Origin: Caldicellulosiruptor owensensis OL
Lineage (GTDB): Bacteria; Bacillota; Thermoanaerobacteria; Caldicellulosiruptorales; Caldicellulosiruptoraceae
Length of the DNA stretch: 64,000 nucleotides
Assembly (NCBI RefSeq): GCF_000166335.1
Contig: NC_014657.1
Coordinates: forward strand, 1,046,501 to 1,110,500
Reading direction: 5' to 3'
The notes below the pieces were generated by a model. That model saw only the letters and a list, made by a program, of their open reading frames with translations. It did no database searches and was not told the origin of the DNA. How positions within the stretch are numbered: the stretch's first letter is position 1; each line of letters opens with the position of its first letter. Shown in pieces: positions 1 through 64,000 of the stretch. Both the position numbers and the translations under genes were made by a program.

Positions 1-450
1 ACATTACCGCAAATAAGAGATGAGGCAAACAAATTTTTAAAGATCCTGACAAATGGAGCATTTTCAATAGACTTTAAAACTCAAAGAGAAACAACATCTG
101 GCAAAACAATAGAGACCCTTCAAATAGAGATCTCTGATGCAAGTGGGACAAGAAACTATGAACTTTTTTCAGGTGGTGAGCTTTTCAGGATAAATTTTGC
201 GATAAGAATAGCTCTTTCAAAAGTTTTGCTTAAAAGATCGGGTGCTTCCATAAGAATGCTGATTTTAGACGAAGGATTTGGTTCTCAGGATGAAGAGGGT
301 AAAGACCACATTGTCGAGTGTCTGAATAGAATCAAAGACCAGTTTGACACTATACTTGTTATAACACACATTGAAGATTTAATGGATGCCTTTGACCAGA
401 AGATTATTGTTAAAAAAGATATGGAAGGTTCTAAAATTTTTGTTGTATAA
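1..450 (+). CDS. SbcC-like DNA repair ATPase, C-terminal end (5' truncated by window)
   Basis: The reading frame is open from the first base, so the gene starts outside the window; about 149 residues are visible. It holds the ABC-type signature (FSGGELFRINFAIRIALS, near residues 55-72) followed by a Walker B/D-loop segment (LILDEGFGSQDEEG) and the H-loop histidine (VITHIEDL). This order is the C-terminal ATPase lobe of SbcC/Rad50-type nucleases, which work with SbcD on DNA ends and hairpins. Other SMC-like ATPases share these motifs, so the SbcC assignment rests on the short DEGFGSQD type of D-loop and is not certain. A ybaB-recR recombination cluster follows. Confidence 0.7.
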   Translation, partial: TLPQIRDEANKFLKILTNGAFSIDFKTQRETTSGKTIETLQIEISDASGTRNYELFSGGELFRINFAIRIALSKVLLKRSGASIRMLILDEGFGSQDEEGKDHIVECLNRIKDQFDTILVITHIEDLMDAFDQKIIVKKDMEGSKIFVV

Positions 451-500
451 TATTAAAGTATTTCTTTGAAATAAACGATGAACAAGGAGGTAAAAGTTTA

Positions 501-842
501 ATGGCAAAAAATAGATTTCCTGGGCTTGGTGGTGGTTTTAATATAAATCAGCTCCAGAAACAGGCAAAAAAGATGCAAGAGGAAATAGAAAAATTGCAGG
601 AGGAATTAAATCAAAAAGAGATTGAGGTAAGCAGCGGCGGTGGTGCTGTCAAAGTTATTATCAATGGTAAAAAAGAGGTAAAAAGTATTCAGATATTACC
701 CGAGGTTGTTGACCCTGAAGATATAGAAACTTTACAGGATTTGATAGTTGCATGTGTAAATGAAGCTATAAGAAAGGTTGATAAGATGGTAGAAGAAGAG
801 ATGCAAAAAGTTACAGGGTTTGGTATCCCAGGTCTTTTTTAA
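501..842 (+). CDS. ybaB: YbaB/EbfC nucleoid-associated protein
   Basis: Small (113 aa) DNA-binding protein of the YbaB/EbfC family, which forms tweezer-like dimers and coats DNA. An N-terminal coiled helix (about residues 15-45, QLQKQAKKMQEEIEKLQEEL) is followed by the family's beta region (VSSGGGAVKVIINGKKEVKSIQI) and a C-terminal helix, ending in the typical Gly-rich tail (GFGIPGLF). A strong ribosome site AAGGAGGT at 484-491 lies 9 bases before the ATG. It sits 18 bases upstream of recR, the classic bacterial pairing (in many species after dnaX), and is probably co-transcribed with it. Confidence 0.93.
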   Translation: MAKNRFPGLGGGFNINQLQKQAKKMQEEIEKLQEELNQKEIEVSSGGGAVKVIINGKKEVKSIQILPEVVDPEDIETLQDLIVACVNEAIRKVDKMVEEEMQKVTGFGIPGLF

Positions 843-860
843 AACGAGGTTGAGATAAAG

Positions 861-1460
861 ATGCAGAATAAAGAAACTTCTATATCAAAACTCGTTCAGC
901 AGCTTGAAAAGCTTCCAGGTATTGGTCAGAAGACCGCCCAGAGACTTGCGTTTTACATCATAAATATGAAAACTGAAGATGTCAAAGCACTTGCTGATGC
1001 TATCTTGAGTGCTAAAATTAGCACAAAACTATGCAAGGTATGCTGTAACTTTACAGAAGAAGAAGTATGTCCTATATGTAAAGATGAAAAGAGAGATAGA
1101 AGTGTTATATGTGTTGTAGAAGAACCACAGGATGTTGCAGCGCTTGAAAGAGTAAAGGAATATAAAGGACTTTACCATGTGCTCCACGGTGCAATATCCC
1201 CGCTCAAAGGTAAATACCCTGAACAGCTTACAATTGATGTTCTGTTAAAGAGACTTTCTGACCCAGCAATAAAAGAGGTTATAATTGCTACAAATCCTGA
1301 TGTTGACGGTGAAGCAACAGCCTCCTACTTAGCGCGGCTTATAAAACCAATGGGTATCAAGGTTACAAGAATTGCCAGGGGTATTCCTGTTGGCGGTGAT
1401 ATCGAGTACGCTGATGAGGTTACAATTCTCAAAGCAATAGAAGGAAGAAGAGAAATTTAG
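861..1460 (+). CDS. recR: Recombination mediator RecR
   Basis: RecR, 199 aa, the usual length. With RecO (and RecF) it helps load RecA on SSB-coated single-stranded gaps. The helix-hairpin-helix is visible near the N-terminus ([19 protein letters not shown]), then the four-cysteine zinc finger (CKVCCNF...CPIC, about residues 57-75) and the Toprim domain ([33 protein letters not shown]). It follows ybaB closely and is followed by yaaL- and bofA-like genes, the same order as in Bacillus (recR-yaaL-bofA), which supports all four calls. Confidence 0.97.
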
Positions 1461-1533
1461 TAGTATATTAAATAAAATATTGGTGCATAATATATAAAAG
1501 AAGCTTTGTAGACGAGGTAAACTGTAAATTAAT

Positions 1534-1782
1534 ATGAATGTGGATATTTTAAATGCAGTATCAAATCAATTTGCAGATGAAGTAAACAAAGAGATGAATA
1601 TACAAATAAGAAATGACTATGAACCCCTACTTAGATACGTAAAAGGTTTGCTTGCATCAGCAAACACCCTTTTTAATTTCGCTTCTGATCAAGACCTTAT
1701 AGAGATAGCTATTTATCAGCAAATTCTTGCTGAAAAATGGTTAAACTACCTGTATAAGATTTTCAAACAGAACCCTCACTAA
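1534..1782 (+). CDS. YaaL-like DUF2508 protein
   Basis: An 82-residue protein, mostly helical and with no membrane segment, placed between recR and a bofA-like gene. That position and size match Bacillus YaaL (DUF2508), and the sequence has the family feel (IRNDYEPLLRYVKGLLASANTLFNFASDQDLIEIAIYQQILAEKWLNYLYK). Function is unknown. The stop codon lies inside the stem of the terminator that follows. Family assignment rests mainly on gene order. Confidence 0.7.
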   Translation: MNVDILNAVSNQFADEVNKEMNIQIRNDYEPLLRYVKGLLASANTLFNFASDQDLIEIAIYQQILAEKWLNYLYKIFKQNPH

Positions 1783-1800
1783 AAAAGAGGGTTCTTTTTG
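1771..1800 (+). terminator. Rho-independent terminator after yaaL-like gene
   Basis: AACCCTC at 1771-1777 pairs with GAGGGTT at 1787-1793, followed by CTTTTTG. The left arm overlaps the last codons and stop of the upstream gene. It ends the ybaB-recR unit, so the bofA-like gene downstream probably has its own promoter. Confidence 0.85.
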
Positions 1801-1855
1801 TTTACGGTTTGACATAAATTATATTTAGGAAAACCAAATTTAAGGTGATCTAAAT

Positions 1856-2038
1856 ATGAAACTTTTTGATTTAGTTATAAGATTCATTCTTACAACATGC
1901 TTCATTATCCTTTTTAATCTCTTGTGTGAACCGTATGGTATTCATATTGGATTTAACATAATAAACCTTGCAATTGGAACTTTAATAGGATTTCCCGGTT
2001 TTGCCTTGCTTTTTATTTTGACTCTTCTTTTTAGGTAA
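1856..2038 (+). CDS. bofA: BofA-like pro-sigmaK processing inhibitor family protein
   Basis: A 60-residue protein with two hydrophobic stretches (about residues 5-25 and 33-58). The segment IGFNIINLAIGTLIGFPGFALLFIL matches the conserved BofA core (usually IGxNxxxxxxxGxLGxPGxxLLxxL). In Bacillus, BofA sits in the forespore-facing membrane and holds the SpoIVFB protease inactive, delaying sigma-K activation. It is shorter than the Bacillus protein (87 aa) because it has only a brief N-terminus. A terminator separates it from recR-yaaL. Its last 57 bases overlap the converging gene on the other strand. The family call is good; a role in sporulation depends on whether this organism sporulates. 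Confidence 0.75.
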   Translation: MKLFDLVIRFILTTCFIILFNLLCEPYGIHIGFNIINLAIGTLIGFPGFALLFILTLLFR

Positions 2039-2572
2039 AATATTGTATTCAGGAAGCTTAATTAATCCCTGTTTTTCTAAAACCCCGATTAAATAACCTG
2101 TTAAAGAAGAAATTGGTAAAAACAAGGCAGTTATCCAGTAAGTTATTATTATTGTATCTACTGAATGTTTACTTTTTGCAATTTCATCTGCGTATGAGTA
2201 TATTCCGATAAAAGGAGAGTTCCAAAGTCTATATACTACATTTGCCCAATGAGAATTTAAAAATCCTTTTTCATTTAAAGAAACATAATTGGTTGCCAAT
2301 ATTGTTAAGATTACTGTAGGTATTGAAGCAATAAATATAGACAAAAAACCTTCTAAAAAAGTCAGAGAATCTCTTTTATTTGCGTGAAACCTGCCGCTTG
2401 AAAAATTGCCATAAGTATAAAGCAGGCAAATGAGTATGCCACTTATAAACTGTGAAGTGGTACCTCTAAAAAGAGAAAAATATAGATACATAAATGCAAT
2501 AAATATTATTGTTGTCAAAAAATGATTTCTTAAAATATGGAGAGCATAGAATAATATCTTTCTTGCATTCAT
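1982..2572 (-). CDS. Integral membrane protein of unknown function
   Basis: 196 residues with about four to five hydrophobic helices (near residues 15-35, 42-56, 72-95 and 140-165) and a strongly basic C-terminal tail (PKKKSQNKKQGKTGK). I do not recognise a family. It converges on the bofA-like gene and overlaps its 3' end by 57 bases, so the two transcripts would be mutually antisense there. A GGGGG ribosome site (plus-strand C-run at 2586-2590) precedes its ATG, and an extended -10 lies about 50 bases upstream. Confidence 0.75.
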   Translation of the reverse strand: MNARKILFYALHILRNHFLTTIIFIAFMYLYFSLFRGTTSQFISGILICLLYTYGNFSSGRFHANKRDSLTFLEGFLSIFIASIPTVILTILATNYVSLNEKGFLNSHWANVVYRLWNSPFIGIYSYADEIAKSKHSVDTIIITYWITALFLPISSLTGYLIGVLEKQGLIKLPEYNILPKKKSQNKKQGKTGKSY

Positions 2573-2620
2573 TTGTTTTTTTAAAACCCCCTGATGTTTT
2601 TAAGAGTTTTTTATTTTTTA

Positions 2621-2629
2621 ATTATACCA
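2621..2629 (-). promoter_or_regulatory. Extended -10 promoter for the 2572 minus-strand gene
   Basis: On the minus strand this reads TGGTATAAT, a perfect -10 with the TGn extension, about 50 bases upstream of the ATG at 2572. No good -35 was seen. Confidence 0.55.
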
Positions 2630-2700
2630 GAGTTTGAAATTAAAATAAATTAGATATATACTTTTTTATATGAGTTTATAAAAAAGGAGTGCAAAATCTG

Positions 2701-3618
2701 TTGGCAGTTCTTGTGACAGGCGGTGCTGGCTTTATAGGATCGCATATTGTTGATAAGCTTATTGAAAGAGGATATGATGTATGTATTATAGACAATCTTA
2801 TTTCTGGAAATGTTCGTAATATCAATCCAAAAGCCAAATTCTATAAGCTTGATATTCGCAATAATTTAGAAGAAGTATTTGAAAAAAACGAAATTGAATA
2901 TTGCATACATCAGGCGGCTCAGGTGAGTGTTGCAAAGTCTATGGAAGATGTTTATCTTGATTGCAGTATAAATGTCTTGGGCACGGTTAATCTTCTTGAA
3001 TACTGTGTTAAATACAAAGTGAAAAAGTTTATTTTTGCATCCTCGGCTGCAGTTTATGGAGAACCTAAATATATTCCGATTGATGAAAATCATCCTTTAA
3101 GACCAGAATCTTTTTATGGACTATCTAAACTTACCTCAGAAGAGTATATAAGGATGTTTGCACATAATTTTAATTTTGGATATGTTATCTTTAGATACTC
3201 AAATGTCTATGGACCTCGACAAGACCCGTTCGGTGAAGGTGGGGTTGTATCAATTTTTTGCGATCGTATGCAAAATAACAAAGATGTTATTATATTTGGA
3301 GATGGTACTCAAACAAGGGATTTTATATATGTTGAAGATGTCGCTGAAGCAAACTGTATTGCATTAGAAAGTTTTGTATCAGGAACATTTAATCTGAGCA
3401 CTGGTAAAAATGTATCAGTAAATGAACTGTTTGAGATTCTATCAAGCTTAACGGGATACAAAAATAATCCTGTCTATCAACCTAAGCGTCCGGGAGATAT
3501 TGTTCATAGCTGTTTGGCAAATAATCTTTTAAAGATGGAGTTCGGATACGTACCTCAATACTCACTTTTAGAAGGATTGAAAAGAACGGTTGAATATTTT
3601 TCAAATAAATCTGTTTAA
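2701..3618 (+). CDS. NAD-dependent sugar-nucleotide epimerase (GalE/WbpP-like extended SDR)
   Basis: A 305-residue extended short-chain dehydrogenase/reductase. It shows the NAD-binding glycine motif VTGGAGFIGSH at the N-terminus, DNL after the second strand, the catalytic Ser segment (SSAAVYGEP), the YGLSK active-site YxxxK, and the substrate-binding RYSNVYGPRQDP and RPGDI segments. These features fit UDP-glucose/UDP-N-acetylglucosamine 4-epimerases; substrate cannot be fixed from sequence. I chose the TTG at 2701 because the ribosome site AAAGGAGTG (2683-2691) overlaps the GTG at 2689 and would sit at proper distance from 2701. It is monocistronic as far as can be seen; galU lies 0.9 kb downstream. 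Confidence 0.85.
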   Translation: MAVLVTGGAGFIGSHIVDKLIERGYDVCIIDNLISGNVRNINPKAKFYKLDIRNNLEEVFEKNEIEYCIHQAAQVSVAKSMEDVYLDCSINVLGTVNLLEYCVKYKVKKFIFASSAAVYGEPKYIPIDENHPLRPESFYGLSKLTSEEYIRMFAHNFNFGYVIFRYSNVYGPRQDPFGEGGVVSIFCDRMQNNKDVIIFGDGTQTRDFIYVEDVAEANCIALESFVSGTFNLSTGKNVSVNELFEILSSLTGYKNNPVYQPKRPGDIVHSCLANNLLKMEFGYVPQYSLLEGLKRTVEYFSNKSV

Positions 3619-3698
3619 CTACTTTTTGTAGTGGGTATTATTTTATCATAGTTACTTTGTGATTATGTAATACTTAATTAAAAGGGGTTGTTTGGAAT

Positions 3699-4016
3699 AT
3701 GATAAAAAGAGGTTTTAGATACCAAACAGGTGAAATAGGTGAGGTTGCAAGGCTTTTAAAAGAAGGGAATATCCCCGAGATTGATATTGATTTTGAATAT
3801 GAAATTACAGAAGTCATTAGCGACCTTAGTAGCTATGGATTTGAAGTTGCCGGGGAAGATGCGAAAAACTTTGATGCAGTTGATAGGATAGAACATCCAG
3901 ATTTTATGTTTAGATTGAAAATGGTTGAGAAATCAACAGGCAAGATTTGCTATTTGGACTTTTACGAAGGACCAAAAGACCAAGAAGATGGTTATGATGA
4001 AATCTGGTGGGGATAA
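3699..4016 (+). CDS. Hypothetical acidic protein, 105 aa
   Basis: An acidic soluble protein with no membrane segment or known motif that I recognise. The N-terminal part (RYQTGEIGEVARLLKEGNIPEIDIDFEYEITEVISDL) looks like mixed helix and strand, and it ends with an aromatic tail (GYDEIWWG). A ribosome site AAAAGGGG (3680-3687) lies about 11 bases before the ATG. It ends about 25 bases before a clear promoter, so it is transcribed apart from the DUF1292 gene. Confidence 0.65.
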   Translation: MIKRGFRYQTGEIGEVARLLKEGNIPEIDIDFEYEITEVISDLSSYGFEVAGEDAKNFDAVDRIEHPDFMFRLKMVEKSTGKICYLDFYEGPKDQEDGYDEIWWG

Positions 4017-4039
4017 TATATTGTAGAGAAATTTGAGTG

Positions 4040-4068
4040 TTGACATGTGCCAATTTTTGTATTACAAT
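4040..4068 (+). promoter_or_regulatory. Sigma-A promoter of the DUF1292 gene
   Basis: TTGACA at 4040-4045 and TACAAT at 4063-4068 with a 17-base spacer, about 30 bases before the start codon at 4100. Confidence 0.85.
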
Positions 4069-4099
4069 AATTTATATTTAGAAAAGAGGTGAATTCATT

Positions 4100-4399
4100 A
4101 TGGATATGTTTGCTGACAATGTAGTAACATTAGTAGATGAAGAAGGAAGAGAGATATCTTTTGAGATGCTTGATAAGGTCAATTACAATGGTAATGACTA
4201 TATAGTCCTTCTTCCTTTAGAGGAGATGGAAAAAGAAGACGAAGAGGCTGAGGTTGTAATTCTTAGGATTGAAGACAGAGACGGTGAAGAAGTATATGTA
4301 GGTGTAGAGGACGAGGAAGAGCTTGAGAATGTATTTGAAATCTTCCAGTCCAGGTTTGACGATGAAGATTTTGATATGTATGACGAAGATGAAGAATAG
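4100..4399 (+). CDS. DUF1292 family protein (YrzB-like)
   Basis: A very acidic 99-residue protein. The N-terminal half (VTLVDEEGREISFEMLDKVNYNGNDYIVLLPLEE) followed by an Asp/Glu-rich linker and LRIEDRDGEEVYVGVEDEEELENVFEIFQSRFD is the DUF1292 pattern. The function is unknown; in many Firmicutes the gene sits in the alaS-ireB-ruvX-DUF1292 cluster, but here it is about 34 kb away from ireB and has its own promoter and terminator. Ribosome site AAGAGGTG (4083-4090). Confidence 0.85.
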   Translation: MDMFADNVVTLVDEEGREISFEMLDKVNYNGNDYIVLLPLEEMEKEDEEAEVVILRIEDRDGEEVYVGVEDEEELENVFEIFQSRFDDEDFDMYDEDEE

Positions 4400-4408
4400 G
4401 TGAAAAAA

Positions 4409-4449
4409 ATAAAGCACGACTAATTTTTAAGGTCGTGCTTTATTTTTTT
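4409..4449 (+). terminator. Rho-independent terminator after the DUF1292 gene
   Basis: AAAGCACGAC (4411-4420) pairs with GTCGTGCTTT (4432-4441), followed by ATTTTTTTA. Ten-base perfect stem. Confidence 0.92.
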
Positions 4450-4461
4450 ATCTCAATTTGT

Positions 4462-4469
4462 GGTATAAT
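4462..4469 (+). promoter_or_regulatory. Extended -10 promoter of galU
   Basis: Contains TATAAT at 4464-4469 with a TG extension two bases before it. It lies 43 bases before the galU start; no clear -35, as is usual for extended -10 promoters. Confidence 0.65.
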
Positions 4470-4512
4470 GGAGTTAATTGAAATAGAATTTTTGAAAGAA
4501 GGTGACAAATTA

Positions 4513-5421
4513 ATGAAAAGACTTATCAAAAAAGCCATCATTCCTGCAGCAGGACTTGGTACAAGGTTTTTACCGGCAACAAAAGCACAGCCAAAAGAGA
4601 TGCTTCCCATTGTGGACAAGCCAACAATTCAGTACATAGTTGAAGAGGCGTTAGAGTCGGGGATAGAGAGTATCCTAATTGTTACAGGGCGTGGCAAAAG
4701 AGCTATTGAAGATCATTTTGATAAGTCTTTTGAGCTTGAAGTTGCTCTTGAAAACAAAAAGGATTATGACAATCTCCAGCTAATAAGAAAGATAGCAGAC
4801 TATAATGTCCACTATATACGCCAAAAAGAACCAAGAGGCCTTGGTGATGCAGTTTACTGTGCAAGACTTTTTATTGACAATGAACCTTTTGCAGTTCTAC
4901 TTGGCGACGACATCATCATTTCCGAAAAGCCATGTTTAAAACAGCTAATAGAGGTGTATGAAGAGTACAGAACAACCATCTTGGGTGTCCAAAAAGTACC
5001 AGAGGATGATGTCAGCAAGTATGGAATTATTGCAGGTAAGCAAATAGAAGATAGAATCTACAAGGTAAAAGACCTTGTAGAAAAGCCTAAAAAAGAAGAA
5101 TCACCTTCGAATATTGCTGTGCTTGGAAGATATATCATCACTCCTGAGATATTAAATATCCTACAGCACACAAAAGAGGGTGTTGGTGGAGAAATACAGT
5201 TGACTGACGCCTTGAGAGAACTTTCTAAAAAAGAAGCTATGTATGCTTATGAATTTGAAGGAAGAAGATATGATGTGGGCAACAAACTTGGGTTCCTGCA
5301 GGCAACAGTCGAGATTGCTCTTTCAAGAGAAGACATTGGTAGAGATTTTTATAACTATCTTGTTACTCTTGTGAATGCTAAGAATTACAAAGAAAAACTA
5401 AGTGAGTTAGAAAAGATTTAA
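4513..5421 (+). CDS. galU: UTP-glucose-1-phosphate uridylyltransferase GalU
   Basis: Makes UDP-glucose from UTP and glucose-1-phosphate for cell-envelope polysaccharides and glycolipids. The N-terminal nucleotide-binding loop (IIPAAGLGTRFLPATKAQPKEMLPIVDKP) is diagnostic, with VTGRGKRAIEDHFD, QKEPRGLGDAVYCA, LLGDD and the Lys of VEKPK downstream. The length of 302 aa is normal. I chose the ATG at 4513 because it follows the ribosome site AGAAGGTG by about 8 bases and lies downstream of the -10 box; the longer frame upstream runs through the promoter and terminator. It is a single-gene unit. Confidence 0.95.
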   Translation: MKRLIKKAIIPAAGLGTRFLPATKAQPKEMLPIVDKPTIQYIVEEALESGIESILIVTGRGKRAIEDHFDKSFELEVALENKKDYDNLQLIRKIADYNVHYIRQKEPRGLGDAVYCARLFIDNEPFAVLLGDDIIISEKPCLKQLIEVYEEYRTTILGVQKVPEDDVSKYGIIAGKQIEDRIYKVKDLVEKPKKEESPSNIAVLGRYIITPEILNILQHTKEGVGGEIQLTDALRELSKKEAMYAYEFEGRRYDVGNKLGFLQATVEIALSREDIGRDFYNYLVTLVNAKNYKEKLSELEKI

Positions 5422-5432
5422 GATAAGTTTTT

Positions 5433-5459
5433 AGCCACTTCTAAATAGTGGCTTTTTTG
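5433..5459 (+). terminator. Rho-independent terminator after galU
   Basis: AGCCACT (5433-5439) pairs with AGTGGCT (5447-5453), followed by TTTTTG. Confidence 0.88.
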
Positions 5460-5462
5460 TTA

Positions 5463-5491
5463 TTGAAAATTAAGTCATATTTATATATAAT
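5463..5491 (+). promoter_or_regulatory. Sigma-A promoter of the fapR-fab operon
   Basis: TTGAAA at 5463-5468 and TATAAT at 5486-5491, spacer 17 bases. The predicted start (about 5498) lies just upstream of the FapR-like operators, where a bound repressor would block the polymerase. Confidence 0.85.
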
Positions 5492-5505
5492 ATTGGCATA
5501 AGAAT

Positions 5506-5535
5506 TTAATACCTGATATTAATATCAAATATTAA
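5506..5535 (+). promoter_or_regulatory. Overlapping FapR-like operators
   Basis: TTAATACCTGATATTAA (5506-5522) closely matches the published Bacillus FapR site (TTAGTACCTG-type 17-mer). It shares its right half with a second inverted repeat at 5519-5535, arms TTAATAT and ATATTAA around CAA. The two sites sit between the -10 box and the fapR ATG, so autoregulation by FapR, relieved by malonyl-CoA or malonyl-ACP, is the natural reading. Confidence 0.8.
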
Positions 5536-5552
5536 ATCATGGTGATAAAATT

Positions 5553-6128
5553 ATGGCAAAACTATCAAGGAAAGAAAGACACAGACTTCTGCTTCAAAGA
5601 ATAAAAGAAAATCCTTTTATAACAGATGAGGAACTAGCAAGTGAATTTGGATGTTCTGTTCAGACAATAAGGCTTGATAGAGCAATTTTAGATATCAAAG
5701 AAGTTCGAGAGAGAATAAAGGAAATGGCCAAAGAAAGTATATCTAAACTCAAAACAATTTCACCGCGCGATGTTGTTGGTGAGATTATTGACATAGAGCT
5801 TGAGAATTTTGCTATTGCAACTTTTGAACCAGAGCTTTGGATGACCTTTGCTAATAGTAATATGGTTAAAGGTCAGTACATCTATGCTTTTGCTGAGTCA
5901 ATTGCCATGTCTGTCATTGATGCTAAAGCAGCGTTAATTGGAGTAGCAAATATAAAGTATAAAACACCAGTTTTGGCAAATGATAGACTTGTTGCAAGAG
6001 CAGAGCTGAAAAAGAAAAGAAACAACAAATATATAGTATGGGTATTTATCAAGAGAAATAACGAAGAGGTTTTCAGAGGCAAATTTATCCTGGTTGCTTT
6101 AAATGAAGAGATTAATTCAGTGCAGTAG
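5553..6128 (+). CDS. fapR: Fatty-acid biosynthesis transcriptional repressor FapR
   Basis: 191 residues. An N-terminal helix-turn-helix (residues 1-50; ITDEELASEFGCSVQTIRLDR) is joined to a C-terminal hot-dog fold effector domain with the features of FapR (GQYIYAFAESIAMSVIDAKAALIGVANIKYKTPVLANDRLVARA). The family represses lipid synthesis genes and senses malonyl-CoA/malonyl-ACP. It heads the plsX-fab operon, and FapR-type operators lie in its own promoter region, so the context agrees fully. No strong ribosome site beyond GGTGAT (5541-5546). Confidence 0.95.
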   Translation: MAKLSRKERHRLLLQRIKENPFITDEELASEFGCSVQTIRLDRAILDIKEVRERIKEMAKESISKLKTISPRDVVGEIIDIELENFAIATFEPELWMTFANSNMVKGQYIYAFAESIAMSVIDAKAALIGVANIKYKTPVLANDRLVARAELKKKRNNKYIVWVFIKRNNEEVFRGKFILVALNEEINSVQ

Positions 6129-6148
6129 GAATGGGAGTGTAGTAAAAT

Positions 6149-7153
6149 ATGAGGATTGGTATTGATGCAATGGGTGGAGATAATGCTCCACATGCAGTTA
6201 TAAAAGGTGTTGCACTCTATTTGAATCATAAACAAGATGATGAAATAGTAATTTTTGGAAATAAAGACGTTGTTGAGAAAGAGTGTGCACAAGAAATAAG
6301 ACAGTTCAATAAAGTAGAAATAGTAAACTGCAAGGAAAAAATAGAATTTGAAGATGAACCAGTAAAGGCAATAAGACAGAAGAAAGATTCATCTATTGTA
6401 GTGGGCTTGCAATACTTAAAAGAAGGCAAAATCGATGCTTTTGTATCAGCAGGAAGTACTGGTGCTTTAATGGCAGGTGGACTTTTAATTGTTGGAAGGA
6501 TCAAGGGGATAGATAGACCTGCTTTGACAACTCGGCTTCCCTACAAAGATGGGCAGTACCTTTTAATTGATGTTGGGTCTAATACAGACTGTAGACCAAT
6601 AAATATTCTGCAATTTGCTCAGATGGCAACAGTATATGTAAGCAAGGTGTTTGGCAAGCAAAACCCAACAGTTGGGCTTTTGAATATAGGTACAGAGGAA
6701 AATAAAGGTAATGAACTGTCTAAACAGTCTTATGAGTTTCTAAAAAGCGCAAAGAACATAAACTTTGTTGGAAATGTTGAAGCGAGAAGCTTGCCATTCT
6801 CACCACCAGATATAGTTGTGTGTGATGGATTTGTTGGCAATATAGTTTTGAAGCTTACAGAAGGGATGGGACTTTTGTTTTTTGATATTTTAAAAGACAT
6901 TGCAAAATCAAGTTTTAGAGCAAAAATTGGTGGACTTTTGTTAAAACCATACCTCAAAAGATTGAAAGGTAAATATGACTACAAGGAAGTAGGTGGAGCT
7001 CCTCTTTTAGGAATAGATGGAATAATAGTAAAATGTCACGGTGCATCAGATAGCCAGGCAATTTTCAGCGGAATACATCAAGCAAAGTCTTTTTATGAAA
7101 ATAACGTATTAGCATTACTTAAAGAAGAAATCACAGCTGAAAGCGAGGTCTAA
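6149..7153 (+). CDS. plsX: Phosphate acyltransferase PlsX
   Basis: Converts acyl-ACP to acyl-phosphate, the first step of membrane phospholipid synthesis with PlsY. Family motifs are clear: RIGIDAMGGDNAP at the start, SAGSTGALMAGG, the DVGSNTDCRP segment, NIGTEENKGNEL and CDGFVGNIVLKLTEG. The length of 334 aa is typical. It lies between fapR and fabH (4-base gap to fabH), the conserved Firmicutes order; peripheral membrane enzyme. Confidence 0.97.
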   Translation: MRIGIDAMGGDNAPHAVIKGVALYLNHKQDDEIVIFGNKDVVEKECAQEIRQFNKVEIVNCKEKIEFEDEPVKAIRQKKDSSIVVGLQYLKEGKIDAFVSAGSTGALMAGGLLIVGRIKGIDRPALTTRLPYKDGQYLLIDVGSNTDCRPINILQFAQMATVYVSKVFGKQNPTVGLLNIGTEENKGNELSKQSYEFLKSAKNINFVGNVEARSLPFSPPDIVVCDGFVGNIVLKLTEGMGLLFFDILKDIAKSSFRAKIGGLLLKPYLKRLKGKYDYKEVGGAPLLGIDGIIVKCHGASDSQAIFSGIHQAKSFYENNVLALLKEEITAESEV

Positions 7154-7156
7154 AGA

Positions 7157-8143
7157 ATGAAACAAAATGTCAAGATTCTTTCAACAGGAAGATTTGTGCC
7201 CGAGCGAATTCTTTCTAACTATGATTTAGAAAATATGGTTGAAACATCTGATGAATGGATAACCCAGCGGACAGGTATAAAAGAAAGGAGAATAGTTGAC
7301 GGAAGAACCTCAACAACTGATTTAGCAGTCCAAGCAGCAAGGAATGCTATGCAAAAGGCAGGGATTTTACCAGATGATATTGATCTTGTGATTGTGGCGA
7401 CAGTAACACCAGAGATGTTTTTTCCTTCAACAGCATGTCTTGTTCAAAAAGAATTAAAACTTAAAAACGCATTTGCTTTTGATATATCCGCTGCATGTTC
7501 AGGTTTTATATATGGAATGGCAATTGCTACTCAATTTATTCAAAACGGTTTTTGTAAAACTGCTCTTGTAATAGGGGCAGAAGCACTCTCTAAGATAACT
7601 AACTGGTCTGACAGGTCCACATGTGTGCTTTTTGGTGACGGGGCAGGTGCTGCTATTTTAACAACTTCAGATGAAGAGGGGATATTAGGTTTTGAGCTTG
7701 GAAGTGATGGTGAAAACGGACTTTTACTTTACTGTCATGCGTTTGGGCTCAGTGATTTAAACTATTCTCAGTCCAAAAACATGCCAAATTTTAGAAAAAT
7801 TTATATGGATGGCAATGAGGTTTATAAGTTTGCTGTCAAAATAATGCCATACGCAGTTGAAAAAGTTTTGGAAAAGGTTGGGCTTTCCTCCTCAGATATA
7901 GATGTTTTCATACCCCATCAAGCAAATATAAGGATAATTGAGAGTGCTGCAAAGAGGCTTAAGATTCCAATGGAAAAAGTATTTGCCAACCTGCACAAAT
8001 ATGGTAATACATCTGCTGCATCAATTCCAATTGCACTTGATGAGGCAATAGAAGAAGGAAAAATAAAAAAAGGTGATAAGATTGTGCTTGTAGGATTTGG
8101 TGGAGGTCTTACATGGGCATCTTGTGCTGTTAAATGGATATAG
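7157..8143 (+). CDS. fabH: Beta-ketoacyl-ACP synthase III FabH
   Basis: Starts fatty-acid synthesis by condensing acyl-CoA with malonyl-ACP. The Cys-His-Asn triad is visible: [12 protein letters not shown] (Cys), [10 protein letters not shown] (His) and [11 protein letters not shown] (Asn), with a C-terminal GFGGGLTW. 328 aa is usual. The start lies 4 bases after plsX stops, and fabD begins 19 bases downstream, so the genes are co-transcribed. No fabK/fabI-type enoyl reductase is found next to it, unlike the common fabH-fabK-fabD order. Confidence 0.97.
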
Positions 8144-8161
8144 AAAGGAGAGGTATAAAAA

Positions 8162-9073
8162 GTGGGAAAGTTGGCAGTCATGTTCCCTGGTCAAGGTGCG
8201 CAATTTGTTGGTATGGGTTATGATTTTTATCAAAATTTTGAGTCTGCAAGAAGAATTTTTGATTTAGCAAATGAAGCTTTGGATTTTGATTTGAAAAACA
8301 TTATCTTTAATGGTCCTGAAGAAGAGTTAAAACTTACAAAAATTACTCAGCCTGCGATTCTTACAACCTCAATTGCAATATATGAAGCTGTGAAAGACAA
8401 ACTTGAACCTGAAGCTGTATTTGGTCAGAGCTTAGGAGAATATTCTGCTCTTGTTGTATCTGGTTGTATTGATTTTAAAACTGCTGTATGGCTTGTTTCA
8501 AAAAGAGGAGAATATATGCAAAATGAGGTGCCTGAAGGTGTAGGAGCAATGGCAGCAGTTTTGGGATTGTCAGTAGAAGATGTAAAAGAAGTTTGTAGAA
8601 TAGCAAAAGAGAAGGGAGTTATTGAGATATCTAACATCAATTCTCCTGAGCAGACAGTGATTTCTGGAGAAAAGCAAGCTGTGTATTTTGCAATGGAGAT
8701 TGCAAAGCAAAAGGGTGCGAAAAGATGTGTGGAACTTAATGTGTCTGCACCATTTCACTGTAGCCTTATAAAAGGGGCAGGAGAGAAACTGAAAAAACAC
8801 TTATTAGAAATTGACATAAAAGAACCGCAGATCCCTGTTGTATCGAATGTTACAGCAGATTATATGAAAAAAGAGGATATAGTAGACCTTTTAGAAAAAC
8901 AGGTTTATACTACTGTAAACTTTCTTGGATGTGTAAACAGGCTTTTGGAAGATGGGTTTGATACATTTGTAGAGATAGGACCGGGGACAACTTTGAGTGG
9001 TCTTGTAAAGAAAATAAAAAAGGATGTTAAAATTATGAACATAAACAAGGTTGAAGACATGAATAATCTTTAA
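8162..9073 (+). CDS. fabD: Malonyl-CoA:ACP transacylase FabD
   Basis: Transfers malonyl from CoA to ACP. 303 aa, starting at a GTG preceded by AAAGGAGAGG (8143-8152). Motifs: FPGQGAQFVGMG at the N-terminus, the nucleophile elbow FGQSLGEYSAL, and the histidine of SAPFHCSL. Most FabD proteins have His before the nucleophile serine (GHSLGE); this one has Gln (GQSLGE), a variation seen in some acyltransferase domains. Sits in the fab operon between fabH and fabG. Confidence 0.96.
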   Translation: MGKLAVMFPGQGAQFVGMGYDFYQNFESARRIFDLANEALDFDLKNIIFNGPEEELKLTKITQPAILTTSIAIYEAVKDKLEPEAVFGQSLGEYSALVVSGCIDFKTAVWLVSKRGEYMQNEVPEGVGAMAAVLGLSVEDVKEVCRIAKEKGVIEISNINSPEQTVISGEKQAVYFAMEIAKQKGAKRCVELNVSAPFHCSLIKGAGEKLKKHLLEIDIKEPQIPVVSNVTADYMKKEDIVDLLEKQVYTTVNFLGCVNRLLEDGFDTFVEIGPGTTLSGLVKKIKKDVKIMNINKVEDMNNL

Positions 9074-9114
9074 CTTTGCGTTCATAAGATTCTGTTGTAG
9101 GAGGATTTTAAATT

Positions 9115-9861
9115 ATGGAACTTTTGAAAGATAAAGTTGCGCTTATCACAGGTGCTTCAAGGGGAATTGGAAGAGCAATCGCTTTAAAGTTTGCTCAAAA
9201 CGGAGCAAATGTAATTATTAACTATTCATCAAGCCAGTCGCAAGCTGAAAATTTGAAAGAAGAAATAGAGAAAATAGGGACAAAAGCAATGATAATAAAG
9301 TGTGATGTTTCAAATTCTGATGAGGTAAATCAAATGTTTTTCCAGGTAGAAAAGGAGTTTGGAAGGATTGATATACTTGTTAACAATGCAGGAATTACAA
9401 AAGATGGACTGATTCTTAGAATGAATGATGAAGACTTTGACAGGGTTATTGCAATAAACTTAAGAGGAGCGTTTTTGTGCGCAAAGGCAGCAGCTAAGAT
9501 GATGGTAAAACAACGGTTTGGCAATATAATTAATATATCCTCTGTTGTAGGAATTGCAGGCAATATTGGTCAGGCAAATTATGCAGCGTCCAAAGCAGGA
9601 ATAATAGGTCTTACAAAGTCTCTTGCAAAAGAACTTGCGTCCCGCAATATCAGAGTAAATGCAATAGCACCAGGCTTTATTAAAACTGACATGACAGAGG
9701 TTTTGAGTGACAAGGTAAAAGAGGCCATGCTTTCTTCCATCCCACTTGGTCGATTTGGCGAGGCTGATGAGGTTGCAAACGTGGCACTTTTTCTTGCCTC
9801 AAGCCTTTCATCCTATATTACTGGGCAAGTTATTGTTGTTGACGGTGGGATGATTATGTAA
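9115..9861 (+). CDS. fabG: 3-oxoacyl-ACP reductase FabG
   Basis: NADPH-dependent classical SDR, 248 aa. The cofactor motif ITGASRGIGRAIA, NNAG, and the active-site Ser-Tyr-Lys (NISSVVGIAGNIGQANYAASKAG) are all present, with the PG-IKTDMT segment after the YxxxK. It reduces beta-ketoacyl-ACP after each condensation. Ribosome site AGGAGG (9100-9105); part of the fab operon. Confidence 0.96.
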   Translation: MELLKDKVALITGASRGIGRAIALKFAQNGANVIINYSSSQSQAENLKEEIEKIGTKAMIIKCDVSNSDEVNQMFFQVEKEFGRIDILVNNAGITKDGLILRMNDEDFDRVIAINLRGAFLCAKAAAKMMVKQRFGNIINISSVVGIAGNIGQANYAASKAGIIGLTKSLAKELASRNIRVNAIAPGFIKTDMTEVLSDKVKEAMLSSIPLGRFGEADEVANVALFLASSLSSYITGQVIVVDGGMIM

Positions 9862-9917
9862 TAATATTCTTATAGTGAGCGATTATTAAAAATACAAAAT
9901 TTTTGGAGGTGTTTTTT

Positions 9918-10154
9918 GTGAACAGCGAAATTTTTGAAAAGGTAAAAAAGATCATAGCAGACAAACTTGACATTGAAGAAGACAAGATAACACCTGAATC
10001 TTCTTTCTTGGACGACCTTGGAGCAGACTCACTGGACATTGTTGAGCTTATCATGGAGCTTGAAGAAGAGTTTGGCATTGAAATTCCGGATGAGGATGCA
10101 GAAAAGATTAGAACAGTTGCAGATGCGGTAAAATATATTGAAGAGCATCAATAA
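9918..10154 (+). CDS. acpP: Acyl carrier protein
   Basis: 78 residues, acidic, with the phosphopantetheine-attachment serine in [10 protein letters not shown]. Carries acyl chains in fatty-acid synthesis. I use the GTG at 9918 because GGAGGTG (9905-9911) is its ribosome site; a longer frame starting at 9903 would read through that site. A long perfect hairpin begins two bases after the stop codon and separates it from fabF, perhaps to stabilise the abundant acpP message. Confidence 0.97.
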
Positions 10155-10156
10155 AA

Positions 10157-10203
10157 AATACTTACCCCTGCTTTTAAGATTTTCAAAAGCAGGGGTAAGT
10201 ATT
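10157..10203 (+). repeat. Long perfect hairpin between acpP and fabF
   Basis: A 19-base perfect inverted repeat: arms at 10157-10175 and 10185-10203, loop of 9 bases. It has no T-run on the + strand after it (CAACTTTT follows), so it is not a standard terminator for + transcription; on the minus strand a T-run does follow. Likely roles are a 3' stabiliser/processing site for acpP mRNA or a partial terminator lowering fabF expression. Confidence 0.8.
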
Positions 10204-10234
10204 CAACTTTTAAATGTTTAGGAGGTAAACTTGA

Positions 10235-11473
10235 ATGAAAAGAAGAGTTGTAATAACTGGGCTTGGCATTATATCCTCCTTAGGATTTGATATAGATACA
10301 TTTTGGAATTCTCTCAAGAGCGGAAAGAATGGGATTAAGGTTGTAGAGAAATTTGATATTTCAAGCTTCCCTACAAAAGTTGCTGCAGAGATTGTGGATT
10401 TTGACCCTACAAATTACATAGACAAAAAAGAAGCACGAAGAATGGATAGGTTTACACACTTTGCTTTAGCGGCAACAAAACTTGCACTTGAAGATAGCAA
10501 GCTTAATTTAGAAAACATTGACAAGACAAAAGTTGGTGTGGTAATAGGAAGTGGTATTGGGGGAATTGAGACATTAGAAGAGCAGGCAAATATCTTGAGA
10601 GAAAAAGGACCATCAAGGGTAAGCCCGTTCTTTGTTCCAATGATGATAGCAAACATTGCAGCAGGACATATTGCAATAACATATGGGTTCAAAGGTATAA
10701 ATGAAACAATTGTTACAGCATGTGCTTCATCTGCTCATGCAATTGGAGAAGCATTTAGAATGATTCAGCGAGAGGATGCTGATGTGATAGTCACTGGCGG
10801 ATCTGAGGCGGCAATCACTCCACTTTCGTTTGCAGGTTTTTGTGCTATGAAAGCAATGTCAACAAACCCAGATCCAAATTCTGCCTGCAGACCGTTTGAT
10901 AAAGATAGGGACGGTTTTGTAATGGGCGAAGGTGGAGCGATACTTATTTTGGAAGAGCTTGAACATGCAAAAAAGCGAGGAGCTAAAATATATGCTGAGG
11001 TTGTGGGATATGGTGCGTCAGATGATGCATATCACATTACAGCACCTGACCCAGAAGGAGAAGGGCCTATGCTTGCAATGCAAAGGGCAATAAAAGATGC
11101 GGCAATATCTCCTGAAAAAATAGATTATATAAACGCTCACGGCACTTCTACACCTTATAATGATAAATACGAAACCCTTGCAATTAAGAAGGTATTTGGA
11201 GAACATGCATATAAACTTTCAATAAGTTCTACAAAATCTATGACAGGTCACTGGCTTGGTGCTGCAGGTGCAGTAGAAACATTGATAACTGCATTGGCAA
11301 TATATAACCAGTTTGTTCCACCTACAATTAACTATGCAACCAAAGATGAAGAGTGCGATTTGGATTATACTGTTAATCAGGGTAAAGAAAGGCCAATAGG
11401 ATATGCTATGACAAACTCTTTTGGTTTTGGAGGTCACAACGCCGTTCTTATTCTTAAAAAGTACGAAGAATAA
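10235..11473 (+). CDS. fabF: Beta-ketoacyl-ACP synthase II FabF
   Basis: Elongating condensing enzyme, 412 aa. Cys-His-His triad: [11 protein letters not shown] (Cys), [11 protein letters not shown] (His) and [12 protein letters not shown] (His), plus the C-terminal [11 protein letters not shown]. Start ATG at 10235 follows AGGAGG (10220-10225). It is the last fab gene; rnc follows, the conserved acpP-fabF-rnc type order in Firmicutes. Confidence 0.97.
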
Positions 11474-11479
11474 AGGATA

Positions 11480-11516
11480 AAAATGCCCCATTTTAAAAAA
11501 GAAATTGGGGCATTTT
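11480..11516 (+). terminator. Hairpin after fabF, weak terminator
   Basis: AAAATGCCCCA (11480-11490) pairs with TGGGGCATTTT (11506-11516), followed by GTATTTGTT. The U-tract comes from the stem itself, so termination may be incomplete and leave read-through into rnc. Confidence 0.65.
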
Positions 11517-11562
11517 GTATTTGTTAATAAGAATTTTTACGAAAGGAGAAGACAAGAAGGGA

Positions 11563-12231
11563 ATGGAAGAAATAGAGAAAGCTTTGGGATACAAATTCGA
11601 GGATAAAAATCTCTTGAGACTTGCGCTTACTCATAAATCGGCAACACATAGTAACAAAAACTGCTATGAGAGACTTGAATTTCTTGGTGATGCAGCTTTA
11701 GAACTTGCTGTGAGCAAATATTTGTATGTTTACTTTCCTGAGCTTTCTGAAGGTGAACTTACAAATATAAGAGCTGCAGTTGTATGCAGTCAGACATTAT
11801 CTAAGGTTGCAGAAAAATTAAATCTCAAAAATCATATAATTTTTGGAAAACGCGAAAAAATGGAAAAATTTTATGAGAACAAATCAATTTTAGCAGATGT
11901 ACTTGAAGCATTATTTGGAGCAATTTTTATTGAATCTGGCTTCGATACAGTTGAAAAGATTATTGTTAATCTGCTTAAACCTTACATTCAAAAAGCTGTA
12001 GCAGGCAAGCTTTTTTACGATTACAAAACAAAACTTCAAGAGATTGTGCAAAGGGAAGGGCAAAAAAAGATTGTGTACAAAGACTGCGAGATACTTGAAA
12101 AGAAATATTTCAAGTCAGAACTTTTCATTGAAGGGAAAAAGGTCTCTGAAGGATACGGAACCTCAAAAAAAGAAGCTCAGCAGGATGCAGCGTATAAATT
12201 CTTGCTTGAAATGGGGGAGCAAGAGGAGTGA
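11563..12231 (+). CDS. rnc: Ribonuclease III
   Basis: Cuts double-stranded RNA in rRNA and mRNA processing. The RNase III signature ERLEFLGDAALELAVS is followed by the second acidic cluster (LADVLEALFGAIFIESG), then a C-terminal dsRNA-binding domain (DYKTKLQEIVQREGQ... GYGTSKKEAQQDAAYKFL). 222 aa from the ATG at 11563; the open frame goes further upstream but runs into the terminator, and the GGAG at 11545-11548 is rather far (14 bases) from this ATG, so the exact start is uncertain. Its stop overlaps the next gene's GTG. Confidence 0.93.
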   Translation: MEEIEKALGYKFEDKNLLRLALTHKSATHSNKNCYERLEFLGDAALELAVSKYLYVYFPELSEGELTNIRAAVVCSQTLSKVAEKLNLKNHIIFGKREKMEKFYENKSILADVLEALFGAIFIESGFDTVEKIIVNLLKPYIQKAVAGKLFYDYKTKLQEIVQREGQKKIVYKDCEILEKKYFKSELFIEGKKVSEGYGTSKKEAQQDAAYKFLLEMGEQEE

Positions 12232-13253
12232 AACAGAGGATTTTGCCCATATTTATTCCTCAGTATGCCTGTCCTTTTAACTGTATATTTTGCAATCAAA
12301 AAACAATATCTGGAGAAAAAGAAGAGGTAAGCTTGGACAGGATAAAAAGGCAGATTGAACAAGGACTGAAAATTAATTCAGATGAGGATGTTGAGCTTGC
12401 ATATTATGGTGGAAATTTCACTGCCATTGATATGACTTTTCAAGAAAGATTGCTTGAACTTGCTAATAGTTTCGAGAGAATAAAGAGTATTCGGATTTCC
12501 ACAAGGCCGGACTGTATTGATGATGAAAGATTAAGATTATTAAAACTTTACAATGTGAGAACAATAGAACTTGGAATCCAAAGCATGTTTGACGATGTTT
12601 TAAATGCGTGCGCGAGAGGACACACTGCTCAGCATAGCAAAAATGCAATGGAAATGATAAAAAAGTTTGGGTTTTTACTCGGGGTTCAAGTTATGGTAGG
12701 GCTTCCAAAATCAACACCTGAGAAGGATATTGAAACGGCAAAGATATTGACCAGTTTTTCACCAGACATTGCAAGGATTTATCCAACTCTTGTCATAGAG
12801 GGTACTTATCTTGCAAAGATGTACCAAAGAGGAGAATATGAGCCTCTTTCTTTAAATGAGGCAGTAGAAAGATGTAGTCAGATAAAATCCATATTTATAG
12901 AAAAGGGCGTAAATGTTATTAGAGTTGGGCTTCAGCCAACAGAAGAGATAAATTACAATGCAAAAGTTTTAGCAGGACCTTTTCATCCTTCATTTGGGGA
13001 GCTTGTAGACTCAGAGATAATATTCAGAAAGGTTGTAGAAAGATTACATGGCAAAAAGTATTCTAAAATCTTGTTTATGGTACATCCTAAGAACTACTCA
13101 AAATTGGTAGGACAGAAAAAAAGCAATATCACAAGGTTCAAACAACTTTTTTCCCATGCTGAAATTGAAGTGTTATATAGCAGCGAGCAGGTTGGCAGGA
13201 TAAAAATAATTACAGAGTCTAATGAGACAGTAGTTGATATTAGCGGACTTTGA
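12228..13253 (+). CDS. Radical SAM protein (Elp3-like group)
   Basis: 341 aa, GTG start overlapping the rnc stop (GTGA), so translationally coupled. The radical SAM cluster motif CPFNCIFC (with a preceding Ala-Cys, CxxxCxxC) lies near residue 15, and YYGGNFTAID, STRPDCIDDE and ELGIQS follow the Elp3/MiaB-like pattern of radical SAM enzymes. Proteins like this occur beside rnc and smc in many Clostridia; the substrate is not known to me. Predicted cytosolic iron-sulfur enzyme. Confidence 0.85.
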   Translation: MKQRILPIFIPQYACPFNCIFCNQKTISGEKEEVSLDRIKRQIEQGLKINSDEDVELAYYGGNFTAIDMTFQERLLELANSFERIKSIRISTRPDCIDDERLRLLKLYNVRTIELGIQSMFDDVLNACARGHTAQHSKNAMEMIKKFGFLLGVQVMVGLPKSTPEKDIETAKILTSFSPDIARIYPTLVIEGTYLAKMYQRGEYEPLSLNEAVERCSQIKSIFIEKGVNVIRVGLQPTEEINYNAKVLAGPFHPSFGELVDSEIIFRKVVERLHGKKYSKILFMVHPKNYSKLVGQKKSNITRFKQLFSHAEIEVLYSSEQVGRIKIITESNETVVDISGL

Positions 13254-13258
13254 GAGTA

Positions 13259-13299
13259 TTTAACATAGATTTAACATTAATTTTAATTTGATTTAACAT
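13259..13299 (+). promoter_or_regulatory. Pho box (PhoP-binding repeats) upstream of pst
   Basis: Three perfect copies of TTTAACAT start at 13259, 13270 and 13292, that is at spacings of 11 and 22 bases, with a weak copy (TTTAATTT) at 13282. Direct TTAACA-type repeats with 11-base period are the known PhoP site of Gram-positive Pho regulons, so phosphate-starvation induction is expected. Confidence 0.88.
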
Positions 13300-13313
13300 T
13301 AGTTGTGTAAAAT

Positions 13314-13319
13314 CATAAT
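13314..13319 (+). promoter_or_regulatory. -10 element of the pst promoter
   Basis: CATAAT, 14 bases after the last Pho repeat, with no good -35; TAAAAT at 13308-13313 is the alternative. The Pho repeats occupy the -35 region, as expected of a PhoP-activated promoter. Confidence 0.6.
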
Positions 13320-13377
13320 ATGAAGAAAGAATAAGGGTAAAAATAATATATAAAAAATTATAATGGGGAGTGGAAGA

Positions 13378-14196
13378 ATGTTCAAAAAATCTTTTGCTCT
13401 TGTAGTTATATTATCTCTTTTGAGTTTACTTCTTTTTGGATGCAAAAATGTGGGAAATGAAGCTCAGAAATCTAAAAATTCGATTACAGTTGCGGGTTCA
13501 ACCTCTGTTCAGCCATTAGCAGATGATTTAGCAAAGGCGTTTATGGAAAAGCACCCAGACACCAAAATTGAGGTTCAGGGCGGAGGTTCTGGTGTTGGTA
13601 TAAAATCAGCAAGAGACGGTGTTGCCGATATCGGTATGTCCTCAAGAGAACTGAAACCGGAAGAAAAAGGTCTTTATGAATATAAAATAGCAATAGATGG
13701 AATTGCAGTTGTTGTGCATCCTTCAAATCCGATTGAAGATCTTACAATAAATCAGATAAGAGATATATATACAGGAAAAATAAAAAATTGGAAAGATGTT
13801 GGTGGTAAGACCGCAGAGATTATTGTTGTAACACGAGAAGATGGGTCTGGAACACGTGGTGCTTTTGAAGAACTTGTTATGGGTGGCAGTTCAATTTCTG
13901 ATTCTGCAGTTGTTCAGCCTTCAACAGGGGCTGTAAAACAGTCTGTTTCGCAAGATCCTAATGCAATAGGATATATATCAATGGGTGTGTTGGATTCTAG
14001 TGTAAAGGCTGTAAAAATAGAAGGAGTGGAAGCAACAGAGGATAATGTAAAAAACGGCAAGTATAAACTTCAGAGACCTTTTCTGTTTTTGACCAAAGAT
14101 GAACCAAAAGGTCTTGTAAAAGAATTTATTGATTTTACTTTAAGTGAAGAAGGACAAGCCATTGTAGAAAAACACCATTATATAAAAGTGAAGTAG
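13378..14196 (+). CDS. pstS: Phosphate ABC transporter substrate-binding lipoprotein PstS
   Basis: 272 aa with a lipoprotein signal: KKSFALVVILSLLSLLLFGC, lipobox cysteine near residue 22. The mature part starts with ITVAGSTSVQPLADDLAKAF and has GGGSGVGIKSARDGVADIGMSSRE and REDGSGTRGAFEEL, the phosphate-binding loops of PstS. The ATG at 13378 is chosen over the in-frame ATG at 13363 because GGGGAG (13365-13370) lies between them at the right distance. Likely induced by PhoP through the Pho box upstream. Confidence 0.96.
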   Translation: MFKKSFALVVILSLLSLLLFGCKNVGNEAQKSKNSITVAGSTSVQPLADDLAKAFMEKHPDTKIEVQGGGSGVGIKSARDGVADIGMSSRELKPEEKGLYEYKIAIDGIAVVVHPSNPIEDLTINQIRDIYTGKIKNWKDVGGKTAEIIVVTREDGSGTRGAFEELVMGGSSISDSAVVQPSTGAVKQSVSQDPNAIGYISMGVLDSSVKAVKIEGVEATEDNVKNGKYKLQRPFLFLTKDEPKGLVKEFIDFTLSEEGQAIVEKHHYIKVK

Positions 14197-14227
14197 TATT
14201 TTATTGTAATGGGGTGTAAGATTTATT

Positions 14228-15082
14228 ATGCCTAAGAAGAAAAGTGCCATAGAAATGGTTTTGTTTGTAGCTGCTGCTATCTCGGTAGTTTCTGTGCTGC
14301 TCATCACCATTTTTATCTTTAAAGAAGGTTTTTCAATTATAAAAGAGTATGGACTTTGGAATTTCATTTTGGGCAGAAAATGGGCACCTTTGAGTGGCAA
14401 ATTTGGAATTTTTTCAATGATATTGGGTTCTATTTATGTTACCTTGGGAGCAATTATTATAGGTGTGCCAATTGGTGTTGCAACAGCAATATTTTTGGGT
14501 GAACTTGTAAGTGAAAAGATATCAAGGCTTATAAGACCGTTTGTTGAGCTATTAGCAGGAATCCCCTCTGTGATATACGGTTTTTATGGTCTTGTTGTTG
14601 TGGTTCCTTTGATAAGGAAATATTTAGGTGGGTCTGGTTTTTCTATTTTGGCATCTTCTATAATTTTGGGAATTATGATTTTGCCAACAATTATAAACAT
14701 CTCAGAAGTTTCGATAAGGTCTGTACCAAGAGAGTATAAAGAAGGGTCTTTAGCCCTTGGTGCAACTCACTGGCAGACAATAAAAGGAGTTATTTTGCCT
14801 GCTGCAAAGTCTGGAATCATTGCTTCAATAATTCTTGGCATGGGAAGGGCAATTGGCGAGACAATGGCTGTTATTATGGTAGCAGGCAATAGTCCAAAAA
14901 TACCAAATAGTATTTTGGATCAGGTAAGAACCTTGACAGGAAATATAGCAATTGAGATGGGATATGCGTCTGGTAAACATGCTCAGGCACTTTTTGCAAC
15001 CGGAATTGTTCTTTTTGTAATTATTATGATTTTAAACACTATTGCAAATGTAATTGCAAGAAGAGTTGGTGAAGAAAAATGA
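14228..15082 (+). CDS. pstC: Phosphate ABC transporter permease PstC
   Basis: 284 aa inner-membrane permease with about six helices. The N-terminal helix is followed by the family segment WAPLSGKFGIFSMILGSIYVT and the transport EAA-type loop (EGSLALGATHWQTIKGVILPAAKSGIIAS). Pairs with PstA to form the channel. Its stop overlaps the pstA start (ATGA at 15079-15082), so the two are coupled. Confidence 0.95.
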   Translation: MPKKKSAIEMVLFVAAAISVVSVLLITIFIFKEGFSIIKEYGLWNFILGRKWAPLSGKFGIFSMILGSIYVTLGAIIIGVPIGVATAIFLGELVSEKISRLIRPFVELLAGIPSVIYGFYGLVVVVPLIRKYLGGSGFSILASSIILGIMILPTIINISEVSIRSVPREYKEGSLALGATHWQTIKGVILPAAKSGIIASIILGMGRAIGETMAVIMVAGNSPKIPNSILDQVRTLTGNIAIEMGYASGKHAQALFATGIVLFVIIMILNTIANVIARRVGEEK

Positions 15083-15921
15083 TAAGAAAGAATAAAGTTA
15101 TACAGGGCATTGTATTTTCTATAATTGGACTTTTTACGATAATCACCATGATAATATTAATTGTTATAGTATTTCATATTATTTCTAATGGTTTAAGAGG
15201 AATAAATCTGAGTTTTATCCTTCAGTATCCCGAGGAAATGGGCAAAAGCGGAGGAATATTTCCTGTTATTGTAGGAACATTATATGTAACCTTGCTTGCA
15301 GTTATAATTGCGGCACCAGTAGGGATATTGGCGGCAATTTATTTAACTGAATATGCAAAGAAAGGAAAAGTTGTTGAACTTATAAGATTTGGTACAGAGA
15401 CATTAGCTGGAATACCTTCTATAATTTATGGACTTTTTGGATTTGCATTTTTTGTAATTGCACTTGGATTTAGATGGTCCATTTTATCAGGTGCACTTAC
15501 ACTTTCGATAATGATTCTGCCTACCATTATACGAACTTCAGAAGAGTCTATAAAAACTGTTCCGATGTCTTTTAGGGAAGGGAGCCTTGCACTTGGTGCA
15601 ACAAAGTGGCAGACAATAGCTAAGGTTGTGATCCCACCTGCGATGCCCGGGATATTGACAGGAGTTATCTTGGGAGTTGGAAGGGCAATAGGTGAGACTG
15701 CTGCAGTGCTTTTAACAGCTGGAAGTTCGCTAAATTTCCCCACAAGCATATTTAGTCCAACGCGAACCATGTCCGTTCATCTTTATATTCTGTCTTCAGA
15801 AGGGCTTTCAAAATTAAATTCATATGCTACTGCGACATTGCTTATTGTAATTGTGTTTGTAATAAATACATTTGCAAACATGATAATTCGAAGGTATAAC
15901 AGAATTTTGGGAAGAGGATAA
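15079..15921 (+). CDS. pstA: Phosphate ABC transporter permease PstA
   Basis: 280 aa, six predicted membrane helices, with the coupling loop EGSLALGATKWQTIAKVVIPPAMPGILTG and the PstA feature LAGIPSIIYGLFGFAFF. It overlaps pstC by four bases. The usual next gene, pstB (the ATPase), and phoU are not found after it; spoVS is the next gene. The ATPase must therefore come from elsewhere in the genome, or the operon has lost its end. Confidence 0.95.
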   Translation: MIRKNKVIQGIVFSIIGLFTIITMIILIVIVFHIISNGLRGINLSFILQYPEEMGKSGGIFPVIVGTLYVTLLAVIIAAPVGILAAIYLTEYAKKGKVVELIRFGTETLAGIPSIIYGLFGFAFFVIALGFRWSILSGALTLSIMILPTIIRTSEESIKTVPMSFREGSLALGATKWQTIAKVVIPPAMPGILTGVILGVGRAIGETAAVLLTAGSSLNFPTSIFSPTRTMSVHLYILSSEGLSKLNSYATATLLIVIVFVINTFANMIIRRYNRILGRG

Positions 15922-16025
15922 ATTAAAGAAGGAATTTTTAAAATGGTGTAGAATTATATATAGTAGACAATTTGTTTTGTGTTTAAATAATGTTACATGA
16001 TCATATTCAGGAGGTATAAAAAAGG

Positions 16026-16286
16026 ATGGAAGTTCTAAAAGTTGCAGCAACGTCAAAACCACAAAAAGTAGCAGGAGCTCTAACTGCAGTTATAAAGGAA
16101 AAAAGAGCTGTTGAGCTTCAAGCAGTTGGAGCGGGGGCTGTAAACCAAGCTGTCAAGGCTATTGCGATTGCAAGGGGTAAAGTAGCACCAAATGGGATTG
16201 ATTTGATTGTAATCCCTGCATTTTCAGAGATTGATATCGATGGTGAAGAAAGAACTGCAATAAAGTTTATAGTCCAAGCAAGATAA
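16026..16286 (+). CDS. spoVS: Stage V sporulation protein S
   Basis: 86 aa, the normal size for SpoVS, an Alba-like small protein needed for spore coat and septation steps in Bacillus and also present in some non-spore-formers. It is highly conserved; QAVGAGAVNQAVKAIAIARG, IPAFSEIDIDGEERTAIKFIV are visible. AGGAGG (16009-16014) is its ribosome site and a terminator follows. It is transcribed in the pst direction, but 104 bases separate it from pstA. Confidence 0.96.
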   Translation: MEVLKVAATSKPQKVAGALTAVIKEKRAVELQAVGAGAVNQAVKAIAIARGKVAPNGIDLIVIPAFSEIDIDGEERTAIKFIVQAR

Positions 16287-16308
16287 CAAAGGAGATTTTT
16301 TAAAGTAG

Positions 16309-16337
16309 GCAGGTAGAATAAACTACCTGCTTTCTTT
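16309..16337 (+). terminator. Rho-independent terminator after spoVS
   Basis: GCAGGTAG (16309-16316) pairs with CTACCTGC (16323-16330), followed by TTTCTTT. Confidence 0.82.
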
Positions 16338-16361
16338 ATCAAAAATACAGCAAGAAGACTC

Positions 16362-16371
16362 CCACCTCTTT
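16362..16371 (+). repeat. Left copy of the target-site duplication of ISLre2-type element
   Basis: CCACCTCTTT; identical to 17984-17993. Lies in the left arm and loop of the IS605 end hairpin. Confidence 0.85.
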
Positions 16372-17983
16372 CTTAGTGTAAAATATTTATAGGACTTGAG
16401 ATGGAAAAAATGCTCCCTCCTCTTGGGAAAAATGAGAGAATGATATAAAATAATGAGACAAAAAAAAGAAGAAGAAAACTGAAAGGAAAAACAAACCAAA
16501 GGAGGGAGCAAAATGTTTGATAATATTATACAAAAATAGAGGAACTTTTAAATAGATTTGGAGAAGGGATAGTGGAGATATTAAGAGGTGAGAAAGATAT
16601 AGCGATGTATTCAATGGAATTGAAGGAGAAGATGGATGAGATAGGGAAGGAGATGATAAAAGAGGCATGCGGGCTTGTAGATGAGATTGTAAGGAATGAA
16701 AAGAAGAGGAAGGCAAGGTATGAGGTTGTAAGGAAAGATAAGAGGAGCATAAAGACAATATTTGGAGATGTGGAATATATAAGGACGTACTACAAGAATA
16801 AAGAAGAGGGAGGGTATGTGTATTTAGCAGATGAAATTTTGGGGATAGAGAAATACCAAAGAATAGACAAAGCAGTCAAAGCAGCAATAGTTGAGAAAGT
16901 AGTGGAAATATCATATGAAAAAGCAGCCAAAGAAGTATTAGGAGAAGAGAAAATGACAAGACAAAGTGTAATGAATATTTTGAGGAGGATAGAGGCAGCT
17001 CAGTTAGATAGAATCGAGCATAATAAAAAAGGAGTTGCAGGCAGTAAAAAAGTGGTAAAAGAACTTTATATAGAGGCAGATGAAGATCATATTTCGTTAC
17101 AAAACGGAGAAGGGAAGATAGCGAAGCTTGCGTACATAAATGAGGGATATAAAGAAGAGAAAGGGATTGTCAAAAGAAAGGAATTAAAAGGGGTGCATTA
17201 TTTTAGCAGTATTAAAGAGAGACCAGAAGATTTTTGGTCAAAAGTAAGTGAATATATAGAGGAGCACTATGAAACGGAGAAGATAGAGAAGATATATTTG
17301 TTAGGGGATGGAGCGGCATGGATAAAGGAAGGGCTTGAATGGATAGTGGGTGCAGAATTTGTATTAGACAGGTTTCATCTAATGAGAGAGGTAATCAAAA
17401 TAAGCGGTGGAGATAAGAATATTTTTGCTGGGATAGTAGAAGCATTGAGGGATAAGGATAGAGAGAAGTTTGAGGGATTGGTAGCTAAAGCGATGGAAAA
17501 GGCTGGAGAGGACAAAAGAGCGTTGAAGAGGATAAATGAAAGTAGGAGATATATAGCCAATCATTGGGATAATATAGTATTAGAGTTAGATAATAGGATT
17601 ATAAAAGGATGTAGTGCAGAAGGGCATGTAAGCCACGTATTAGCAGATAGGATGAGTTCAAGACCAAGAGGATGGAGCGAACAAGGAGCAGAAGTGATGG
17701 TAAAGTTATTGAGCTTGAAGTATAATGGTGTAAACTTGAAAGAAGCATATTTAAAAGAGATTTGTGGCAAGGAAGAGAAAGAAGAAAAAATATTGAAAGA
17801 AATTGTGAGAAAAAATGTTAAGAAGATAAGGAAACAGATTGAGGAGACGAGGAATAATGTGCCAATTTTAGCAAGAGGAAAAGTTGATTTGACGTTTAGA
17901 GTACTGAAAGGCCTAAGTACTGGAGATTTCTTAAATGCAGTCGTATTTTAATAAAAAATTTCCCTACAAACTCTTGACACTAT
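16372..17983 (+). mobile_element. ISLre2-type insertion sequence
   Basis: About 1.6 kb, inserted in the left-end hairpin of the IS605-type element. The ends carry imperfect inverted repeats starting TAGTGT (16374-16379 on the left; ACACTA at 17977-17982 on the right), with about 15 of 21 aligned positions matching. A 10-base repeat CCACCTCTTT flanks it at 16362-16371 and 17984-17993, fitting the short target duplication of this family. It carries one transposase gene with a broken reading frame near the start. Confidence 0.82.
16513..17951 (+). pseudogene. ISLre2-family transposase, N-terminal frameshift
   Basis: The protein read from 16572 (459 aa) has the ISLre2/UPF0236 features: KSIKTIFGDVEYIRTYYKN, YLADEILGIEKYQRI, YIEADEDHISLQ, YLLGDGAAWI (acidic catalytic loops) and VLDRFHLM. 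The natural start appears to be the ATG at 16513, after GGAGGGAG (16501-16508). From it the frame reads MFDNIIQK and then stops, because the A-run at 16532-16536 is one A short; one more A would give a continuous frame of about 480 residues. Internal initiation at GTG 16572 could still produce a near-full protein, or slippage on the A-run could restore the frame, so inactivity is not proven. Confidence 0.75.
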
Positions 17984-17993
17984 CCACCTCTTT
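17984..17993 (+). repeat. Right copy of the target-site duplication
   Basis: CCACCTCTTT; identical to 16362-16371. The following AAGGTGGGAG completes the hairpin broken by the insertion. Confidence 0.85.
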
Positions 17994-18047
17994 AAGGTGG
18001 GAGATTAATTGCTAAAAATATGATACAATATTTTCGGGTGATTTCAA

Positions 18048-19266
18048 ATGTACAAAACACAGAAAAATCATATAAGATGTAACAAACAAACATACAGGAT
18101 ACTTCGAATCCTATGCCATCTTTCAAAGAATCTGTACAACTATGCACTCTACCATGTCAGACAACACTATTTTAAAACTCAGGAATATCTTCGATATGAA
18201 AGTGTATATCACCTTGTAAAAGGGAACGAAAACTACAGATTACTACCATCCCAAGTTGCCCAGCAAACCATTTTAGCAGTGGACCAAGCTTTTAAATCGT
18301 TTTTTGGTTTACTGAAAGCAAAGAAAGAAGGAAAGATTGACAAGAAGATTTCCATGCCAAAGTACTTGCCCAGGGATGGGATGTTTCTTCTCAGTTTTCC
18401 TGAAGACCAGTTCAAGGTAGAAGGAAACAAATTGAGATTGAGTCTGGGCAGGAATTTTTACAAAGAGTTTGGGACAAAGTATTTGTATTTTGAGCTGCCA
18501 GTAACAGTTTCAGGTAAGAGGATAAAAGAAGTCAGGATAGTAGCAAGGTTTCATGGTAAATGGTTTGAGATTGAGTATGTGTATGAAGAAGAAGAGCAGA
18601 GTTGTGATCTTAACAAAGACAGGTACTTATCAATAGACCCTGGTCTTGACAATTTTGCAGCTGTAGTTGATACCGTCGGGACTGCCTTTTTGATAGAAGG
18701 CAGGTATATAAAATCAGTTAACCGATGGTACAACAAAGAAAAAGCAAGACTGCAGAGTATATACTCAAAGCAGGGAGTAAAATTTGGTAAAAAACTTGCT
18801 CAGATTTCTCTTAAAAGACAGCATATAATTGACAATTTTTTAAATCAGGCAGTGAACAGGACAGTATAAGCATTGTCTGAACAATCAAATTGGGACAGTA
18901 GTAGTTGGAGAAATGAAGAGTATAAAACAAGAGATAGGACTTGGGAGAGTGAATAATCAAAACTTTGTGAGTATTCCGTATGATAAGTTCAAGAGGAAGT
19001 TAGAAACAAAGTGCAGGTATTATGGCATAGAGTATATGGAAATTGATGAAAGTTATACATCACAGAGATGTAGCAGATTTGGGATGGTTAAGAAAAGTAA
19101 CAGGAAATACAGGGGATTGTATATGTGCAGAGATTGCGGGTATGTAGTAAATGCGGATATAAATGGAGCGATGAATATACTTGCAAAAGTAGCTGGTGAG
19201 TCTGCCGCAGAGCAGATAGCTAGTTGTGGGTGTGTGAACCACCCTGTGAGAATAAGGGTAGCATAG
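18048..19266 (+). pseudogene. tnpB: TnpB (IS605 OrfB) RNA-guided nuclease, frameshifted
   Basis: The first frame runs to 18869 (273 aa) and the homologous remainder, starting with HCLNNQIGTVVVGEMKS and ending at 19266, is in the next frame. A one-base insertion near 18866 (GTATAAG) explains the break. The RuvC residues persist: SIDPGLDNFAAV (motif I Asp), VVVGEM (motif II Glu), NADINGAMNI (motif III Asp). The zinc finger is damaged: the first CxxC reads CSRF instead of CSRC, while the second (CRDCG) is intact. Intact members of this family are guided by an RNA made from the element's right end. Confidence 0.88.
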
Positions 19267-19290
19267 TTGCTACCAAACTTCTCACGAAGC

Positions 19291-19309
19291 CTCCACCTCA
19301 TCAGGTGGG
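19291..19309 (+). repeat. Right-end hairpin of the IS605-type element
   Basis: CCACCT (19293-19298) pairs with AGGTGG (19303-19308), loop CATC. It shares its stem with the reconstructed left-end hairpin. Confidence 0.75.
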
Positions 19310-19320
19310 TGGTAGTTCAC

Positions 19321-19710
19321 AAGAATGCTGTACTTGCTGATGCATATCCCTCTTCATTTAAACCTGTTGAACACAAAATGACCGATATAAAATTTGTAGA
19401 AATAAAAATCGATGGAGACAAAGCAAAAGTTGTTGTAGACGTATTTGGTGAATATAAATCTGTAGGTTTGGCTTTTGATAGTGATAAAATACCACCTTCT
19501 GAATTGAATGAAATAACTAATGCTAAAGGTTATAAAATGTCACCTGAAGAACAGAAAAGGTTTATCGAAAAAGCTGAGAAATTACCAAAAAAAATACGTG
19601 AGTATAAAGTAAAATTTGGTGAACGGTATGGTTTCAACTTAACAAAAGAAAACGGAGAGTGGAAAATAACTTCAGAAACTTTCAATTTTCTCCCTGGGTA
19701 TGAGCCCTAA
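19321..19710 (+). pseudogene. 5'-truncated remnant of an unknown gene, cut by the IS605-type element
   Basis: An open frame begins exactly where the tnpB element ends and runs 130 residues (from LADAYPSSFKPVEHKMTDIKF to NFLPGYEP) with strand-turn-strand character and high Lys/Glu content, ending in TAA. There is no start codon with a ribosome site at its beginning, and in the open frame upstream it is joined to the tnpB 3' end. The natural N-terminus, perhaps with a signal peptide, is missing; nothing resembling it lies between spoVS and the element. I do not recognise the family; it looks like an extracytoplasmic NTF2-like or repeat domain, but that is only a guess. Confidence 0.6.
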
Positions 19711-19743
19711 AAATTACAAAAATGTAATATTTAATATAAAATT

Positions 19744-19785
19744 GAGAGGGGCTGTCCAAAAAGACAAGTGGATAGCCTCTTTTAG
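19744..19785 (+). terminator. Imperfect terminator hairpin after the truncated gene
   Basis: GAGAGGGGCTGTCC (19744-19757) pairs, with several G-T wobbles, with GGATAGCCTCTTTT (19770-19783), which ends in a T-run. Confidence 0.55.
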
Positions 19786-19884
19786 TTTATCTTTAAATAA
19801 TCGTTTTGAACAGCAATGTAGAATTGTCTCTATATTTTTGCTAAAATAATTGTTGTTTTAATCTTTATGGGGGAAGAGCTAAAG

Positions 19885-22800
19885 ATGTACATAAAATGGC
19901 TTGAAATCTATGGTTTTAAATCTTTTTGTGAAAAAACAAGAATTGAATTTCAAAAAGGAATTACAGCTATTGTTGGACCTAATGGATGTGGAAAGAGCAA
20001 TATTACTGATGCGATAAGATGGGCTTTGGGCGAGCAGAGTTTAAAAATTTTGCGTGCAGCAAAACAAGAAGACCTTATTTTTGCCGGCACAGAAAAAAGA
20101 AAATCTCAGGGTTTTGCTGAGGTTTCTATATGTTTTGATAACTCAAACGGGGTTCTTCCAATCGATTATCAAGAAGTTGTAGTAACAAGAAGACTTTTTA
20201 GAAGTGGTGAGAGCGAATTTTTTATAAATAAAATTCCTTGCAGGTTGAAAGATGTATACGAGCTTTTTCTTGACTCTGGCCTTGGAAAAGACGGATATTC
20301 TATTATATCTCAGGGTAGAGTTGATGAGATAATAAATGCAAGGCCTGTTGATAGATATAGGATTTTTGAAGAAGCGTGTGGAATTACAAAGTATAAGTAC
20401 AGAAAAGAAGAAACAGAGAGAAAGCTTAAAACCACAGAGGAGAACATTCAGAGACTTCAGGACGTAATGTTTGAACTGAGCACACAGCTGGAGGAAATTA
20501 AGCCTGATGTGCAAAAGGCAAAGACATATCTTCAAATAAATCAAAAACTCCAAAGTTTGAAAAAAGAAAAGTATGTTTATGAGTATAACTTGACAGGCAG
20601 AAGATATAATGATTTACTCTTAAAAGAGAAGCAGTTAAATGAAGAGCTTGAAAGGTTAATTCACTTGAGAAGAGAACTTGAAAAAAGTATAAATCAAAGC
20701 GAATCGCAAATTGATCTGCTGACCCAGCATATAGAGAAAACAAAACTATCTTATAACGATATAAAAAGTGAGCTTATAGAGGCTACTACTCAACTGAAGT
20801 TTTTAAAAAAGCAGCAAGAAAATAAGCAGCAACTTAAGGAGGATTTATCAAGTCAGATTTTACAGCTTGAGAGGCAAAAGGAGGAATTAAAAAAGAGCAT
20901 TGAGGAGTTACAAAAAGGTATTTCCGAAAAAGAAGAAGAGCATAGAAGTATTTTAGAGGTTCATACAAAGTTACAAAAACAGATTACAGCTTTAAAAGAA
21001 AATATTACAGAAGTAGAAGCAGAAATCCAAAAGAAAGAAACAGAATTAATTGAATGCATATCCCAGATAGAAAAGTTTAACCAAAAATTAAATGGAATTT
21101 TGCATTTATCTACTACTTTAGAAAATAGAAAAGAGAAAATAGTTGAGCAGACAAATGCTATTTTAAGTGAACTTGAAAAGCTGACCATTGCACAAAATAC
21201 AAAAAAATCAAAACTTGTGGAATTAGATAATGAAAGAAAGAAACTTGTTATTTTAGTTGAAGATTTGAACCAGCAGGTATCAGAAAAAGAGCGACACCTT
21301 ACTAACCTTAAAAATTTAGTAGATGATATTTCAAAACAGCTGATAAAAAAGCAAGAAAAATTAAGTATTTTAAAGATGATGGAAGAGAGCTATGAAGGAT
21401 ACAGCAAAACAATCAAGGAAATTTTCAAACGAGTAAAAAATCTTCCCATTTGCCTGTACGGAACGGTGGGAAGTTTGATATCTGTCAAGAGAGAATATCT
21501 AAAGGCTATTGAAACAGCACTGAGCAGTTCTTTGCAACACCTTGTTGTGAAAAATGAAGATGATGCAAAAAGAATAATAGAGATGGCAAAAAACGAAAAA
21601 CTTGGCAAGGTCACGATTATTCCTGTTAATACTGTTGCGGTTTTAAGTCAAAAAGAAGATATTAACGCAGATGGTTTTTTAGGATTTGCAGATGAGTTTG
21701 TTGAAATAAATGATGAATTAAGAAAGGTAGTAGAATTTTTACTTGGTCGTACCTTAGTTTTTGATACTATCGACAGAGCTATAGAGTACCAAAAAAAGGT
21801 AGGATATAAGGCAAGGTGTGTTACACTTTCGGGAGAGCTAATTTCTCCCGGTGGGGTTTTTGTTGGTGGTGAAAAGAAAGCTGATTTTTCTCTTCTGGAG
21901 AGGAAAGTGGAAAAAGAAGAGTTGGAAGTAGATGTCAAGAACCTTTCGTCCAGGCTTGAGGAAATGGATAAACTGATTATAGAAAGTAGCAAAGTGTTAT
22001 ATAAGCTGAAAACTGCAAAGCAAGAAGGGGAAAAAAGCTTAAATGATTTATTATCAAAAATGAGTGAGCTTGAAAGAGAGATTGAGATGTATGATTACAA
22101 AATAAAACAGCTTATCCAAAACAAAGATGCTTTAGAAAACGAAAAGAATTTAATATATGAGCAACTCATAACACTTGAATGCGACATAAAGTCTTCACAG
22201 GAGAGGTTAGAAAATCTCAAAAAATCAAAAGAGGGATTTGAGAAAGAGATTTCAAATCTTAAGACTGCTTTAAGTAAACTAAAAGAAGATTATAATTTTT
22301 TGGATAGTAAGTTCACAAAAGCAATAGAAGAAAAGAATAAGATTGAAGCAGAGCTATCTATATTAAAACACAAACTTGAAAGTAAAAGTTACAACATGAT
22401 TGAGATAGAAAATCAAAAAACGTACAGGTTCAATGAAAAGGTAAAATGTGAAGAGAATATAAGAGAGCTTGAGGAACAAATTTTTCAAACTTCTAAAGAG
22501 ATAGAGGAAAAAAAACAAAAAGCAGAAGAGTTTAAAAATAATTTGCAGCAGCTTGAGAAAGATTACTTTGAACTTTCTGAGCGATACAATTCTGAGCAAA
22601 AAAGGTTACATGAAGCTTCAGATAAAATTCAGGAGATAGAAAAAAAAATTGGGCAAATTGCTCTTGAAAAGCATGATCTTGAAAACTATATGAAGAATAT
22701 AAAGGAAAAATATTTTGAAACATTTAATGAAGAAATCCATACTTCAAATAAAGAAGTTTTTTGGTCAAAAGAGAAGGAGGATGAGCTTGAAAGGTGCACA

Positions 22801-23418
22801 GCAGCGCTTTCTGAACTGGGGGAAGTAAAGTTATATTCAATCGATCAGGAGAAAAGACTGCAGGAAAGAATGCAATTTTTGCAAAAACAGATTGAAGATT
22901 TGCAAAAGACAACAGATGAGTTAAAAAGACTTATTAGTCATCTTGAAAAAAATATGAAAGAGATATTTTTAGAAAACTTTGAAAAAATAAAGAGTTTGTT
23001 TTCTGAGATATTTTTTGAACTTTTTGGCGGAGGAAGTTGTGATTTGAAGCTCATAGGTCAGGATGGAGAGCTTGGTGTAGATATTGATGTTAAGCCTCCG
23101 GGCAAAAAGCTACAAAATATAAATCTTCTTTCGGGTGGAGAAAAGGCTTTAGTAGCAATTGCACTTTTGTTTGCCTTTTTGACGTTTAAAGGTTCTCTTT
23201 TGTGCATATTAGACGAGATAGATTCAAGCTTGGATGAGGTAAATGTTCAAAGGTTTGCACAGTATATAAAGAATTTGAATAGCCAGAGCCAGATTATTAT
23301 TGTTACTCATAGAAAACCTACAATGGAGATTGCCAATACTCTGTATGGTGTTACAATGGAAGAGCGCGGTGTTTCAAAAGTTTTATCGCTAAACATTGAA
23401 AAAATACAGAAAGGATGA
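19885..23418 (+). CDS. smc: Chromosome segregation protein SMC
   Basis: 1177 aa. The N-terminal Walker A (GPNGCGKSNITDAIRWALGEQS, near residue 32) and the C-terminal signature LLSGGEKALVAIALLFAF (near residue 1082) and Walker B LCILDEIDSSLDEVN frame two long coiled-coil arms around a hinge (about residues 518-650, VGSLISVKREYLKAIETALSSSLQ). It condenses and segregates the chromosome with ScpA and ScpB. The ATG at 19885 gives the standard start MYIKWLEIYGFKSF and is preceded by GGGGGAAGAG; an in-frame ATG at 19867 is possible but has no ribosome site. ftsY follows 6 bases later, the usual smc-ftsY pair. Confidence 0.97.
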   Translation: MYIKWLEIYGFKSFCEKTRIEFQKGITAIVGPNGCGKSNITDAIRWALGEQSLKILRAAKQEDLIFAGTEKRKSQGFAEVSICFDNSNGVLPIDYQEVVVTRRLFRSGESEFFINKIPCRLKDVYELFLDSGLGKDGYSIISQGRVDEIINARPVDRYRIFEEACGITKYKYRKEETERKLKTTEENIQRLQDVMFELSTQLEEIKPDVQKAKTYLQINQKLQSLKKEKYVYEYNLTGRRYNDLLLKEKQLNEELERLIHLRRELEKSINQSESQIDLLTQHIEKTKLSYNDIKSELIEATTQLKFLKKQQENKQQLKEDLSSQILQLERQKEELKKSIEELQKGISEKEEEHRSILEVHTKLQKQITALKENITEVEAEIQKKETELIECISQIEKFNQKLNGILHLSTTLENRKEKIVEQTNAILSELEKLTIAQNTKKSKLVELDNERKKLVILVEDLNQQVSEKERHLTNLKNLVDDISKQLIKKQEKLSILKMMEESYEGYSKTIKEIFKRVKNLPICLYGTVGSLISVKREYLKAIETALSSSLQHLVVKNEDDAKRIIEMAKNEKLGKVTIIPVNTVAVLSQKEDINADGFLGFADEFVEINDELRKVVEFLLGRTLVFDTIDRAIEYQKKVGYKARCVTLSGELISPGGVFVGGEKKADFSLLERKVEKEELEVDVKNLSSRLEEMDKLIIESSKVLYKLKTAKQEGEKSLNDLLSKMSELEREIEMYDYKIKQLIQNKDALENEKNLIYEQLITLECDIKSSQERLENLKKSKEGFEKEISNLKTALSKLKEDYNFLDSKFTKAIEEKNKIEAELSILKHKLESKSYNMIEIENQKTYRFNEKVKCEENIRELEEQIFQTSKEIEEKKQKAEEFKNNLQQLEKDYFELSERYNSEQKRLHEASDKIQEIEKKIGQIALEKHDLENYMKNIKEKYFETFNEEIHTSNKEVFWSKEKEDELERCTAALSELGEVKLYSIDQEKRLQERMQFLQKQIEDLQKTTDELKRLISHLEKNMKEIFLENFEKIKSLFSEIFFELFGGGSCDLKLIGQDGELGVDIDVKPPGKKLQNINLLSGGEKALVAIALLFAFLTFKGSLLCILDEIDSSLDEVNVQRFAQYIKNLNSQSQIIIVTHRKPTMEIANTLYGVTMEERGVSKVLSLNIEKIQKG

Positions 23419-23424
23419 TATGAG

Positions 23425-24330
23425 ATGGGTTTTTTTGATAGACTTAAAGAAGGTCTTTCGAAGACTAAAAAGAATTTTACTGAGAAGGTGGAGAGCTTAT
23501 TAAAATCATTTAAACAAGTAGATGATGAGCTTTTTGAAGAGCTTGAAGAAATTTTAGTACTCTCAGATGTTGGTGTTAAAACATCTCAAAAAATAATAGA
23601 AAATCTTAAAGAAAGAGTTAAGAAAGAAAAAATTTCTGATAGCCAGGCTATAAAAAAAATTTTAAAAGAAGAGATGCTTAATATTATTGATCTTGAAAAC
23701 AAATTAAGCGAAAAGTATCCTCTCATAATTCTGATGGTTGGCGTAAATGGTGTGGGTAAGACAACATCCATAGGTAAAATTGCAAATCTTTTGAAATCAA
23801 ATGGTAAAAAGGTTTTAATTGCGGCAGCAGATACATTTAGAGCAGCAGCTGCAGAACAGCTTGAGATTTGGGCAAAAAGGGTTGGGTGTGACATTATAAA
23901 ACATGTGGAGGGTGCTGACCCGGCAGCTGTTGTGTTCGATGGTATCCAAGCGATGAGGGCAAGAAAGGCTGATGTTTTGATAGTAGACACGGCTGGAAGA
24001 CTTCATACCAAGAAAAACTTGATTGAGGAGCTCAAAAAGATTGACCGGGTGATAAATCAGCAAATGCCAGAAGCAAGCAAGGAGACTTTGCTTGTGATTG
24101 ATGCAACAACTGGTCAAAATGCGCTAAATCAAGCAAAAGAGTTTAACCAGGCAGTCAATATTTCTGGAATTGTACTAACAAAGCTTGATGGCACGGCAAA
24201 AGGTGGTATCGTAATTTCCATCTGTGATGAGCTCAAGATTCCGGTAAAGTTTGTAGGTGTGGGAGAAAAGATAGATGATCTTCAGTATTTTAATGCAAAA
24301 GAATTTGTAGATGCTCTTTTTGAAAACTAA
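23425..24330 (+). CDS. ftsY: Signal recognition particle receptor FtsY
   Basis: 301 aa; the N-terminal helical bundle and GTPase (NG) domain without the long acidic A domain of E. coli FtsY. GTPase motifs: GVNGVGKTTSIGKIA, DTFRAAAAEQL, DTAGRLH, TKLDGTAKGG, and the C-terminal GVGEKIDDLQYF. It docks SRP-ribosome complexes at the membrane. The gene begins 6 bases after smc and is probably translated from the same message; a terminator follows. Confidence 0.97.
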   Translation: MGFFDRLKEGLSKTKKNFTEKVESLLKSFKQVDDELFEELEEILVLSDVGVKTSQKIIENLKERVKKEKISDSQAIKKILKEEMLNIIDLENKLSEKYPLIILMVGVNGVGKTTSIGKIANLLKSNGKKVLIAAADTFRAAAAEQLEIWAKRVGCDIIKHVEGADPAAVVFDGIQAMRARKADVLIVDTAGRLHTKKNLIEELKKIDRVINQQMPEASKETLLVIDATTGQNALNQAKEFNQAVNISGIVLTKLDGTAKGGIVISICDELKIPVKFVGVGEKIDDLQYFNAKEFVDALFEN

Positions 24331-24342
24331 TAAAAATCACAC

Positions 24343-24363
24343 GGCTGGGTAAATAGCCCAGCC
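24343..24363. terminator. Bidirectional terminator between ftsY and the Crp-like gene
   Basis: GGCTGGG (24343-24349) pairs with CCCAGCC (24357-24363). Serves ftsY on + and the converging Crp/Fnr gene on -. The U-tract is short on the + side (TCTTATA). Confidence 0.6.
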
Positions 24364-24365
24364 TC

Positions 24366-25046
24366 TTATACATCTTCGTAAAGATAATCCTCTATCTTTT
24401 CTAAATTTTTGATCCAGATCTCTTTTCCCCAAAAATCAATTAGTCCTTCTTCTTTCATTTTTATAAGTTCTCTTGAAAGTGAAGGCCTTTGCACATTAAA
24501 AATTTTAGCAAGCTCTTGCTTTGTAAAATTGAGCTTTAGTTTTGTAGTTTTTTGTTTTTTGTACTCTTCAATTAAAAAATTACAAATCTTTTGTCTCAAG
24601 GTAGAAAGCGTATTTTCTTTAAGTTTAGTGTTCAAGAGAAGGATTCTATCTGAAAGAAGATTTAAAAAGTTGTGTAAAAACTTTTCGTTCTTTTTGCACA
24701 TCTCAATTATGGCATGCTTTGGAATAAATATAATCTCTGTTTTAGTTTTTGAAACAATTGTCGCAGGAAAAGTGTTTGCCGAAGAAAATATGACAGCTTC
24801 ACCAAACGTGTCGCCTTGTGACAATGTAGTTATGGTATATTCTTTACCTGACACAGAGCTTTTTTTCACTTCAACCATTCCGCTGAGTATAAGCCCTATA
24901 AAGCTGCATTCGTCACCTTCAAGTACAATTACCTGGTCTTTTTCAAAATCCTTTTTAAGAATATGAAAGGAATCTAATATCTCTTTTATTTCGCTTTGAT
25001 CCATCATCTTAAATAGCTTGCTTTGACATACCCTTTCAAGATGCAT
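24366..25046 (-). CDS. Crp/Fnr-family transcription regulator (HcpR-like)
   Basis: 226 aa. The N-terminal cyclic-nucleotide-like sensor domain (about residues 20-120: VIVLEGDECSFIGLILSGMVEV, LSQGDTFGEAV) is joined by a long helix to a C-terminal winged helix (LNFTKQELAKIFNVQRPSLSRELIKMKEEGLI). No N-terminal cysteine cluster is seen, so it is not a classical Fe-S FNR; the HcpR group binds other ligands. It is divergent from the ferredoxin-hcp operon, 110 bases away, with a palindrome between, which suggests that it controls hcp. Confidence 0.88.
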   Translation of the reverse strand: MHLERVCQSKLFKMMDQSEIKEILDSFHILKKDFEKDQVIVLEGDECSFIGLILSGMVEVKKSSVSGKEYTITTLSQGDTFGEAVIFSSANTFPATIVSKTKTEIIFIPKHAIIEMCKKNEKFLHNFLNLLSDRILLLNTKLKENTLSTLRQKICNFLIEEYKKQKTTKLKLNFTKQELAKIFNVQRPSLSRELIKMKEEGLIDFWGKEIWIKNLEKIEDYLYEDV

Positions 25047-25080
25047 CGGTTTTCACCCTCTTTAAAATGGATATAAAACT

Positions 25081-25094
25081 GTAACATATGTTAC
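25081..25094. promoter_or_regulatory. Palindromic Crp/Fnr-type operator before the hcp operon
   Basis: GTAACATATGTTAC, a perfect 14-base palindrome of the Crp/Fnr kind. The -10 candidate TATAAT lies at 25122-25127 with no -35, so the palindrome centres near -46 to the predicted start, an activator-like position. It lies between the divergent regulator and ferredoxin-hcp genes. Confidence 0.75.
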
Positions 25095-25121
25095 CGCAAA
25101 TATATTCTAAACTATATAAAA

Positions 25122-25127
25122 TATAAT
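25122..25127 (+). promoter_or_regulatory. -10 box of the ferredoxin-hcp operon
   Basis: TATAAT 30 bases before the start codon at 25157; it has no -35 partner, which fits activation by the palindrome upstream. Confidence 0.65.
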
Positions 25128-25156
25128 TGCAAGTAAACAGAGAGGGATGGTTGAAA

Positions 25157-25885
25157 ATGATAAGAAAGATTGTAAAGATCAACGAGGAAAAGTGCAATGG
25201 GTGCGGACTGTGTGTGAATGCTTGTATTGAGGGTGCGATTGAGCTTGTAAATGGCAAGGCAAAACTTGTCAGTGAAGAATACTGTGACGGACTTGGAAAT
25301 TGCTTACCTGTTTGCCCAACAGGGGCAATTGAGATAGTTGAAGCTGAAGCAAAACCATTCAATGAAAAGGCTGTGGAAGAAAGACTTGAACAGAAAAAAC
25401 AGCGTGAGCAGTTTTCATGTATGTGCCCTGGTTCTCAGGAAAAGATAATTGAAAGAAATAATACTGATACAGCTTCAGAGGAGAAAAATCAAAAGGTAAA
25501 AGAGACCAAAGAAGAATTATCTGAACTTGTTAACTGGCCGGTACAGCTAAATCTAATAAATCCTTATGCAAAGTTTTTTGACAATAGTCATATACTCATT
25601 GCTGCTGACTGTGTTGCCTATGCATATGCGTCGTTCCACAGAGATTTTATGAAAGGAAAAGTGACAATAATAGGATGTCCGAAGCTTGACAATATTGAAT
25701 ATTACTATGAAAAGATCTTAGAAATTATTCAGAATCATAACATAAAGAGCATCACAGTTGTCAAGATGGAAGTCCCTTGTTGCAATGGTATTGCAAGCAT
25801 AGTTAAAAAGGCCATGCTTCAGGCACAGAAGATTTTACCGTATCAAGAGGTAACAATTACCACCGATGGTGGGATAAAAGAATAA
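25157..25885 (+). CDS. 4Fe-4S ferredoxin-type protein of the hcp operon
   Basis: 242 aa. The N-terminus carries a ferredoxin cluster motif CNGCGLCVNAC and a second, CDGLGNCLPVC, with CPTGAI; the remaining two thirds is unique to a group of proteins encoded beside hcp and has further cysteines (CMCPG, CPKLDN, CCNGI). It probably delivers electrons to Hcp. I choose the ATG at 25157 because the longer frame from the TTG at 25127 overlaps the -10 box. hcp starts 48 bases downstream. Confidence 0.9.
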   Translation: MIRKIVKINEEKCNGCGLCVNACIEGAIELVNGKAKLVSEEYCDGLGNCLPVCPTGAIEIVEAEAKPFNEKAVEERLEQKKQREQFSCMCPGSQEKIIERNNTDTASEEKNQKVKETKEELSELVNWPVQLNLINPYAKFFDNSHILIAADCVAYAYASFHRDFMKGKVTIIGCPKLDNIEYYYEKILEIIQNHNIKSITVVKMEVPCCNGIASIVKKAMLQAQKILPYQEVTITTDGGIKE

Positions 25886-25933
25886 TTTATGGGTAAATAA
25901 AAATTACTATATTTTAGGAGGTGCCAGTTAAAG

Positions 25934-27583
25934 ATGATTCAAACTGATATGTTTTGTTTCCAATGCGAGCAGACAGCAGGTGGGAAGGGCTGCACAAAAG
26001 TAGGTGTTTGTGGGAAAGACAGCAGAGTTGCTACACTTCAGGATTTGCTCTTGTACCAGCTAAAAGGCATTGCATACTTGGGCAGCAAAATTTTAGCTGA
26101 AGGAAAAAAGATTGACGAAGGCACAACCAAATTCATGATGGACGCTCTATTTTCTACCCTTACAAATGTGAACTTTGATGAGAAAAGATTTGTAAGGTAT
26201 ATTCTTGAAGCAGACAGCGTGAAAGAAAATCTAAAAAATCAAATTTCAAACTTAGATAATCTACCGGCTGCCGTTTACTATCGACCACCAGAAGATGTTG
26301 AAAAGATGATAACAGATGGGAAAAAGGTTGGAATTCTGGCAGATGACATTGACGAGGATATCAGGTCTTTAAGAGAGCTCCTTATTTATGGCTTAAAAGG
26401 AATGGCTGCATATGCTCATCATGCATATAGGCTTGGCTACAAGGATGATGAGGTAAACAATTTCTTCTTTACGGCGCTTGCAAAAACGCTGGACAGCAAC
26501 TTGTCAACAGATGAGCTTTACAACCTTTGTATGGAACTTGGAAAGAAGAATTTTAGATGTATGGAAATTTTAGACAAAGCTCACACTGAGACTTTTGGTC
26601 ATCCACAGCCAACAGAAGTTTTGATTTCCAAGAAAAAAGGACCATTTATAATTGTCTCTGGGCATGATTTGAAAGACTTAAAAGAGCTTTTAGAGCAAAC
26701 AGAAGGAAAAGGAATAAATATCTATACACACGGTGAGATGCTTCCTGCGCATGGTTATCCAGAGCTAAAGAAATACAGGCATCTTGTTGGTAATTATGGT
26801 GGTGCATGGCAAGACCAGCAGAAGGAATTTGACGGCATTCCAGGTTGTATCTTGATGACCACAAACTGCCTACAAAAACCACGCGATAGTTACAAAGACA
26901 GAATATTTACAACGGGTGTTGTTGGGTTTGATGGTGTTGCACACATTGAAGAAGTAAATGGCAAAAAGGATTTCACACCAATTATTCAAAAGGCATTAGA
27001 ACTTGGTGGTTGGCAGGAAGACGAAGAAGAAAAGAAAATCCTTGTTGGATTTGCTCACAATACTGTGCTTGGTGTTGCAAACAAGATAATTGAGGCTGTT
27101 AAGAGTGGTAGAATCAAGCATTTCTTCTTAATTGGTGGATGCGATGGTGCAAAGCCAGGTAGAAACTACTATACAGAGTTTGCTGAAAAAACTCCAAAAG
27201 ACACACTTATTTTAACGCTTGCATGTGGAAAGTATAGATTCAATAAAAAAAACTTTGGTAAAGTTGCTGAATTTCCAAGACTTTTAGATGTTGGCCAGTG
27301 CAACGATGCATATTCTGCAATCATCATCGCAATTGAACTTGCAAAGGCTTTTGGAGTTGATGTAAATGAATTGCCGCTTACACTTGTCCTTTCGTGGTTT
27401 GAACAAAAAGCAGTAGCGATACTTTTGACGCTGTTGTCCCTTGGTATTAAAAACATCTACTTGGGTCCATCACTGCCAGCATTTGTTTCACCAAATATTC
27501 TGCAGGTACTTGTTGAGAGATTCAGTATAAAACCTATTTCAAACCCAGAGAATGATTTGAACGAAATTTTGTCAAAAAAATAA
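25934..27583 (+). CDS. hcp: Hydroxylamine reductase (hybrid cluster protein)
   Basis: 549 aa. The N-terminal CFQCEQTAGGKGCTKVGVC (spacing Cx2Cx8Cx5C) is the class with a 4Fe-4S cluster in addition to the hybrid Fe-S-O cluster. Later conserved segments with Cys/His/Glu ligands are visible (HGEMLPAHGYPELKKY, GCILMTTNCLQKP, GCDGAKPGRNYYTEFA, LACGKYRFN). It reduces nitric oxide or hydroxylamine in nitrosative stress. AGGAGG (25916-25921) is the ribosome site. Regulation by the divergent Crp/Fnr protein is likely. Confidence 0.96.
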   Translation: MIQTDMFCFQCEQTAGGKGCTKVGVCGKDSRVATLQDLLLYQLKGIAYLGSKILAEGKKIDEGTTKFMMDALFSTLTNVNFDEKRFVRYILEADSVKENLKNQISNLDNLPAAVYYRPPEDVEKMITDGKKVGILADDIDEDIRSLRELLIYGLKGMAAYAHHAYRLGYKDDEVNNFFFTALAKTLDSNLSTDELYNLCMELGKKNFRCMEILDKAHTETFGHPQPTEVLISKKKGPFIIVSGHDLKDLKELLEQTEGKGINIYTHGEMLPAHGYPELKKYRHLVGNYGGAWQDQQKEFDGIPGCILMTTNCLQKPRDSYKDRIFTTGVVGFDGVAHIEEVNGKKDFTPIIQKALELGGWQEDEEEKKILVGFAHNTVLGVANKIIEAVKSGRIKHFFLIGGCDGAKPGRNYYTEFAEKTPKDTLILTLACGKYRFNKKNFGKVAEFPRLLDVGQCNDAYSAIIIAIELAKAFGVDVNELPLTLVLSWFEQKAVAILLTLLSLGIKNIYLGPSLPAFVSPNILQVLVERFSIKPISNPENDLNEILSKK

Positions 27584-27600
27584 GTAAAGTGAGACGGAAG

Positions 27601-27641
27601 GCAGGGCTGTGCAAAAAAAAAACGCACAGCCCTGCTTTTTT
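27601..27641 (+). terminator. Strong terminator after hcp
   Basis: GCAGGGCTGTGC (27601-27612) pairs with GCACAGCCCTGC (27624-27635), followed by TTTTTTATT. Twelve-base perfect stem. Confidence 0.94.
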
Positions 27642-27757
27642 ATTATCTCAAGGTGCATAATGGAAAAGTCAAACTTGCAATTTATATAAGCTCAAGCTTT
27701 TAAAATTTAGAATAATCAATGGGTTAGTAACATACAGAAAAATTTAATTGAAATATA

Positions 27758-27786
27758 TTGACATACAAATTTCATTTTGCTATACT
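27758..27786 (+). promoter_or_regulatory. Sigma-A promoter of the DUF2294 gene
   Basis: TTGACA (27758-27763) and TATACT (27781-27786), spacer 17. The 170 bases between the hcp terminator and here show nothing else that I can name. Confidence 0.88.
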
Positions 27787-27832
27787 AAAGGAAGAAGTTG
27801 AACAAAGCAGAGATGGTTTTTAGAAAAGCAAA

Positions 27833-28195
27833 ATGACCAAGGGGCAGATAGAGGCAAAAATCAGCGAGGCGGTAAGCAAGTTTGAAATAGAGTATATGGG
27901 CAGAGGACCAAAACAAATAAAAACTATAATTACAGAGGACATTATTGTAGTAAGACTAATTGGCTTTTTAAGTCCTACAGAAAAAAAGCTTGCACAAACT
28001 AAGGAAGGCATTGAACTTATCAAAAAGGTGAGAGCAACTTTGTTTGAGAATGCAAAAGATGATTTGGCAAACTTAATAAAACAGGTAATTGATGTTGATA
28101 TTGCGGGCATTTACTCAGATGTGAACACAGTAAATGGTGAAAAAGTAATTGTAATAACCCTAAATGAAAACTTAGAAAAAAAATTAAGTCAGTAA
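27833..28195 (+). CDS. DUF2294 (MpsC-like) protein
   Basis: 120 aa with the DUF2294 pattern: an N-terminal helix, YMGRGPKQIKTIITEDIIVVRLIGFLSPTEKKLA, IELIKKVR and the closing GEKVIVITLN. Members are soluble small proteins; one, MpsC, belongs to a sodium-coupled membrane-potential system in Staphylococcus, but most have no known role. The start ATG at 27833 has no good ribosome site nearby (only ATTTTTAGAAAAGC), so the start is uncertain. The leader described below follows it. Confidence 0.88.
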   Translation: MTKGQIEAKISEAVSKFEIEYMGRGPKQIKTIITEDIIVVRLIGFLSPTEKKLAQTKEGIELIKKVRATLFENAKDDLANLIKQVIDVDIAGIYSDVNTVNGEKVIVITLNENLEKKLSQ

Positions 28196-28216
28196 AATTT
28201 GGCAGACCAAGCAAAG

Positions 28217-28292
28217 GGCCAATAAATTGGCCAGTTGCAAGGTAGGCCAATATTTGCAGGGCAAAAAGGCTTTGCAAATATTGGCCTTTTTT
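28217..28292 (+). ncRNA. Putative attenuator leader with alternating hairpins
   Basis: Four copies of one complementary heptamer: GGCCAAT (28217-28223), ATTGGCC (28226-28232), GGCCAAT (28245-28251), ATTGGCC (28280-28286). Pairing 1-2 and 3-4 gives hairpins, the second being a 15-base stem (28244-28258 with 28273-28287) followed by a T-run, a terminator. Pairing 2-3 instead would break it. In addition, GCAGGGCA (28256-28263) is complementary to TGCCCTGC (28295-28302). No promoter is seen in the 50 bases between here and the next gene. It could instead just be the terminator of the DUF2294 gene. Confidence 0.6.
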
Positions 28293-28337
28293 GATGCCCT
28301 GCAGAGGTGATAAATACAAATTAAGGAGGTATTTGTA

Positions 28338-28763
28338 TTGTTTGCTGAAATTTATGAGGCAAACCTCCACAAGACTCAGGACTTAGCGTCAAAGTTGTTT
28401 ACAAGAAAAACATTTTTTATACTCATAGAGAAATTTTTTAAAGAATACTGTGAGACAAATCCATTTTTGACAGGCTTCTTTTATAAATATTTTTGGGACG
28501 GAAGCTACATTGACCTGTGGGCCTTGCCACTTGTTTTGTTGGATGTATTTCGACTCAACACCAAAACCCTTAACTTTTATATAAGAAAAGATAAAAATTT
28601 TCTCAAAGACTTGAAAATTGTTGTGCAATGTTTGGAATATTATGTTGTTGAATTTTTCAGGGAAGATGGAGAGTGTTTTAGGCAAACCAAAGAAGTAATT
28701 GAAAACTACAGATATCTTCTAAAACTTTTGATTGAGAAGATTGAGTTTATTGAGAGTAACTGA
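28338..28763 (+). CDS. Hypothetical protein, 141 aa
   Basis: TTG start with a strong ribosome site AAGGAGGT (28323-28330) seven bases before it. Helix-rich, many aromatic residues (FFKEYCETNPFLTGFFYKYFWDGSYIDLWALP), no membrane helix clear enough to call. I recognise no family. It lies between the putative attenuator and the DUF4914 gene, 32 bases before it, so it is likely co-transcribed with it. Confidence 0.8.
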   Translation: MFAEIYEANLHKTQDLASKLFTRKTFFILIEKFFKEYCETNPFLTGFFYKYFWDGSYIDLWALPLVLLDVFRLNTKTLNFYIRKDKNFLKDLKIVVQCLEYYVVEFFREDGECFRQTKEVIENYRYLLKLLIEKIEFIESN

Positions 28764-28795
28764 ATAATTTTTATTGATAGGAGGTATATATCACA

Positions 28796-30664
28796 ATGCT
28801 CAAACTTCTAAATTTAAAAGTAAAGAACGAAGTGTATGAAATTTTAAACAATTGCAAAGGAATAGTCATGCCAGAAAAGAGACTAGATTTTGTTGATTTA
28901 TCCCTTGGTGGAAAAGATAATATGGTGTTTGAGGTGAAATATGAGGTAGAAGGTAAAGGCGAAGTGGTTGAGGCGATAGTTACAAGATGTAAAAATGGTA
29001 TTGTTGTGAATTATCCTGATGTGTACATGAGAAGAAGAGACCCAGATAGCTTAATTATTGGTGATGATGGTGAAACTGATAAGCAGAGATACAAAGATAT
29101 TTATGGAGATAATTTTGAAGCCGTAAGAAAAGAAACATTTGAGTGGTTAAAAAAGCAAGAATTAATAGTGTATGGCTTCTATGCAGGAGGAAAGGAATAT
29201 GGTTATCCTGCTTTGGTTATAGCTCCGCTGAATGCTGCATTTTTTGGATTTGCGCTTGCTGATATCCAGGGATTTATTCCTAAAAGCGAATTTGAAAAGA
29301 TTGATGTTTTTGAACCAAAAGCAGTAATATATGTAGCTCCACCTTTTAGACATACACATTTTAACGGAAAACAAGTGGTTGTGCACAATAGGTTAAATGG
29401 TGTCCATGAAATATTTTCATATAACTTGTACCCAGGACCAAGTGCTAAAAAGGGAGTATATGGTGTGCTTTTGAATATCGGTGAAATGGAAGGCTGGGTT
29501 GCAGCTCATGCTTCAACAGTCAGGATTGTTACACCATATGACAACGTGATAACAATCATGCACGAGGGAGCAAGTGGTGGCGGAAAGAGTGAAATGTGCC
29601 AGCAGATGCATAGAGAAAAAGACAATAGAGTCTTGCTTGGAGAAAATATTATAACCAAAGAAAGAATTTACCTTGAGATAAAAGAATCTTGCGAGATACA
29701 TCCAGTTACAGACGATATTGCACTTGTTCATCCCAGCCTTCAAAAGGGTTCAAAAATGGTTGTAAAAGACGCAGAACAAGGTTGGTTTGTAAGGCTTGAT
29801 AATATTCCACATTATGGTACGGACCCACAGCTTGAAAGGCTTTGCATTCACCCACCAGAGCCGTTAATATTCTTAAATTTAGAGGGTGTGCCTGGTTCAA
29901 CCTGTCTTATATGGGAACACACAATGGATGAGCCAGGAAAACCTTGCCCTAATCCAAGAGTTATTTTGCCTCGCAGGTTTATTCCGAACATTGTGGATGA
30001 ACCTGTTGAGGTTGACATACGAAGCTTTGGAGTGAGAACACCACCTTGCACTAAACAAAAGCCGACTTACGGTATTATAGGGATGTTTCACCTTTTACCA
30101 CCTGCATTGGCATGGCTGTGGAGGCTTGTCAGCCCTCGCGGCCATGCAAATCCAAGCATAACACAGGCAGAAGCATTGAGTTCTGAAGGAGTTGGTTCTT
30201 ACTGGCCATTTGCAACAGGACTTATGGTAAAGCAAGCAAATCTTTTGCTTGAACAGATTTTGCAGTTTACAAAAACTCAGTATATTCTCATTCCAAACCA
30301 GCACATAGGTGCATACAAGGTTGGTTTTATGCCGCAATGGATAACAAGAGAGTATTTAGCAAAGAGAGGTAATGTAAAATTAAAACCTGACCAGCTAAAG
30401 CCTGCAAAGCTGCCGCTTTTGGGATGGGCACTTGAATATATGAAAGTTGAAGGAACTTATATACCAAAGTTTTTACTCCAGGTTGACCTTCAACAAGAGG
30501 TTGGAGAAGAAGGCTATATGGAAGGTGCAAAGATTTTGACAGAATTTTTTAAGAAAGAGATTATAAAATTCAAAACATTGGATTTACATCCCCTTGGAAG
30601 AAAAATCATAGAATGCTGCTTGGATGATGGAAGCCTGGATGACTATGTATCTTTGATAAAATAG
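28796..30664 (+). CDS. DUF4914 family PEPCK-like P-loop protein
   Basis: 622 aa, close to the length of the DUF4914 family. A nucleotide-binding loop EGASGGGKSEMCQQM (near residue 260) resembles the kinase P-loop of ATP-type PEP carboxykinases (GLSGTGKTT), and later segments rich in charge (HPVTDDIALVHPSL, RVILPRRF) could form its active site. The family has no proven function. Ribosome site AGGAGGTA (28781-28788). Candidate substrate kinase or sensor; function unknown. A terminator follows. Confidence 0.85.
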   Translation: MLKLLNLKVKNEVYEILNNCKGIVMPEKRLDFVDLSLGGKDNMVFEVKYEVEGKGEVVEAIVTRCKNGIVVNYPDVYMRRRDPDSLIIGDDGETDKQRYKDIYGDNFEAVRKETFEWLKKQELIVYGFYAGGKEYGYPALVIAPLNAAFFGFALADIQGFIPKSEFEKIDVFEPKAVIYVAPPFRHTHFNGKQVVVHNRLNGVHEIFSYNLYPGPSAKKGVYGVLLNIGEMEGWVAAHASTVRIVTPYDNVITIMHEGASGGGKSEMCQQMHREKDNRVLLGENIITKERIYLEIKESCEIHPVTDDIALVHPSLQKGSKMVVKDAEQGWFVRLDNIPHYGTDPQLERLCIHPPEPLIFLNLEGVPGSTCLIWEHTMDEPGKPCPNPRVILPRRFIPNIVDEPVEVDIRSFGVRTPPCTKQKPTYGIIGMFHLLPPALAWLWRLVSPRGHANPSITQAEALSSEGVGSYWPFATGLMVKQANLLLEQILQFTKTQYILIPNQHIGAYKVGFMPQWITREYLAKRGNVKLKPDQLKPAKLPLLGWALEYMKVEGTYIPKFLLQVDLQQEVGEEGYMEGAKILTEFFKKEIIKFKTLDLHPLGRKIIECCLDDGSLDDYVSLIK

Positions 30665-30668
30665 ACAA

Positions 30669-30721
30669 AACAATGCCTCCCTGCAAAGAATATTTTGTGG
30701 GGAGGTCATTTATTGTTTTTT
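30669..30721 (+). terminator. Terminator after the DUF4914 gene
   Basis: CCTCCCTGCAAA pairs, with two wobbles, with TTTGTGGGGAGG within 30676-30705, extended by AACAATG-type outer pairing, ending TTGTTTTTT. Confidence 0.75.
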
Positions 30722-30769
30722 GAAGAGTTTGTGGTAAACTATATTTGGAAAGGAGAGATGAAAAGAGAT

Positions 30770-31924
30770 ATGCATCACAGCACTTTTGGTTTTCCCATAA
30801 AGAAAATTGGAATTATTGGTGGAGGACAGCTGGGTAAGATGCTTGCACAAAAGGCAAAACAGATGGGCTTTTATGTCATCTCTTTAGATCCCAGCCCTGA
30901 GTGTCCTGCTGCTTCAGTTTCTGATGAGCTGATTGTAAGTGATTTTTACAACCCTGAAAAGTTAAAAGAGATAGTTAGAAAAAGTGATATTACTACTTAT
31001 GAGATAGAACATATCAACACAGCAGTATTAAAAGACCTTTATGATAAAGGATACCACATTTACCCATCGCCTTATTGTTTGGAGATTATTCAAGACAAAT
31101 TCAAACAAAAACAAATGTTCAAAAATGCTAACCTTCCCGTACCAAGATTTGAAAAAGTAACTCATTTAGATGCATCTTTTTTTGAAAAATTTGGTTTTCC
31201 ATGTGTCCAGAAAGCTTCAAAAGGCGGCTATGATGGAAGAGGAGTTGTTGTAATAAAGGACAAAGAAGATTTAAATAAAGTACTTCAAACAGAATCTTTT
31301 GTAGAGGAGTTAGTTGACATAAAAAAAGAATTGGCTGTGATGGTTGCCAGGAACAAAAGAGGAGATGTGAAAAGCTATCCTGTTGTTGAGATGGTTTTTG
31401 AGCAGTCAGCAAACATTCTTGATTTTTTAGTTGCACCGGCAAGGATTGACGAAAAGATAGCACAAAGAGCAAGAGAAGTAGCAATCAAAGTGGTTGAAGC
31501 GCTGGATGGTGTTGGTGTGTTTGGAGTTGAACTATTTTTGACAAAGGATGACGAAATTTTGATAAATGAAGTTGCTCCAAGACCACATAACTCTGGACAT
31601 TATACAATAGAAGCATGTGTTACAAGTCAGTTTGAACAGCACTTGAGAGCAATCTGTGACTTGCCGCTCGGTAGCACAAAGCAACTTTCACCGGCTGTCA
31701 TGATAAACCTCTTGGGCGAAAAAGATTATAAAGGAAGACCAAAGATAGAGGGCTTGGCAGAAAGTTTGTCTATAGAAGGAGTTTCGTTTCATTTCTATGG
31801 TAAGAAGATGACAGCACCTTTTAGAAAAATGGGACATGTGACAATACTTGATGACGACTTGGAAGTAGCAATTGAAAAAGCAAAGAAAGTTAAAAAAATA
31901 CTCAAAATTAAAGCGGAGGTGTAA
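30770..31924 (+). CDS. purK: 5-(carboxyamino)imidazole ribonucleotide synthase PurK
   Basis: ATP-grasp enzyme that adds carboxylate from bicarbonate to AIR in purine synthesis. The dinucleotide-like N-terminus [15 protein letters not shown], the ATP-grasp region [20 protein letters not shown] and [17 protein letters not shown] with [21 protein letters not shown] metal-binding residues are visible. 385 aa from the ATG at 30770; a further in-frame ATG at 30758 is too close to AGGAG (30751-30755). purE follows 4 bases later. Confidence 0.95.
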
Positions 31925-31928
31925 TTTA

Positions 31929-32456
31929 ATGGAAAAACCACTTGTTGGAATTATTATGGGGAGCGATTCTGACCTTCCTGTTATGAAAGAGGCTGCAAAA
32001 GTTTTAGAATATTTTGGGATAGAGTATGAGATAACAATTGTTTCTGCTCACAGGACTCCTGAGAAGATGTTCAAATATGCAAAAGAGGCAGAAGTACGGG
32101 GGATAGAAGTAATTATTGCTGGGGCTGGCGGTGCTGCACACCTTCCTGGCATGGTTGCTTCAATTTCATCTTTGCCGGTTATTGGCGTTCCAGTAAAAAC
32201 TTCTTCTTTAAATGGTCTGGATTCTCTTTTATCAATTGTGCAGATGCCAGCGGGAGTGCCTGTTGCAACTGTAGCAATTAATAATGCTAAAAATGCCGGA
32301 ATTTTAGCAGCTCAAATCCTGAGTATAAAGTATCCCAATATCAGACAAAAGGTGGTTGAATATAAAGAAAAAATGAGAGTAGAAGTAGAAGAGAAGGCAA
32401 AAAATTTAGAAAACACTGGGTATGAAGAATATCTTAAAAGGAGGCAGGGGGGGTGA
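31929..32456 (+). CDS. purE: 5-(carboxyamino)imidazole ribonucleotide mutase PurE
   Basis: 175 aa. Moves the carboxylate from N5 to C4 of the imidazole ring (class I PurE). The signatures GSDSDLPVM at the N-terminus, SAHRTPEKM and [11 protein letters not shown] are present. The start ATG at 31929 follows GGAGGTG (31915-31921). The stop overlaps the start of the MFS gene, so purK-purE-MFS are probably translated together. Confidence 0.96.
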
Positions 32457-33685
32457 TGAAAAATCATCCTGAAAATATTGTAGCCAACAAAAGGCGTTAT
32501 ATTTACATATTATTGGGACTTATTATTAATTTATGCCTTGGTTCTGTGTACTCATGGAGTGTGTTTAGAAAACCGCTGGAGCAACTATTTAAACTGAGTG
32601 CAACTGAAAGTAGTTTGCCCTACATGTTTTTTCTTGTATTTTATGCTATTTTGATGCCGCTTGCGGGAAGGGTTTTAGATAAGTTTGGACCGCGGATGGT
32701 ATCAATAGTTGGAGGAATTTTAGTTGGTATCGGTTGGATTTTGGCAGGTTTTTCTAATGGTTTGATAAATCTGATTCTGGGATATGGAATTATTGCTGGA
32801 ACTGGCGTGGGAATTGCGTATGGGGTACCAATTGCAGTTTCTGCGAAATGGTTTGAAGACAAAAGAGGATTTGCAGTAGGGTTGACTGTCTTAGGATTTG
32901 GCATGTCACCTCTTATTACAGCACCTATTGCAAGAAAACTTATAGAGATGTATGGTCCTCTTTTAACATTTAGAATATTAGGAGTAGTTTTTCTGATTGT
33001 TATTATTTTATTATCAATCCCATTAAAGTTTCCATTTAGAGAAGTGAAAACTGATAAAGGATTTAAGACCAAAAAAGATAAACTTTCTTATTCTCCTTCT
33101 GAGATGGTAAAAACAAAAACCTTCTGGGTTCTTTGGTTTTGCTTTGTTATAGGAACACTGAGTGGGCTGATGGCGATTGGAATATCAAGCCCTGTTGGGC
33201 AGGAAATAATAAAATTATCAGCTGAAGCTGCTGCTGTGTCAGTTTCTATCTTTGCTATTTTTAATGGAATTGGGCGTCCATTTTTTGGATGGCTTACTGA
33301 TAAGATTACACCAAGATTTACAGCAGTAATTAATTTTTCTTTAATGTTTTTGGCATCATTTAGTATGCTTTTTGCTGAAGAGGGAATGACTCTTTTGTTT
33401 ATAATAACTTTTAGCTTGCTGTGGCTTTGTTTAGGTGGCTGGCTTTCGATTGCTCCGACTGCAGTTGCGCAGTTTTTCGGAACACTTAATTACAGTAAAA
33501 ATTATGGTATTCTATTTACCGGCTATGGAGCGGGGGCTATTTTGGGGAACTTAATATCAGGGAAGATTCGTGATGTTCTTGGAAGTTATGTTTTTAATTT
33601 TTATCTGACATCGATTCTTTCTGTTGCTGGTATTTTAATTGCTTTGTTTTACTTAAAACCTGAAAAAAATCCACAAGAAAATTAA
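32456..33685 (+). CDS. MFS transporter, OFA (oxalate/formate antiporter-like) family
   Basis: About 409 aa with twelve predicted membrane helices. It has the OFA opening segment LGLIINLCLGSVYSWSVFRKPLEQLF and the MFS loop GRVLDKFGPRMVSIVGG. The family includes oxalate, formate and pyruvate carriers; the substrate here is unknown. GTG at 32453 or ATG at 32456 could be the start; AGGAGG (32440-32445) favours 32456. It follows purE closely, which is more likely due to operon packing than to purine transport. Confidence 0.85.
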   Translation: MKNHPENIVANKRRYIYILLGLIINLCLGSVYSWSVFRKPLEQLFKLSATESSLPYMFFLVFYAILMPLAGRVLDKFGPRMVSIVGGILVGIGWILAGFSNGLINLILGYGIIAGTGVGIAYGVPIAVSAKWFEDKRGFAVGLTVLGFGMSPLITAPIARKLIEMYGPLLTFRILGVVFLIVIILLSIPLKFPFREVKTDKGFKTKKDKLSYSPSEMVKTKTFWVLWFCFVIGTLSGLMAIGISSPVGQEIIKLSAEAAAVSVSIFAIFNGIGRPFFGWLTDKITPRFTAVINFSLMFLASFSMLFAEEGMTLLFIITFSLLWLCLGGWLSIAPTAVAQFFGTLNYSKNYGILFTGYGAGAILGNLISGKIRDVLGSYVFNFYLTSILSVAGILIALFYLKPEKNPQEN

Positions 33686-33703
33686 AATAAAAAAATTTGA
33701 AAA

Positions 33704-33732
33704 TAGCACCTGAGTTTTGGTGCTGTTTTTTA
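33704..33732 (+). terminator. Terminator after the MFS gene
   Basis: AGCACC (33705-33710) pairs with GGTGCT (33719-33724), followed by GTTTTTTA. Its T-run overlaps the end of the converging SPL-like gene. Confidence 0.8.
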
Positions 33733-34740
33733 TATTGTGAAGATTTTTGACTCTGGAATAAATTGGATCAGTTTTGAAAGAAAGAATTCCATTATCTCTT
33801 TTTTTAATTCGTCAGGATAAGTGAAAATGCCATTTTCTTCTTCATAGGGAAATAGAGTAATTTCATTTACGAATACCTTTTTCATTCTCTTGAGATAATC
33901 TTTTGGTATTCTGAATACACCAATAGAAATATCTGTAATTTTGAAAGGTTCTATTTGTTTAAAGACCTGATCAAGAAATTTTAAATATATCTCTTTCCAA
34001 TTTTTAGTAAACAAGATAGGATCAAAACAAAGTCTTACTTTCCATCCATTTTCTATAGCCTTTTTAATTGTTTCAAGCCTTGCAGATAAACTGGGAGTTT
34101 TATGTTCAAACTTTTCTATAATTTCTTGGGGTGATAAGGTCCATGCTAAAATTATGTTCTCAGATGGTCTTAGACTTTGCAGAACTTCATAGTCTGCAGT
34201 TTTTGTCCTGATTTCAATTGTCAAATCTTTTCTTGAAGTTGTATATTCAATAAACATGCTGAAAAAGGGTACAATTTTTTCTAATGCCATAATGTCAGTG
34301 TCATAAGACACTGATAGGTACAGGGGATGTCTTTTTAAAACTGAATCAATCTCTTTAAAATAGTCTTCTATATTAACAAATATTACTATATTAGCAGAAG
34401 AGTACATTCCTTTCAAGAAACAATAGTCACAGCTGAAGATGCAATTAAAAATGAGACTGGTATAATAAAAGTGATTGTATCCAAAATCATGGCACAGGGG
34501 AGGACCAGGGTATAAAAATTCACCCTTCTTTTTAGCAAGTATTAGTTTTTTACTAATCTCTTGAAGTTTATAATTTTGTCTTGGTCTTGAGAAAACTTCT
34601 TTATAGTTATCTATTTCTACTATAACAGAATTAGGAAATTTATCTAAAATTATTTTTGTAATTGGATGAGAAATGATTTCTCTTTCAATGTATATATGAG
34701 AAAAATGTTTAGCTAATAAGGATTTTTTTAAGTTTTTCAA
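33730..34740 (-). CDS. SPL-like radical SAM protein
   Basis: 336 aa. A radical SAM cluster motif CIFSCDYC (CxxxCxxC) followed by FLKGMYSSANIVIFVNIEDYF is the spore-photoproduct-lyase pattern. In Bacillus SPL a downstream cysteine (Cys141 in a segment like EASCTSDIV) donates the hydrogen; the corresponding segment here reads SVSYDTDIM, with Tyr. This alignment is by eye from memory. It is probably not a true photoproduct lyase. The gene overlaps the nucleosidase-like gene upstream by 32 bases, implying a common operon. Confidence 0.75.
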   Translation of the reverse strand: MKNLKKSLLAKHFSHIYIEREIISHPITKIILDKFPNSVIVEIDNYKEVFSRPRQNYKLQEISKKLILAKKKGEFLYPGPPLCHDFGYNHFYYTSLIFNCIFSCDYCFLKGMYSSANIVIFVNIEDYFKEIDSVLKRHPLYLSVSYDTDIMALEKIVPFFSMFIEYTTSRKDLTIEIRTKTADYEVLQSLRPSENIILAWTLSPQEIIEKFEHKTPSLSARLETIKKAIENGWKVRLCFDPILFTKNWKEIYLKFLDQVFKQIEPFKITDISIGVFRIPKDYLKRMKKVFVNEITLFPYEEENGIFTYPDELKKEIMEFFLSKLIQFIPESKIFTI

Positions 34741-35548
34741 AATATTGCTTGCCCTCCTTTTTTGAGTTTACATTTATATTGAAAAACTCTGAAATATTTT
34801 CTGGCAGATTTTCATGTCTTATTATATAACTTTTTAGCAATTTCTCAAGCTGATATGTCATGGAAGTAGTAAGACGCAGACTACTTTTAAGCTTTTCAAC
34901 CACTTCTCTTATTTTTTCCTCTTCAATAATGTTAGTGCAAAATACAAGATTCATATCAACAAGAGTATTAATAAAATTTTCTATAAAAGGTATACATTGT
35001 TTTACAAGATTTGTAACTTCTTGTGGTTCTATTTTTTCATAGTCCAAAAAATCATAAACGATTTTAATACAATGGACATTGTGAGGGGCTAAAAAGCTTA
35101 GGGCTGCTTCGAAAAATCCTGCTCCCTCCATGTCAACTATATCTCCTTCAATTTCATCGGTAAAAGTATCTTTTTTAATAGGAAATGGAAAAGTTTCGAG
35201 AGAAACTTCTTTCATCTGGTGAGTTATCAGAATATCAGGGTAAAACGTCCTTTTTGAGTAATGATTAATTATCTTGTTGCACAGCAGGACATCGCCTTTT
35301 GATAGGCTTTTTTTCTTTGCACCACAAATTCCAATATTCAAGGCTATACATTTATCATTTGCTCCAAACTTTGTCAAAGCAAATGTGGTTGCTATTGCAG
35401 CTTGTAAAATTCCCTCTCCGCTCACTATGAGAAGAATTTTATCGCCAGAAAAAATTTGAAATTTTGATGGTTCGTATAATTTTTTGAGTCCGAAGTAGTC
35501 TATAAAGGCCTTTGCTTCAGGATAAAAGGCAGTAATGAGGTATATCAT
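34709..35548 (-). CDS. Nucleoside phosphorylase / MTA-SAH nucleosidase-like protein
   Basis: 279 aa. The N-terminal two thirds have the purine nucleoside phosphorylase / MTA nucleosidase fold: GEGILQAAIATTFALTKFG, ALNIGICGAKK, VDMEGAGFFEAA (with the Met-Glu that binds ribose). The last 85 residues are a helical extension with no match that I know. Its ribosome site reads AGGGGAG on the minus strand (plus 35559-35565). It overlaps the SPL-like gene, and cleavage of 5'-deoxyadenosine, the product of radical SAM chemistry, is a plausible function. Confidence 0.72.
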   Translation of the reverse strand: MIYLITAFYPEAKAFIDYFGLKKLYEPSKFQIFSGDKILLIVSGEGILQAAIATTFALTKFGANDKCIALNIGICGAKKKSLSKGDVLLCNKIINHYSKRTFYPDILITHQMKEVSLETFPFPIKKDTFTDEIEGDIVDMEGAGFFEAALSFLAPHNVHCIKIVYDFLDYEKIEPQEVTNLVKQCIPFIENFINTLVDMNLVFCTNIIEEEKIREVVEKLKSSLRLTTSMTYQLEKLLKSYIIRHENLPENISEFFNINVNSKKEGKQYFEKLKKILIS

Positions 35549-35688
35549 TCAAGGTTCGCTCCCCTATTGATAGTTCGAAGAATTTAAAAGTTATTTTAAA
35601 TAATACAATACCACAAAGAAAAAGAGATGTGAATAAAAAAGAGTTATAAATTTGCAGATTTTGCTCTTGTTGCAGTGTCTATCATATT

Positions 35689-35938
35689 TCACTCATAGCG
35701 AGGTAAATTGTATTTTTTCATATGTTCGTGTATTTCTTTTGGAGGCTGTCTTTGTCTAAAAGATGCTTTGTATCAAGTTGAAACTCAGAAAAAGGAATGA
35801 GGGCTTCATAATTGTACAAACTTCTTTAAACCTTTTTTGTCTTTCTTGATTTTCTTGGTATAGCATTTCTTTTAAGAATAGACTTTCGAGGATTTTTCTT
35901 TTATGAATATTGACATTTTCAAAGTATATATGGTATCC
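35689..35938 (-). pseudogene. Eroded gene remnant (unknown family)
   Basis: On the minus strand three stretches in different frames read like parts of one protein: GYHIYFENVNIHKRKILESLF to KEVCTI, then NYEALIPFSEFQLDTKHLLDKDSL, then PPKEIHEHMKKYNLPRYE and a stop at 35689-35691. About 85 codons survive, with frameshifts between them. I cannot name the family. It occupies most of the 580-base gap between the nucleosidase-like gene and infC, and the infC promoter overlaps its 5' end. The stretch 35549-35688 holds the upstream region of the nucleosidase gene and nothing else I can name. Confidence 0.45.
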
Positions 35939-35939
35939 T
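35910..35939 (+). promoter_or_regulatory. Promoter of the infC leader
   Basis: TTGACA (35910-35915) and TATCCT (35934-35939), spacer 18; the start would be about 35946, at the first leader stem. Confidence 0.6.
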
Positions 35940-35942
35940 TAT

Positions 35943-36115
35943 AAAGGTGAAAAAGAAGTAGAAGTCTATCGCTTCTCACCTTTCCGAGAAATGACTCGGA
36001 GGGTCAATAGTGCTTTTTGAGCCATTTAAAATGGCTCAAAAAGAGACAGGAGAGTGGATAGGCTATGCTTCTATCCACTTTTTGTTTAAATTAGGTATTA
36101 AGGTTATTTATTTCC
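35943..36115 (+). ncRNA. L20-type leader of the infC-rpmI-rplT operon
   Basis: About 170 bases of structured leader: AAAGGTGA (35943-35950) pairs with TCACCTTT (35976-35983); TCCGAG (35983-35988) with CTCGGA (35995-36000); CTTTTTGAGCCATTT (36013-36027) with 36029-36043; then a terminator hairpin. Firmicutes infC operons commonly have an L20-binding leader that stops transcription when L20 is in excess. No promoter is seen between the terminator and infC, so the leader must be read through. Confidence 0.68.
36053..36084 (+). terminator. Leader terminator (attenuator) before infC
   Basis: AGTGGATAG (36053-36061) pairs with CTATCCACT (36071-36079), followed by TTTTG. Likely the regulated terminator of the L20-type leader. 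Confidence 0.8.
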
Positions 36116-36130
36116 AGGAGGTGTTTTAAT

Positions 36131-36646
36131 ATAAATAATAAAGATTTGCTCATTAATGAGCAGATAAGAGACAAAGAGGTAAGAGTTATTGATGAGAACG
36201 GTGTTCAACTTGGAATTATGAGCATAAAAGAGGCACTGAGAATTGCTGAGGAGAAAAAGCTTGATTTGGTTAAGATTGCTCCTCATGCTAATCCGCCTGT
36301 GTGCAAGATAATGGATTATGGCAAGTATAAGTTTGAACTTGCCAAAAAAGAGAAAGAGGCAAAGAAAAATCAAAAGGTTATTAACGTAAAGGAAATCAGG
36401 CTTACAACTACAATTGAAGAACATGACTTTAACGTAAAGGTAAAAAACGCAATTAGATTTTTACAGGACGGAGATAAGGTAAAGGTATCTATTCGCTTTA
36501 GGGGTCGTGAAGTTTTGCATCCTGAAATAGGTGAAGAGATTATAAACAAGTTTATAGAGAAGATAAAAGAATATGGAGTTGTTGAGAAAAAACCAAGATT
36601 GGATGGTAAGAATCTTACAGCAGTCATTGCGCCAAAACAGCAATAA
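36131..36646 (+). CDS. infC: Translation initiation factor IF-3
   Basis: About 171 aa. It keeps ribosomal subunits apart and checks the start codon. LINEQIRDKEVRVIDENGVQLG, LVKIAPHANPPVCKIMDYGKYK and the C-terminal VSIRFRGREVLHPEIG with RLDGKN are typical. The ribosome site AGGAGGTG (36116-36123) is 22 bases from the first NTG codon (TTG 36146) but 7 bases from an in-frame ATA at 36131. From ATA the protein begins (M)NNKDLLINEQIR, which matches the KD-xxINxxIR start of IF-3 proteins. I therefore take AUA as start. infC is known to use rare starts (AUU) elsewhere. Confidence 0.92.
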   Translation: MNNKDLLINEQIRDKEVRVIDENGVQLGIMSIKEALRIAEEKKLDLVKIAPHANPPVCKIMDYGKYKFELAKKEKEAKKNQKVINVKEIRLTTTIEEHDFNVKVKNAIRFLQDGDKVKVSIRFRGREVLHPEIGEEIINKFIEKIKEYGVVEKKPRLDGKNLTAVIAPKQQ

Positions 36647-36673
36647 AAATTTTTGATGGGGAGGAGTTTTTTG

Positions 36674-36871
36674 ATGCCGAAACTAAAAACACATAGAGGA
36701 CTTGCTAAAAGAATTAAAATTAGTGGTAGTGGGAAATATTTGAGAAAGAAAGCTGGAAAAAGTCATCTTTTAAGTGGGAAAACAAGAAAGAGAAAAAGAA
36801 ATTTAAAGAAGACTGTAGTTGTCGATGCTACTAACGTAAAAGCAGTTAAAAAACTTTTGCCGTATCTATAA
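36674..36871 (+). CDS. rpmI: 50S ribosomal protein L35
   Basis: 65 aa, very basic. MPKLKTHRGLAKRIKISGSGKYLRKKAGKSHLL is the L35 signature. The ATG at 36674 follows GGGGAGGAG (36658-36666). It lies in the infC-rpmI-rplT operon, and its level would follow the L20 leader upstream. Confidence 0.97.
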   Translation: MPKLKTHRGLAKRIKISGSGKYLRKKAGKSHLLSGKTRKRKRNLKKTVVVDATNVKAVKKLLPYL

Positions 36872-36906
36872 AAACAACATTTTTAAACAGGAGGTAGAAC
36901 AGTAAA

Positions 36907-37266
36907 ATGAGAATAAAAAATGGTGTTTGGGCAAGGAAAAGACACAAAAAATGGCTAAAACTTGCAAAGGGTTATTTTGGTGCAAAGAGCAAGATTTTTA
37001 AACAAGCACATGTAGCTGTAATGAGATCTTTAAGATATGCATATATTGGCAGAAGGCTTAAAAAGAGAGACTTTAGAAGATTATGGATAACAAGAATCAA
37101 TGCAGCAGCAAGACAAAATGGTCTTTCGTACAGCAGATTTATGAATGGTCTTAAGAAAGCAGGAATTAATCTTAATAGAAAAGTATTGGCTGACATGGCT
37201 GTAAATGACCAAAAAGCATTTGCTGAGCTGGTTGAAATTGCCAAAAAACAAATAAATGCTCAGTAA
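36907..37266 (+). CDS. rplT: 50S ribosomal protein L20
   Basis: 119 aa, basic, with the L20 segments [31 protein letters not shown] and [10 protein letters not shown]-type [28 protein letters not shown]. It assembles early on 23S rRNA and represses its own operon through the leader. Ribosome site AGGAGGTA (36890-36897) before the ATG. Confidence 0.97.
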
Positions 37267-37309
37267 AGTATTTAAATTTTGATTTTTTTGAACAAGGGCT
37301 ATTGGTAAG

Positions 37310-38122
37310 ATGTCCACAAAAAAAGTTGAGTTTATTAGCAGTCGAGAGAACGAATGTATAAAGAGAGTAAAAAAGCTGCATGATAAAAAGTACAGAGAAG
37401 AGTTTAGGTCTTTCATAATTGAAGGTTTAAAACTGGTAAAAGAAGCTATTGACTATCAGATTGAATGTATAAACTTGGTGATATTTTCTCAACAGGCGAA
37501 AGATAGGTATCAAGAATTTTACTGGGAGTGCAAGCGTCTTTTAGAAGATGGGAAAATAAAAAGAGTTATTGAGGTTCCTGATAAGTTGTTTGAATACATT
37601 GCTACAACTTCTACACCGCAAGGTATTTTAGCTGAGTGTAACTTTGTTGACAAAGACATAAATTTTATAAAAAATCTTAAAAGAGTAGTTGTAGCTGATA
37701 AGCTACAGGACCCTGGTAATTTAGGAACACTGATTAGATGTGCTGATGCATTTGGTTTTGATGCTGTTGTAACAACAAAGGGGACAGTTGATATCTACAA
37801 TCCCAAGACAATACGTGCCACAATGGGTTCACTTTTTCATCTACAGATTATGAGAGAGGCTGAAGAGGGAAAATTAATCAAAATCCTAAAAGATAATAGC
37901 TTTGCAGTTTATGTGGCAACGCCGTATGGTGATATTGAAATTTCAAAAGTTGTTCCTGACAAAAAATTTTGTGTTGTTATTGGTAATGAGTCTGAAGGGG
38001 TTAGCGATTCTTTTGCAAAGGTGGCAGCAAGAAAGATAAAAATTCCTATGGCTGGCAAAGCAGAGTCTCTAAATGCGGCGGTGGCAGCTTCAGTTGTGTT
38101 GTATGAATTGAGAAAAAGATAG
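37310..38122 (+). CDS. SpoU/TrmH-family RNA 2'-O-methyltransferase
   Basis: 270 aa. An N-terminal substrate-binding domain is followed by the knotted SPOUT domain with its three motifs: VADKLQDPGNLGTLIRCADAFG, VVIGNESEGVSDSF and IPMAGKAESLNAAVAASVVLYE. It methylates ribose in rRNA or tRNA; the exact nucleotide is not clear. It commonly lies after rplT in Firmicutes. No strong ribosome site before the ATG at 37310, so coupling to rplT is unlikely; the start is likely but not certain. Confidence 0.93.
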   Translation: MSTKKVEFISSRENECIKRVKKLHDKKYREEFRSFIIEGLKLVKEAIDYQIECINLVIFSQQAKDRYQEFYWECKRLLEDGKIKRVIEVPDKLFEYIATTSTPQGILAECNFVDKDINFIKNLKRVVVADKLQDPGNLGTLIRCADAFGFDAVVTTKGTVDIYNPKTIRATMGSLFHLQIMREAEEGKLIKILKDNSFAVYVATPYGDIEISKVVPDKKFCVVIGNESEGVSDSFAKVAARKIKIPMAGKAESLNAAVAASVVLYELRKR

Positions 38123-38124
38123 AA

Positions 38125-38168
38125 TTTAAGCCTTCATCCAGAGTTAAAATTGTGGATGAGGGCTTAAA
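38125..38168 (+). repeat. Long hairpin after the SpoU gene
   Basis: A 16-base stem with one wobble: 38125-38140 pairs with 38153-38168, loop of 12. No T-run follows, so terminator function is doubtful; it may be a stabiliser, or a promoter-proximal structure for ireB. Confidence 0.65.
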
Positions 38169-38193
38169 AATTAATTAAAAGGTGGTATAAGAA

Positions 38194-38448
38194 ATGAACG
38201 ATAAAACTCAGCATTTCTCATTTGAAGAGAGTATGGACAAAAAGGTTAAAGAGATATTGAGTGAGGTTTACAATGCGCTGAAAGAAAAGGGTTACAATCC
38301 AATTGCCCAGCTTGTAGGATACTTAATATCGGGCGACCCAACTTATATTACCAATCATAAGAATGCCCGCTCTATAATAAGGAGAATTGAAAGAGATGAA
38401 ATATTGGAAGAAATTGTTAAGTTTTATATTGATAATAATATTGAGTAG
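38194..38448 (+). CDS. ireB: IreB-family regulatory phosphoprotein (UPF0297)
   Basis: 84 aa. [72 protein letters not shown] is the family pattern almost throughout. IreB is phosphorylated by the kinase IreK in Enterococcus and helps control envelope stress resistance. AGGTGG (38179-38184) is the ribosome site. It is normally followed by ruvX; here two further genes intervene, the first overlapping it by 53 bases. Confidence 0.94.
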
Positions 38449-39904
38449 TTTAATTTTCAGTTCAGCTTTTGCATTTAGTTTCTACAAGTTTGAAGGAAAA
38501 GAGTTTAGCGATAAATATTTTTATGCTACTGTAAAAGAAGTTATTTCAAGTAGCAAAAAAGGTTGGGCAGTGATTGTAGTTTTAAAAGATGAAGAAAGAA
38601 GTCAAAAGATTAAAGAATATCTTGGGAAAAAAGGGACAAATATTAGTAATCTATCACAGATGAAAAAGAAAAAAGAGGGTCTATTTTTTTTATACAGTGG
38701 TGATGGTAGGTTAATCTTTGTATTCAACAACTTTTCTGATGAAGGCTTTTTTACTTTCGAATCAGTTCACACTAAAAGAGCTGGGCTTGTACTGGACAGT
38801 GAGTTTATGGATATATTAGAAGGCAAGTTTAATAAAGATGCTAAAATGTTAGTAGCAAATGACTTTTTACAATACTTGTGGAAGTTTTTTTGGATATTGA
38901 ATTATCAGCTTATGTATCTTAATAGGTATTTAACAGTGCTTTTTGCTGTTATCATTATTTTCTCAATATTAGAAGCGATAATTTATTTTGGTAGTTTTAA
39001 AATAGATTTACCAAACGTTATACGTATGTATATTTTAAAATTATTTCCTACCACTGTGTTGCTTACGTACCTTTTTATTATCTACTCACCGATAATAGTT
39101 CAGTATATTAACCATGTTTTTGTATTTTTATTACTGTTTTTTGCAACCTCGTTAATGTTATCATACTTCAGTTTAGAAAAAACTCAAGCCGCACTTGCTT
39201 TGGCAGGAATCCTCTCTATTTTGATTCAGGCTATTTTTTATGACAACTATTTAGAGCTTATTTCTACTGCAGGATATCATCCTTCATTTGCAAATAGGTT
39301 TTATGGCATAGGCAATGAGTTTTTTGCTTATTTATTGGGCTTTGCATTTGTATTTTCGGTTGCAACTAAAATTCCTTTAAAAAATGTTTATATAATACTC
39401 GGAGCCTTAGCTATATTTTTGGCGATACCATATTATGGTATAAATTTTGGCGGGCTTGTTTCCATCCTTTTAGGTTTTACTTTATTTTCAGTTATAAAGT
39501 CAGAAAATAAAAAAAAGATGATTTTTTTGTTGTTACCAGTTGTAATCTTGATAGTTTTTGCTGTTTTCAAGAATAGCTATCTATTTAATGTGTTTTCAAA
39601 CACTGAGGTTTTGCTTGATACAATAAAAAGAAAAATGCTCATGAACCTTTCTTATTTTGTATCCTATCCATTGACCATTTTGCTTAGTTGTTGCTTTGTG
39701 ATTTTAAGTATCTTAGTTTTGACCAAAAATAAGATTTTAGTTTTGAGCTCACTAGAGAGAGAAAAGATAAAATTGTTTATTATAATCACTATGTTTGCAT
39801 GGCTTTTGAACGATTCAGGTACAATAATTGCTGGTCTGTTATTAGGATTTTTAAACTTGAGTATATACATTACAAAGCTGGTGAAAGATTATGCAGTACA
39901 TTAA
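38396..39904 (+). CDS. Large membrane protein overlapping ireB
   Basis: 502 aa. An N-terminal signal-like helix ([21 protein letters not shown]), a soluble segment of about 130 residues, then about ten hydrophobic helices. The sequence [24 protein letters not shown] between helices contains RFYGIGNE, a motif I have seen in uncharacterised membrane proteins of other bacteria, which suggests a conserved pocket. Function unknown. The ATG at 38396 follows AAGGAG (38379-38384) by 11 bases and lies in the ireB coding region, so the two are coupled. Its 3' end overlaps the next gene by 14 bases. Confidence 0.82.
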
Positions 39905-40838
39905 ACTTGGAAGTACCTCACTTTATGTAAGCAAAATATGTTTCGGTACTCTTACCATCGGACCGCTTCAAAAAAAATTATCAGTTGAAGATGGAGCAAG
40001 GCTTTTAGCGTATGCGTATCAAAAAGGTATAAATTTTGTTGATACTGCTGAGCTGTATGAGACTTATGAGTATATAAGAAAGTCAATCCAGATAAGCGGA
40101 ATACGACCTGTGATATCTACAAAATCATATGCTTATGATAAAAAATCAGCAGAGTTTTCTTTATATAAGGCTTTGAAAGAGCTGGATGTTGATTACATAG
40201 ACCTATTTATGCTCCATGAACAAGAAGGTGAGCATACTTTCAAAGGACATTATGAAGCAGTTGAGTATTTTTTAAAAGCAAAAGAGAAAGGGTATATAAA
40301 ACATTTTGGCATTTCTACCCACTATGTAAAGGCGGTAAAAGATGCCATCAAATATCCAGAAATTGAAGTTATCCATCCAATATTTAACTACAAAGGAATC
40401 GGAATTGTAGATGGTACAGTTGATGAGATGGCTGAGGCGATAAAACAAGCCTACATACATGGCAAAGGAATTTTTGCTATGAAAATATTTGGTGGGGGCA
40501 ACCTCCTTTCTAATTTTAGGCAAGCGCTTGAATTTATATTTGACTTTCCTTATCTTCATTCTGTTGCAATTGGTATGCAAAGTATATTTGAGGTTGACTA
40601 TAATATTAGATGCTTTGAAGAAAAGAAGGTTTACTTGAACAAAGAATTATTAGAGAATGTAAAGACAAAAAAGCTTCATGTTGAAAGCTGGTGTGAAGGC
40701 TGTGGAGAGTGTGCCTTGCATTGCCACCAAAATGCATTGTCTGTGAAAGATGGAAAGGTGGTTGTTGATTACTCCAGATGTCTTTGCTGTGGATACTGCA
40801 GCAGCTATTGTAAGCTTTTTGCTTTGAAAGTAATCTGA
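39891..40838 (+). CDS. Aldo/keto reductase fused to a ferredoxin domain
   Basis: 315 aa. The N-terminal TIM barrel has the aldo/keto reductase tetrad residues (VDTAELY with Asp and Tyr, ISTKSY with Lys, FMLHEQE with His). The C-terminal 60 residues carry two 4Fe-4S motifs, CEGCGECALHCHQNAL and CLCCGYCSSYCKLFAL. This fusion is a known subfamily of anaerobes; the substrate is unknown. It overlaps the membrane protein gene and is followed by ruvX 33 bases later, so it is inserted in the ireB-ruvX unit. Confidence 0.9.
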   Translation: MQYIKLGSTSLYVSKICFGTLTIGPLQKKLSVEDGARLLAYAYQKGINFVDTAELYETYEYIRKSIQISGIRPVISTKSYAYDKKSAEFSLYKALKELDVDYIDLFMLHEQEGEHTFKGHYEAVEYFLKAKEKGYIKHFGISTHYVKAVKDAIKYPEIEVIHPIFNYKGIGIVDGTVDEMAEAIKQAYIHGKGIFAMKIFGGGNLLSNFRQALEFIFDFPYLHSVAIGMQSIFEVDYNIRCFEEKKVYLNKELLENVKTKKLHVESWCEGCGECALHCHQNALSVKDGKVVVDYSRCLCCGYCSSYCKLFALKVI

Positions 40839-40871
40839 AGCAAATTGGAAAAGTAGAAAGGTGGTTGCAAA

Positions 40872-41288
40872 TTGAGGATTCTATGTCTTGACATAGGTAA
40901 CAGCAGAGTTGGTGTTGCAATTTCTGACCCACTCAAAATTACTGCTCAACCGGTTATGACAATTGAGCTCAAAAATAAAGATTTGTTTGATGAGCTTGAC
41001 AAGATATTTCAAAGATACAGTATAGAAAAGGTTGTAATAGGCTATCCTCTTTCTAAGCTGCATCCTGACCTGAAGGATGAAAAGCTAAAAAAAATTGATG
41101 AGATTTCTGAAAAGATTGGGAGTAGATACAATGTAGAGATTGTAAAATGGGATGAGAGATTTTCAACAAAAGCTGTTGAAAGGGTAATGAATGAAGAGCT
41201 GAACTGGAAAAGAAAGAAAAAGGTAATTGACAAGGTTGCAGCAGTTTATATTCTGCAAGGGTATCTTGACTTTTACAATGGAAACTAA
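40872..41288 (+). CDS. ruvX: Holliday junction resolvase-like protein RuvX (YqgF)
   Basis: 138 aa, RNase H-fold. LRILCLDIGNSRVGVAISDPL at the N-terminus, IEKVVIGYPLS and WDERFSTKAVERVM with catalytic acids are visible. YqgF/RuvX acts on pre-16S rRNA ends and perhaps on recombination junctions. TTG start at 40872, after AAAGGTGG (40857-40864). Terminal gene of the ireB cluster. Confidence 0.92.
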   Translation: MRILCLDIGNSRVGVAISDPLKITAQPVMTIELKNKDLFDELDKIFQRYSIEKVVIGYPLSKLHPDLKDEKLKKIDEISEKIGSRYNVEIVKWDERFSTKAVERVMNEELNWKRKKKVIDKVAAVYILQGYLDFYNGN

Positions 41289-41304
41289 GAATCTTTTGTG
41301 TGTG

Positions 41305-41333
41305 TTGATTTTGGTCTTCTTAAATGGTATATT
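41305..41333 (+). promoter_or_regulatory. Promoter of the nadABC operon
   Basis: TTGATT (41305-41310) and TATATT (41328-41333), spacer 17. No known NAD-repressor site is visible nearby. Confidence 0.72.
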
Positions 41334-41362
41334 AATGATAAAAATCTTACCAAGAAAAGCGA

Positions 41363-42265
41363 GTGATATTATTGAATATAGAAGAGCTTAAAAATGAAAT
41401 TTACAAGCTCAAGAGAAAAAAGAACGCTTTGATAGTTGCTCACAATTACCAAATTGATGAAGTGCAGGAGATTGCTGATTTTGTGGGCGACTCTTTTTAT
41501 CTTAGTAAAGTGTGCGCTGAACGTCCTGAAGAAGTTATAGTATTTTGTGGAGTTCACTTTATGGCTGAGAGTGCAAAGATACTTTCGCCACATAAAAAGG
41601 TGCTGTTACCAGAGATAGATGCTGGATGTCCTCTTGCTGATATGGTGACTGCAGAAGATGTTGAAAATTTAAAAAAGAAATATCCTGATTATTCAATTGT
41701 GTGTTATATTAACTCTCCTGCTTCTGTCAAAGCAAAATCAGATGTTATCTGTACTTCATCAAATGCTGTGAAAATTGTAAGGGAATTTCCCAATGACAAA
41801 ATAATTTTTTTGCCAGACAAAAACTTAGGAAGTTTTGTTAAAAAACAGGTGCCTGAAAAAGACATCATTTTATGGGAAGGATTCTGTATTACCCATTACA
41901 AGATAAAAAAAGAAGATGTTGAAAAAGCGAAGTCTGCGCATCCAAATGCTTTGGTTTTGGTCCATCCTGAGTGTAGACCAGAAGTGGTTGAGCTTGCTGA
42001 CTTTGTTGGAAGTACAAAACAGATAATAGATTTTGCTACTGCTTCAAAAGAAAAAGAGTTTATTATCGGAACAGAGATGGGAGTGCTGTACAGTTTAAAG
42101 AAGCTGAATCCCGACAAGAAGTTTTATATTCTTCATCCAGGGATGATTTGTCCTAATATGAAGAAGAATACCTTGCAATCGGTAAGAGATGCTCTATTGT
42201 ATGAGAGATACCAGATAGAAGTTGAAGAAGAAATTATGCAAGGTGCGAAAAAAAGCACTTGCTAA
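41363..42265 (+). CDS. nadA: Quinolinate synthase NadA
   Basis: About 300 aa. Makes quinolinate from iminoaspartate and DHAP with a 4Fe-4S cluster. Three Cys ligands can be seen at conserved spots: [21 protein letters not shown] and [16 protein letters not shown] near the N-terminus and GDSFYLSK are typical. The start could be GTG 41363 or TTG 41372. First gene of nadABC. Confidence 0.95.
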
Positions 42266-42307
42266 GATGCTTGAAATGGGTTAATTTGTAAATTGGGGAT
42301 GGTTAGT

Positions 42308-43924
42308 TTGGCAGAGTTTAAAAGGTTTTGCATTGAATTTGACTCTAATAGTGATGAGGTTTTAAATTTTGATGTAGTGATTATTGGAACAGGTGTTGCA
42401 GGGTTATACACTGCAGTCAATCTTGACAAAAGACTAAAAACTGCTCTTGTAACAAAAGAAACCATGCAGGTTAGCAATACCAATTTAGCCCAAGGCGGGA
42501 TTGCAGCGCCACTTAGCCATGATGACAGTCCTGACATACACTATATGGATACAATAAGAGCAGGCAGCGGTCTTTGTGATTCGCACATGGTAAGAATTTT
42601 GGTTGATGAGGCTATTGAAAATATAAATATTCTGCTTAAGATGAATATTCCGTTTGATTTAGATGACGAGGGTGAGATTGTTTTAGGTCAGGAAGGAGCA
42701 CACAGCCGACGAAGGATTATCCATGCAAGTGGAGATGCAACAGGAAGAATTGTGTCTGAGCATTTAGGACATGTAGTAAAGTCGTATAAAAACGTTACAA
42801 TATTTGAAAATGCTTTTCTGGTTGATATACTCACCGATGAGCAGAACACTGCCATAGGAGTTTTGCTAAAAATAAAGAATAAGAATGTCATTTTATTTGC
42901 AAACAACATTGTTCTGGCATCTGGTGGCTATGGATATTTGTACAAATACACAACAAACCCTGAGGTGACAACAGGCGATGGCTGTGCTGCAGCTGTAAGG
43001 TGTGGAGCAAAGGTTGTGGATATGGAACTTGTGCAGTTTCATCCCACAGTGCTTTATCATGAAAGAAATAAGAGCTTTTTAATATCCGAGGCAGTAAGAG
43101 GCGAAGGCGGTCTTCTTTACAATAGTTTTGGTGAAAGGTTTATGCCTAAGTATCATCCTCTTGCAGAGCTTGCACCAAGAGATATTGTTTCTCGTAGTAT
43201 ATACTTTGAGCTGCAAAGGACAGGTTCTGAAAACGTATTTCTCGACATTACTCATCTTGATGCTAACTTTATAAGAAAGAGATTTCCTAATATATATCAA
43301 AAATGTTTGGAACTTGGTATCGATATTACAAAACAGAGAATTCCTGTTGCACCTGCGCAGCATTATAGTATGGGCGGGGTGCTTTCTGACGAGTTTGGCA
43401 GAACCACTGTGGAAAACCTTTTTGTATGTGGTGAGGCAGCAGGGACACGTGTTCATGGAGCAAACAGGCTTGCATCAAATTCACTTTTAGAAGGTCTTGT
43501 TTTTGGAAGAAGAATAGCTCAATATATCAACAGCAGGTCACAAAAAAATGTGAAACATATAGCAATCTGCCATAGAAGCTTGAGTAAAAAGGATTTTGAT
43601 TTGAACGTAGCCACCGAGATTGAAGGTTTGAGAAGTAAAATGAGTGAGCATGCAGGGATTGTGCGAACAAAAGAAGGACTTGAAAAATTGATAGATTACA
43701 TTGTCTCAAGGTTAGAGATGTTAAATGCAATGAAGCTCGGCTTGCAAAAAGAGATAGAATATTACAATATGCTTATGATAGGATACATTCTGGCAAATGC
43801 TGCACTGATGAGAAAAGAGAGCAGAGGTTCTCATTACAGAAAGGATTTTCCTTATCAAGATGATGTTAACTGGAAGAAACATTTGGTATACTCAAATATG
43901 TGTGGATGGGAGGAAATTTTTTAG
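42308..43924 (+). CDS. nadB: L-aspartate oxidase NadB
   Basis: About 538 aa FAD enzyme that oxidises aspartate to iminoaspartate for NadA. The FAD motif VVIIGTGVAGLYTAV is near residue 20; NTNLAQGGIAAPLS, GAHSRRRIIHASGDATG, QFHPTVLY and GEAAGTRVHGANRLASNSLLEGLVFG are characteristic. TTG at 42308 is chosen because GGGGATGG (42295-42302) is its ribosome site; the ATG at 42299 is an alternative. nadC follows directly. Confidence 0.95.
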   Translation: MAEFKRFCIEFDSNSDEVLNFDVVIIGTGVAGLYTAVNLDKRLKTALVTKETMQVSNTNLAQGGIAAPLSHDDSPDIHYMDTIRAGSGLCDSHMVRILVDEAIENINILLKMNIPFDLDDEGEIVLGQEGAHSRRRIIHASGDATGRIVSEHLGHVVKSYKNVTIFENAFLVDILTDEQNTAIGVLLKIKNKNVILFANNIVLASGGYGYLYKYTTNPEVTTGDGCAAAVRCGAKVVDMELVQFHPTVLYHERNKSFLISEAVRGEGGLLYNSFGERFMPKYHPLAELAPRDIVSRSIYFELQRTGSENVFLDITHLDANFIRKRFPNIYQKCLELGIDITKQRIPVAPAQHYSMGGVLSDEFGRTTVENLFVCGEAAGTRVHGANRLASNSLLEGLVFGRRIAQYINSRSQKNVKHIAICHRSLSKKDFDLNVATEIEGLRSKMSEHAGIVRTKEGLEKLIDYIVSRLEMLNAMKLGLQKEIEYYNMLMIGYILANAALMRKESRGSHYRKDFPYQDDVNWKKHLVYSNMCGWEEIF

Positions 43925-44761
43925 ATGCTGAATTTTTTAGTTATTGATAAAATTATAAAAGATGCACTGGTAGAGGATATGCCATATGGGGATATTACTA
44001 CAGACTTATTAATTCCACAAGAGAGTACGTCGATTGCTGTTTTATTGGCTAAAGAGAATGGAATTTTATGTGGGATAGATGTGGCAAAGAGGGTATTTGA
44101 GATACTAGATGGCAACATAAAATTTGAAAAGTTAAAAGCTGATGGAGAATTTATAAACAAGGGTGATGTTTTGGCTAAAATAGATGGTAGCACCCGGGCA
44201 ATCTTGAAGGGCGAAAGGCTTGCTTTAAATTTGTTGCAAAGGATGAGCGGGATTGCAACATTTACAAATATGCTTGCGCAAAAGATAAAAGGATACAAAG
44301 CAACTGTAACTGACACGAGAAAGACCATTCCGCTTTTGAGAATGCTCGATAAATATGCCGTTTTTGTTGGTGGTGGCAAAAATCACAGGTATTCCTTGTC
44401 TGATGCGGTACTAATTAAGGATAATCACATAAAGGCTGTTGGTAGTATAACAGAAGCTGTTAAGAGGGCCAAGGAAAATATTCCACATACTATGAAGGTT
44501 GAAGTAGAAGTGCGTAATATGCAGGAGTTTGAAGAAGCACTTTCGGCTGGAGCAGATATAATTATGCTTGATCATTTCACAGTTGATGAGATGAGAAAGG
44601 CTATTGAAAAAGCTGAAGGAAGAGTTTTGATAGAAGCATCAGGAAATGTAAATGTTGATAACATAGAGGAGATTGCAAAAACAGGTGTTGACATTATTTC
44701 TGTTGGGAGCATTACGCATTCAGTAAAAAGCCTTGATATTAGCCTTGATTTTGTAGATTAA
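43925..44761 (+). CDS. nadC: Nicotinate-nucleotide pyrophosphorylase (carboxylating) NadC
   Basis: 278 aa. Converts quinolinate and PRPP to nicotinate mononucleotide. Family motifs: EDMPYGDITTD at the N-terminus, RMSGIATFT, DTRKTIPLLRMLDKYAVFVGGGKNHRYSLSDAVLIKDNH and IMLDHFT. The ATG follows the nadB stop directly, so translation is coupled. Together with nadA and nadB it makes the full aspartate route of NAD synthesis. Confidence 0.97.
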   Translation: MLNFLVIDKIIKDALVEDMPYGDITTDLLIPQESTSIAVLLAKENGILCGIDVAKRVFEILDGNIKFEKLKADGEFINKGDVLAKIDGSTRAILKGERLALNLLQRMSGIATFTNMLAQKIKGYKATVTDTRKTIPLLRMLDKYAVFVGGGKNHRYSLSDAVLIKDNHIKAVGSITEAVKRAKENIPHTMKVEVEVRNMQEFEEALSAGADIIMLDHFTVDEMRKAIEKAEGRVLIEASGNVNVDNIEEIAKTGVDIISVGSITHSVKSLDISLDFVD

Positions 44762-44784
44762 AATTTTTTGGGGGGCAAACTCTT

Positions 44785-46716
44785 ATGAAAAAAAAGACCT
44801 TTTGTCCTCTTGACTGTTTTGACAGTTGTGCGATTGTTGCTCAGGTTGAAGATGGGAAAGCAGTAAAGCTTTATGGTGATAAAGACCACCCTATCACTAA
44901 TGGTTTTTTATGCCCGAAAGGTTATAGATTGCTTGAGAAGGTTTATTCAAAAGAGAGGGTAACCAATCCTCTTTTGAGGGTCAAGAATGAATTTCACCAA
45001 ATTTCCTGGAATCAAGCTCTTGACATGATTGCAGAGCAAATAAAAGAGATTTTAAAAAAATACAACTCAAGTGCCATTTTATACTATAGTGGAGATGGGT
45101 ATGAAGGGTATTTGAGAAATATTGAAAGATTGTTTTTTGATTATTTGGGTGGTGCGACATACTCTGAAGGGAGTTTGTGCTGGGGAGCAGGTCTTCTTGC
45201 CCAGAAAATAGATTTTGGAAATTCACTTTGTCATTCACCGTTTGATATTTTTAATTCTAACTGGATTGTTCTTTGGGGAAGAAATGCTCTGTGGACAAAT
45301 CTTCACCTTTTTTATTTTGTCCACATGGCCAAAAAACAAGGGAAAAAAGTAGCAGTTATTGATATTTACCCTACCGAAACATTCAAGGTAGCTGATATTG
45401 GGCTGATTATAAATCCTGGGTCTGACTCTTACCTTGCCTATGGAGCAATAAAGTATATATTAGAAAATGGAAAGGAAGACAGAGAATTTATTGAAAAGTA
45501 TACTGTTGGATTTGAAAAGGTAAAGGAGATTGCAAGTAGATTAACATATGAAGAGATAGAGAAAAAGTGCGGTGTGAATAAAAAAGATATAGAAAACATT
45601 GCAAATATTTGTATTCAAAGACCTGTGTCAACTTTTATTGGCTATGGTCCGCAAAGATATACAAATGGAGTAAATACAATAAGAACAATTGACTATCTTG
45701 TTGCAATCTCAGGTAATGTTGGCATAAAAGGTGGAGGTTCAAACTTTGCTCACAGGTTCACTAAAAATATAGCTTCCATTTTCAAAGACGATACCAGAGC
45801 TGTAAATAAGCGCTTTTATAACAGAGCAAAACTTGGTGAATATCTAAAAGATCAGCAAAATCCGCCGATTGAGATGGTTTATATATCTGCCGGAAATCCT
45901 GTTTCACAGTGTCCTGACTCAGATTTAGTTTTCAGAGAACTTCAAAAAAGGTTTGTAGTGGTTGTTGACATGTTTTTGACAGCAACAACGCAAGCAGCAA
46001 CCATTATACTTCCTGCTGCAAGTTTTCTTGAGAAAGAGGATGTGTTTGTGCCGAATATGTGGCATGATTATATTGGGGTTTCTGAGAAGGTTATTGAAAA
46101 AGTAGGTGAGTCAAAATCAGAGGTTGAGATAATAAACGAGCTTGCAAAAAGGCTTGATTTAGATTTTCCTATAAAATCAGAAAAAGAATGGGTAGAATGT
46201 GTAAAGGCTCATTTTGAGAAAGCTTTAAACATTAAATTTGAGAAGCATTTTGTGCGTGCAACCAAAATGGATGTTCCGTGGGAAGATAAAGTATTTGCAA
46301 CAAAGAGCAAAAAATTTGAATTTGAAGACGAAAAGATGGGTGTAGCTGTGCCATCTACAGATGAAGAAAGAGCGTTAAAAAACCAGCTCAGACTTGTGAC
46401 CGTTCATTCTCAAAAAACATTGCATTCTCAGGAGTTTTTTGAAAGAAGACCAATTGCTATTTTTAATATTGAGGATGCAAAAAGACTTGGAATTGGAAAT
46501 GGCGATAAAGTGCTTCTTTACAATGGCTGTGGAGGTTTTGTTGTTGAGGCAGTGCTGAGGCAGGATGTAAAAAGAGGGTATATAATAGTTGAAGAAGGCT
46601 ATCAAGACCAGAATATTGAGACAATAAACTCTTGCATCTTTTCCAAAACGGCAGAGATGGACAGTCAAGCAGCATTTAATTCAAATTTTGTATTTGTGAA
46701 AAAGGTGGCAACATGA
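44785..46716 (+). CDS. Molybdopterin oxidoreductase, catalytic subunit
   Basis: 643 aa of the DMSO-reductase/formate dehydrogenase superfamily. It has an N-terminal 4Fe-4S motif CPLDCFDSC...CPKG, followed by the bis-MGD binding domains (LYYSGDGYEG, GRNALWTNLH, GYGPQRYTNG, ISAGNPVSQCPD, DMFLTATTQAATIILPAAS). The Mo ligand is probably the Cys in GSLCWGAG; there is no in-frame TGA, so it is not a selenoprotein. No partner electron-transfer subunit is next to it. It overlaps mobA by four bases (ATGA), a cofactor-assembly link. Substrate unknown. Confidence 0.92.
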   Translation: MKKKTFCPLDCFDSCAIVAQVEDGKAVKLYGDKDHPITNGFLCPKGYRLLEKVYSKERVTNPLLRVKNEFHQISWNQALDMIAEQIKEILKKYNSSAILYYSGDGYEGYLRNIERLFFDYLGGATYSEGSLCWGAGLLAQKIDFGNSLCHSPFDIFNSNWIVLWGRNALWTNLHLFYFVHMAKKQGKKVAVIDIYPTETFKVADIGLIINPGSDSYLAYGAIKYILENGKEDREFIEKYTVGFEKVKEIASRLTYEEIEKKCGVNKKDIENIANICIQRPVSTFIGYGPQRYTNGVNTIRTIDYLVAISGNVGIKGGGSNFAHRFTKNIASIFKDDTRAVNKRFYNRAKLGEYLKDQQNPPIEMVYISAGNPVSQCPDSDLVFRELQKRFVVVVDMFLTATTQAATIILPAASFLEKEDVFVPNMWHDYIGVSEKVIEKVGESKSEVEIINELAKRLDLDFPIKSEKEWVECVKAHFEKALNIKFEKHFVRATKMDVPWEDKVFATKSKKFEFEDEKMGVAVPSTDEERALKNQLRLVTVHSQKTLHSQEFFERRPIAIFNIEDAKRLGIGNGDKVLLYNGCGGFVVEAVLRQDVKRGYIIVEEGYQDQNIETINSCIFSKTAEMDSQAAFNSNFVFVKKVAT

Positions 46717-47309
46717 AAAATCTATTTATTTTGGCGGGTGGAAAGTCAAAAAGGCTCGGGTTTGACAAATTAAATCTTAAGATTGGTAACCAAAGGGTTG
46801 TACAAATAATAGACAGGAGTATAGGGAGCCTTTTTGACAAAAAGTTTATTGTGGTAAAAAACGGGTATGTAGAGTTTGAAGGTTTTGAAGTAATAAAAGA
46901 TAGAATTGAAATAGATGCACCGGTTGCAGGGGTCTTAACAAGTTTGATGGTAAGCAGAACAAACAAGAATTTTATAATAGCATGCGATATGCCGTTTGCC
47001 AAAAAAGAACTTGTAGAGTACATGCTTGGGTTTGATGGGTACGATGCAATTGTTCCTTATTACAATGGCTATTTTGAGCCTCTTTTTTGTGTATACAGCA
47101 AAGCATTTTTGGAAAAAGCATTGGATTTTATAAACAAGGGTATATTTTCTCTTTCTGCTATCTTACAAAGCTCGAATATAAAGAAGATTGAACTTAACGA
47201 AATATTGAGATTTGACCCTTATCTTGAAAGCTTTAAAAATATAAATACTCAATCTGATTTGGAGGCGGCAAATGAAAGATTTAGAAGAGCTCTTTCAAAC
47301 CAGGTTTGA
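46713..47309 (+). CDS. mobA: Molybdenum cofactor guanylyltransferase MobA
   Basis: 198 aa, ending shortly after LEAANERFRRALSN. Attaches GMP to Mo-molybdopterin to give the bis-MGD cofactor. ILAGGKSKRLGFDK and CDMPFA (binding of GTP and metal) are typical, as is the length. Its ATG overlaps the oxidoreductase stop by four bases, and its end overlaps the Nudix gene by 38 bases. The coupling with the molybdoenzyme supports the function. Confidence 0.92.
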   Translation: MKNLFILAGGKSKRLGFDKLNLKIGNQRVVQIIDRSIGSLFDKKFIVVKNGYVEFEGFEVIKDRIEIDAPVAGVLTSLMVSRTNKNFIIACDMPFAKKELVEYMLGFDGYDAIVPYYNGYFEPLFCVYSKAFLEKALDFINKGIFSLSAILQSSNIKKIELNEILRFDPYLESFKNINTQSDLEAANERFRRALSNQV

Positions 47310-47868
47310 TTTAGAAAGAATACCAATTACTTCAGATTTAATTGTTAAAGAAGTTACTGTAACAATAGAAGATAGAGAGTTCTTTGAATATGTTAAAAGC
47401 AAAATAAATGTTGATAGAATAGGTGAAGTGGTGTTTGCAATAAAAGATGGAGAAGAAGTGCTTGTTGTAAGGCAAAAAGAATATCCTGATAAAGTTTACA
47501 GGATACCTTCTGGTGGTATCGGTCTTAACGAGAATGTGGATGAGGCTTTAAAAAGAGAAGTAAAAGAAGAGCTTGCGCTGAATATTAAAGCTTTTTTGCT
47601 GATTGGAGCGATAAAGTATAATCTTGTCTGGTTGCAAGAACATTTTGATTTTTATTCGTTTGTATTTTTAATTGAAAAGTATGAAAAGGATAATCTTGCA
47701 AAAACTGATGGTGAGATTTCAGAGGCAATAAAAGTCTCTTTGGATGAATTAAAAAATCTTTGTGATATCTTGAAAGAACAAAAAGGTTTTTGGGGTGATT
47801 GGGGCAAGTTTAGGTTCTATTCTACTTATCTTGTATATGAGTACCTTATACGAAAGAAAATAAACTAA
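47272..47868 (+). CDS. Nudix hydrolase
   Basis: 198 aa. The Nudix box is GGIGLNENVDEALKREVKEELAL (Gx5Ex7REVKEEL) in the middle of the protein. A longer N-terminal part precedes it. Nudix enzymes hydrolyse nucleoside diphosphates linked to other groups; the substrate here cannot be assigned. The start lies inside mobA, 38 bases before its stop, with GGAGGCGG at 47261-47268 as ribosome site. Confidence 0.9.
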   Translation: MKDLEELFQTRFDLERIPITSDLIVKEVTVTIEDREFFEYVKSKINVDRIGEVVFAIKDGEEVLVVRQKEYPDKVYRIPSGGIGLNENVDEALKREVKEELALNIKAFLLIGAIKYNLVWLQEHFDFYSFVFLIEKYEKDNLAKTDGEISEAIKVSLDELKNLCDILKEQKGFWGDWGKFRFYSTYLVYEYLIRKKIN

Positions 47869-47889
47869 AAAAGAGGTGTTGTTTAGAGT

Positions 47890-49059
47890 ATGGCGAAAGT
47901 GTTTTTGGCAAAAGGAAAAGGACTGAGAGTGGAAAGTGGTCATCCATGGGTTTTCAGGCATGAGGTGCAGAAGATAGATGGGGAGTTCGAGGATGGTCAG
48001 ATTGTTGATGTGTTGAACTTTAAAGGAAAGTTTGTGGGAAAGGGATTTATAAATTCCAAGTCTCAAATACTTGTAAGACTTCTTACACGAAAAAATGAGG
48101 AGATTAATATTGACTTTTTTAGAAAAAGAATTCAAGATGCCTGGGATTACAGAAAAAGTATAGGCTATACACAAAATTGCCGGCTCATATTTGCTGAGGC
48201 TGATTTCTTACCAGGACTTATTGTTGACAAATTTGGCGATGTTCTTGTGCTACAGACATTGTCAAAAGGTGTTGACAGATATAAAAATAAGCTGGTAGAA
48301 ATATTAGTTGAGGTTGTCAATCCTAAAGCTATATATGAAAGAAATGATGCAAGGGTGAGAGAAATTGAAGGACTGGATTTGAGAAAAGGATTTTTATATG
48401 GCAGCTCGCCTGTGGAAGTTGAGATAGAGGAAAATGGTATTAAGATGATAGTGGATATAGAAAATGGACAAAAAACAGGATATTTTTTGGACCAGAAAGA
48501 GAACAGGGTTGCAATAAGGAACTTTGTAAAGGATAAAGTGGTTTTGGACTGTTTTTGTCACACAGGAGGATTTACAATAAACGCAGCCAAGTTCGGTGCG
48601 TCAAAGGTCATAGGTGTTGATATCTCAGATACGGCTATTGAACAGGCAGTAAAAAATGCTAAGTTAAACGGGGTTGAATCAAAATGTGAATTTGTGGTTG
48701 CAAATGTTTTTGATTATCTGAATGAACTTGACGACAAGAAAGAAAAATACGATATGATAATACTTGACCTTCCTGCATTTGCAAAAAGTATACACACTTT
48801 GGAAAATGCAAAAAGAGGATATAAAGAAATAAACTTGCGAGCTATGAAGATACTCAAAAAAGGTGGAATTCTTGTAACCTGTTCATGTTCACATTATATG
48901 AAACCAGACCTGTTTTTTGAGGTTATTAAAGATGCTGCAAAAGATGCAAAAAAGACGTTAAGGCTTATTGAGTACAGAACACAGGCAAAAGACCATCCAT
49001 ATCTTATCAACTACGAAGAGTCTTTGTACCTCAAATGTTTTATTTTTCACGTTTTATAA
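47890..49059 (+). CDS. Class I SAM-dependent rRNA methyltransferase (RlmI-like)
   Basis: 389 aa. An N-terminal PUA domain (KGKGLRVESGHPWVFRHEV) precedes a Rossmann methyltransferase: VLDCFCHTGGFTINAAKFGASKVIGVDIS, IILDLPAFAKS, ILVTCSCSHYM. This is the RlmI layout (23S rRNA m5C1962). The start ATG at 47890 follows a GAGGTG (47873-47878). The next methyltransferase gene starts 27 bases after the stop. Confidence 0.92.
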   Translation: MAKVFLAKGKGLRVESGHPWVFRHEVQKIDGEFEDGQIVDVLNFKGKFVGKGFINSKSQILVRLLTRKNEEINIDFFRKRIQDAWDYRKSIGYTQNCRLIFAEADFLPGLIVDKFGDVLVLQTLSKGVDRYKNKLVEILVEVVNPKAIYERNDARVREIEGLDLRKGFLYGSSPVEVEIEENGIKMIVDIENGQKTGYFLDQKENRVAIRNFVKDKVVLDCFCHTGGFTINAAKFGASKVIGVDISDTAIEQAVKNAKLNGVESKCEFVVANVFDYLNELDDKKEKYDMIILDLPAFAKSIHTLENAKRGYKEINLRAMKILKKGGILVTCSCSHYMKPDLFFEVIKDAAKDAKKTLRLIEYRTQAKDHPYLINYEESLYLKCFIFHVL

Positions 49060-49085
49060 GATTTACAAGGAGGTCTAACTTCAAA

Positions 49086-50453
49086 TTGAACTTGCCAGAA
49101 GAATTCTTGTCAAAGATGAAAGAAATTTTGAAAGAAGAGTTTGAACAGTTTATAAAAATATACGAGTTTGATAGCTATAAAGGTTTTAGGGTTAACACTG
49201 CCAAAGTTTCGGTTGAAGAGTTTGTAGATAAAATGGGAATTGAATTTGAAAAAGTTCCATGGTGCAAAGATGGTTTTTATTACACCGAAGAGATAAGACT
49301 GAGTAAACACCCATACTATTTTGCTGGACTTGTGTATATCCAGGAACCATCTGCTATGTTTCCGGTTGAGGCTTTGGATGTAAAAGAAGGTGAAAAAGTT
49401 TTAGATTTGTGTGCTGCACCCGGTGGAAAGAGCATTCAGATAGCAGCAAGGCTTGGACAAAATGGCTTGCTTGTATCCAATGATGTAAAACCAACAAGAA
49501 TCAAGGCGCTTGTAAAGAATGTTGAAAATCTCGGGCTTACAAATGTTGTAGTTCTGAACAACAAGCCGAAAGAGATAGCTGAAAGCTATGGCGCATATTT
49601 TGACAAGATTTTAGTTGACGCACCTTGTTCTGGTGAGGGAATGTTTCGCAAAGACCCGACGACAGCAAAAAAATGGACTTCCAATCACCCTGAAAAGTAT
49701 GTTAATCTGCAGAGAAGTATCATGACAGAGGTGGATGAACTTTTAAAAGTAGGTGGCGAGATAGTATATTCTACCTGTACGTTTGAAGTAGAAGAGAATG
49801 AAGGAATTATTGACTGGTTCTTGAAAAAACATAAAAACTATGAAGTTGTTGAGATAAAAAAATATGAGGGTTTTTCGGATGGGATTGAGATAAATGGCAA
49901 TGAAAATTTGAAAAAAGCGGTGAGAATTTACCCACACAGGGTCAGAGGCGAGGGACATTTTATTTGCAAGCTAAAAAAGGTGAGAGAAAGCGGAGCTGAG
50001 TGGACTTTTCAGCCACAAAGATTTGAGGTGGACAGCGAGGATTTAAAAATTTTTGAAAAGTTTTGCAATAAATACTTAAACATAGACTTAAGTCACTTCA
50101 AGGATAGGCTGTTTTATAAAAAAGCAAGCAAACTATATTTGGGTTTTGATGGACCTTTTGATAAAATAACACCGCTTCGAAATGGTCTTTTATTAGGAGA
50201 AGTTTACAAAGGAAGATTTTATCCCTCTGCTCATTTGATTGCGAGTTTAAAGTACGAAAATCTCAAGGTTGCTATTAACTTTTCTCAAGATGATGAAAGG
50301 CTGTGGAGGTATTTAAAAGGCGAGACAATAGAGAATAAAGAAAATCTAAATGGATTTGTAGGAATATGTGTAGATGGTTTTACCCTTGGATGGGGTAAAG
50401 CAGAAGGACATATAATAAAAAACTATTTTCCAAAAGGATGGAGATTGGAATAA
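49086..50453 (+). CDS. NOL1/NOP2/Sun-family rRNA cytosine-C5 methyltransferase (RsmF-like)
   Basis: 455 aa. The catalytic Cys lies in YSTCTFEVEENEG and a second in DAPCSGEGMFRKDP; the SAM motif VLDLCAAPGGKSIQIAARL is intact. The C-terminal part (GFDGPFDKITPLRNGLLLGE) resembles the RNA-binding end of RsmF. The TTG at 49086 is chosen because AAGGAGGT (49067-49074) is its ribosome site; the open frame continues upstream into the RlmI-like gene. The two rRNA methylases are probably co-expressed. Confidence 0.93.
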   Translation: MNLPEEFLSKMKEILKEEFEQFIKIYEFDSYKGFRVNTAKVSVEEFVDKMGIEFEKVPWCKDGFYYTEEIRLSKHPYYFAGLVYIQEPSAMFPVEALDVKEGEKVLDLCAAPGGKSIQIAARLGQNGLLVSNDVKPTRIKALVKNVENLGLTNVVVLNNKPKEIAESYGAYFDKILVDAPCSGEGMFRKDPTTAKKWTSNHPEKYVNLQRSIMTEVDELLKVGGEIVYSTCTFEVEENEGIIDWFLKKHKNYEVVEIKKYEGFSDGIEINGNENLKKAVRIYPHRVRGEGHFICKLKKVRESGAEWTFQPQRFEVDSEDLKIFEKFCNKYLNIDLSHFKDRLFYKKASKLYLGFDGPFDKITPLRNGLLLGEVYKGRFYPSAHLIASLKYENLKVAINFSQDDERLWRYLKGETIENKENLNGFVGICVDGFTLGWGKAEGHIIKNYFPKGWRLE

Positions 50454-50455
50454 AA

Positions 50456-51157
50456 ATGAGACTTGACAAGTTTCTGACCCACTGCGGTTTTGGTTCACGG
50501 ACTCAAGTTAAAAAACTAATAAGAGAAGGAATTGTGACTGTAAATGGAAAACAAATAGTAGAAGTTGATTTTAAGATTAATCCCGAAGAAGATGTAGTAG
50601 AAGTCGATGGCAGGATTGTAAAGTTCAGTAGATGGATTTATATCATGATGAACAAACCGAAAGGTTATGTGTGTTCAAATGAGGACCCGATGTCACTTAC
50701 AGTGTTCTCTCTCATTTCTGATGATTTAAAGCATCGAGATTTGCATACAGTTGGAAGGCTTGACAAAGATGCAGAAGGTCTTTTGATAATTACAGATGAT
50801 GGTGAATATACGCACAGAGTTATCTCACCCAAAAAAAGAATTGAAAAAGAGTATTTAGTGAGGCTTGAAAAAGAAGTGGATGAGGAAAGATTAAAAGAGT
50901 TTGAAAATGGTATTATTTTAGATGATGGTTATAAGACACTTCCTGCAAAATATACTATTATTGATAGTACCACAGTCAAATTGTGTATATATGAAGGTAA
51001 ATATCATCAGGTTAAAAGAATGTTCGAAGCAATTGGAAATAAGGTGGTGGACTTAAAACGCCGGAGAATAGGAGGTCTTAATTTAGACGAAAGTTTAAAA
51101 CCAGGTGAATACAGATTGATGAAAGAAGAAGAGGCTTATTTGGTGTTTGGTAAGTAA
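50456..51157 (+). CDS. RsuA-family pseudouridine synthase
   Basis: 233 aa, with an N-terminal S4 RNA-binding domain (MRLDKFLTHCGFGSRTQVKKLIREGIVTVNGK) and the catalytic segment HTVGRLDKDAEGLLIITDDGEYTH, whose Asp is the nucleophile. Modifies uridine in rRNA; RsuA and RluB/RluF cannot be separated here. The ATG at 50456 lies two bases after the methylase stop, following GGAG at 50440-50443. Third RNA-modification gene in a row. Confidence 0.93.
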   Translation: MRLDKFLTHCGFGSRTQVKKLIREGIVTVNGKQIVEVDFKINPEEDVVEVDGRIVKFSRWIYIMMNKPKGYVCSNEDPMSLTVFSLISDDLKHRDLHTVGRLDKDAEGLLIITDDGEYTHRVISPKKRIEKEYLVRLEKEVDEERLKEFENGIILDDGYKTLPAKYTIIDSTTVKLCIYEGKYHQVKRMFEAIGNKVVDLKRRRIGGLNLDESLKPGEYRLMKEEEAYLVFGK

Positions 51158-51181
51158 AAAGAGAGGAGAGGTAATTGAAAG

Positions 51182-51766
51182 ATGAAACAGGTTGAGTTAA
51201 GAAATCTTGTTAAGGTTTCAATCTTTGGCGCTTTGGCATTTGTTGTAATGCTTATAGAGTTTCCTTTAGGAATTTTTCCGGACTTTTTAAAGCTTGATTT
51301 TAGTGACTGTGTAGCATTGATAGTGTCGTTTGCGCTTGGACCTGCTTGGGGTGCGGGTGTTGAATTTTTAAAAAATGTACTTCATCTGTTCATTACCAAA
51401 ACGGCTGGAATAGGCGAGTTTGCTAACTTTATGATTGGTGGCTTTTTTGTGTATATTGCAGGATACATATATGCCAAGAATAGAACCAAAAAAGGTGCTG
51501 CAGTAGCTCTTATTATTTCTACCATTGCATTTTCTATCTGGGCAGGCTTGCTAAACTATTTTGTGCTTCTTCCTCTTTATGAAAAGGCTTTGAGATTTCC
51601 AATCTCAGATATAGTAAAAATTGCTGCGAAGGTAAATGGTCTTGTGACAGATAAGTTTACATTAATTTTGTTTTCAATAATTCCATTTAATTTGGTAAAA
51701 GGTACAATTATTTCGGTGGTTACTTTTGTCCTTTATAAAAGGTTGTCGAAGATAGTAAAAAGATAG
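51182..51766 (+). CDS. ECF transporter S component, RibU-like (riboflavin)
   Basis: 194 aa with about six membrane helices. The N-terminal RNLVKVSIFGALAFVVMLIEFPLG, FLKLDFSDCVALIVSFALGPAWGAGVEFLKNVLHLF segments match RibU and its relatives. Riboflavin is the usual substrate, but no FMN riboswitch precedes the gene, and the shared ATPase and EcfT genes are not in the window. Ribosome site GAGGAG (51163-51168). Confidence 0.82.
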   Translation: MKQVELRNLVKVSIFGALAFVVMLIEFPLGIFPDFLKLDFSDCVALIVSFALGPAWGAGVEFLKNVLHLFITKTAGIGEFANFMIGGFFVYIAGYIYAKNRTKKGAAVALIISTIAFSIWAGLLNYFVLLPLYEKALRFPISDIVKIAAKVNGLVTDKFTLILFSIIPFNLVKGTIISVVTFVLYKRLSKIVKR

Positions 51767-51778
51767 GAGATGAAGATT

Positions 51779-52129
51779 ATGGGCGTTCATTTTGAAAATG
51801 AATTTGGAAAGATAGAGATTACCAATGATTGTATTGCCACTATAATTGGGCTTTCATGTATGGAAAGCTATGGAGTTGTTGGTATGGCATCAAAGAGTGT
51901 AGCAGACGGGATAGTTACACTTCTTGGCAGGGAAAACTTGCAAAAAGGCATAAAGGTCTTGGCAGAAAACGATGTTGTCAATGTTGATATTCACATAATT
52001 GTGGAATACGGCACCAGAATTCCTGTTATTGCTGAAAATATAAAAGAAAGAGTATCATATGCTATTGAAAAATACACAGGTCTAAAACCAGGGATTATAA
52101 ATATCTTTGTAGATGGTATTCGTCTTTAA
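51779..52129 (+). CDS. Asp23/Gls24-family protein
   Basis: 116 aa. GKIEITNDCIATIIGLSCMESYGVVGMASKS... and VDIHIIVEYGTRIPVIAENIKERVSYAIEKYTGL are the family pattern. Bacillus YloU belongs here and, as in this window, sits beside the DAK2 gene and recG. The function is not known (alkaline shock/envelope association). AGGAG (51765-51769) sets the ATG at 51779. Confidence 0.9.
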   Translation: MGVHFENEFGKIEITNDCIATIIGLSCMESYGVVGMASKSVADGIVTLLGRENLQKGIKVLAENDVVNVDIHIIVEYGTRIPVIAENIKERVSYAIEKYTGLKPGIINIFVDGIRL

Positions 52130-52150
52130 TTAGCTGAGGAGGATTGGACT

Positions 52151-53791
52151 ATGAAATTTTTAACTGCAGAAGTGTTAAAAGATATGTTAAAAGCTGCGAA
52201 TAATTATTTGAAACTGCACGTAGAGAGGATAAACTCTTTAAATGTGTTTCCAGTACCAGACGGGGATACGGGTACCAATATGGCTGCCACTTTTGACAGT
52301 AGCATAAAAGAGATAAACGGGAAAACTTTTGAAGATGTGGACAAACTTATGAATGCAGTCGCTTTTGGCAGTTTAAAAGGTGCCCGTGGAAATTCAGGAG
52401 TTATTCTTTCTCAGCTTCTGCGAGGATTTGCCAAAGAGCTGAAAGGCAAGGATGTTATAGATATACCAACATTTGTTGCTTGTTTAAAATCTGCTTCTGC
52501 AAGTGCTTATAAAGCAGTAATGAAACCAACAGAAGGCACGATGCTCACAGTTGCACGCGGGATTGCAGAGGATGTTGAAAAAGAAGTGGCAGAAGGCATT
52601 GTGAGCGAAATAGAGGATTTGCTGGAAGTGTGCGTCTCAAGCGGGAAAAAGTGGCTTGCAAAGACACCAGAGATGCTTCCTATTTTAAAAGAAGCAAATG
52701 TAGTTGACAGTGGCGGTATGGGTCTTGTCATAATTTTTGAAGGGATGTATAAATTCTTAAAAGAAGGGATGGTATTTGAAGAGCCATCACAGCAGGAAGT
52801 TTATACAGCCCTCACTTTTAAACCTGAAGATATTAAGTTTACTTACTGTACAGAGTTTTTTATTACCGGTTTGAAAAAGAATATTGAAAAAGAATTTAAG
52901 GAATATCTTGAGACAATTGGTGATTCAATTATTGTAATCCAGGATGGTGACATTCTCAAAACTCACGTTCATACAAATTCGCCTGGCAAGGTAATAGAAA
53001 AGGCTTTGAAGTATGGTGAGCTTATAAATATAAAGATTGATAATATGAAATATCAGCACCAGGAGTTTATAAGTAAAAGAGAAAACCTTGAGACAGAAGC
53101 TCAAACACAGGCTGAAGTTATTACAAAAGAATATGGTTTTGTAGCTGTATCACAGGGAGAAGGATTCAATGAAATATTAAAAGGCTTGGGTGTTGATTTT
53201 ATAATTGAAGGCGGACAAACTATGAATCCAAGCGCTGAGGACTTTGTAAATGCTATAAAGAATGTACCAGCCAAAAATGTATTTATTTTCCCGAACAATA
53301 AAAACGTGATTATGTCTGCAGAGCTTTCTTTGCAGCTGGTAAATACAAATAAAAATGTAGTGATTATGAAGACAACCAACATTCCCGAGTGCATTGCTGC
53401 AATGATAAAGTTTGATTTGAACAAGAGTATTGAAGAAAATATAAAGCTTATGCAAGAAGCTATAAACTCAGTAAAGGTTGTAGAAATAACTAAAGCGGTG
53501 AGAAATACAAAAATAAACGGGTTTGAGATTGAAGAAGGCGATTTTATAGGGATTTCAAAAAAAGAAATTGTGGCATGCGACAAAGATATGCAAAAAGTAG
53601 CTGTGGCTTGTGTGGAAAAAATTGTTGATTCTAAAACCCAGATTTTGAGTATCTACTATGGCAAAGATGTGGCCTTAGAAGATATAGAGGTGCTTGTTAA
53701 AAACATACAAGAAAGATACCCGAAAATTGACATTGAGAGCTATGAAAGCGGGAATGAAATTTATCCATTAATTATTGTGGCTGAGATGTGA
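52151..53791 (+). CDS. fakA: Fatty acid kinase catalytic protein (DAK2 domain, FakA/YloV-like)
   Basis: 546 aa. The N-terminal DAK2 domain has SLNVFPVPDGDTGTNMAATFDSS (ATP/metal site), GSLKGARGNSGVILSQLLRGF and DSGGMGLVIIFEGM. The C-terminal half is the FakA-specific region. FakA phosphorylates fatty acids bound by FakB (DegV) proteins so that PlsX/PlsY can use them. The Asp23-like gene precedes it by 21 bases and recG follows by 7 bases, the same order as in Bacillus. Its partner FakB is not in the window. Confidence 0.93.
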   Translation: MKFLTAEVLKDMLKAANNYLKLHVERINSLNVFPVPDGDTGTNMAATFDSSIKEINGKTFEDVDKLMNAVAFGSLKGARGNSGVILSQLLRGFAKELKGKDVIDIPTFVACLKSASASAYKAVMKPTEGTMLTVARGIAEDVEKEVAEGIVSEIEDLLEVCVSSGKKWLAKTPEMLPILKEANVVDSGGMGLVIIFEGMYKFLKEGMVFEEPSQQEVYTALTFKPEDIKFTYCTEFFITGLKKNIEKEFKEYLETIGDSIIVIQDGDILKTHVHTNSPGKVIEKALKYGELINIKIDNMKYQHQEFISKRENLETEAQTQAEVITKEYGFVAVSQGEGFNEILKGLGVDFIIEGGQTMNPSAEDFVNAIKNVPAKNVFIFPNNKNVIMSAELSLQLVNTNKNVVIMKTTNIPECIAAMIKFDLNKSIEENIKLMQEAINSVKVVEITKAVRNTKINGFEIEEGDFIGISKKEIVACDKDMQKVAVACVEKIVDSKTQILSIYYGKDVALEDIEVLVKNIQERYPKIDIESYESGNEIYPLIIVAEM

Positions 53792-53798
53792 TGATAAA

Positions 53799-55838
53799 AT
53801 GAATGTTCTTGAAAAAGACATAAGATTCTTAAAAGGTGTTGGGGAAAACAGAGAAAAATTATTTAAAAAGCTGGGTATTAAAAAAGCTGAAGATTTGCTC
53901 TGGCACATACCACGAAAATATCTTGACTACAGTAAACTTAAGAAAATAAGAGAGCTTTGTGATGGTGAAGTAGAATCATTTATTGCAAAGGTAGCTGGCA
54001 AGCCAGTAGAGATAGAGACAAAGTCAATAAAGATAATAAAAATTCCTGTAGAAGATGGTACAGGCGTTGTTACGACAGTATGGTTTAATCAGGACTATAT
54101 TAAAAACGTTTTGAAGGAAGGAGAAATATTTTGCTTTTCTGGCAAGATAGAGAGAAAAGGATTTTATATAGAAGTTAAAAATCCTGAGTTTGAGAAATAT
54201 GACCAACATCTTCTTCATACAGGTAGAATTGTTCCTGTATACAATTCTACAGAAGGTCTTTCTCAAAAAGTGATTAGGAATATTATAAATAATCTATTAA
54301 ACCAAATTGATGGAGCACTTGAAGATATAATTCCGGCTTATATAAAACAAAAATATAATTTGAAAGATATTAATTTTGCAATAAAAAATATTCATTTTCC
54401 AGAAAACAAATTAAGTTTAGAACTTGCAAGAAAAAGGCTTGTATTTGAAGAATTTTATCTTCTTCAGCTTGCTCTTTTGCTCCTAAAAGAAAACATAGAA
54501 AAAAACGAAGGATTAAAAATTGAAAATGCACAAAATAGTTTAGAGGAATTTGAAAAGTTTTTACCGTTTGAGTTGACCGAGGCACAAAAAAGAGTGCTGG
54601 CAGAGATTGCACAGGATTTAGAGAGTACAAAACAGATGAACAGACTCATCCAAGGCGATGTTGGATGCGGGAAAACGGTTGTAGCTTTGGCAAGCGCATA
54701 TGCAACAATAAAAGCGGGATATCAGGTTGCACTGATGGCACCAACAGAGGTTTTAGCTTTGCAGCATTATAACGAATGTAAAAAGTACTTTGGTAATAAA
54801 TTCAATGTAAGACTTCTAATTGGGTCGACTCCAAAAAAAGAAAAGGAAATAATCTTAAAAGAGCTTGAACATGGACTTTGCAAAATGGTCATTGGAACCC
54901 ATGCGCTTATCCAAGATGAGGTAAAATTTAAAAACCTTGGCTTAGCAATCACTGATGAACAGCACAGATTTGGAGTTATCCAAAGGGTAGAACTCACAAA
55001 AAAAGGAAGTTCACCGAACATTCTTGTTATGACAGCAACTCCAATACCCAGAACTTTGAGTTTGGTTTTGTATGGAGACCTTGATATTTCTATTATTGAC
55101 CAGTTACCTCCCGGCAGAAAAAAGATTTTAACCTACGCTGTTGATGAGAGTTTTCGCCAGCGGGTGTACAATTTCATAAAGAAACAGTTAGATGAAGGAA
55201 GGCAGGTTTACTGGATATGTCCTCTGATTGAAGAGTCAGAAACTTTGAATGCAAAATCGGCAGTTGAATTTGCGAAATCCTTAAAAGAAGGATTTTTTAA
55301 AGACTACAATATTGGGTGTCTGCACGGAAAACTTTCCGCAAAAGAGAGAGACAAAATCTTAAATGATTTTAAAGATGGATACATTCATATATTAGTTTCA
55401 ACTACAGTTGTTGAGGTTGGAATAAACGTTCCAAATGCGACAGTAATGGTGATTGAGAATGCTGAAAGATTTGGACTTGCCCAGCTGCATCAGCTAAGGG
55501 GGCGAGTTGGCAGAGGCGAGCACCAGTCGTACTGTATTTTGTTTAATCAAAGCGATTCAGAGATTGCCAAAAAAAGGATGATAGCTATAACCAGAAGTCA
55601 GAACGGATTTGAAATTGCTGAAATGGATCTAAAACTTCGAGGACCTGGTGATTTGTTTGGGACAAAACAGCACGGTGTTATGAACTTTAAAGTAGCCGAT
55701 ATCATAAATGATATGGATATTTTAAAACAAGCGAGAATAGCTGCAGAAGAGACTATTAGACTCAATCTTGTTGATAACAAACTTTTAGAGAAAATCAACA
55801 AACAATTTTACAATAATATAGAAAATATTGGCCTTTAA
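53799..55838 (+). CDS. recG: ATP-dependent DNA helicase RecG
   Basis: 679 aa. The N-terminal wedge domain (GVGENREKLFKKLGI...YNSTEGLSQKVI) is followed by superfamily 2 motifs: QGDVGCGKTVVALASA (Walker A), ITDEQHRFGVIQR (DEQH box), MTATPIPRTLSL and QLRGRVGRGEHQSYC. RecG reverses stalled forks. The ATG at 53799 begins 7 bases after the fakA stop; the frame is open further upstream into fakA. Last gene of this unit; no terminator was found directly after it. Confidence 0.96.
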   Translation: MNVLEKDIRFLKGVGENREKLFKKLGIKKAEDLLWHIPRKYLDYSKLKKIRELCDGEVESFIAKVAGKPVEIETKSIKIIKIPVEDGTGVVTTVWFNQDYIKNVLKEGEIFCFSGKIERKGFYIEVKNPEFEKYDQHLLHTGRIVPVYNSTEGLSQKVIRNIINNLLNQIDGALEDIIPAYIKQKYNLKDINFAIKNIHFPENKLSLELARKRLVFEEFYLLQLALLLLKENIEKNEGLKIENAQNSLEEFEKFLPFELTEAQKRVLAEIAQDLESTKQMNRLIQGDVGCGKTVVALASAYATIKAGYQVALMAPTEVLALQHYNECKKYFGNKFNVRLLIGSTPKKEKEIILKELEHGLCKMVIGTHALIQDEVKFKNLGLAITDEQHRFGVIQRVELTKKGSSPNILVMTATPIPRTLSLVLYGDLDISIIDQLPPGRKKILTYAVDESFRQRVYNFIKKQLDEGRQVYWICPLIEESETLNAKSAVEFAKSLKEGFFKDYNIGCLHGKLSAKERDKILNDFKDGYIHILVSTTVVEVGINVPNATVMVIENAERFGLAQLHQLRGRVGRGEHQSYCILFNQSDSEIAKKRMIAITRSQNGFEIAEMDLKLRGPGDLFGTKQHGVMNFKVADIINDMDILKQARIAAEETIRLNLVDNKLLEKINKQFYNNIENIGL

Positions 55839-55858
55839 CCCTTTTCAAAAATTTCTTG

Positions 55859-55888
55859 TGATAATGTTTTTAAAAAGAGAGCATATTA
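55859..55888 (+). promoter_or_regulatory. Sigma-G-like promoter of the SASP gene
   Basis: TGATAA (55859-55864) and CATATTA (55882-55888), spacer 17. The -10 matches the forespore sigma-G type (CATnnTA); the -35 matches it only partly. It is about 50 bases before the start codon. Confidence 0.5.
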
Positions 55889-55936
55889 AATAGTGAAAAA
55901 AGAAAAGTCTCAAACAAAAAAAGGGGGTTGAAGGCC

Positions 55937-56134
55937 ATGGCAAGAAATAGAAAGCTTGTTCCGGAAGCAACTAAGGCTCTTGACCAATTAAAGGCAGAGG
56001 TAGCAAGCTCAATTGGTGTTCCGTTGAAACCAGGTTACAATGGTGATTTGACAGCAAAACAGGCAGGTTCAATTGGTGGTTATATGGTAAAGAGAATGAT
56101 TCAGGATTATGAAAATAGAGTAGCAGGTAAATAA
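55937..56134 (+). CDS. Small acid-soluble spore protein, alpha/beta type
   Basis: 65 aa, the normal size. LVPEATKALDQLKAEVASSIGVPLKPGYNGDLTAKQAGSIGGYMVKRMIQDYE is the alpha/beta SASP pattern; these proteins coat DNA in the spore and protect it from UV. The germination protease site (normally E-(I/F)-A-S-E) reads EVASS here. AAAGGGGGTTG (55919-55929) is the ribosome site. A strong terminator follows, so the gene is monocistronic. Confidence 0.95.
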   Translation: MARNRKLVPEATKALDQLKAEVASSIGVPLKPGYNGDLTAKQAGSIGGYMVKRMIQDYENRVAGK

Positions 56135-56158
56135 CCCCGCGAGGTGTTTAAAATTTAC

Positions 56159-56202
56159 CAACAACGAAGGGACTTTTTGAGTCTCTTCGTTGTTGTTTTT
56201 TT
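56159..56202 (+). terminator. Terminator after the SASP gene
   Basis: CAACAACGAAGGGACT pairs with AGTCTCTTCGTTGTTG (one wobble) within 56159-56195, followed by TTTTTTT. Confidence 0.93.
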
Positions 56203-56221
56203 AGAGTGATTTTTATATAAT
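56193..56221 (+). promoter_or_regulatory. Promoter of rsmD-coaD
   Basis: TTGTTT (56193-56198, in the terminator T-run) and TATAAT (56216-56221), spacer 17. Confidence 0.6.
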
Positions 56222-56257
56222 CAATATATAAACAAATTGTAAGAAGTTGCTTAAAAG

Positions 56258-56812
56258 ATGAGGGTTATAAGCGGCCAGCAAAAAGGTAGAAAATTAAAAA
56301 GTGCAAATATTGAAGGGTTAAGACCTACATCAGATAGAGTAAAAGAAGCTATTTTTAATATGATAGCACCTTTTTTGAATGAAAAGCTTATTGTAGCTGA
56401 TTTTTTTGCAGGGACGGGAAATGTGGGGATTGAGTTTTTATCGCGTGGTGCGAAAGAGGTTGTATTTGTTGAAAAAGATGTGAGGTGCATTAATCTAATT
56501 AAGGAAAATCTTAAAAACTTAGATTTGTTGAAAAGGGCGAGGATAATAAAAGCTGATGTAATAAGATTTCTAAAGTCTAAAAACTGTCCAGTATTTGATA
56601 TTATCTTTTTAGACCCGCCGTACAAGTCTGGTTATGCAAAAGAGTGTATTTCTAAAATAATAGAAAATAACAGAATCAATGAAAATGGTCTTATAATTGT
56701 TGAATCTAATGTAGAGTTTCGGTATGAAGATGAAAACCTCTCTATTTTGAGAGAAAGAGAGTATGGTGATACTAAAATTACAATTTTCTGTTTTGGGGGT
56801 AAGAGAAGTTGA
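56258..56812 (+). CDS. rsmD: 16S rRNA (guanine966-N2)-methyltransferase RsmD
   Basis: 184 aa. [15 protein letters not shown] at the N-terminus, [38 protein letters not shown] (SAM loop) and [10 protein letters not shown] (catalytic DPPY) are diagnostic. It precedes coaD with a four-base overlap, the same order as ylbH-coaD in Bacillus. Confidence 0.96.
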
Positions 56813-57315
56813 AGATAGGAGTATATCCGGGAAGTTTTGACCCTGTTACAAATGGTCACCTTGATATAATTGAAAGGGCTTCGAAAATTTTTGATAAATT
56901 AATTGTGGCTGTTCTGGTCAATCCAAATAAAACTCCTGTGTTTGACATTGAAGAGAGGGTTGAACTTTTAAAAGAGACAACAGAGCATCTGCCGAATGTT
57001 GAGGTAAAAGCTTTTAAAGGTCTTTTAATTGATTTCATGAAACAGGAAAATGCGAAAGTTATAGTAAAGGGATTGAGGGCAGTGTCCGACTTTGAGTATG
57101 AATTTCAGATGGCACTTTTGAACAAAAAACTTGAACCTTCGATTGAAACAATCTTTATGATGACAAATAGCAAGTATTCATACCTCAGTTCAAGCATGGT
57201 CAAAGAAGTTGCAAGATTTGGCGGGTGCATAGAGGACTTAGTCCCTGAAAAGATTGCTAAAAAGGTAATGAAGAAATTAAATAAGAAATATGCAGAAACG
57301 GAGGAAAATAAGTGA
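56809..57315 (+). CDS. coaD: Pantetheine-phosphate adenylyltransferase CoaD
   Basis: 168 aa. Fourth step of coenzyme A synthesis. [20 protein letters not shown] holds the TxGH nucleotidyl-transfer motif; [20 protein letters not shown] and [23 protein letters not shown] are typical. TTG start overlaps the rsmD stop, with GGGGGTAAG (56795-56803) upstream. The next gene overlaps its stop in turn. Confidence 0.97.
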
Positions 57316-57773
57316 TGGGTGAGCTGAGCATATTAGAGCTTTTAGAGAGAATGGAGGAAATAATAGAAAATAGCAAATCAATACCGTTTACATCAAAGGT
57401 TATGGTGGAAAAAGATGAGCTTTTAGAGATAATAAAAGAAATAAGGCTTTTGCTGCCGCAGGAACTTTCTCAAGTAAAGTGGGCAAAGGAAGAGAGAAGA
57501 AAGATTTTGGAGAGAGCTCAAAAGGAAGCAGAAGCAATCATAAATGATGCGGAGAGCAAGGTAAAAGGTCTTGTGGATGAGACAGAGATTGTCAAATTGG
57601 CAGAGAAGAGGGCAGAGGAGATTATCCAAAAAGCAAAAGAACATGCAAAAGAATATAGACTTATGGCCCAAAGTTATACCATCGAGCTTTTAGAGCAGAC
57701 AAAGAAAACTATTGAAAATATTGTAAAAGAACTAAATGATAATATTGACCAAATAAGACAGAAAAACTCATAG
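57312..57773 (+). CDS. Coiled-coil protein of unknown function
   Basis: About 154 aa. Two thirds is a long charged coiled coil (residues about 55-145: [32 protein letters not shown]...), of the ATP synthase b / V-ATPase E look but with no membrane anchor. An N-terminal 50 residues ([45 protein letters not shown]) precede it. Similar proteins occur after coaD in Clostridia. No function is known. GTG 57312 (ribosome site GGAGG at 57300-57304) or ATG 57315 could be the start. Its end overlaps the converging ylbJ gene by six bases. Confidence 0.82.
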
Positions 57774-58745
57774 TGGTGAAATTATTAGAAACACACAAAT
57801 GATAGCTGCAGCTAAAGCACACTGAATCAATTTTCCAATGATATAATGGAAAGATTGCAAACCTGCTGCGCTCAAAAAGGATATGGTTTGAAAGTGTACA
57901 CTAAGTCCGCCCCAGGAAATAATAAGCTCAGATGCTATCAATTTTTGCCAGACAGGAAGAGAGTTTGTATTAATTTGCACACTACCGTTTGTTATTTCAA
58001 ACAAGCCATATAAAAGTCCTTTTATAAGAGTAGCATCTGCACCTGTAAATCTGAAAAGGCTACATATTGAATGATAAATTTTGAAATATTCGAGAACGTT
58101 ATTCAAGTTGAAAAAGAGAGTTATAAAACCGCCTATAATGAGTATGGACTCAACTGAGTCTTTGACTGATTTTGATAGAACCTTTCCAATGTCAAAATTT
58201 AAAAGTTTGTAAGGTGTGGAAGCTGACGGGATTTCACTTTGTGCAAGCCGAGAAGTACAAAAAGCTATTATCAGGCTTGCGAGTATATGAGCAAAAAATA
58301 GCATATATCCGTACTTTTTAGAACCCAACAGATTGATTCCAACCGTTCCAATGATAAAAAGAGGACCAGAGTTATTTACAAAATAAAGGAGCCTTACAGC
58401 TTCGTTTTTACTGATTAATTTTTGGCTATATAAGTTACATACCATTTTGCTACCGATTGGATATCCTGTTAGCATTCCTATTATCATTGCTAAAAACCCA
58501 TTTGACGAAAGTTTGAATATCTTTTTGGAGAGCAAAAAGAAGATATTTGAAAGACAGCTTATAAGCTTTGATTCAATGAGTACATTTATAACCAAGAAAT
58601 ATGGGAAAAGAGAAGGCAGGACTTTTTCCCACCATATGATTGCTGATTTTGTTGTTGACTGAATGATAAGCTGAGGATTTAAAAACATAGATAAAAAATA
58701 AAGTATACATAATATTATTACGGTAAAGTTAAATATCTCTCTCAA
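57768..58745 (-). CDS. ylbJ: Sporulation integral membrane protein YlbJ-like
   Basis: 325 aa, about eight hydrophobic helices. The segments SAIIWWEKVLPSLFPYFLVINVLI, GFLAMIIGMLTGYPIGSKMVCNLY and FVNNSGPLFIIGTVGINLLG belong to the YlbJ/nucleoside-recognition Gate family, needed for a mid-sporulation step in Bacillus. It sits between coaD and ylbK-like genes as in Bacillus, but on the opposite strand. Confidence 0.88.
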   Translation of the reverse strand: MREIFNFTVIILCILYFLSMFLNPQLIIQSTTKSAIIWWEKVLPSLFPYFLVINVLIESKLISCLSNIFFLLSKKIFKLSSNGFLAMIIGMLTGYPIGSKMVCNLYSQKLISKNEAVRLLYFVNNSGPLFIIGTVGINLLGSKKYGYMLFFAHILASLIIAFCTSRLAQSEIPSASTPYKLLNFDIGKVLSKSVKDSVESILIIGGFITLFFNLNNVLEYFKIYHSICSLFRFTGADATLIKGLLYGLFEITNGSVQINTNSLPVWQKLIASELIISWGGLSVHFQTISFLSAAGLQSFHYIIGKLIQCALAAAIICVFLIISPL

Positions 58746-58812
58746 GTACTCTGCTCCAATACATAGCTAAATGGTGTTCTACTTAAAATAATATTACTGT
58801 ATGGAGGGTAAA

Positions 58813-59571
58813 ATGAAAAAAGTTTCGCTTGCGCTTGGTTCTGGTGCAATGAGAGGGTTTGCACACATAGGAGTTATAGAAGTGTTGGAAAAGGAGTTTA
58901 AATTTGAAGCTTTTTCAGGTTCAAGCATTGGTGCTGTTATAGGCGCATTTTACTGTCTTGGATATGACCTTGGCCTTATATACAAGGTGGCAAAGCAAAT
59001 AAGAAATGACATACTCATAGATTTTAAAGTTAGAAAGAATGCACTCATTTCAGGTAAAAATATAGAAGAGATTTTAAAGCTTTTTTTGAGAGATAAAAGG
59101 TTCTCTGATTTGAAATATCCGTTTTATGTTGTTGCAACAGACCTTTTAAAGGGTGAGCAGGTGGTCTTCAGCGAGGGAAGTTTATATGATGCTGTAAGAA
59201 GCAGCATATCTATTCCCGGAGTTCTTCCACCATATAAAATAGGGGATACTGTGCTGGTTGATGGAGCGGTAGTAGACAAAGTGCCGGGGAAGGTCTTGAG
59301 AGAAAACGGCTGTGAATTTGTAATTGGAGTTGATGTTTCAGGCAAAGGCTTGCTAAAAGAACCCAAGAATATTTTAGAAATGATAATGACCACAATTGAT
59401 ATCATGGGTGAGGAGATATTCAGGCTAAAACAAGGATATCTTGATTATCTTATAAAGATTAACCTTGAGGATATAAATCCATATACCCTTGCTGATGTAG
59501 AAAAGGCGTATCAAAGAGGAAAGAAAAGGGCAGAAGAGGAGTTGGGAAACTTAAAGAATTTAGCTTCTTGA
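58813..59571 (+). CDS. Patatin-like phospholipase (YlbK-like)
   Basis: 252 aa. LALGSGAMRGFAHIGVIEVL (oxyanion loop), the nucleophile GSSIGAVIGAFY (GxSxG), and LVDGAVVDKVPGKVL (catalytic DGA) are intact. Probable acyl hydrolase; substrate unknown. ATG at 58813 follows GGAGGG (58803-58808); an in-frame ATG at 58801 overlaps it. Neighbours match the Bacillus ylbJ-ylbK-ylbM order. Confidence 0.92.
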   Translation: MKKVSLALGSGAMRGFAHIGVIEVLEKEFKFEAFSGSSIGAVIGAFYCLGYDLGLIYKVAKQIRNDILIDFKVRKNALISGKNIEEILKLFLRDKRFSDLKYPFYVVATDLLKGEQVVFSEGSLYDAVRSSISIPGVLPPYKIGDTVLVDGAVVDKVPGKVLRENGCEFVIGVDVSGKGLLKEPKNILEMIMTTIDIMGEEIFRLKQGYLDYLIKINLEDINPYTLADVEKAYQRGKKRAEEELGNLKNLAS

Positions 59572-60762
59572 ACTGATATAGATAGGAGATGATTTAAATT
59601 CTGTCTGCAGATATTTGTGAAAATCTTTATATTGCAGAGCATGCAGCATTGAAGACCTTATTTCAAGTTCAAGAAGCTCTTTGTATTGAGGGTTTTTTAA
59701 CCACTGCTGATTTAGTTTTGTGATATACTCAATTTTGTCTTTTATCTTATTTAAATATTCTTTTCCTTTTTGGTTGAATCCCAAAACTCTTACATAAGGT
59801 GTAATGGAAAGAAGAGTCTTTTGGTCAAAATTGTTTCTTACAACAGCGTGTATAAATATTCTCTGAAGTCTTGTAAGGGTATATCTTTTAGTTTTTACAT
59901 TCTCAAGAAGATTTTTAGCTGATGGAGAATTGAAAATGTACTTTTCAAATCTATTTTCAAGCCCTTCTTTGACATCAATTTTGTTTTTCAAAAAATCTGG
60001 TACAACGATGGCGTTGTAGATAAAGAGCTTAAAGTAATCCTCAAGAAACACAGGGCCTCTTCCGCTTTCAAATTCTTCTATCAGTATTTCATAAGAAGCA
60101 GATGGCATTTTGTTTTTGATCGCCTGCAAGTTATTTATGTTTCTTCTTATAGCAGTAGCTGAAGAGTATATGTCCTGTGTGAGGTTAGGGTCATTATAAA
60201 ATGCACCTATCCTTTTTATGGTTAGTGGTTCAATCTTTGAGCTTAACCTGTAAATCCATTTGATATATTCAATTCCAAGTATGTTGTTAGAAGAAAATTC
60301 AATATTGGTTTTACATGTTTTGATAAGGGCAAGTTCACGAGCTTTTGGGAAGGAATACCCTTCTTTCAAATAACTTTTCAAACTTGACTTGAAATCATCT
60401 TCTTCAAATGCCAAGTGTTTAGCAGCTTCTTTAAGCTTATCAATATCACCGCACTCTGAACCAAAAACAACAAAGTCAACGCCGAGCTGGTTTAAAATGG
60501 ATATTGCACCGTATGCAAATATTTCGGCACTGTTGCAGGCATATGCAAACGGCAGTTCAAAAATGACATCTACCCCGTTTAAAATAGCCATCTTTGTCCT
60601 TGCCCATTTGTTTACAATCGCAGGTTCTCCTCTTTGAATAAAGTTACCGCTCATTACGCCCACAACTATGTCTGCATTTGTTATTTCTCTTGTTTTTTGC
60701 AGATGGTACAGGTGTCCATTGTGAAAAGGGTTGTATTCTACTACTATTCCAGCAACTTTCAT
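59560..60762 (-). CDS. tmcAL: tRNA(Met) cytidine acetate ligase TmcAL (YlbM)
   Basis: 400 aa. Activates acetate with ATP and acetylates C34 of elongator tRNA-Met. The nucleotidyltransferase site VAGIVVEYNPFHNGHLYHL (HxGH) at the N-terminus, VVGVMSGNFIQRGEPAI, and VFGSECGD are characteristic. It ends in the last 12 bases of the patatin-like gene from the other strand. Order matches ylbM in Bacillus. Confidence 0.94.
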   Translation of the reverse strand: MKVAGIVVEYNPFHNGHLYHLQKTREITNADIVVGVMSGNFIQRGEPAIVNKWARTKMAILNGVDVIFELPFAYACNSAEIFAYGAISILNQLGVDFVVFGSECGDIDKLKEAAKHLAFEEDDFKSSLKSYLKEGYSFPKARELALIKTCKTNIEFSSNNILGIEYIKWIYRLSSKIEPLTIKRIGAFYNDPNLTQDIYSSATAIRRNINNLQAIKNKMPSASYEILIEEFESGRGPVFLEDYFKLFIYNAIVVPDFLKNKIDVKEGLENRFEKYIFNSPSAKNLLENVKTKRYTLTRLQRIFIHAVVRNNFDQKTLLSITPYVRVLGFNQKGKEYLNKIKDKIEYITKLNQQWLKNPQYKELLELEIRSSMLHALQYKDFHKYLQTEFKSSPIYISSRS

Positions 60763-60880
60763 TTTGTAGTCCTTCCCCAGGACAGTTTTTTTTATATGAA
60801 GTATGATATCAAAAAATAATCACGCAATACAACAATTATTGTTACAAAATAACCCCATCAATGTAAAAAATTTTGGTTGT

Positions 60881-60910
60881 TTGACAATAGAGAATTTCAT
60901 CTGATAAACT
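60881..60910 (+). promoter_or_regulatory. Promoter of the acyl-CoA dehydrogenase-etf operon
   Basis: TTGACA (60881-60886) and TAAACT (60905-60910), spacer 18. It lies inside the longer open frame, so it favours the start at 60952. Confidence 0.75.
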
Positions 60911-60951
60911 ATGAAGAAGGATACTGCAAAAGTAGGGGGCGAATTTTTAAG

Positions 60952-62097
60952 GTGGAATATTTTTTAAGTGAAGAACAAAAGATTATAAAGAAACTTGCAA
61001 AGAGAATTTCAGATGAGTACGTGTCGAAGGTTGCAATAAAATATGACAAAGAAGGAATATTCCCAAGAGATATATTGGACCTTTTAGCATACACAGAGCT
61101 CACTGGTGTATACATTCCTAAAGAGTACGGTGGGTTTGGTGGCGGTGTTATGGAAATGTGCCTTGTTGTAGAAGAGCTTTCAAGAAATTGTGCAGGTGTT
61201 GCGGTATCATACGCTGCAACAGCTCTGGGCGCATATCCTATAATTCTTTATGGCAAAGAGGAACAAAAGAAAAAGTATTTACCTAAGATAGCAAAAGGAG
61301 AGTTGATAGCCGCGTTTGCATTGACAGAAGCTGATGCTGGAAGTGATGTGAGCAGTATAAAGACAACTGCAGAGAAAAAAGGAGATTATTATATTTTAAA
61401 CGGAAGTAAGCATTGGATTACAAACGGCGGTGAAGCTGACGTGTATGTGGTATTTGCAGTAACCGACAAATCAAAAGGACCGCGCGGAATTTCAGCTTTC
61501 ATTGTAGAAAAGGAGTACGAAGGGTTTTATTGTGGGAAAAAAGAAGACAAGATGGGCATAAGAGCATCTTCTACTACAGAGCTTATATTTGAAGATTGTA
61601 AAGTTCACAAAGAAAATCTTTTAGGTAGGGAAGGTACAGGATTTATTGTTGCAATGAAGACGTTTGACAGGACACGTCCCGGAGTGGCTGCAATGGCTGT
61701 TGGGATTGCTCAAGGTGCATATGAGCATGCAATCAGGTATGCAAAAGAAAGGGTCCAGTTCGGACAACCTCTTTCATCCTTTCAGGCAATTCAACATATG
61801 CTGGCTGACATGTACATAAACATCGAAGCTGCAAGAGCTATGCTTTATTCAACATGCCGAATGATTGATAGTGGTGCAAAGGATTTTTCAAAGGAGTCTT
61901 CAGCGTGCAAGGTTTTCGCATCTGATGTGGCTATGAAGGTCACCACTGATGCCGTTCAGATTATGGGTGGAAATGGATATGTTAAAGACTATCCGGTTGA
62001 AAAGATGATGAGGGATGCTAAAGTAACTCAGATATTTGAAGGTGCAAATCAAATTCAGAGAAATATTATCGCGTCTGAAATCATAAAAGAGTATTAA
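60952..62097 (+). CDS. Acyl-CoA dehydrogenase
   Basis: 381 aa, the normal length. Flavin enzyme oxidising short acyl-Co[66 protein letters not shown] and the catalytic Glu in [16 protein letters not shown] are present. I chose the GTG at 60952 because AGGGGG (60934-60939) lies upstream and the promoter is at 60881; the frame upstream to 60877 is not coding. It is followed by etfB and etfA, its electron acceptors. Confidence 0.95.
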
Positions 62098-62129
62098 ATC
62101 TTTAAGACTTTAGGGGGAGTTTTTGAAAG

Positions 62130-62918
62130 ATGAAAATTCTTGTGTGTATAAAACAAGTCGTTAATCCAGAAAAGGTGGAGTATAATCCTGAAACCAGGAC
62201 AATAAAAAGAAATGCTCAGCATTTGATGAACAATCCTGCAGACCTTAGCGCTTTAGAATTTGCTCTTAGAATAAAAGACGTTTATAAAGATGTTCATATC
62301 ACAACGCTTTCAATGGGTCCTTCAGAATGTGAGAGCAAAATAAAAGAACTTATAGAAGTGGGTTGTGATAGCTGTGTGCTTTTAAGTGATAAAAGACTTG
62401 CTGGTTCTGATGCGTATTCTACTGCGTATGCGCTGGCAAAGGCTATTGAAAAGCTTGGCAACTTTGACTTGATACTGTGTGGTGAATCTTCCTTAGATGG
62501 TGAGACATCTATTGTCCCACCTCAGATAGCAGAATATCTTAATATTCCTCACATAGCATTTGCAAGTAATATAAAGGTTTTAGAGCTGCAGCGAATAGAA
62601 GTTGAAAGAAAAGTTAAAAATACAGTGTTTAAGTTTGAGGTAAACCTGCCGGCATTAATTTCTGTGAAAAAAGAAAGTAGCTATCTTAGGCTTCCAAAAC
62701 TAAGCTTCATGATAAAAGCTCTTTCTTATACTCCTCAAGTCTTGAGTTTAGATGATTTAGAAAATTTTGATTTTAGCAAAGTAGGAGCAGAAGGTTCAAA
62801 GACCTCGGTCGATAGATTTGTTGAACAATGCTTTGAAGATGTTAAATGTGAAATTTATGAAGAGATTGAAGATGCTCAAATAGAGTGTATAGCTGACCTT
62901 GTTACGAGATTCCTATAA
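62130..62918 (+). CDS. etfB: Electron transfer flavoprotein, beta subunit
   Basis: 262 aa. KILVCIKQVVNPEKVEYNPETRTIKR, NPADLSALEFALRIKD and LILCGESSLDGETSIVPPQIAEYLNIPHI (AMP/FAD binding) mark EtfB. Accepts electrons from the dehydrogenase upstream. GGGGGAG (62112-62118) is its ribosome site. Whether this pair is electron-bifurcating cannot be judged from sequence by eye. Confidence 0.94.
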   Translation: MKILVCIKQVVNPEKVEYNPETRTIKRNAQHLMNNPADLSALEFALRIKDVYKDVHITTLSMGPSECESKIKELIEVGCDSCVLLSDKRLAGSDAYSTAYALAKAIEKLGNFDLILCGESSLDGETSIVPPQIAEYLNIPHIAFASNIKVLELQRIEVERKVKNTVFKFEVNLPALISVKKESSYLRLPKLSFMIKALSYTPQVLSLDDLENFDFSKVGAEGSKTSVDRFVEQCFEDVKCEIYEEIEDAQIECIADLVTRFL

Positions 62919-62953
62919 AAACTTCAATTTCATAAGGGGGACTAAAAAGAGAA

Positions 62954-63958
62954 ATGGAACATGTGATATTTGTACCGGCAATTTATCATGTTGATGAAAT
63001 CTCACAGCTTGCTTCTCTTCTTTCTTTCATTGATAACAGAATTGCAGTTAAAGATAAAAAGATTATTTTATACCTATATTCAAATAGGCAAGTGGAGGAT
63101 AAAGATATAAATTACCTAAAAACACTTCCAGTAAGTCAAATTGTCATCTATGAAAATGACCTTTTTTCAGACTGGGAACAGCCTTACATCGAAGCTATAA
63201 CCCAGCATATAAATACAATAAAACCTCATGCCGTCATTTCAACATCAAGCGATTTTATAAAGTCAATTTTAGCAAGAGTTGCTGCACGCTTTTCATGTGG
63301 GTTTGCTGTTGATTGTACAGACCTTATTTTTGATGAGAGTACTCACAACTACAGTTTTTTGAAGCCTGCATATGCAGGAAATATAAACGCTAAGATTTCA
63401 GTCAAAAATTCTTCTATTGTCTTTGCTACCTTAAAAATAAAAAATGTAGCTGAATGTTCTTTTGAGGCTGTTGATAGCAAAGTGGAGATTGTTGAAAGTC
63501 TCTTTGAGGACCTTAAGCCTTTTTCTGGCAAAATTAAGATTATTGAAAAAAATTTAGCTCAGAATATTGATAACAAACTTGAAAGTGCTAAAATAGTTAT
63601 TGGTGTAGGAAGAGGAATTAAAGACAAGGAAAATTTAAAATATGCCTTTGAACTTGCAAATCTTTTAAACGGTGCGGTGGGTGTCACGCGGCCGCTTGTT
63701 GACATGGGCTGGCTTGACAAAGAATATCAAATTGGTCAAAGTGGCAAGATTGTATCACCACAGATATATTTTGCTTTTGGTGTTTCGGGTGCAGTCCATC
63801 ATATTTATGGGATTGGCAATCCAAAACTCATAATAGCAGTTAACAAAAACAAAGATGCGCAGATTTTTAAAATTGCTCATTACGGGATTGTAGCAGATGC
63901 TACCTCTATTATGAAAAGTTTTATAAAAGCTTTTAAAAGTAGGCTCAAAGGCTGCTGA
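62954..63958 (+). CDS. etfA: Electron transfer flavoprotein, alpha subunit
   Basis: 334 aa. The N-terminal domain is weakly conserved; the C-terminal FAD domain has VIGVGRGIKDKENLKYAFELANLLNGAVGVTRPLVDMGWLDKEYQIGQSGKIVSPQIYFAFGVSGAVHHIYGI, the EtfA signature (usually SGAIQHxxG; here SGAVHHIYG). Ribosome site AAGGGGGAC (62934-62942). Works with EtfB. A further gene starts 33 bases downstream. Confidence 0.94.
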   Translation: MEHVIFVPAIYHVDEISQLASLLSFIDNRIAVKDKKIILYLYSNRQVEDKDINYLKTLPVSQIVIYENDLFSDWEQPYIEAITQHINTIKPHAVISTSSDFIKSILARVAARFSCGFAVDCTDLIFDESTHNYSFLKPAYAGNINAKISVKNSSIVFATLKIKNVAECSFEAVDSKVEIVESLFEDLKPFSGKIKIIEKNLAQNIDNKLESAKIVIGVGRGIKDKENLKYAFELANLLNGAVGVTRPLVDMGWLDKEYQIGQSGKIVSPQIYFAFGVSGAVHHIYGIGNPKLIIAVNKNKDAQIFKIAHYGIVADATSIMKSFIKAFKSRLKGC

Positions 63959-63990
63959 TTTTTTGAGGTGCACTGGAGGAAGTTTAAGTA

Positions 63991-64000
63991 ATGCAAAGAA
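63991..64000 (+). CDS. Start of a further gene (cut by window end)
   Basis: An ATG at 63991 follows GGAGGAAG (63975-63982) by 8 bases; only three codons (MQR) are visible, so the product is unknown. Its place suggests that it belongs to the acyl-CoA dehydrogenase-etf operon. Confidence 0.5.

What the first reader, a model, noticed from the sequence alone, without database searches (positions are those of the whole stretch)
33730..35548. SPL-like radical SAM lacking the H-donor Cys, overlapping a nucleosidase-like gene
The segment that holds Cys141 in spore photoproduct lyase reads SVSYDTDIM here, so the hydrogen donor appears to be Tyr or absent. The overlapping partner is an MTA/SAH nucleosidase-like protein, which could remove 5'-deoxyadenosine made by radical SAM catalysis. 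The pair may act on a different DNA or nucleoside lesion.
Basis: partly seen in the sequence, partly recalled or inferred. Interest (0 to 1): 0.6.

Follow-up and report, generated by a model that had tools for sequence, protein, structure and literature searches.

The report
Radical-SAM enzyme with its own nucleosidase
A pair of overlapping genes encodes a radical-chemistry enzyme built on the scaffold of a spore DNA-repair enzyme, but without the part thought to recognise damaged DNA, together with a dedicated enzyme that probably destroys its toxic by-product; the pair recurs, sometimes fused into one protein, in hundreds of bacterial genomes and has no described function.

Summary
The 336-aa radical SAM protein has the spore photoproduct lyase (SPL) fold, Tyr146 stands at the Cys141 position, and the gene overlaps an MTAN-like nucleosidase (NUC) by 32 nt. 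It belongs to a separate monophyletic family (at least 575 loci) with Tyr there in 173/173 aligned copies. NUC is adjacent in 77 of 80 named loci, and fused to the radical SAM protein in three ORFs, one in the non-sporulating Fusobacterium vincentii.

The inference 'no H-donor Cys' is weak. Clostridial true SPLs also lack Cys141 and use another cysteine (C. acetobutylicum C74). Here Cys83 aligns with that residue in 167/173 copies.

Against spore-photoproduct repair: the SPL segment I take to be the lesion-recognition hairpin is deleted in all members; 15 of 37 carrier genomes also have a canonical SPL; some carriers have no SASP genes. NUC keeps the three MTAN catalytic residues, and within the class it is missing beside the gene only where a canonical MTAN exists. 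An SDR gene neighbours 59 of 80 named loci.

Best reading: a radical SAM enzyme of unknown, probably non-DNA substrate that consumes SAM, with a dedicated 5'-deoxyadenosine nucleosidase. Substrate and activities are untested.

The parts
33730..34740 (-). SPL-like radical SAM protein, 336 aa, TTG start
   Evidence: AF2 model, pLDDT 93.6; best PDB match Gt SPL, TM about 0.82
34420..34443 (-). CIFSCDYC: CxxxCxxC [4Fe-4S] motif (C100, C104, C107), with Y106 (Bs Y97)
   Evidence: cysteines invariant in 173/173 family rows, Y106 in 109/109
34417..34419 (-). F108 at the Bs Y99 radical-relay position (Phe in the window's genus, Tyr in most of the family)
   Evidence: Bs Y99F uses one SAM per SP repaired (PMC3742179 Table 1)
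34492..34494 (-). Cys83, aligned with the clostridial SPL donor Cys (Ca C74, Gt S76)
   Evidence: MAFFT and hhalign against clostridial SPLs; Cys in 167/173
34303..34305 (-). Tyr146 at the Bs Cys141 position
   Evidence: Tyr in 173/173 family rows
33820..33888 (-). Shortened segment in place of the SPL C-terminal YKWGRYGxGKY segment (taken as the lesion-recognition beta-hairpin)
   Evidence: R277-Y308 spans 32-34 aa in 173/173 family rows, 40 aa in 35/37 SPL rows
34709..35548 (-). NUC: MTAN-like nucleosidase with a helical C-terminal extension, 279 aa
35516..35518 (-). NUC Glu11 (E. coli MTAN Glu12)
   Evidence: 108/111
35126..35128 (-). NUC Glu141 (E. coli MTAN Glu174)
   Evidence: 110/111
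35051..35053 (-). NUC Asp166 (E. coli MTAN Asp197)
   Evidence: 108/111
34753..34759 (-). AAGGAGG ribosome-binding site of the SPL-like gene, inside the NUC codons for KKEGK
   Evidence: spacing survey

Best explanation
The pair is a two-protein (in many genomes three-protein) radical SAM module. The SPL-like enzyme binds a [4Fe-4S] cluster and SAM, makes a 5'-deoxyadenosyl radical and abstracts a hydrogen from a substrate that is probably not spore photoproduct in DNA. The overlapping and sometimes fused nucleosidase hydrolyses it on the spot to adenine and 5-deoxyribose. Where present, the SDR acts on the sugar or on the radical product. Shown: fold (predicted), motifs, family separation, gene coupling, fusions, conserved nucleosidase catalytic residues, the missing segment. 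Inferred: the activities, SAM consumption, the role of C83/Y146. Unknown: the substrate.
For: Monophyletic family (76 rows, SH-aLRT 100) on a long branch from true SPLs. CxxxCxxC, Bs Y97, T174, K175, E207 and R216 kept, while N43, Y109, E138, R194, N198, E269 and the R299-K310 segment are changed or missing. Deletion in 173/173. NUC adjacent in 77/80 named loci plus the window, fused in L207, L130 and Fusobacterium L223. MTAN catalytic residues kept in at least 108/111; nearest folds are MTAN and futalosine hydrolase. In the class, NUC is absent beside the gene in 7 genomes, all with canonical MTAN, while 20 of 25 genomes with NUC have none (Fisher p = 2e-4, ignoring kinship). SDR beside 59/80 loci. 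5'-dA inhibits radical SAM enzymes and is cleaved by nucleosidases (PMC8102628, PMC6079011). Canonical SPL coexists in 15 of 37 carrier genomes; SASP genes absent from 5 of 37.
Against: No activity was measured and the substrate is unknown. The NUC/MTAN complementarity may rest on a single loss in one genus, and a distant NUC copy in those genomes was not excluded. Most family members have Tyr at the Bs Y99 position, so SAM regeneration is possible outside the window's genus. Most carriers (32 of 37, and the whole class) are SASP-bearing. The missing segment was equated with the lesion-recognition hairpin from memory of the Gt SPL structure.
Confidence: 0.6

Rival explanations
1. It is a divergent DNA photoproduct lyase (SP or another thymine adduct) that uses Cys83 as H donor, as clostridial SPL uses C74, with NUC clearing 5'-dA.
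For: Whole-chain SPL fold, TM about 0.82, all other folds listed at 0.63 or less; C83 at the Ca C74 position; most carriers encode SASPs; in the window's genus it is the only SPL-family protein.
Against: C-terminal segment deleted in every member and many SPL-invariant residues changed; coexists with canonical SPL in 15/37 genomes; present in SASP-less genomes and Fusobacterium; six members lack C83.
Confidence: 0.17
2. NUC acts not on 5'-dA but on the nucleoside substrate or product of the SPL-like enzyme, and with the SDR forms a small biosynthetic or salvage pathway for a modified nucleoside or sugar.
For: SDR linkage in 59/80 loci and in Fusobacterium; NUC has lost the MTAN stretch around Ec residues 110-165 and gained a C-terminal helical domain; the window's genome already has two MTAP-like phosphorylases that could handle 5'-dA.
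Against: In the class NUC is missing only where a canonical MTAN is present; MTAN catalytic residues and fold are kept.
Confidence: 0.2

Closest known systems
Spore photoproduct lyase (SplB; Gt SPL 4FHD/4RH0, C. acetobutylicum SPL)
   Same: Radical SAM fold over the whole chain, CxxxCxxC motif, Bs Y97, T174, K175, E207, R216; Cys at the clostridial donor position
   Different: Tyr at Cys141; C-terminal segment deleted; about 20% identity; own clade; not tied to SASPs; coupled to a nucleosidase and often an SDR
MTA/SAH nucleosidase (Pfs/MtnN, TIGR01704)
   Same: Fold (TM to target about 0.65), catalytic E12/E174/D197 equivalents
   Different: Below the family cut-off (17 against 73.8 bits); lacks the stretch around Ec 110-165; C-terminal helical extension; fused or overlapping with a radical SAM gene
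5-deoxyribose salvage clusters (DrdK/DrdI/DrdA; PMC6079011)
   Different: Kinase, isomerase and aldolase that serve the whole cell; here a nucleosidase (and SDR) tied to one radical SAM enzyme

Membership tests
Spore photoproduct lyase (TIGR04070) | NCBIfam equivalog cut-off (400 bits) | tested here: not met
   83.5 bits
Spore photoproduct lyase (TIGR04070) | Radical SAM CxxxCxxC and the SPL fold | tested here: met
Spore photoproduct lyase (TIGR04070) | H-donor cysteine at Bs C141 or at the clostridial (Ca C74) position | tested here: inconclusive
   C141 is Tyr in 173/173; Cys83 aligns with Ca C74 by MAFFT and by hhalign against clostridial SPLs, but hhalign against Bacillus SPLs shifts it by three residues; no coordinates to measure geometry
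Spore photoproduct lyase (TIGR04070) | C-terminal lesion-recognition beta-hairpin | tested here: not met
   segment 32-34 aa against 40 aa; R299-G307 gapped in all family rows. That this segment is the hairpin is from memory
Spore photoproduct lyase (TIGR04070) | Repairs SP in DNA | not testable with these tools
   needs an assay
MTA/SAH nucleosidase (TIGR01704) | Family score cut-off 73.8 bits | tested here: not met
   17 bits
MTA/SAH nucleosidase (TIGR01704) | Catalytic Glu/Glu/Asp (Ec E12, E174, D197) | tested here: met
   E11, E141, D166 in 108-110 of 111
MTA/SAH nucleosidase (TIGR01704) | Hydrolyses MTA, SAH or 5'-dA | not testable with these tools
   needs an assay; indirect support

The most novel reading that the evidence does not exclude
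A new kind of radical SAM pathway: an enzyme on the SPL scaffold acting on a small nucleoside-like or other non-DNA substrate, made self-clearing by a built-in 5'-deoxyadenosine nucleosidase (fused in several lineages), with an SDR completing a three-step conversion, possibly to a 5-deoxypentose-derived product.
Probability: 0.3. Interest if true: 0.8.

Novelty: new variant of a known kind. Interest (0 to 1): 0.58.

Why it matters
Hundreds of clostridial and some non-sporulating genomes carry this gene, and the general SPL model (Pfam PF20903) matches it, although the evidence here argues that it is not a spore photoproduct lyase. A radical SAM enzyme with a dedicated, sometimes covalently attached, 5'-dA nucleosidase would be a direct natural test of how by-product inhibition is handled, and points to an undescribed radical reaction.

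Tried and rejected
Defence system: no PADLOC match of substance. Phage or plasmid cargo: two 'phage' hits, of which the one read (MT835514, L224) is an unannotated faecal scaffold whose neighbouring genes look bacterial, and one 2.1-Mb Fusobacterium record labelled plasmid. Absence of any donor cysteine: rejected after the clostridial comparison. NUC C-terminal KKEGK motif as a protein function: more simply the ribosome site and TTG start of the next gene read in the NUC frame. SDR as a member in the window's own class: no ortholog at E 1e-35 in 37 genomes. Geometry of C83 in the model could not be measured because coordinates are not given. Literature searches found no description of the pair.

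Full report
The observation. Both ORFs exist as described. The SPL-like protein matches SPL Pfam PF20903 (63.5 bits, cut-off 27) but not the NCBIfam SPL equivalog (83.5 against 400 bits). Its AlphaFold2 model (pLDDT 93.6) matches Gt SPL structures over the whole chain (TM 0.80-0.82), including entry 4rh0 described as 'C140A/S76C mutant'; the other folds in the list score 0.63 or less.

Donor cysteine. Bs Cys141 is Tyr146 here, and Tyr in 173 of 173 aligned family rows (the rows include the same gene fetched by several searches; 109 rows remain at 93% identity). But in 37 other SPL rows of the phylum sample that position is Ala 18, Cys 10, Ser 9; 25 of the 37 carry Cys at Bs position 77. The literature says that C. 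acetobutylicum SPL uses C74, on the opposite side of the pocket (PMC5368176). The family's Cys83 aligns with that residue by MAFFT and by profile comparison with clostridial SPLs; against Bacillus SPLs the profile alignment shifts it by three residues. Cys83 is present in 167 of 173. The exceptions are L142, L154, L170 (Leptospiraceae MAG), L209 (HR37), L211 (Opitutales MAG) and L149; four of the six have Cys at position 143 instead. So a relocated donor is plausible, not proven.

SAM use. The window's genus has Phe at the Bs Y99 relay position; most other members have Tyr. In B. subtilis SPL, Y99F gives one 5'-dA per SP repaired (PMC3742179). This predicts stoichiometric SAM use at least in this genus.

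Not a spore photoproduct lyase? Between the FR motif and the conserved C-terminal Tyr the family has 32-34 residues (173/173) against 40 in 35 of 37 SPL rows; the missing residues belong to the segment YKWGRYGxGKY. From memory, the Gt SPL structure paper (Benjdia 2012, not held) assigns lesion recognition to a beta-hairpin; I equate the two. Of 37 named carrier genomes 15 also have a canonical SPL (over 400 bits) and 5 have no SASP gene (L157, L170, L185, L209, L211; all are MAGs or bins, so mis-binning is possible). Fusobacterium vincentii, a named complete record of a genus known not to sporulate, is firmer. The family is one side of a branch with full support in a quick tree (long branches, midpoint root).

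The partner. NUC is adjacent upstream on the same strand in 77 of the 80 named loci and in the window; L156 has a broken-looking copy, L170 none, and L207 is a fusion. Fusions: L207 (Lachnospiraceae, 643 aa) and L130 (668 aa), and Fusobacterium vincentii L223:3143-5014 (623 aa), followed by the SDR.

Link to 5'-dA. In the window's class, canonical MTAN (TIGR01704 over cut-off) is present in all 7 genomes that have the SPL-like gene without adjacent NUC, and absent from 20 of the 25 with NUC (p = 2e-4 without correction for kinship; the losses sit in one genus; one incomplete genome, G030, left out). 5'-dA inhibits radical SAM enzymes (PMC8102628) and can be cleaved by a nucleosidase; in rats the sugar is reduced to 5-deoxyribitol (PMC6079011), a precedent for a role of the SDR. 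The window's genome has a PNP and two MTAP-like phosphorylases but no MTAN (names by inspection).

Third gene. A classical SDR with TGASSGIG and Asn/Ser/Tyr/Lys conserved lies beside 59 of 80 named loci, 58 of them downstream on the same strand. No ortholog was found in the window's class at E 1e-35.

Organism. SASP genes are present.

What is shown and what is not. Shown by sequence: family, fold similarity, residue conservation, the missing segment, gene order, overlap, fusions, SDR linkage. Inferred: that NUC clears 5'-dA, that SAM is consumed, that C83 or Y146 takes part in hydrogen transfer. Unknown: the substrate.

Noticed in passing
34738-34760 (minus strand): The conserved NUC C-terminal motif KKEGK...FE is encoded by the DNA that carries the Shine-Dalgarno (AAGGAGG) and TTG start (TTTTGAA) of the downstream gene; the motif is lost in L211 and L141, where the genes do not overlap, and in the L207 fusion, so it may be conserved for translation coupling rather than for protein function.
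   Followed up: partly
L071 and L072 (genome G006): One genome of the genus carries both diverged copies of the NUC/SPL-like pair at separate places.
   Followed up: no
55946-56119: An alpha/beta-type SASP gene lies in the window, in a genome whose only SPL-family protein is this SPL-like enzyme.
   Followed up: no
L224 (MT835514.1): An unannotated faecal scaffold filed as phage has the order SDR, truncated NUC, SPL-like, among genes that look bacterial.
   Followed up: partly
L060, L063, L070, L075 (one genus of the class): Where NUC is missing, a repetitive coiled-coil ORF ends 3-65 nt upstream of the SPL-like gene.
   Followed up: no
L033 and L013 (G014, G012): A third SPL-related subfamily with an intermediate C-terminal segment (36 aa).
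   Followed up: no
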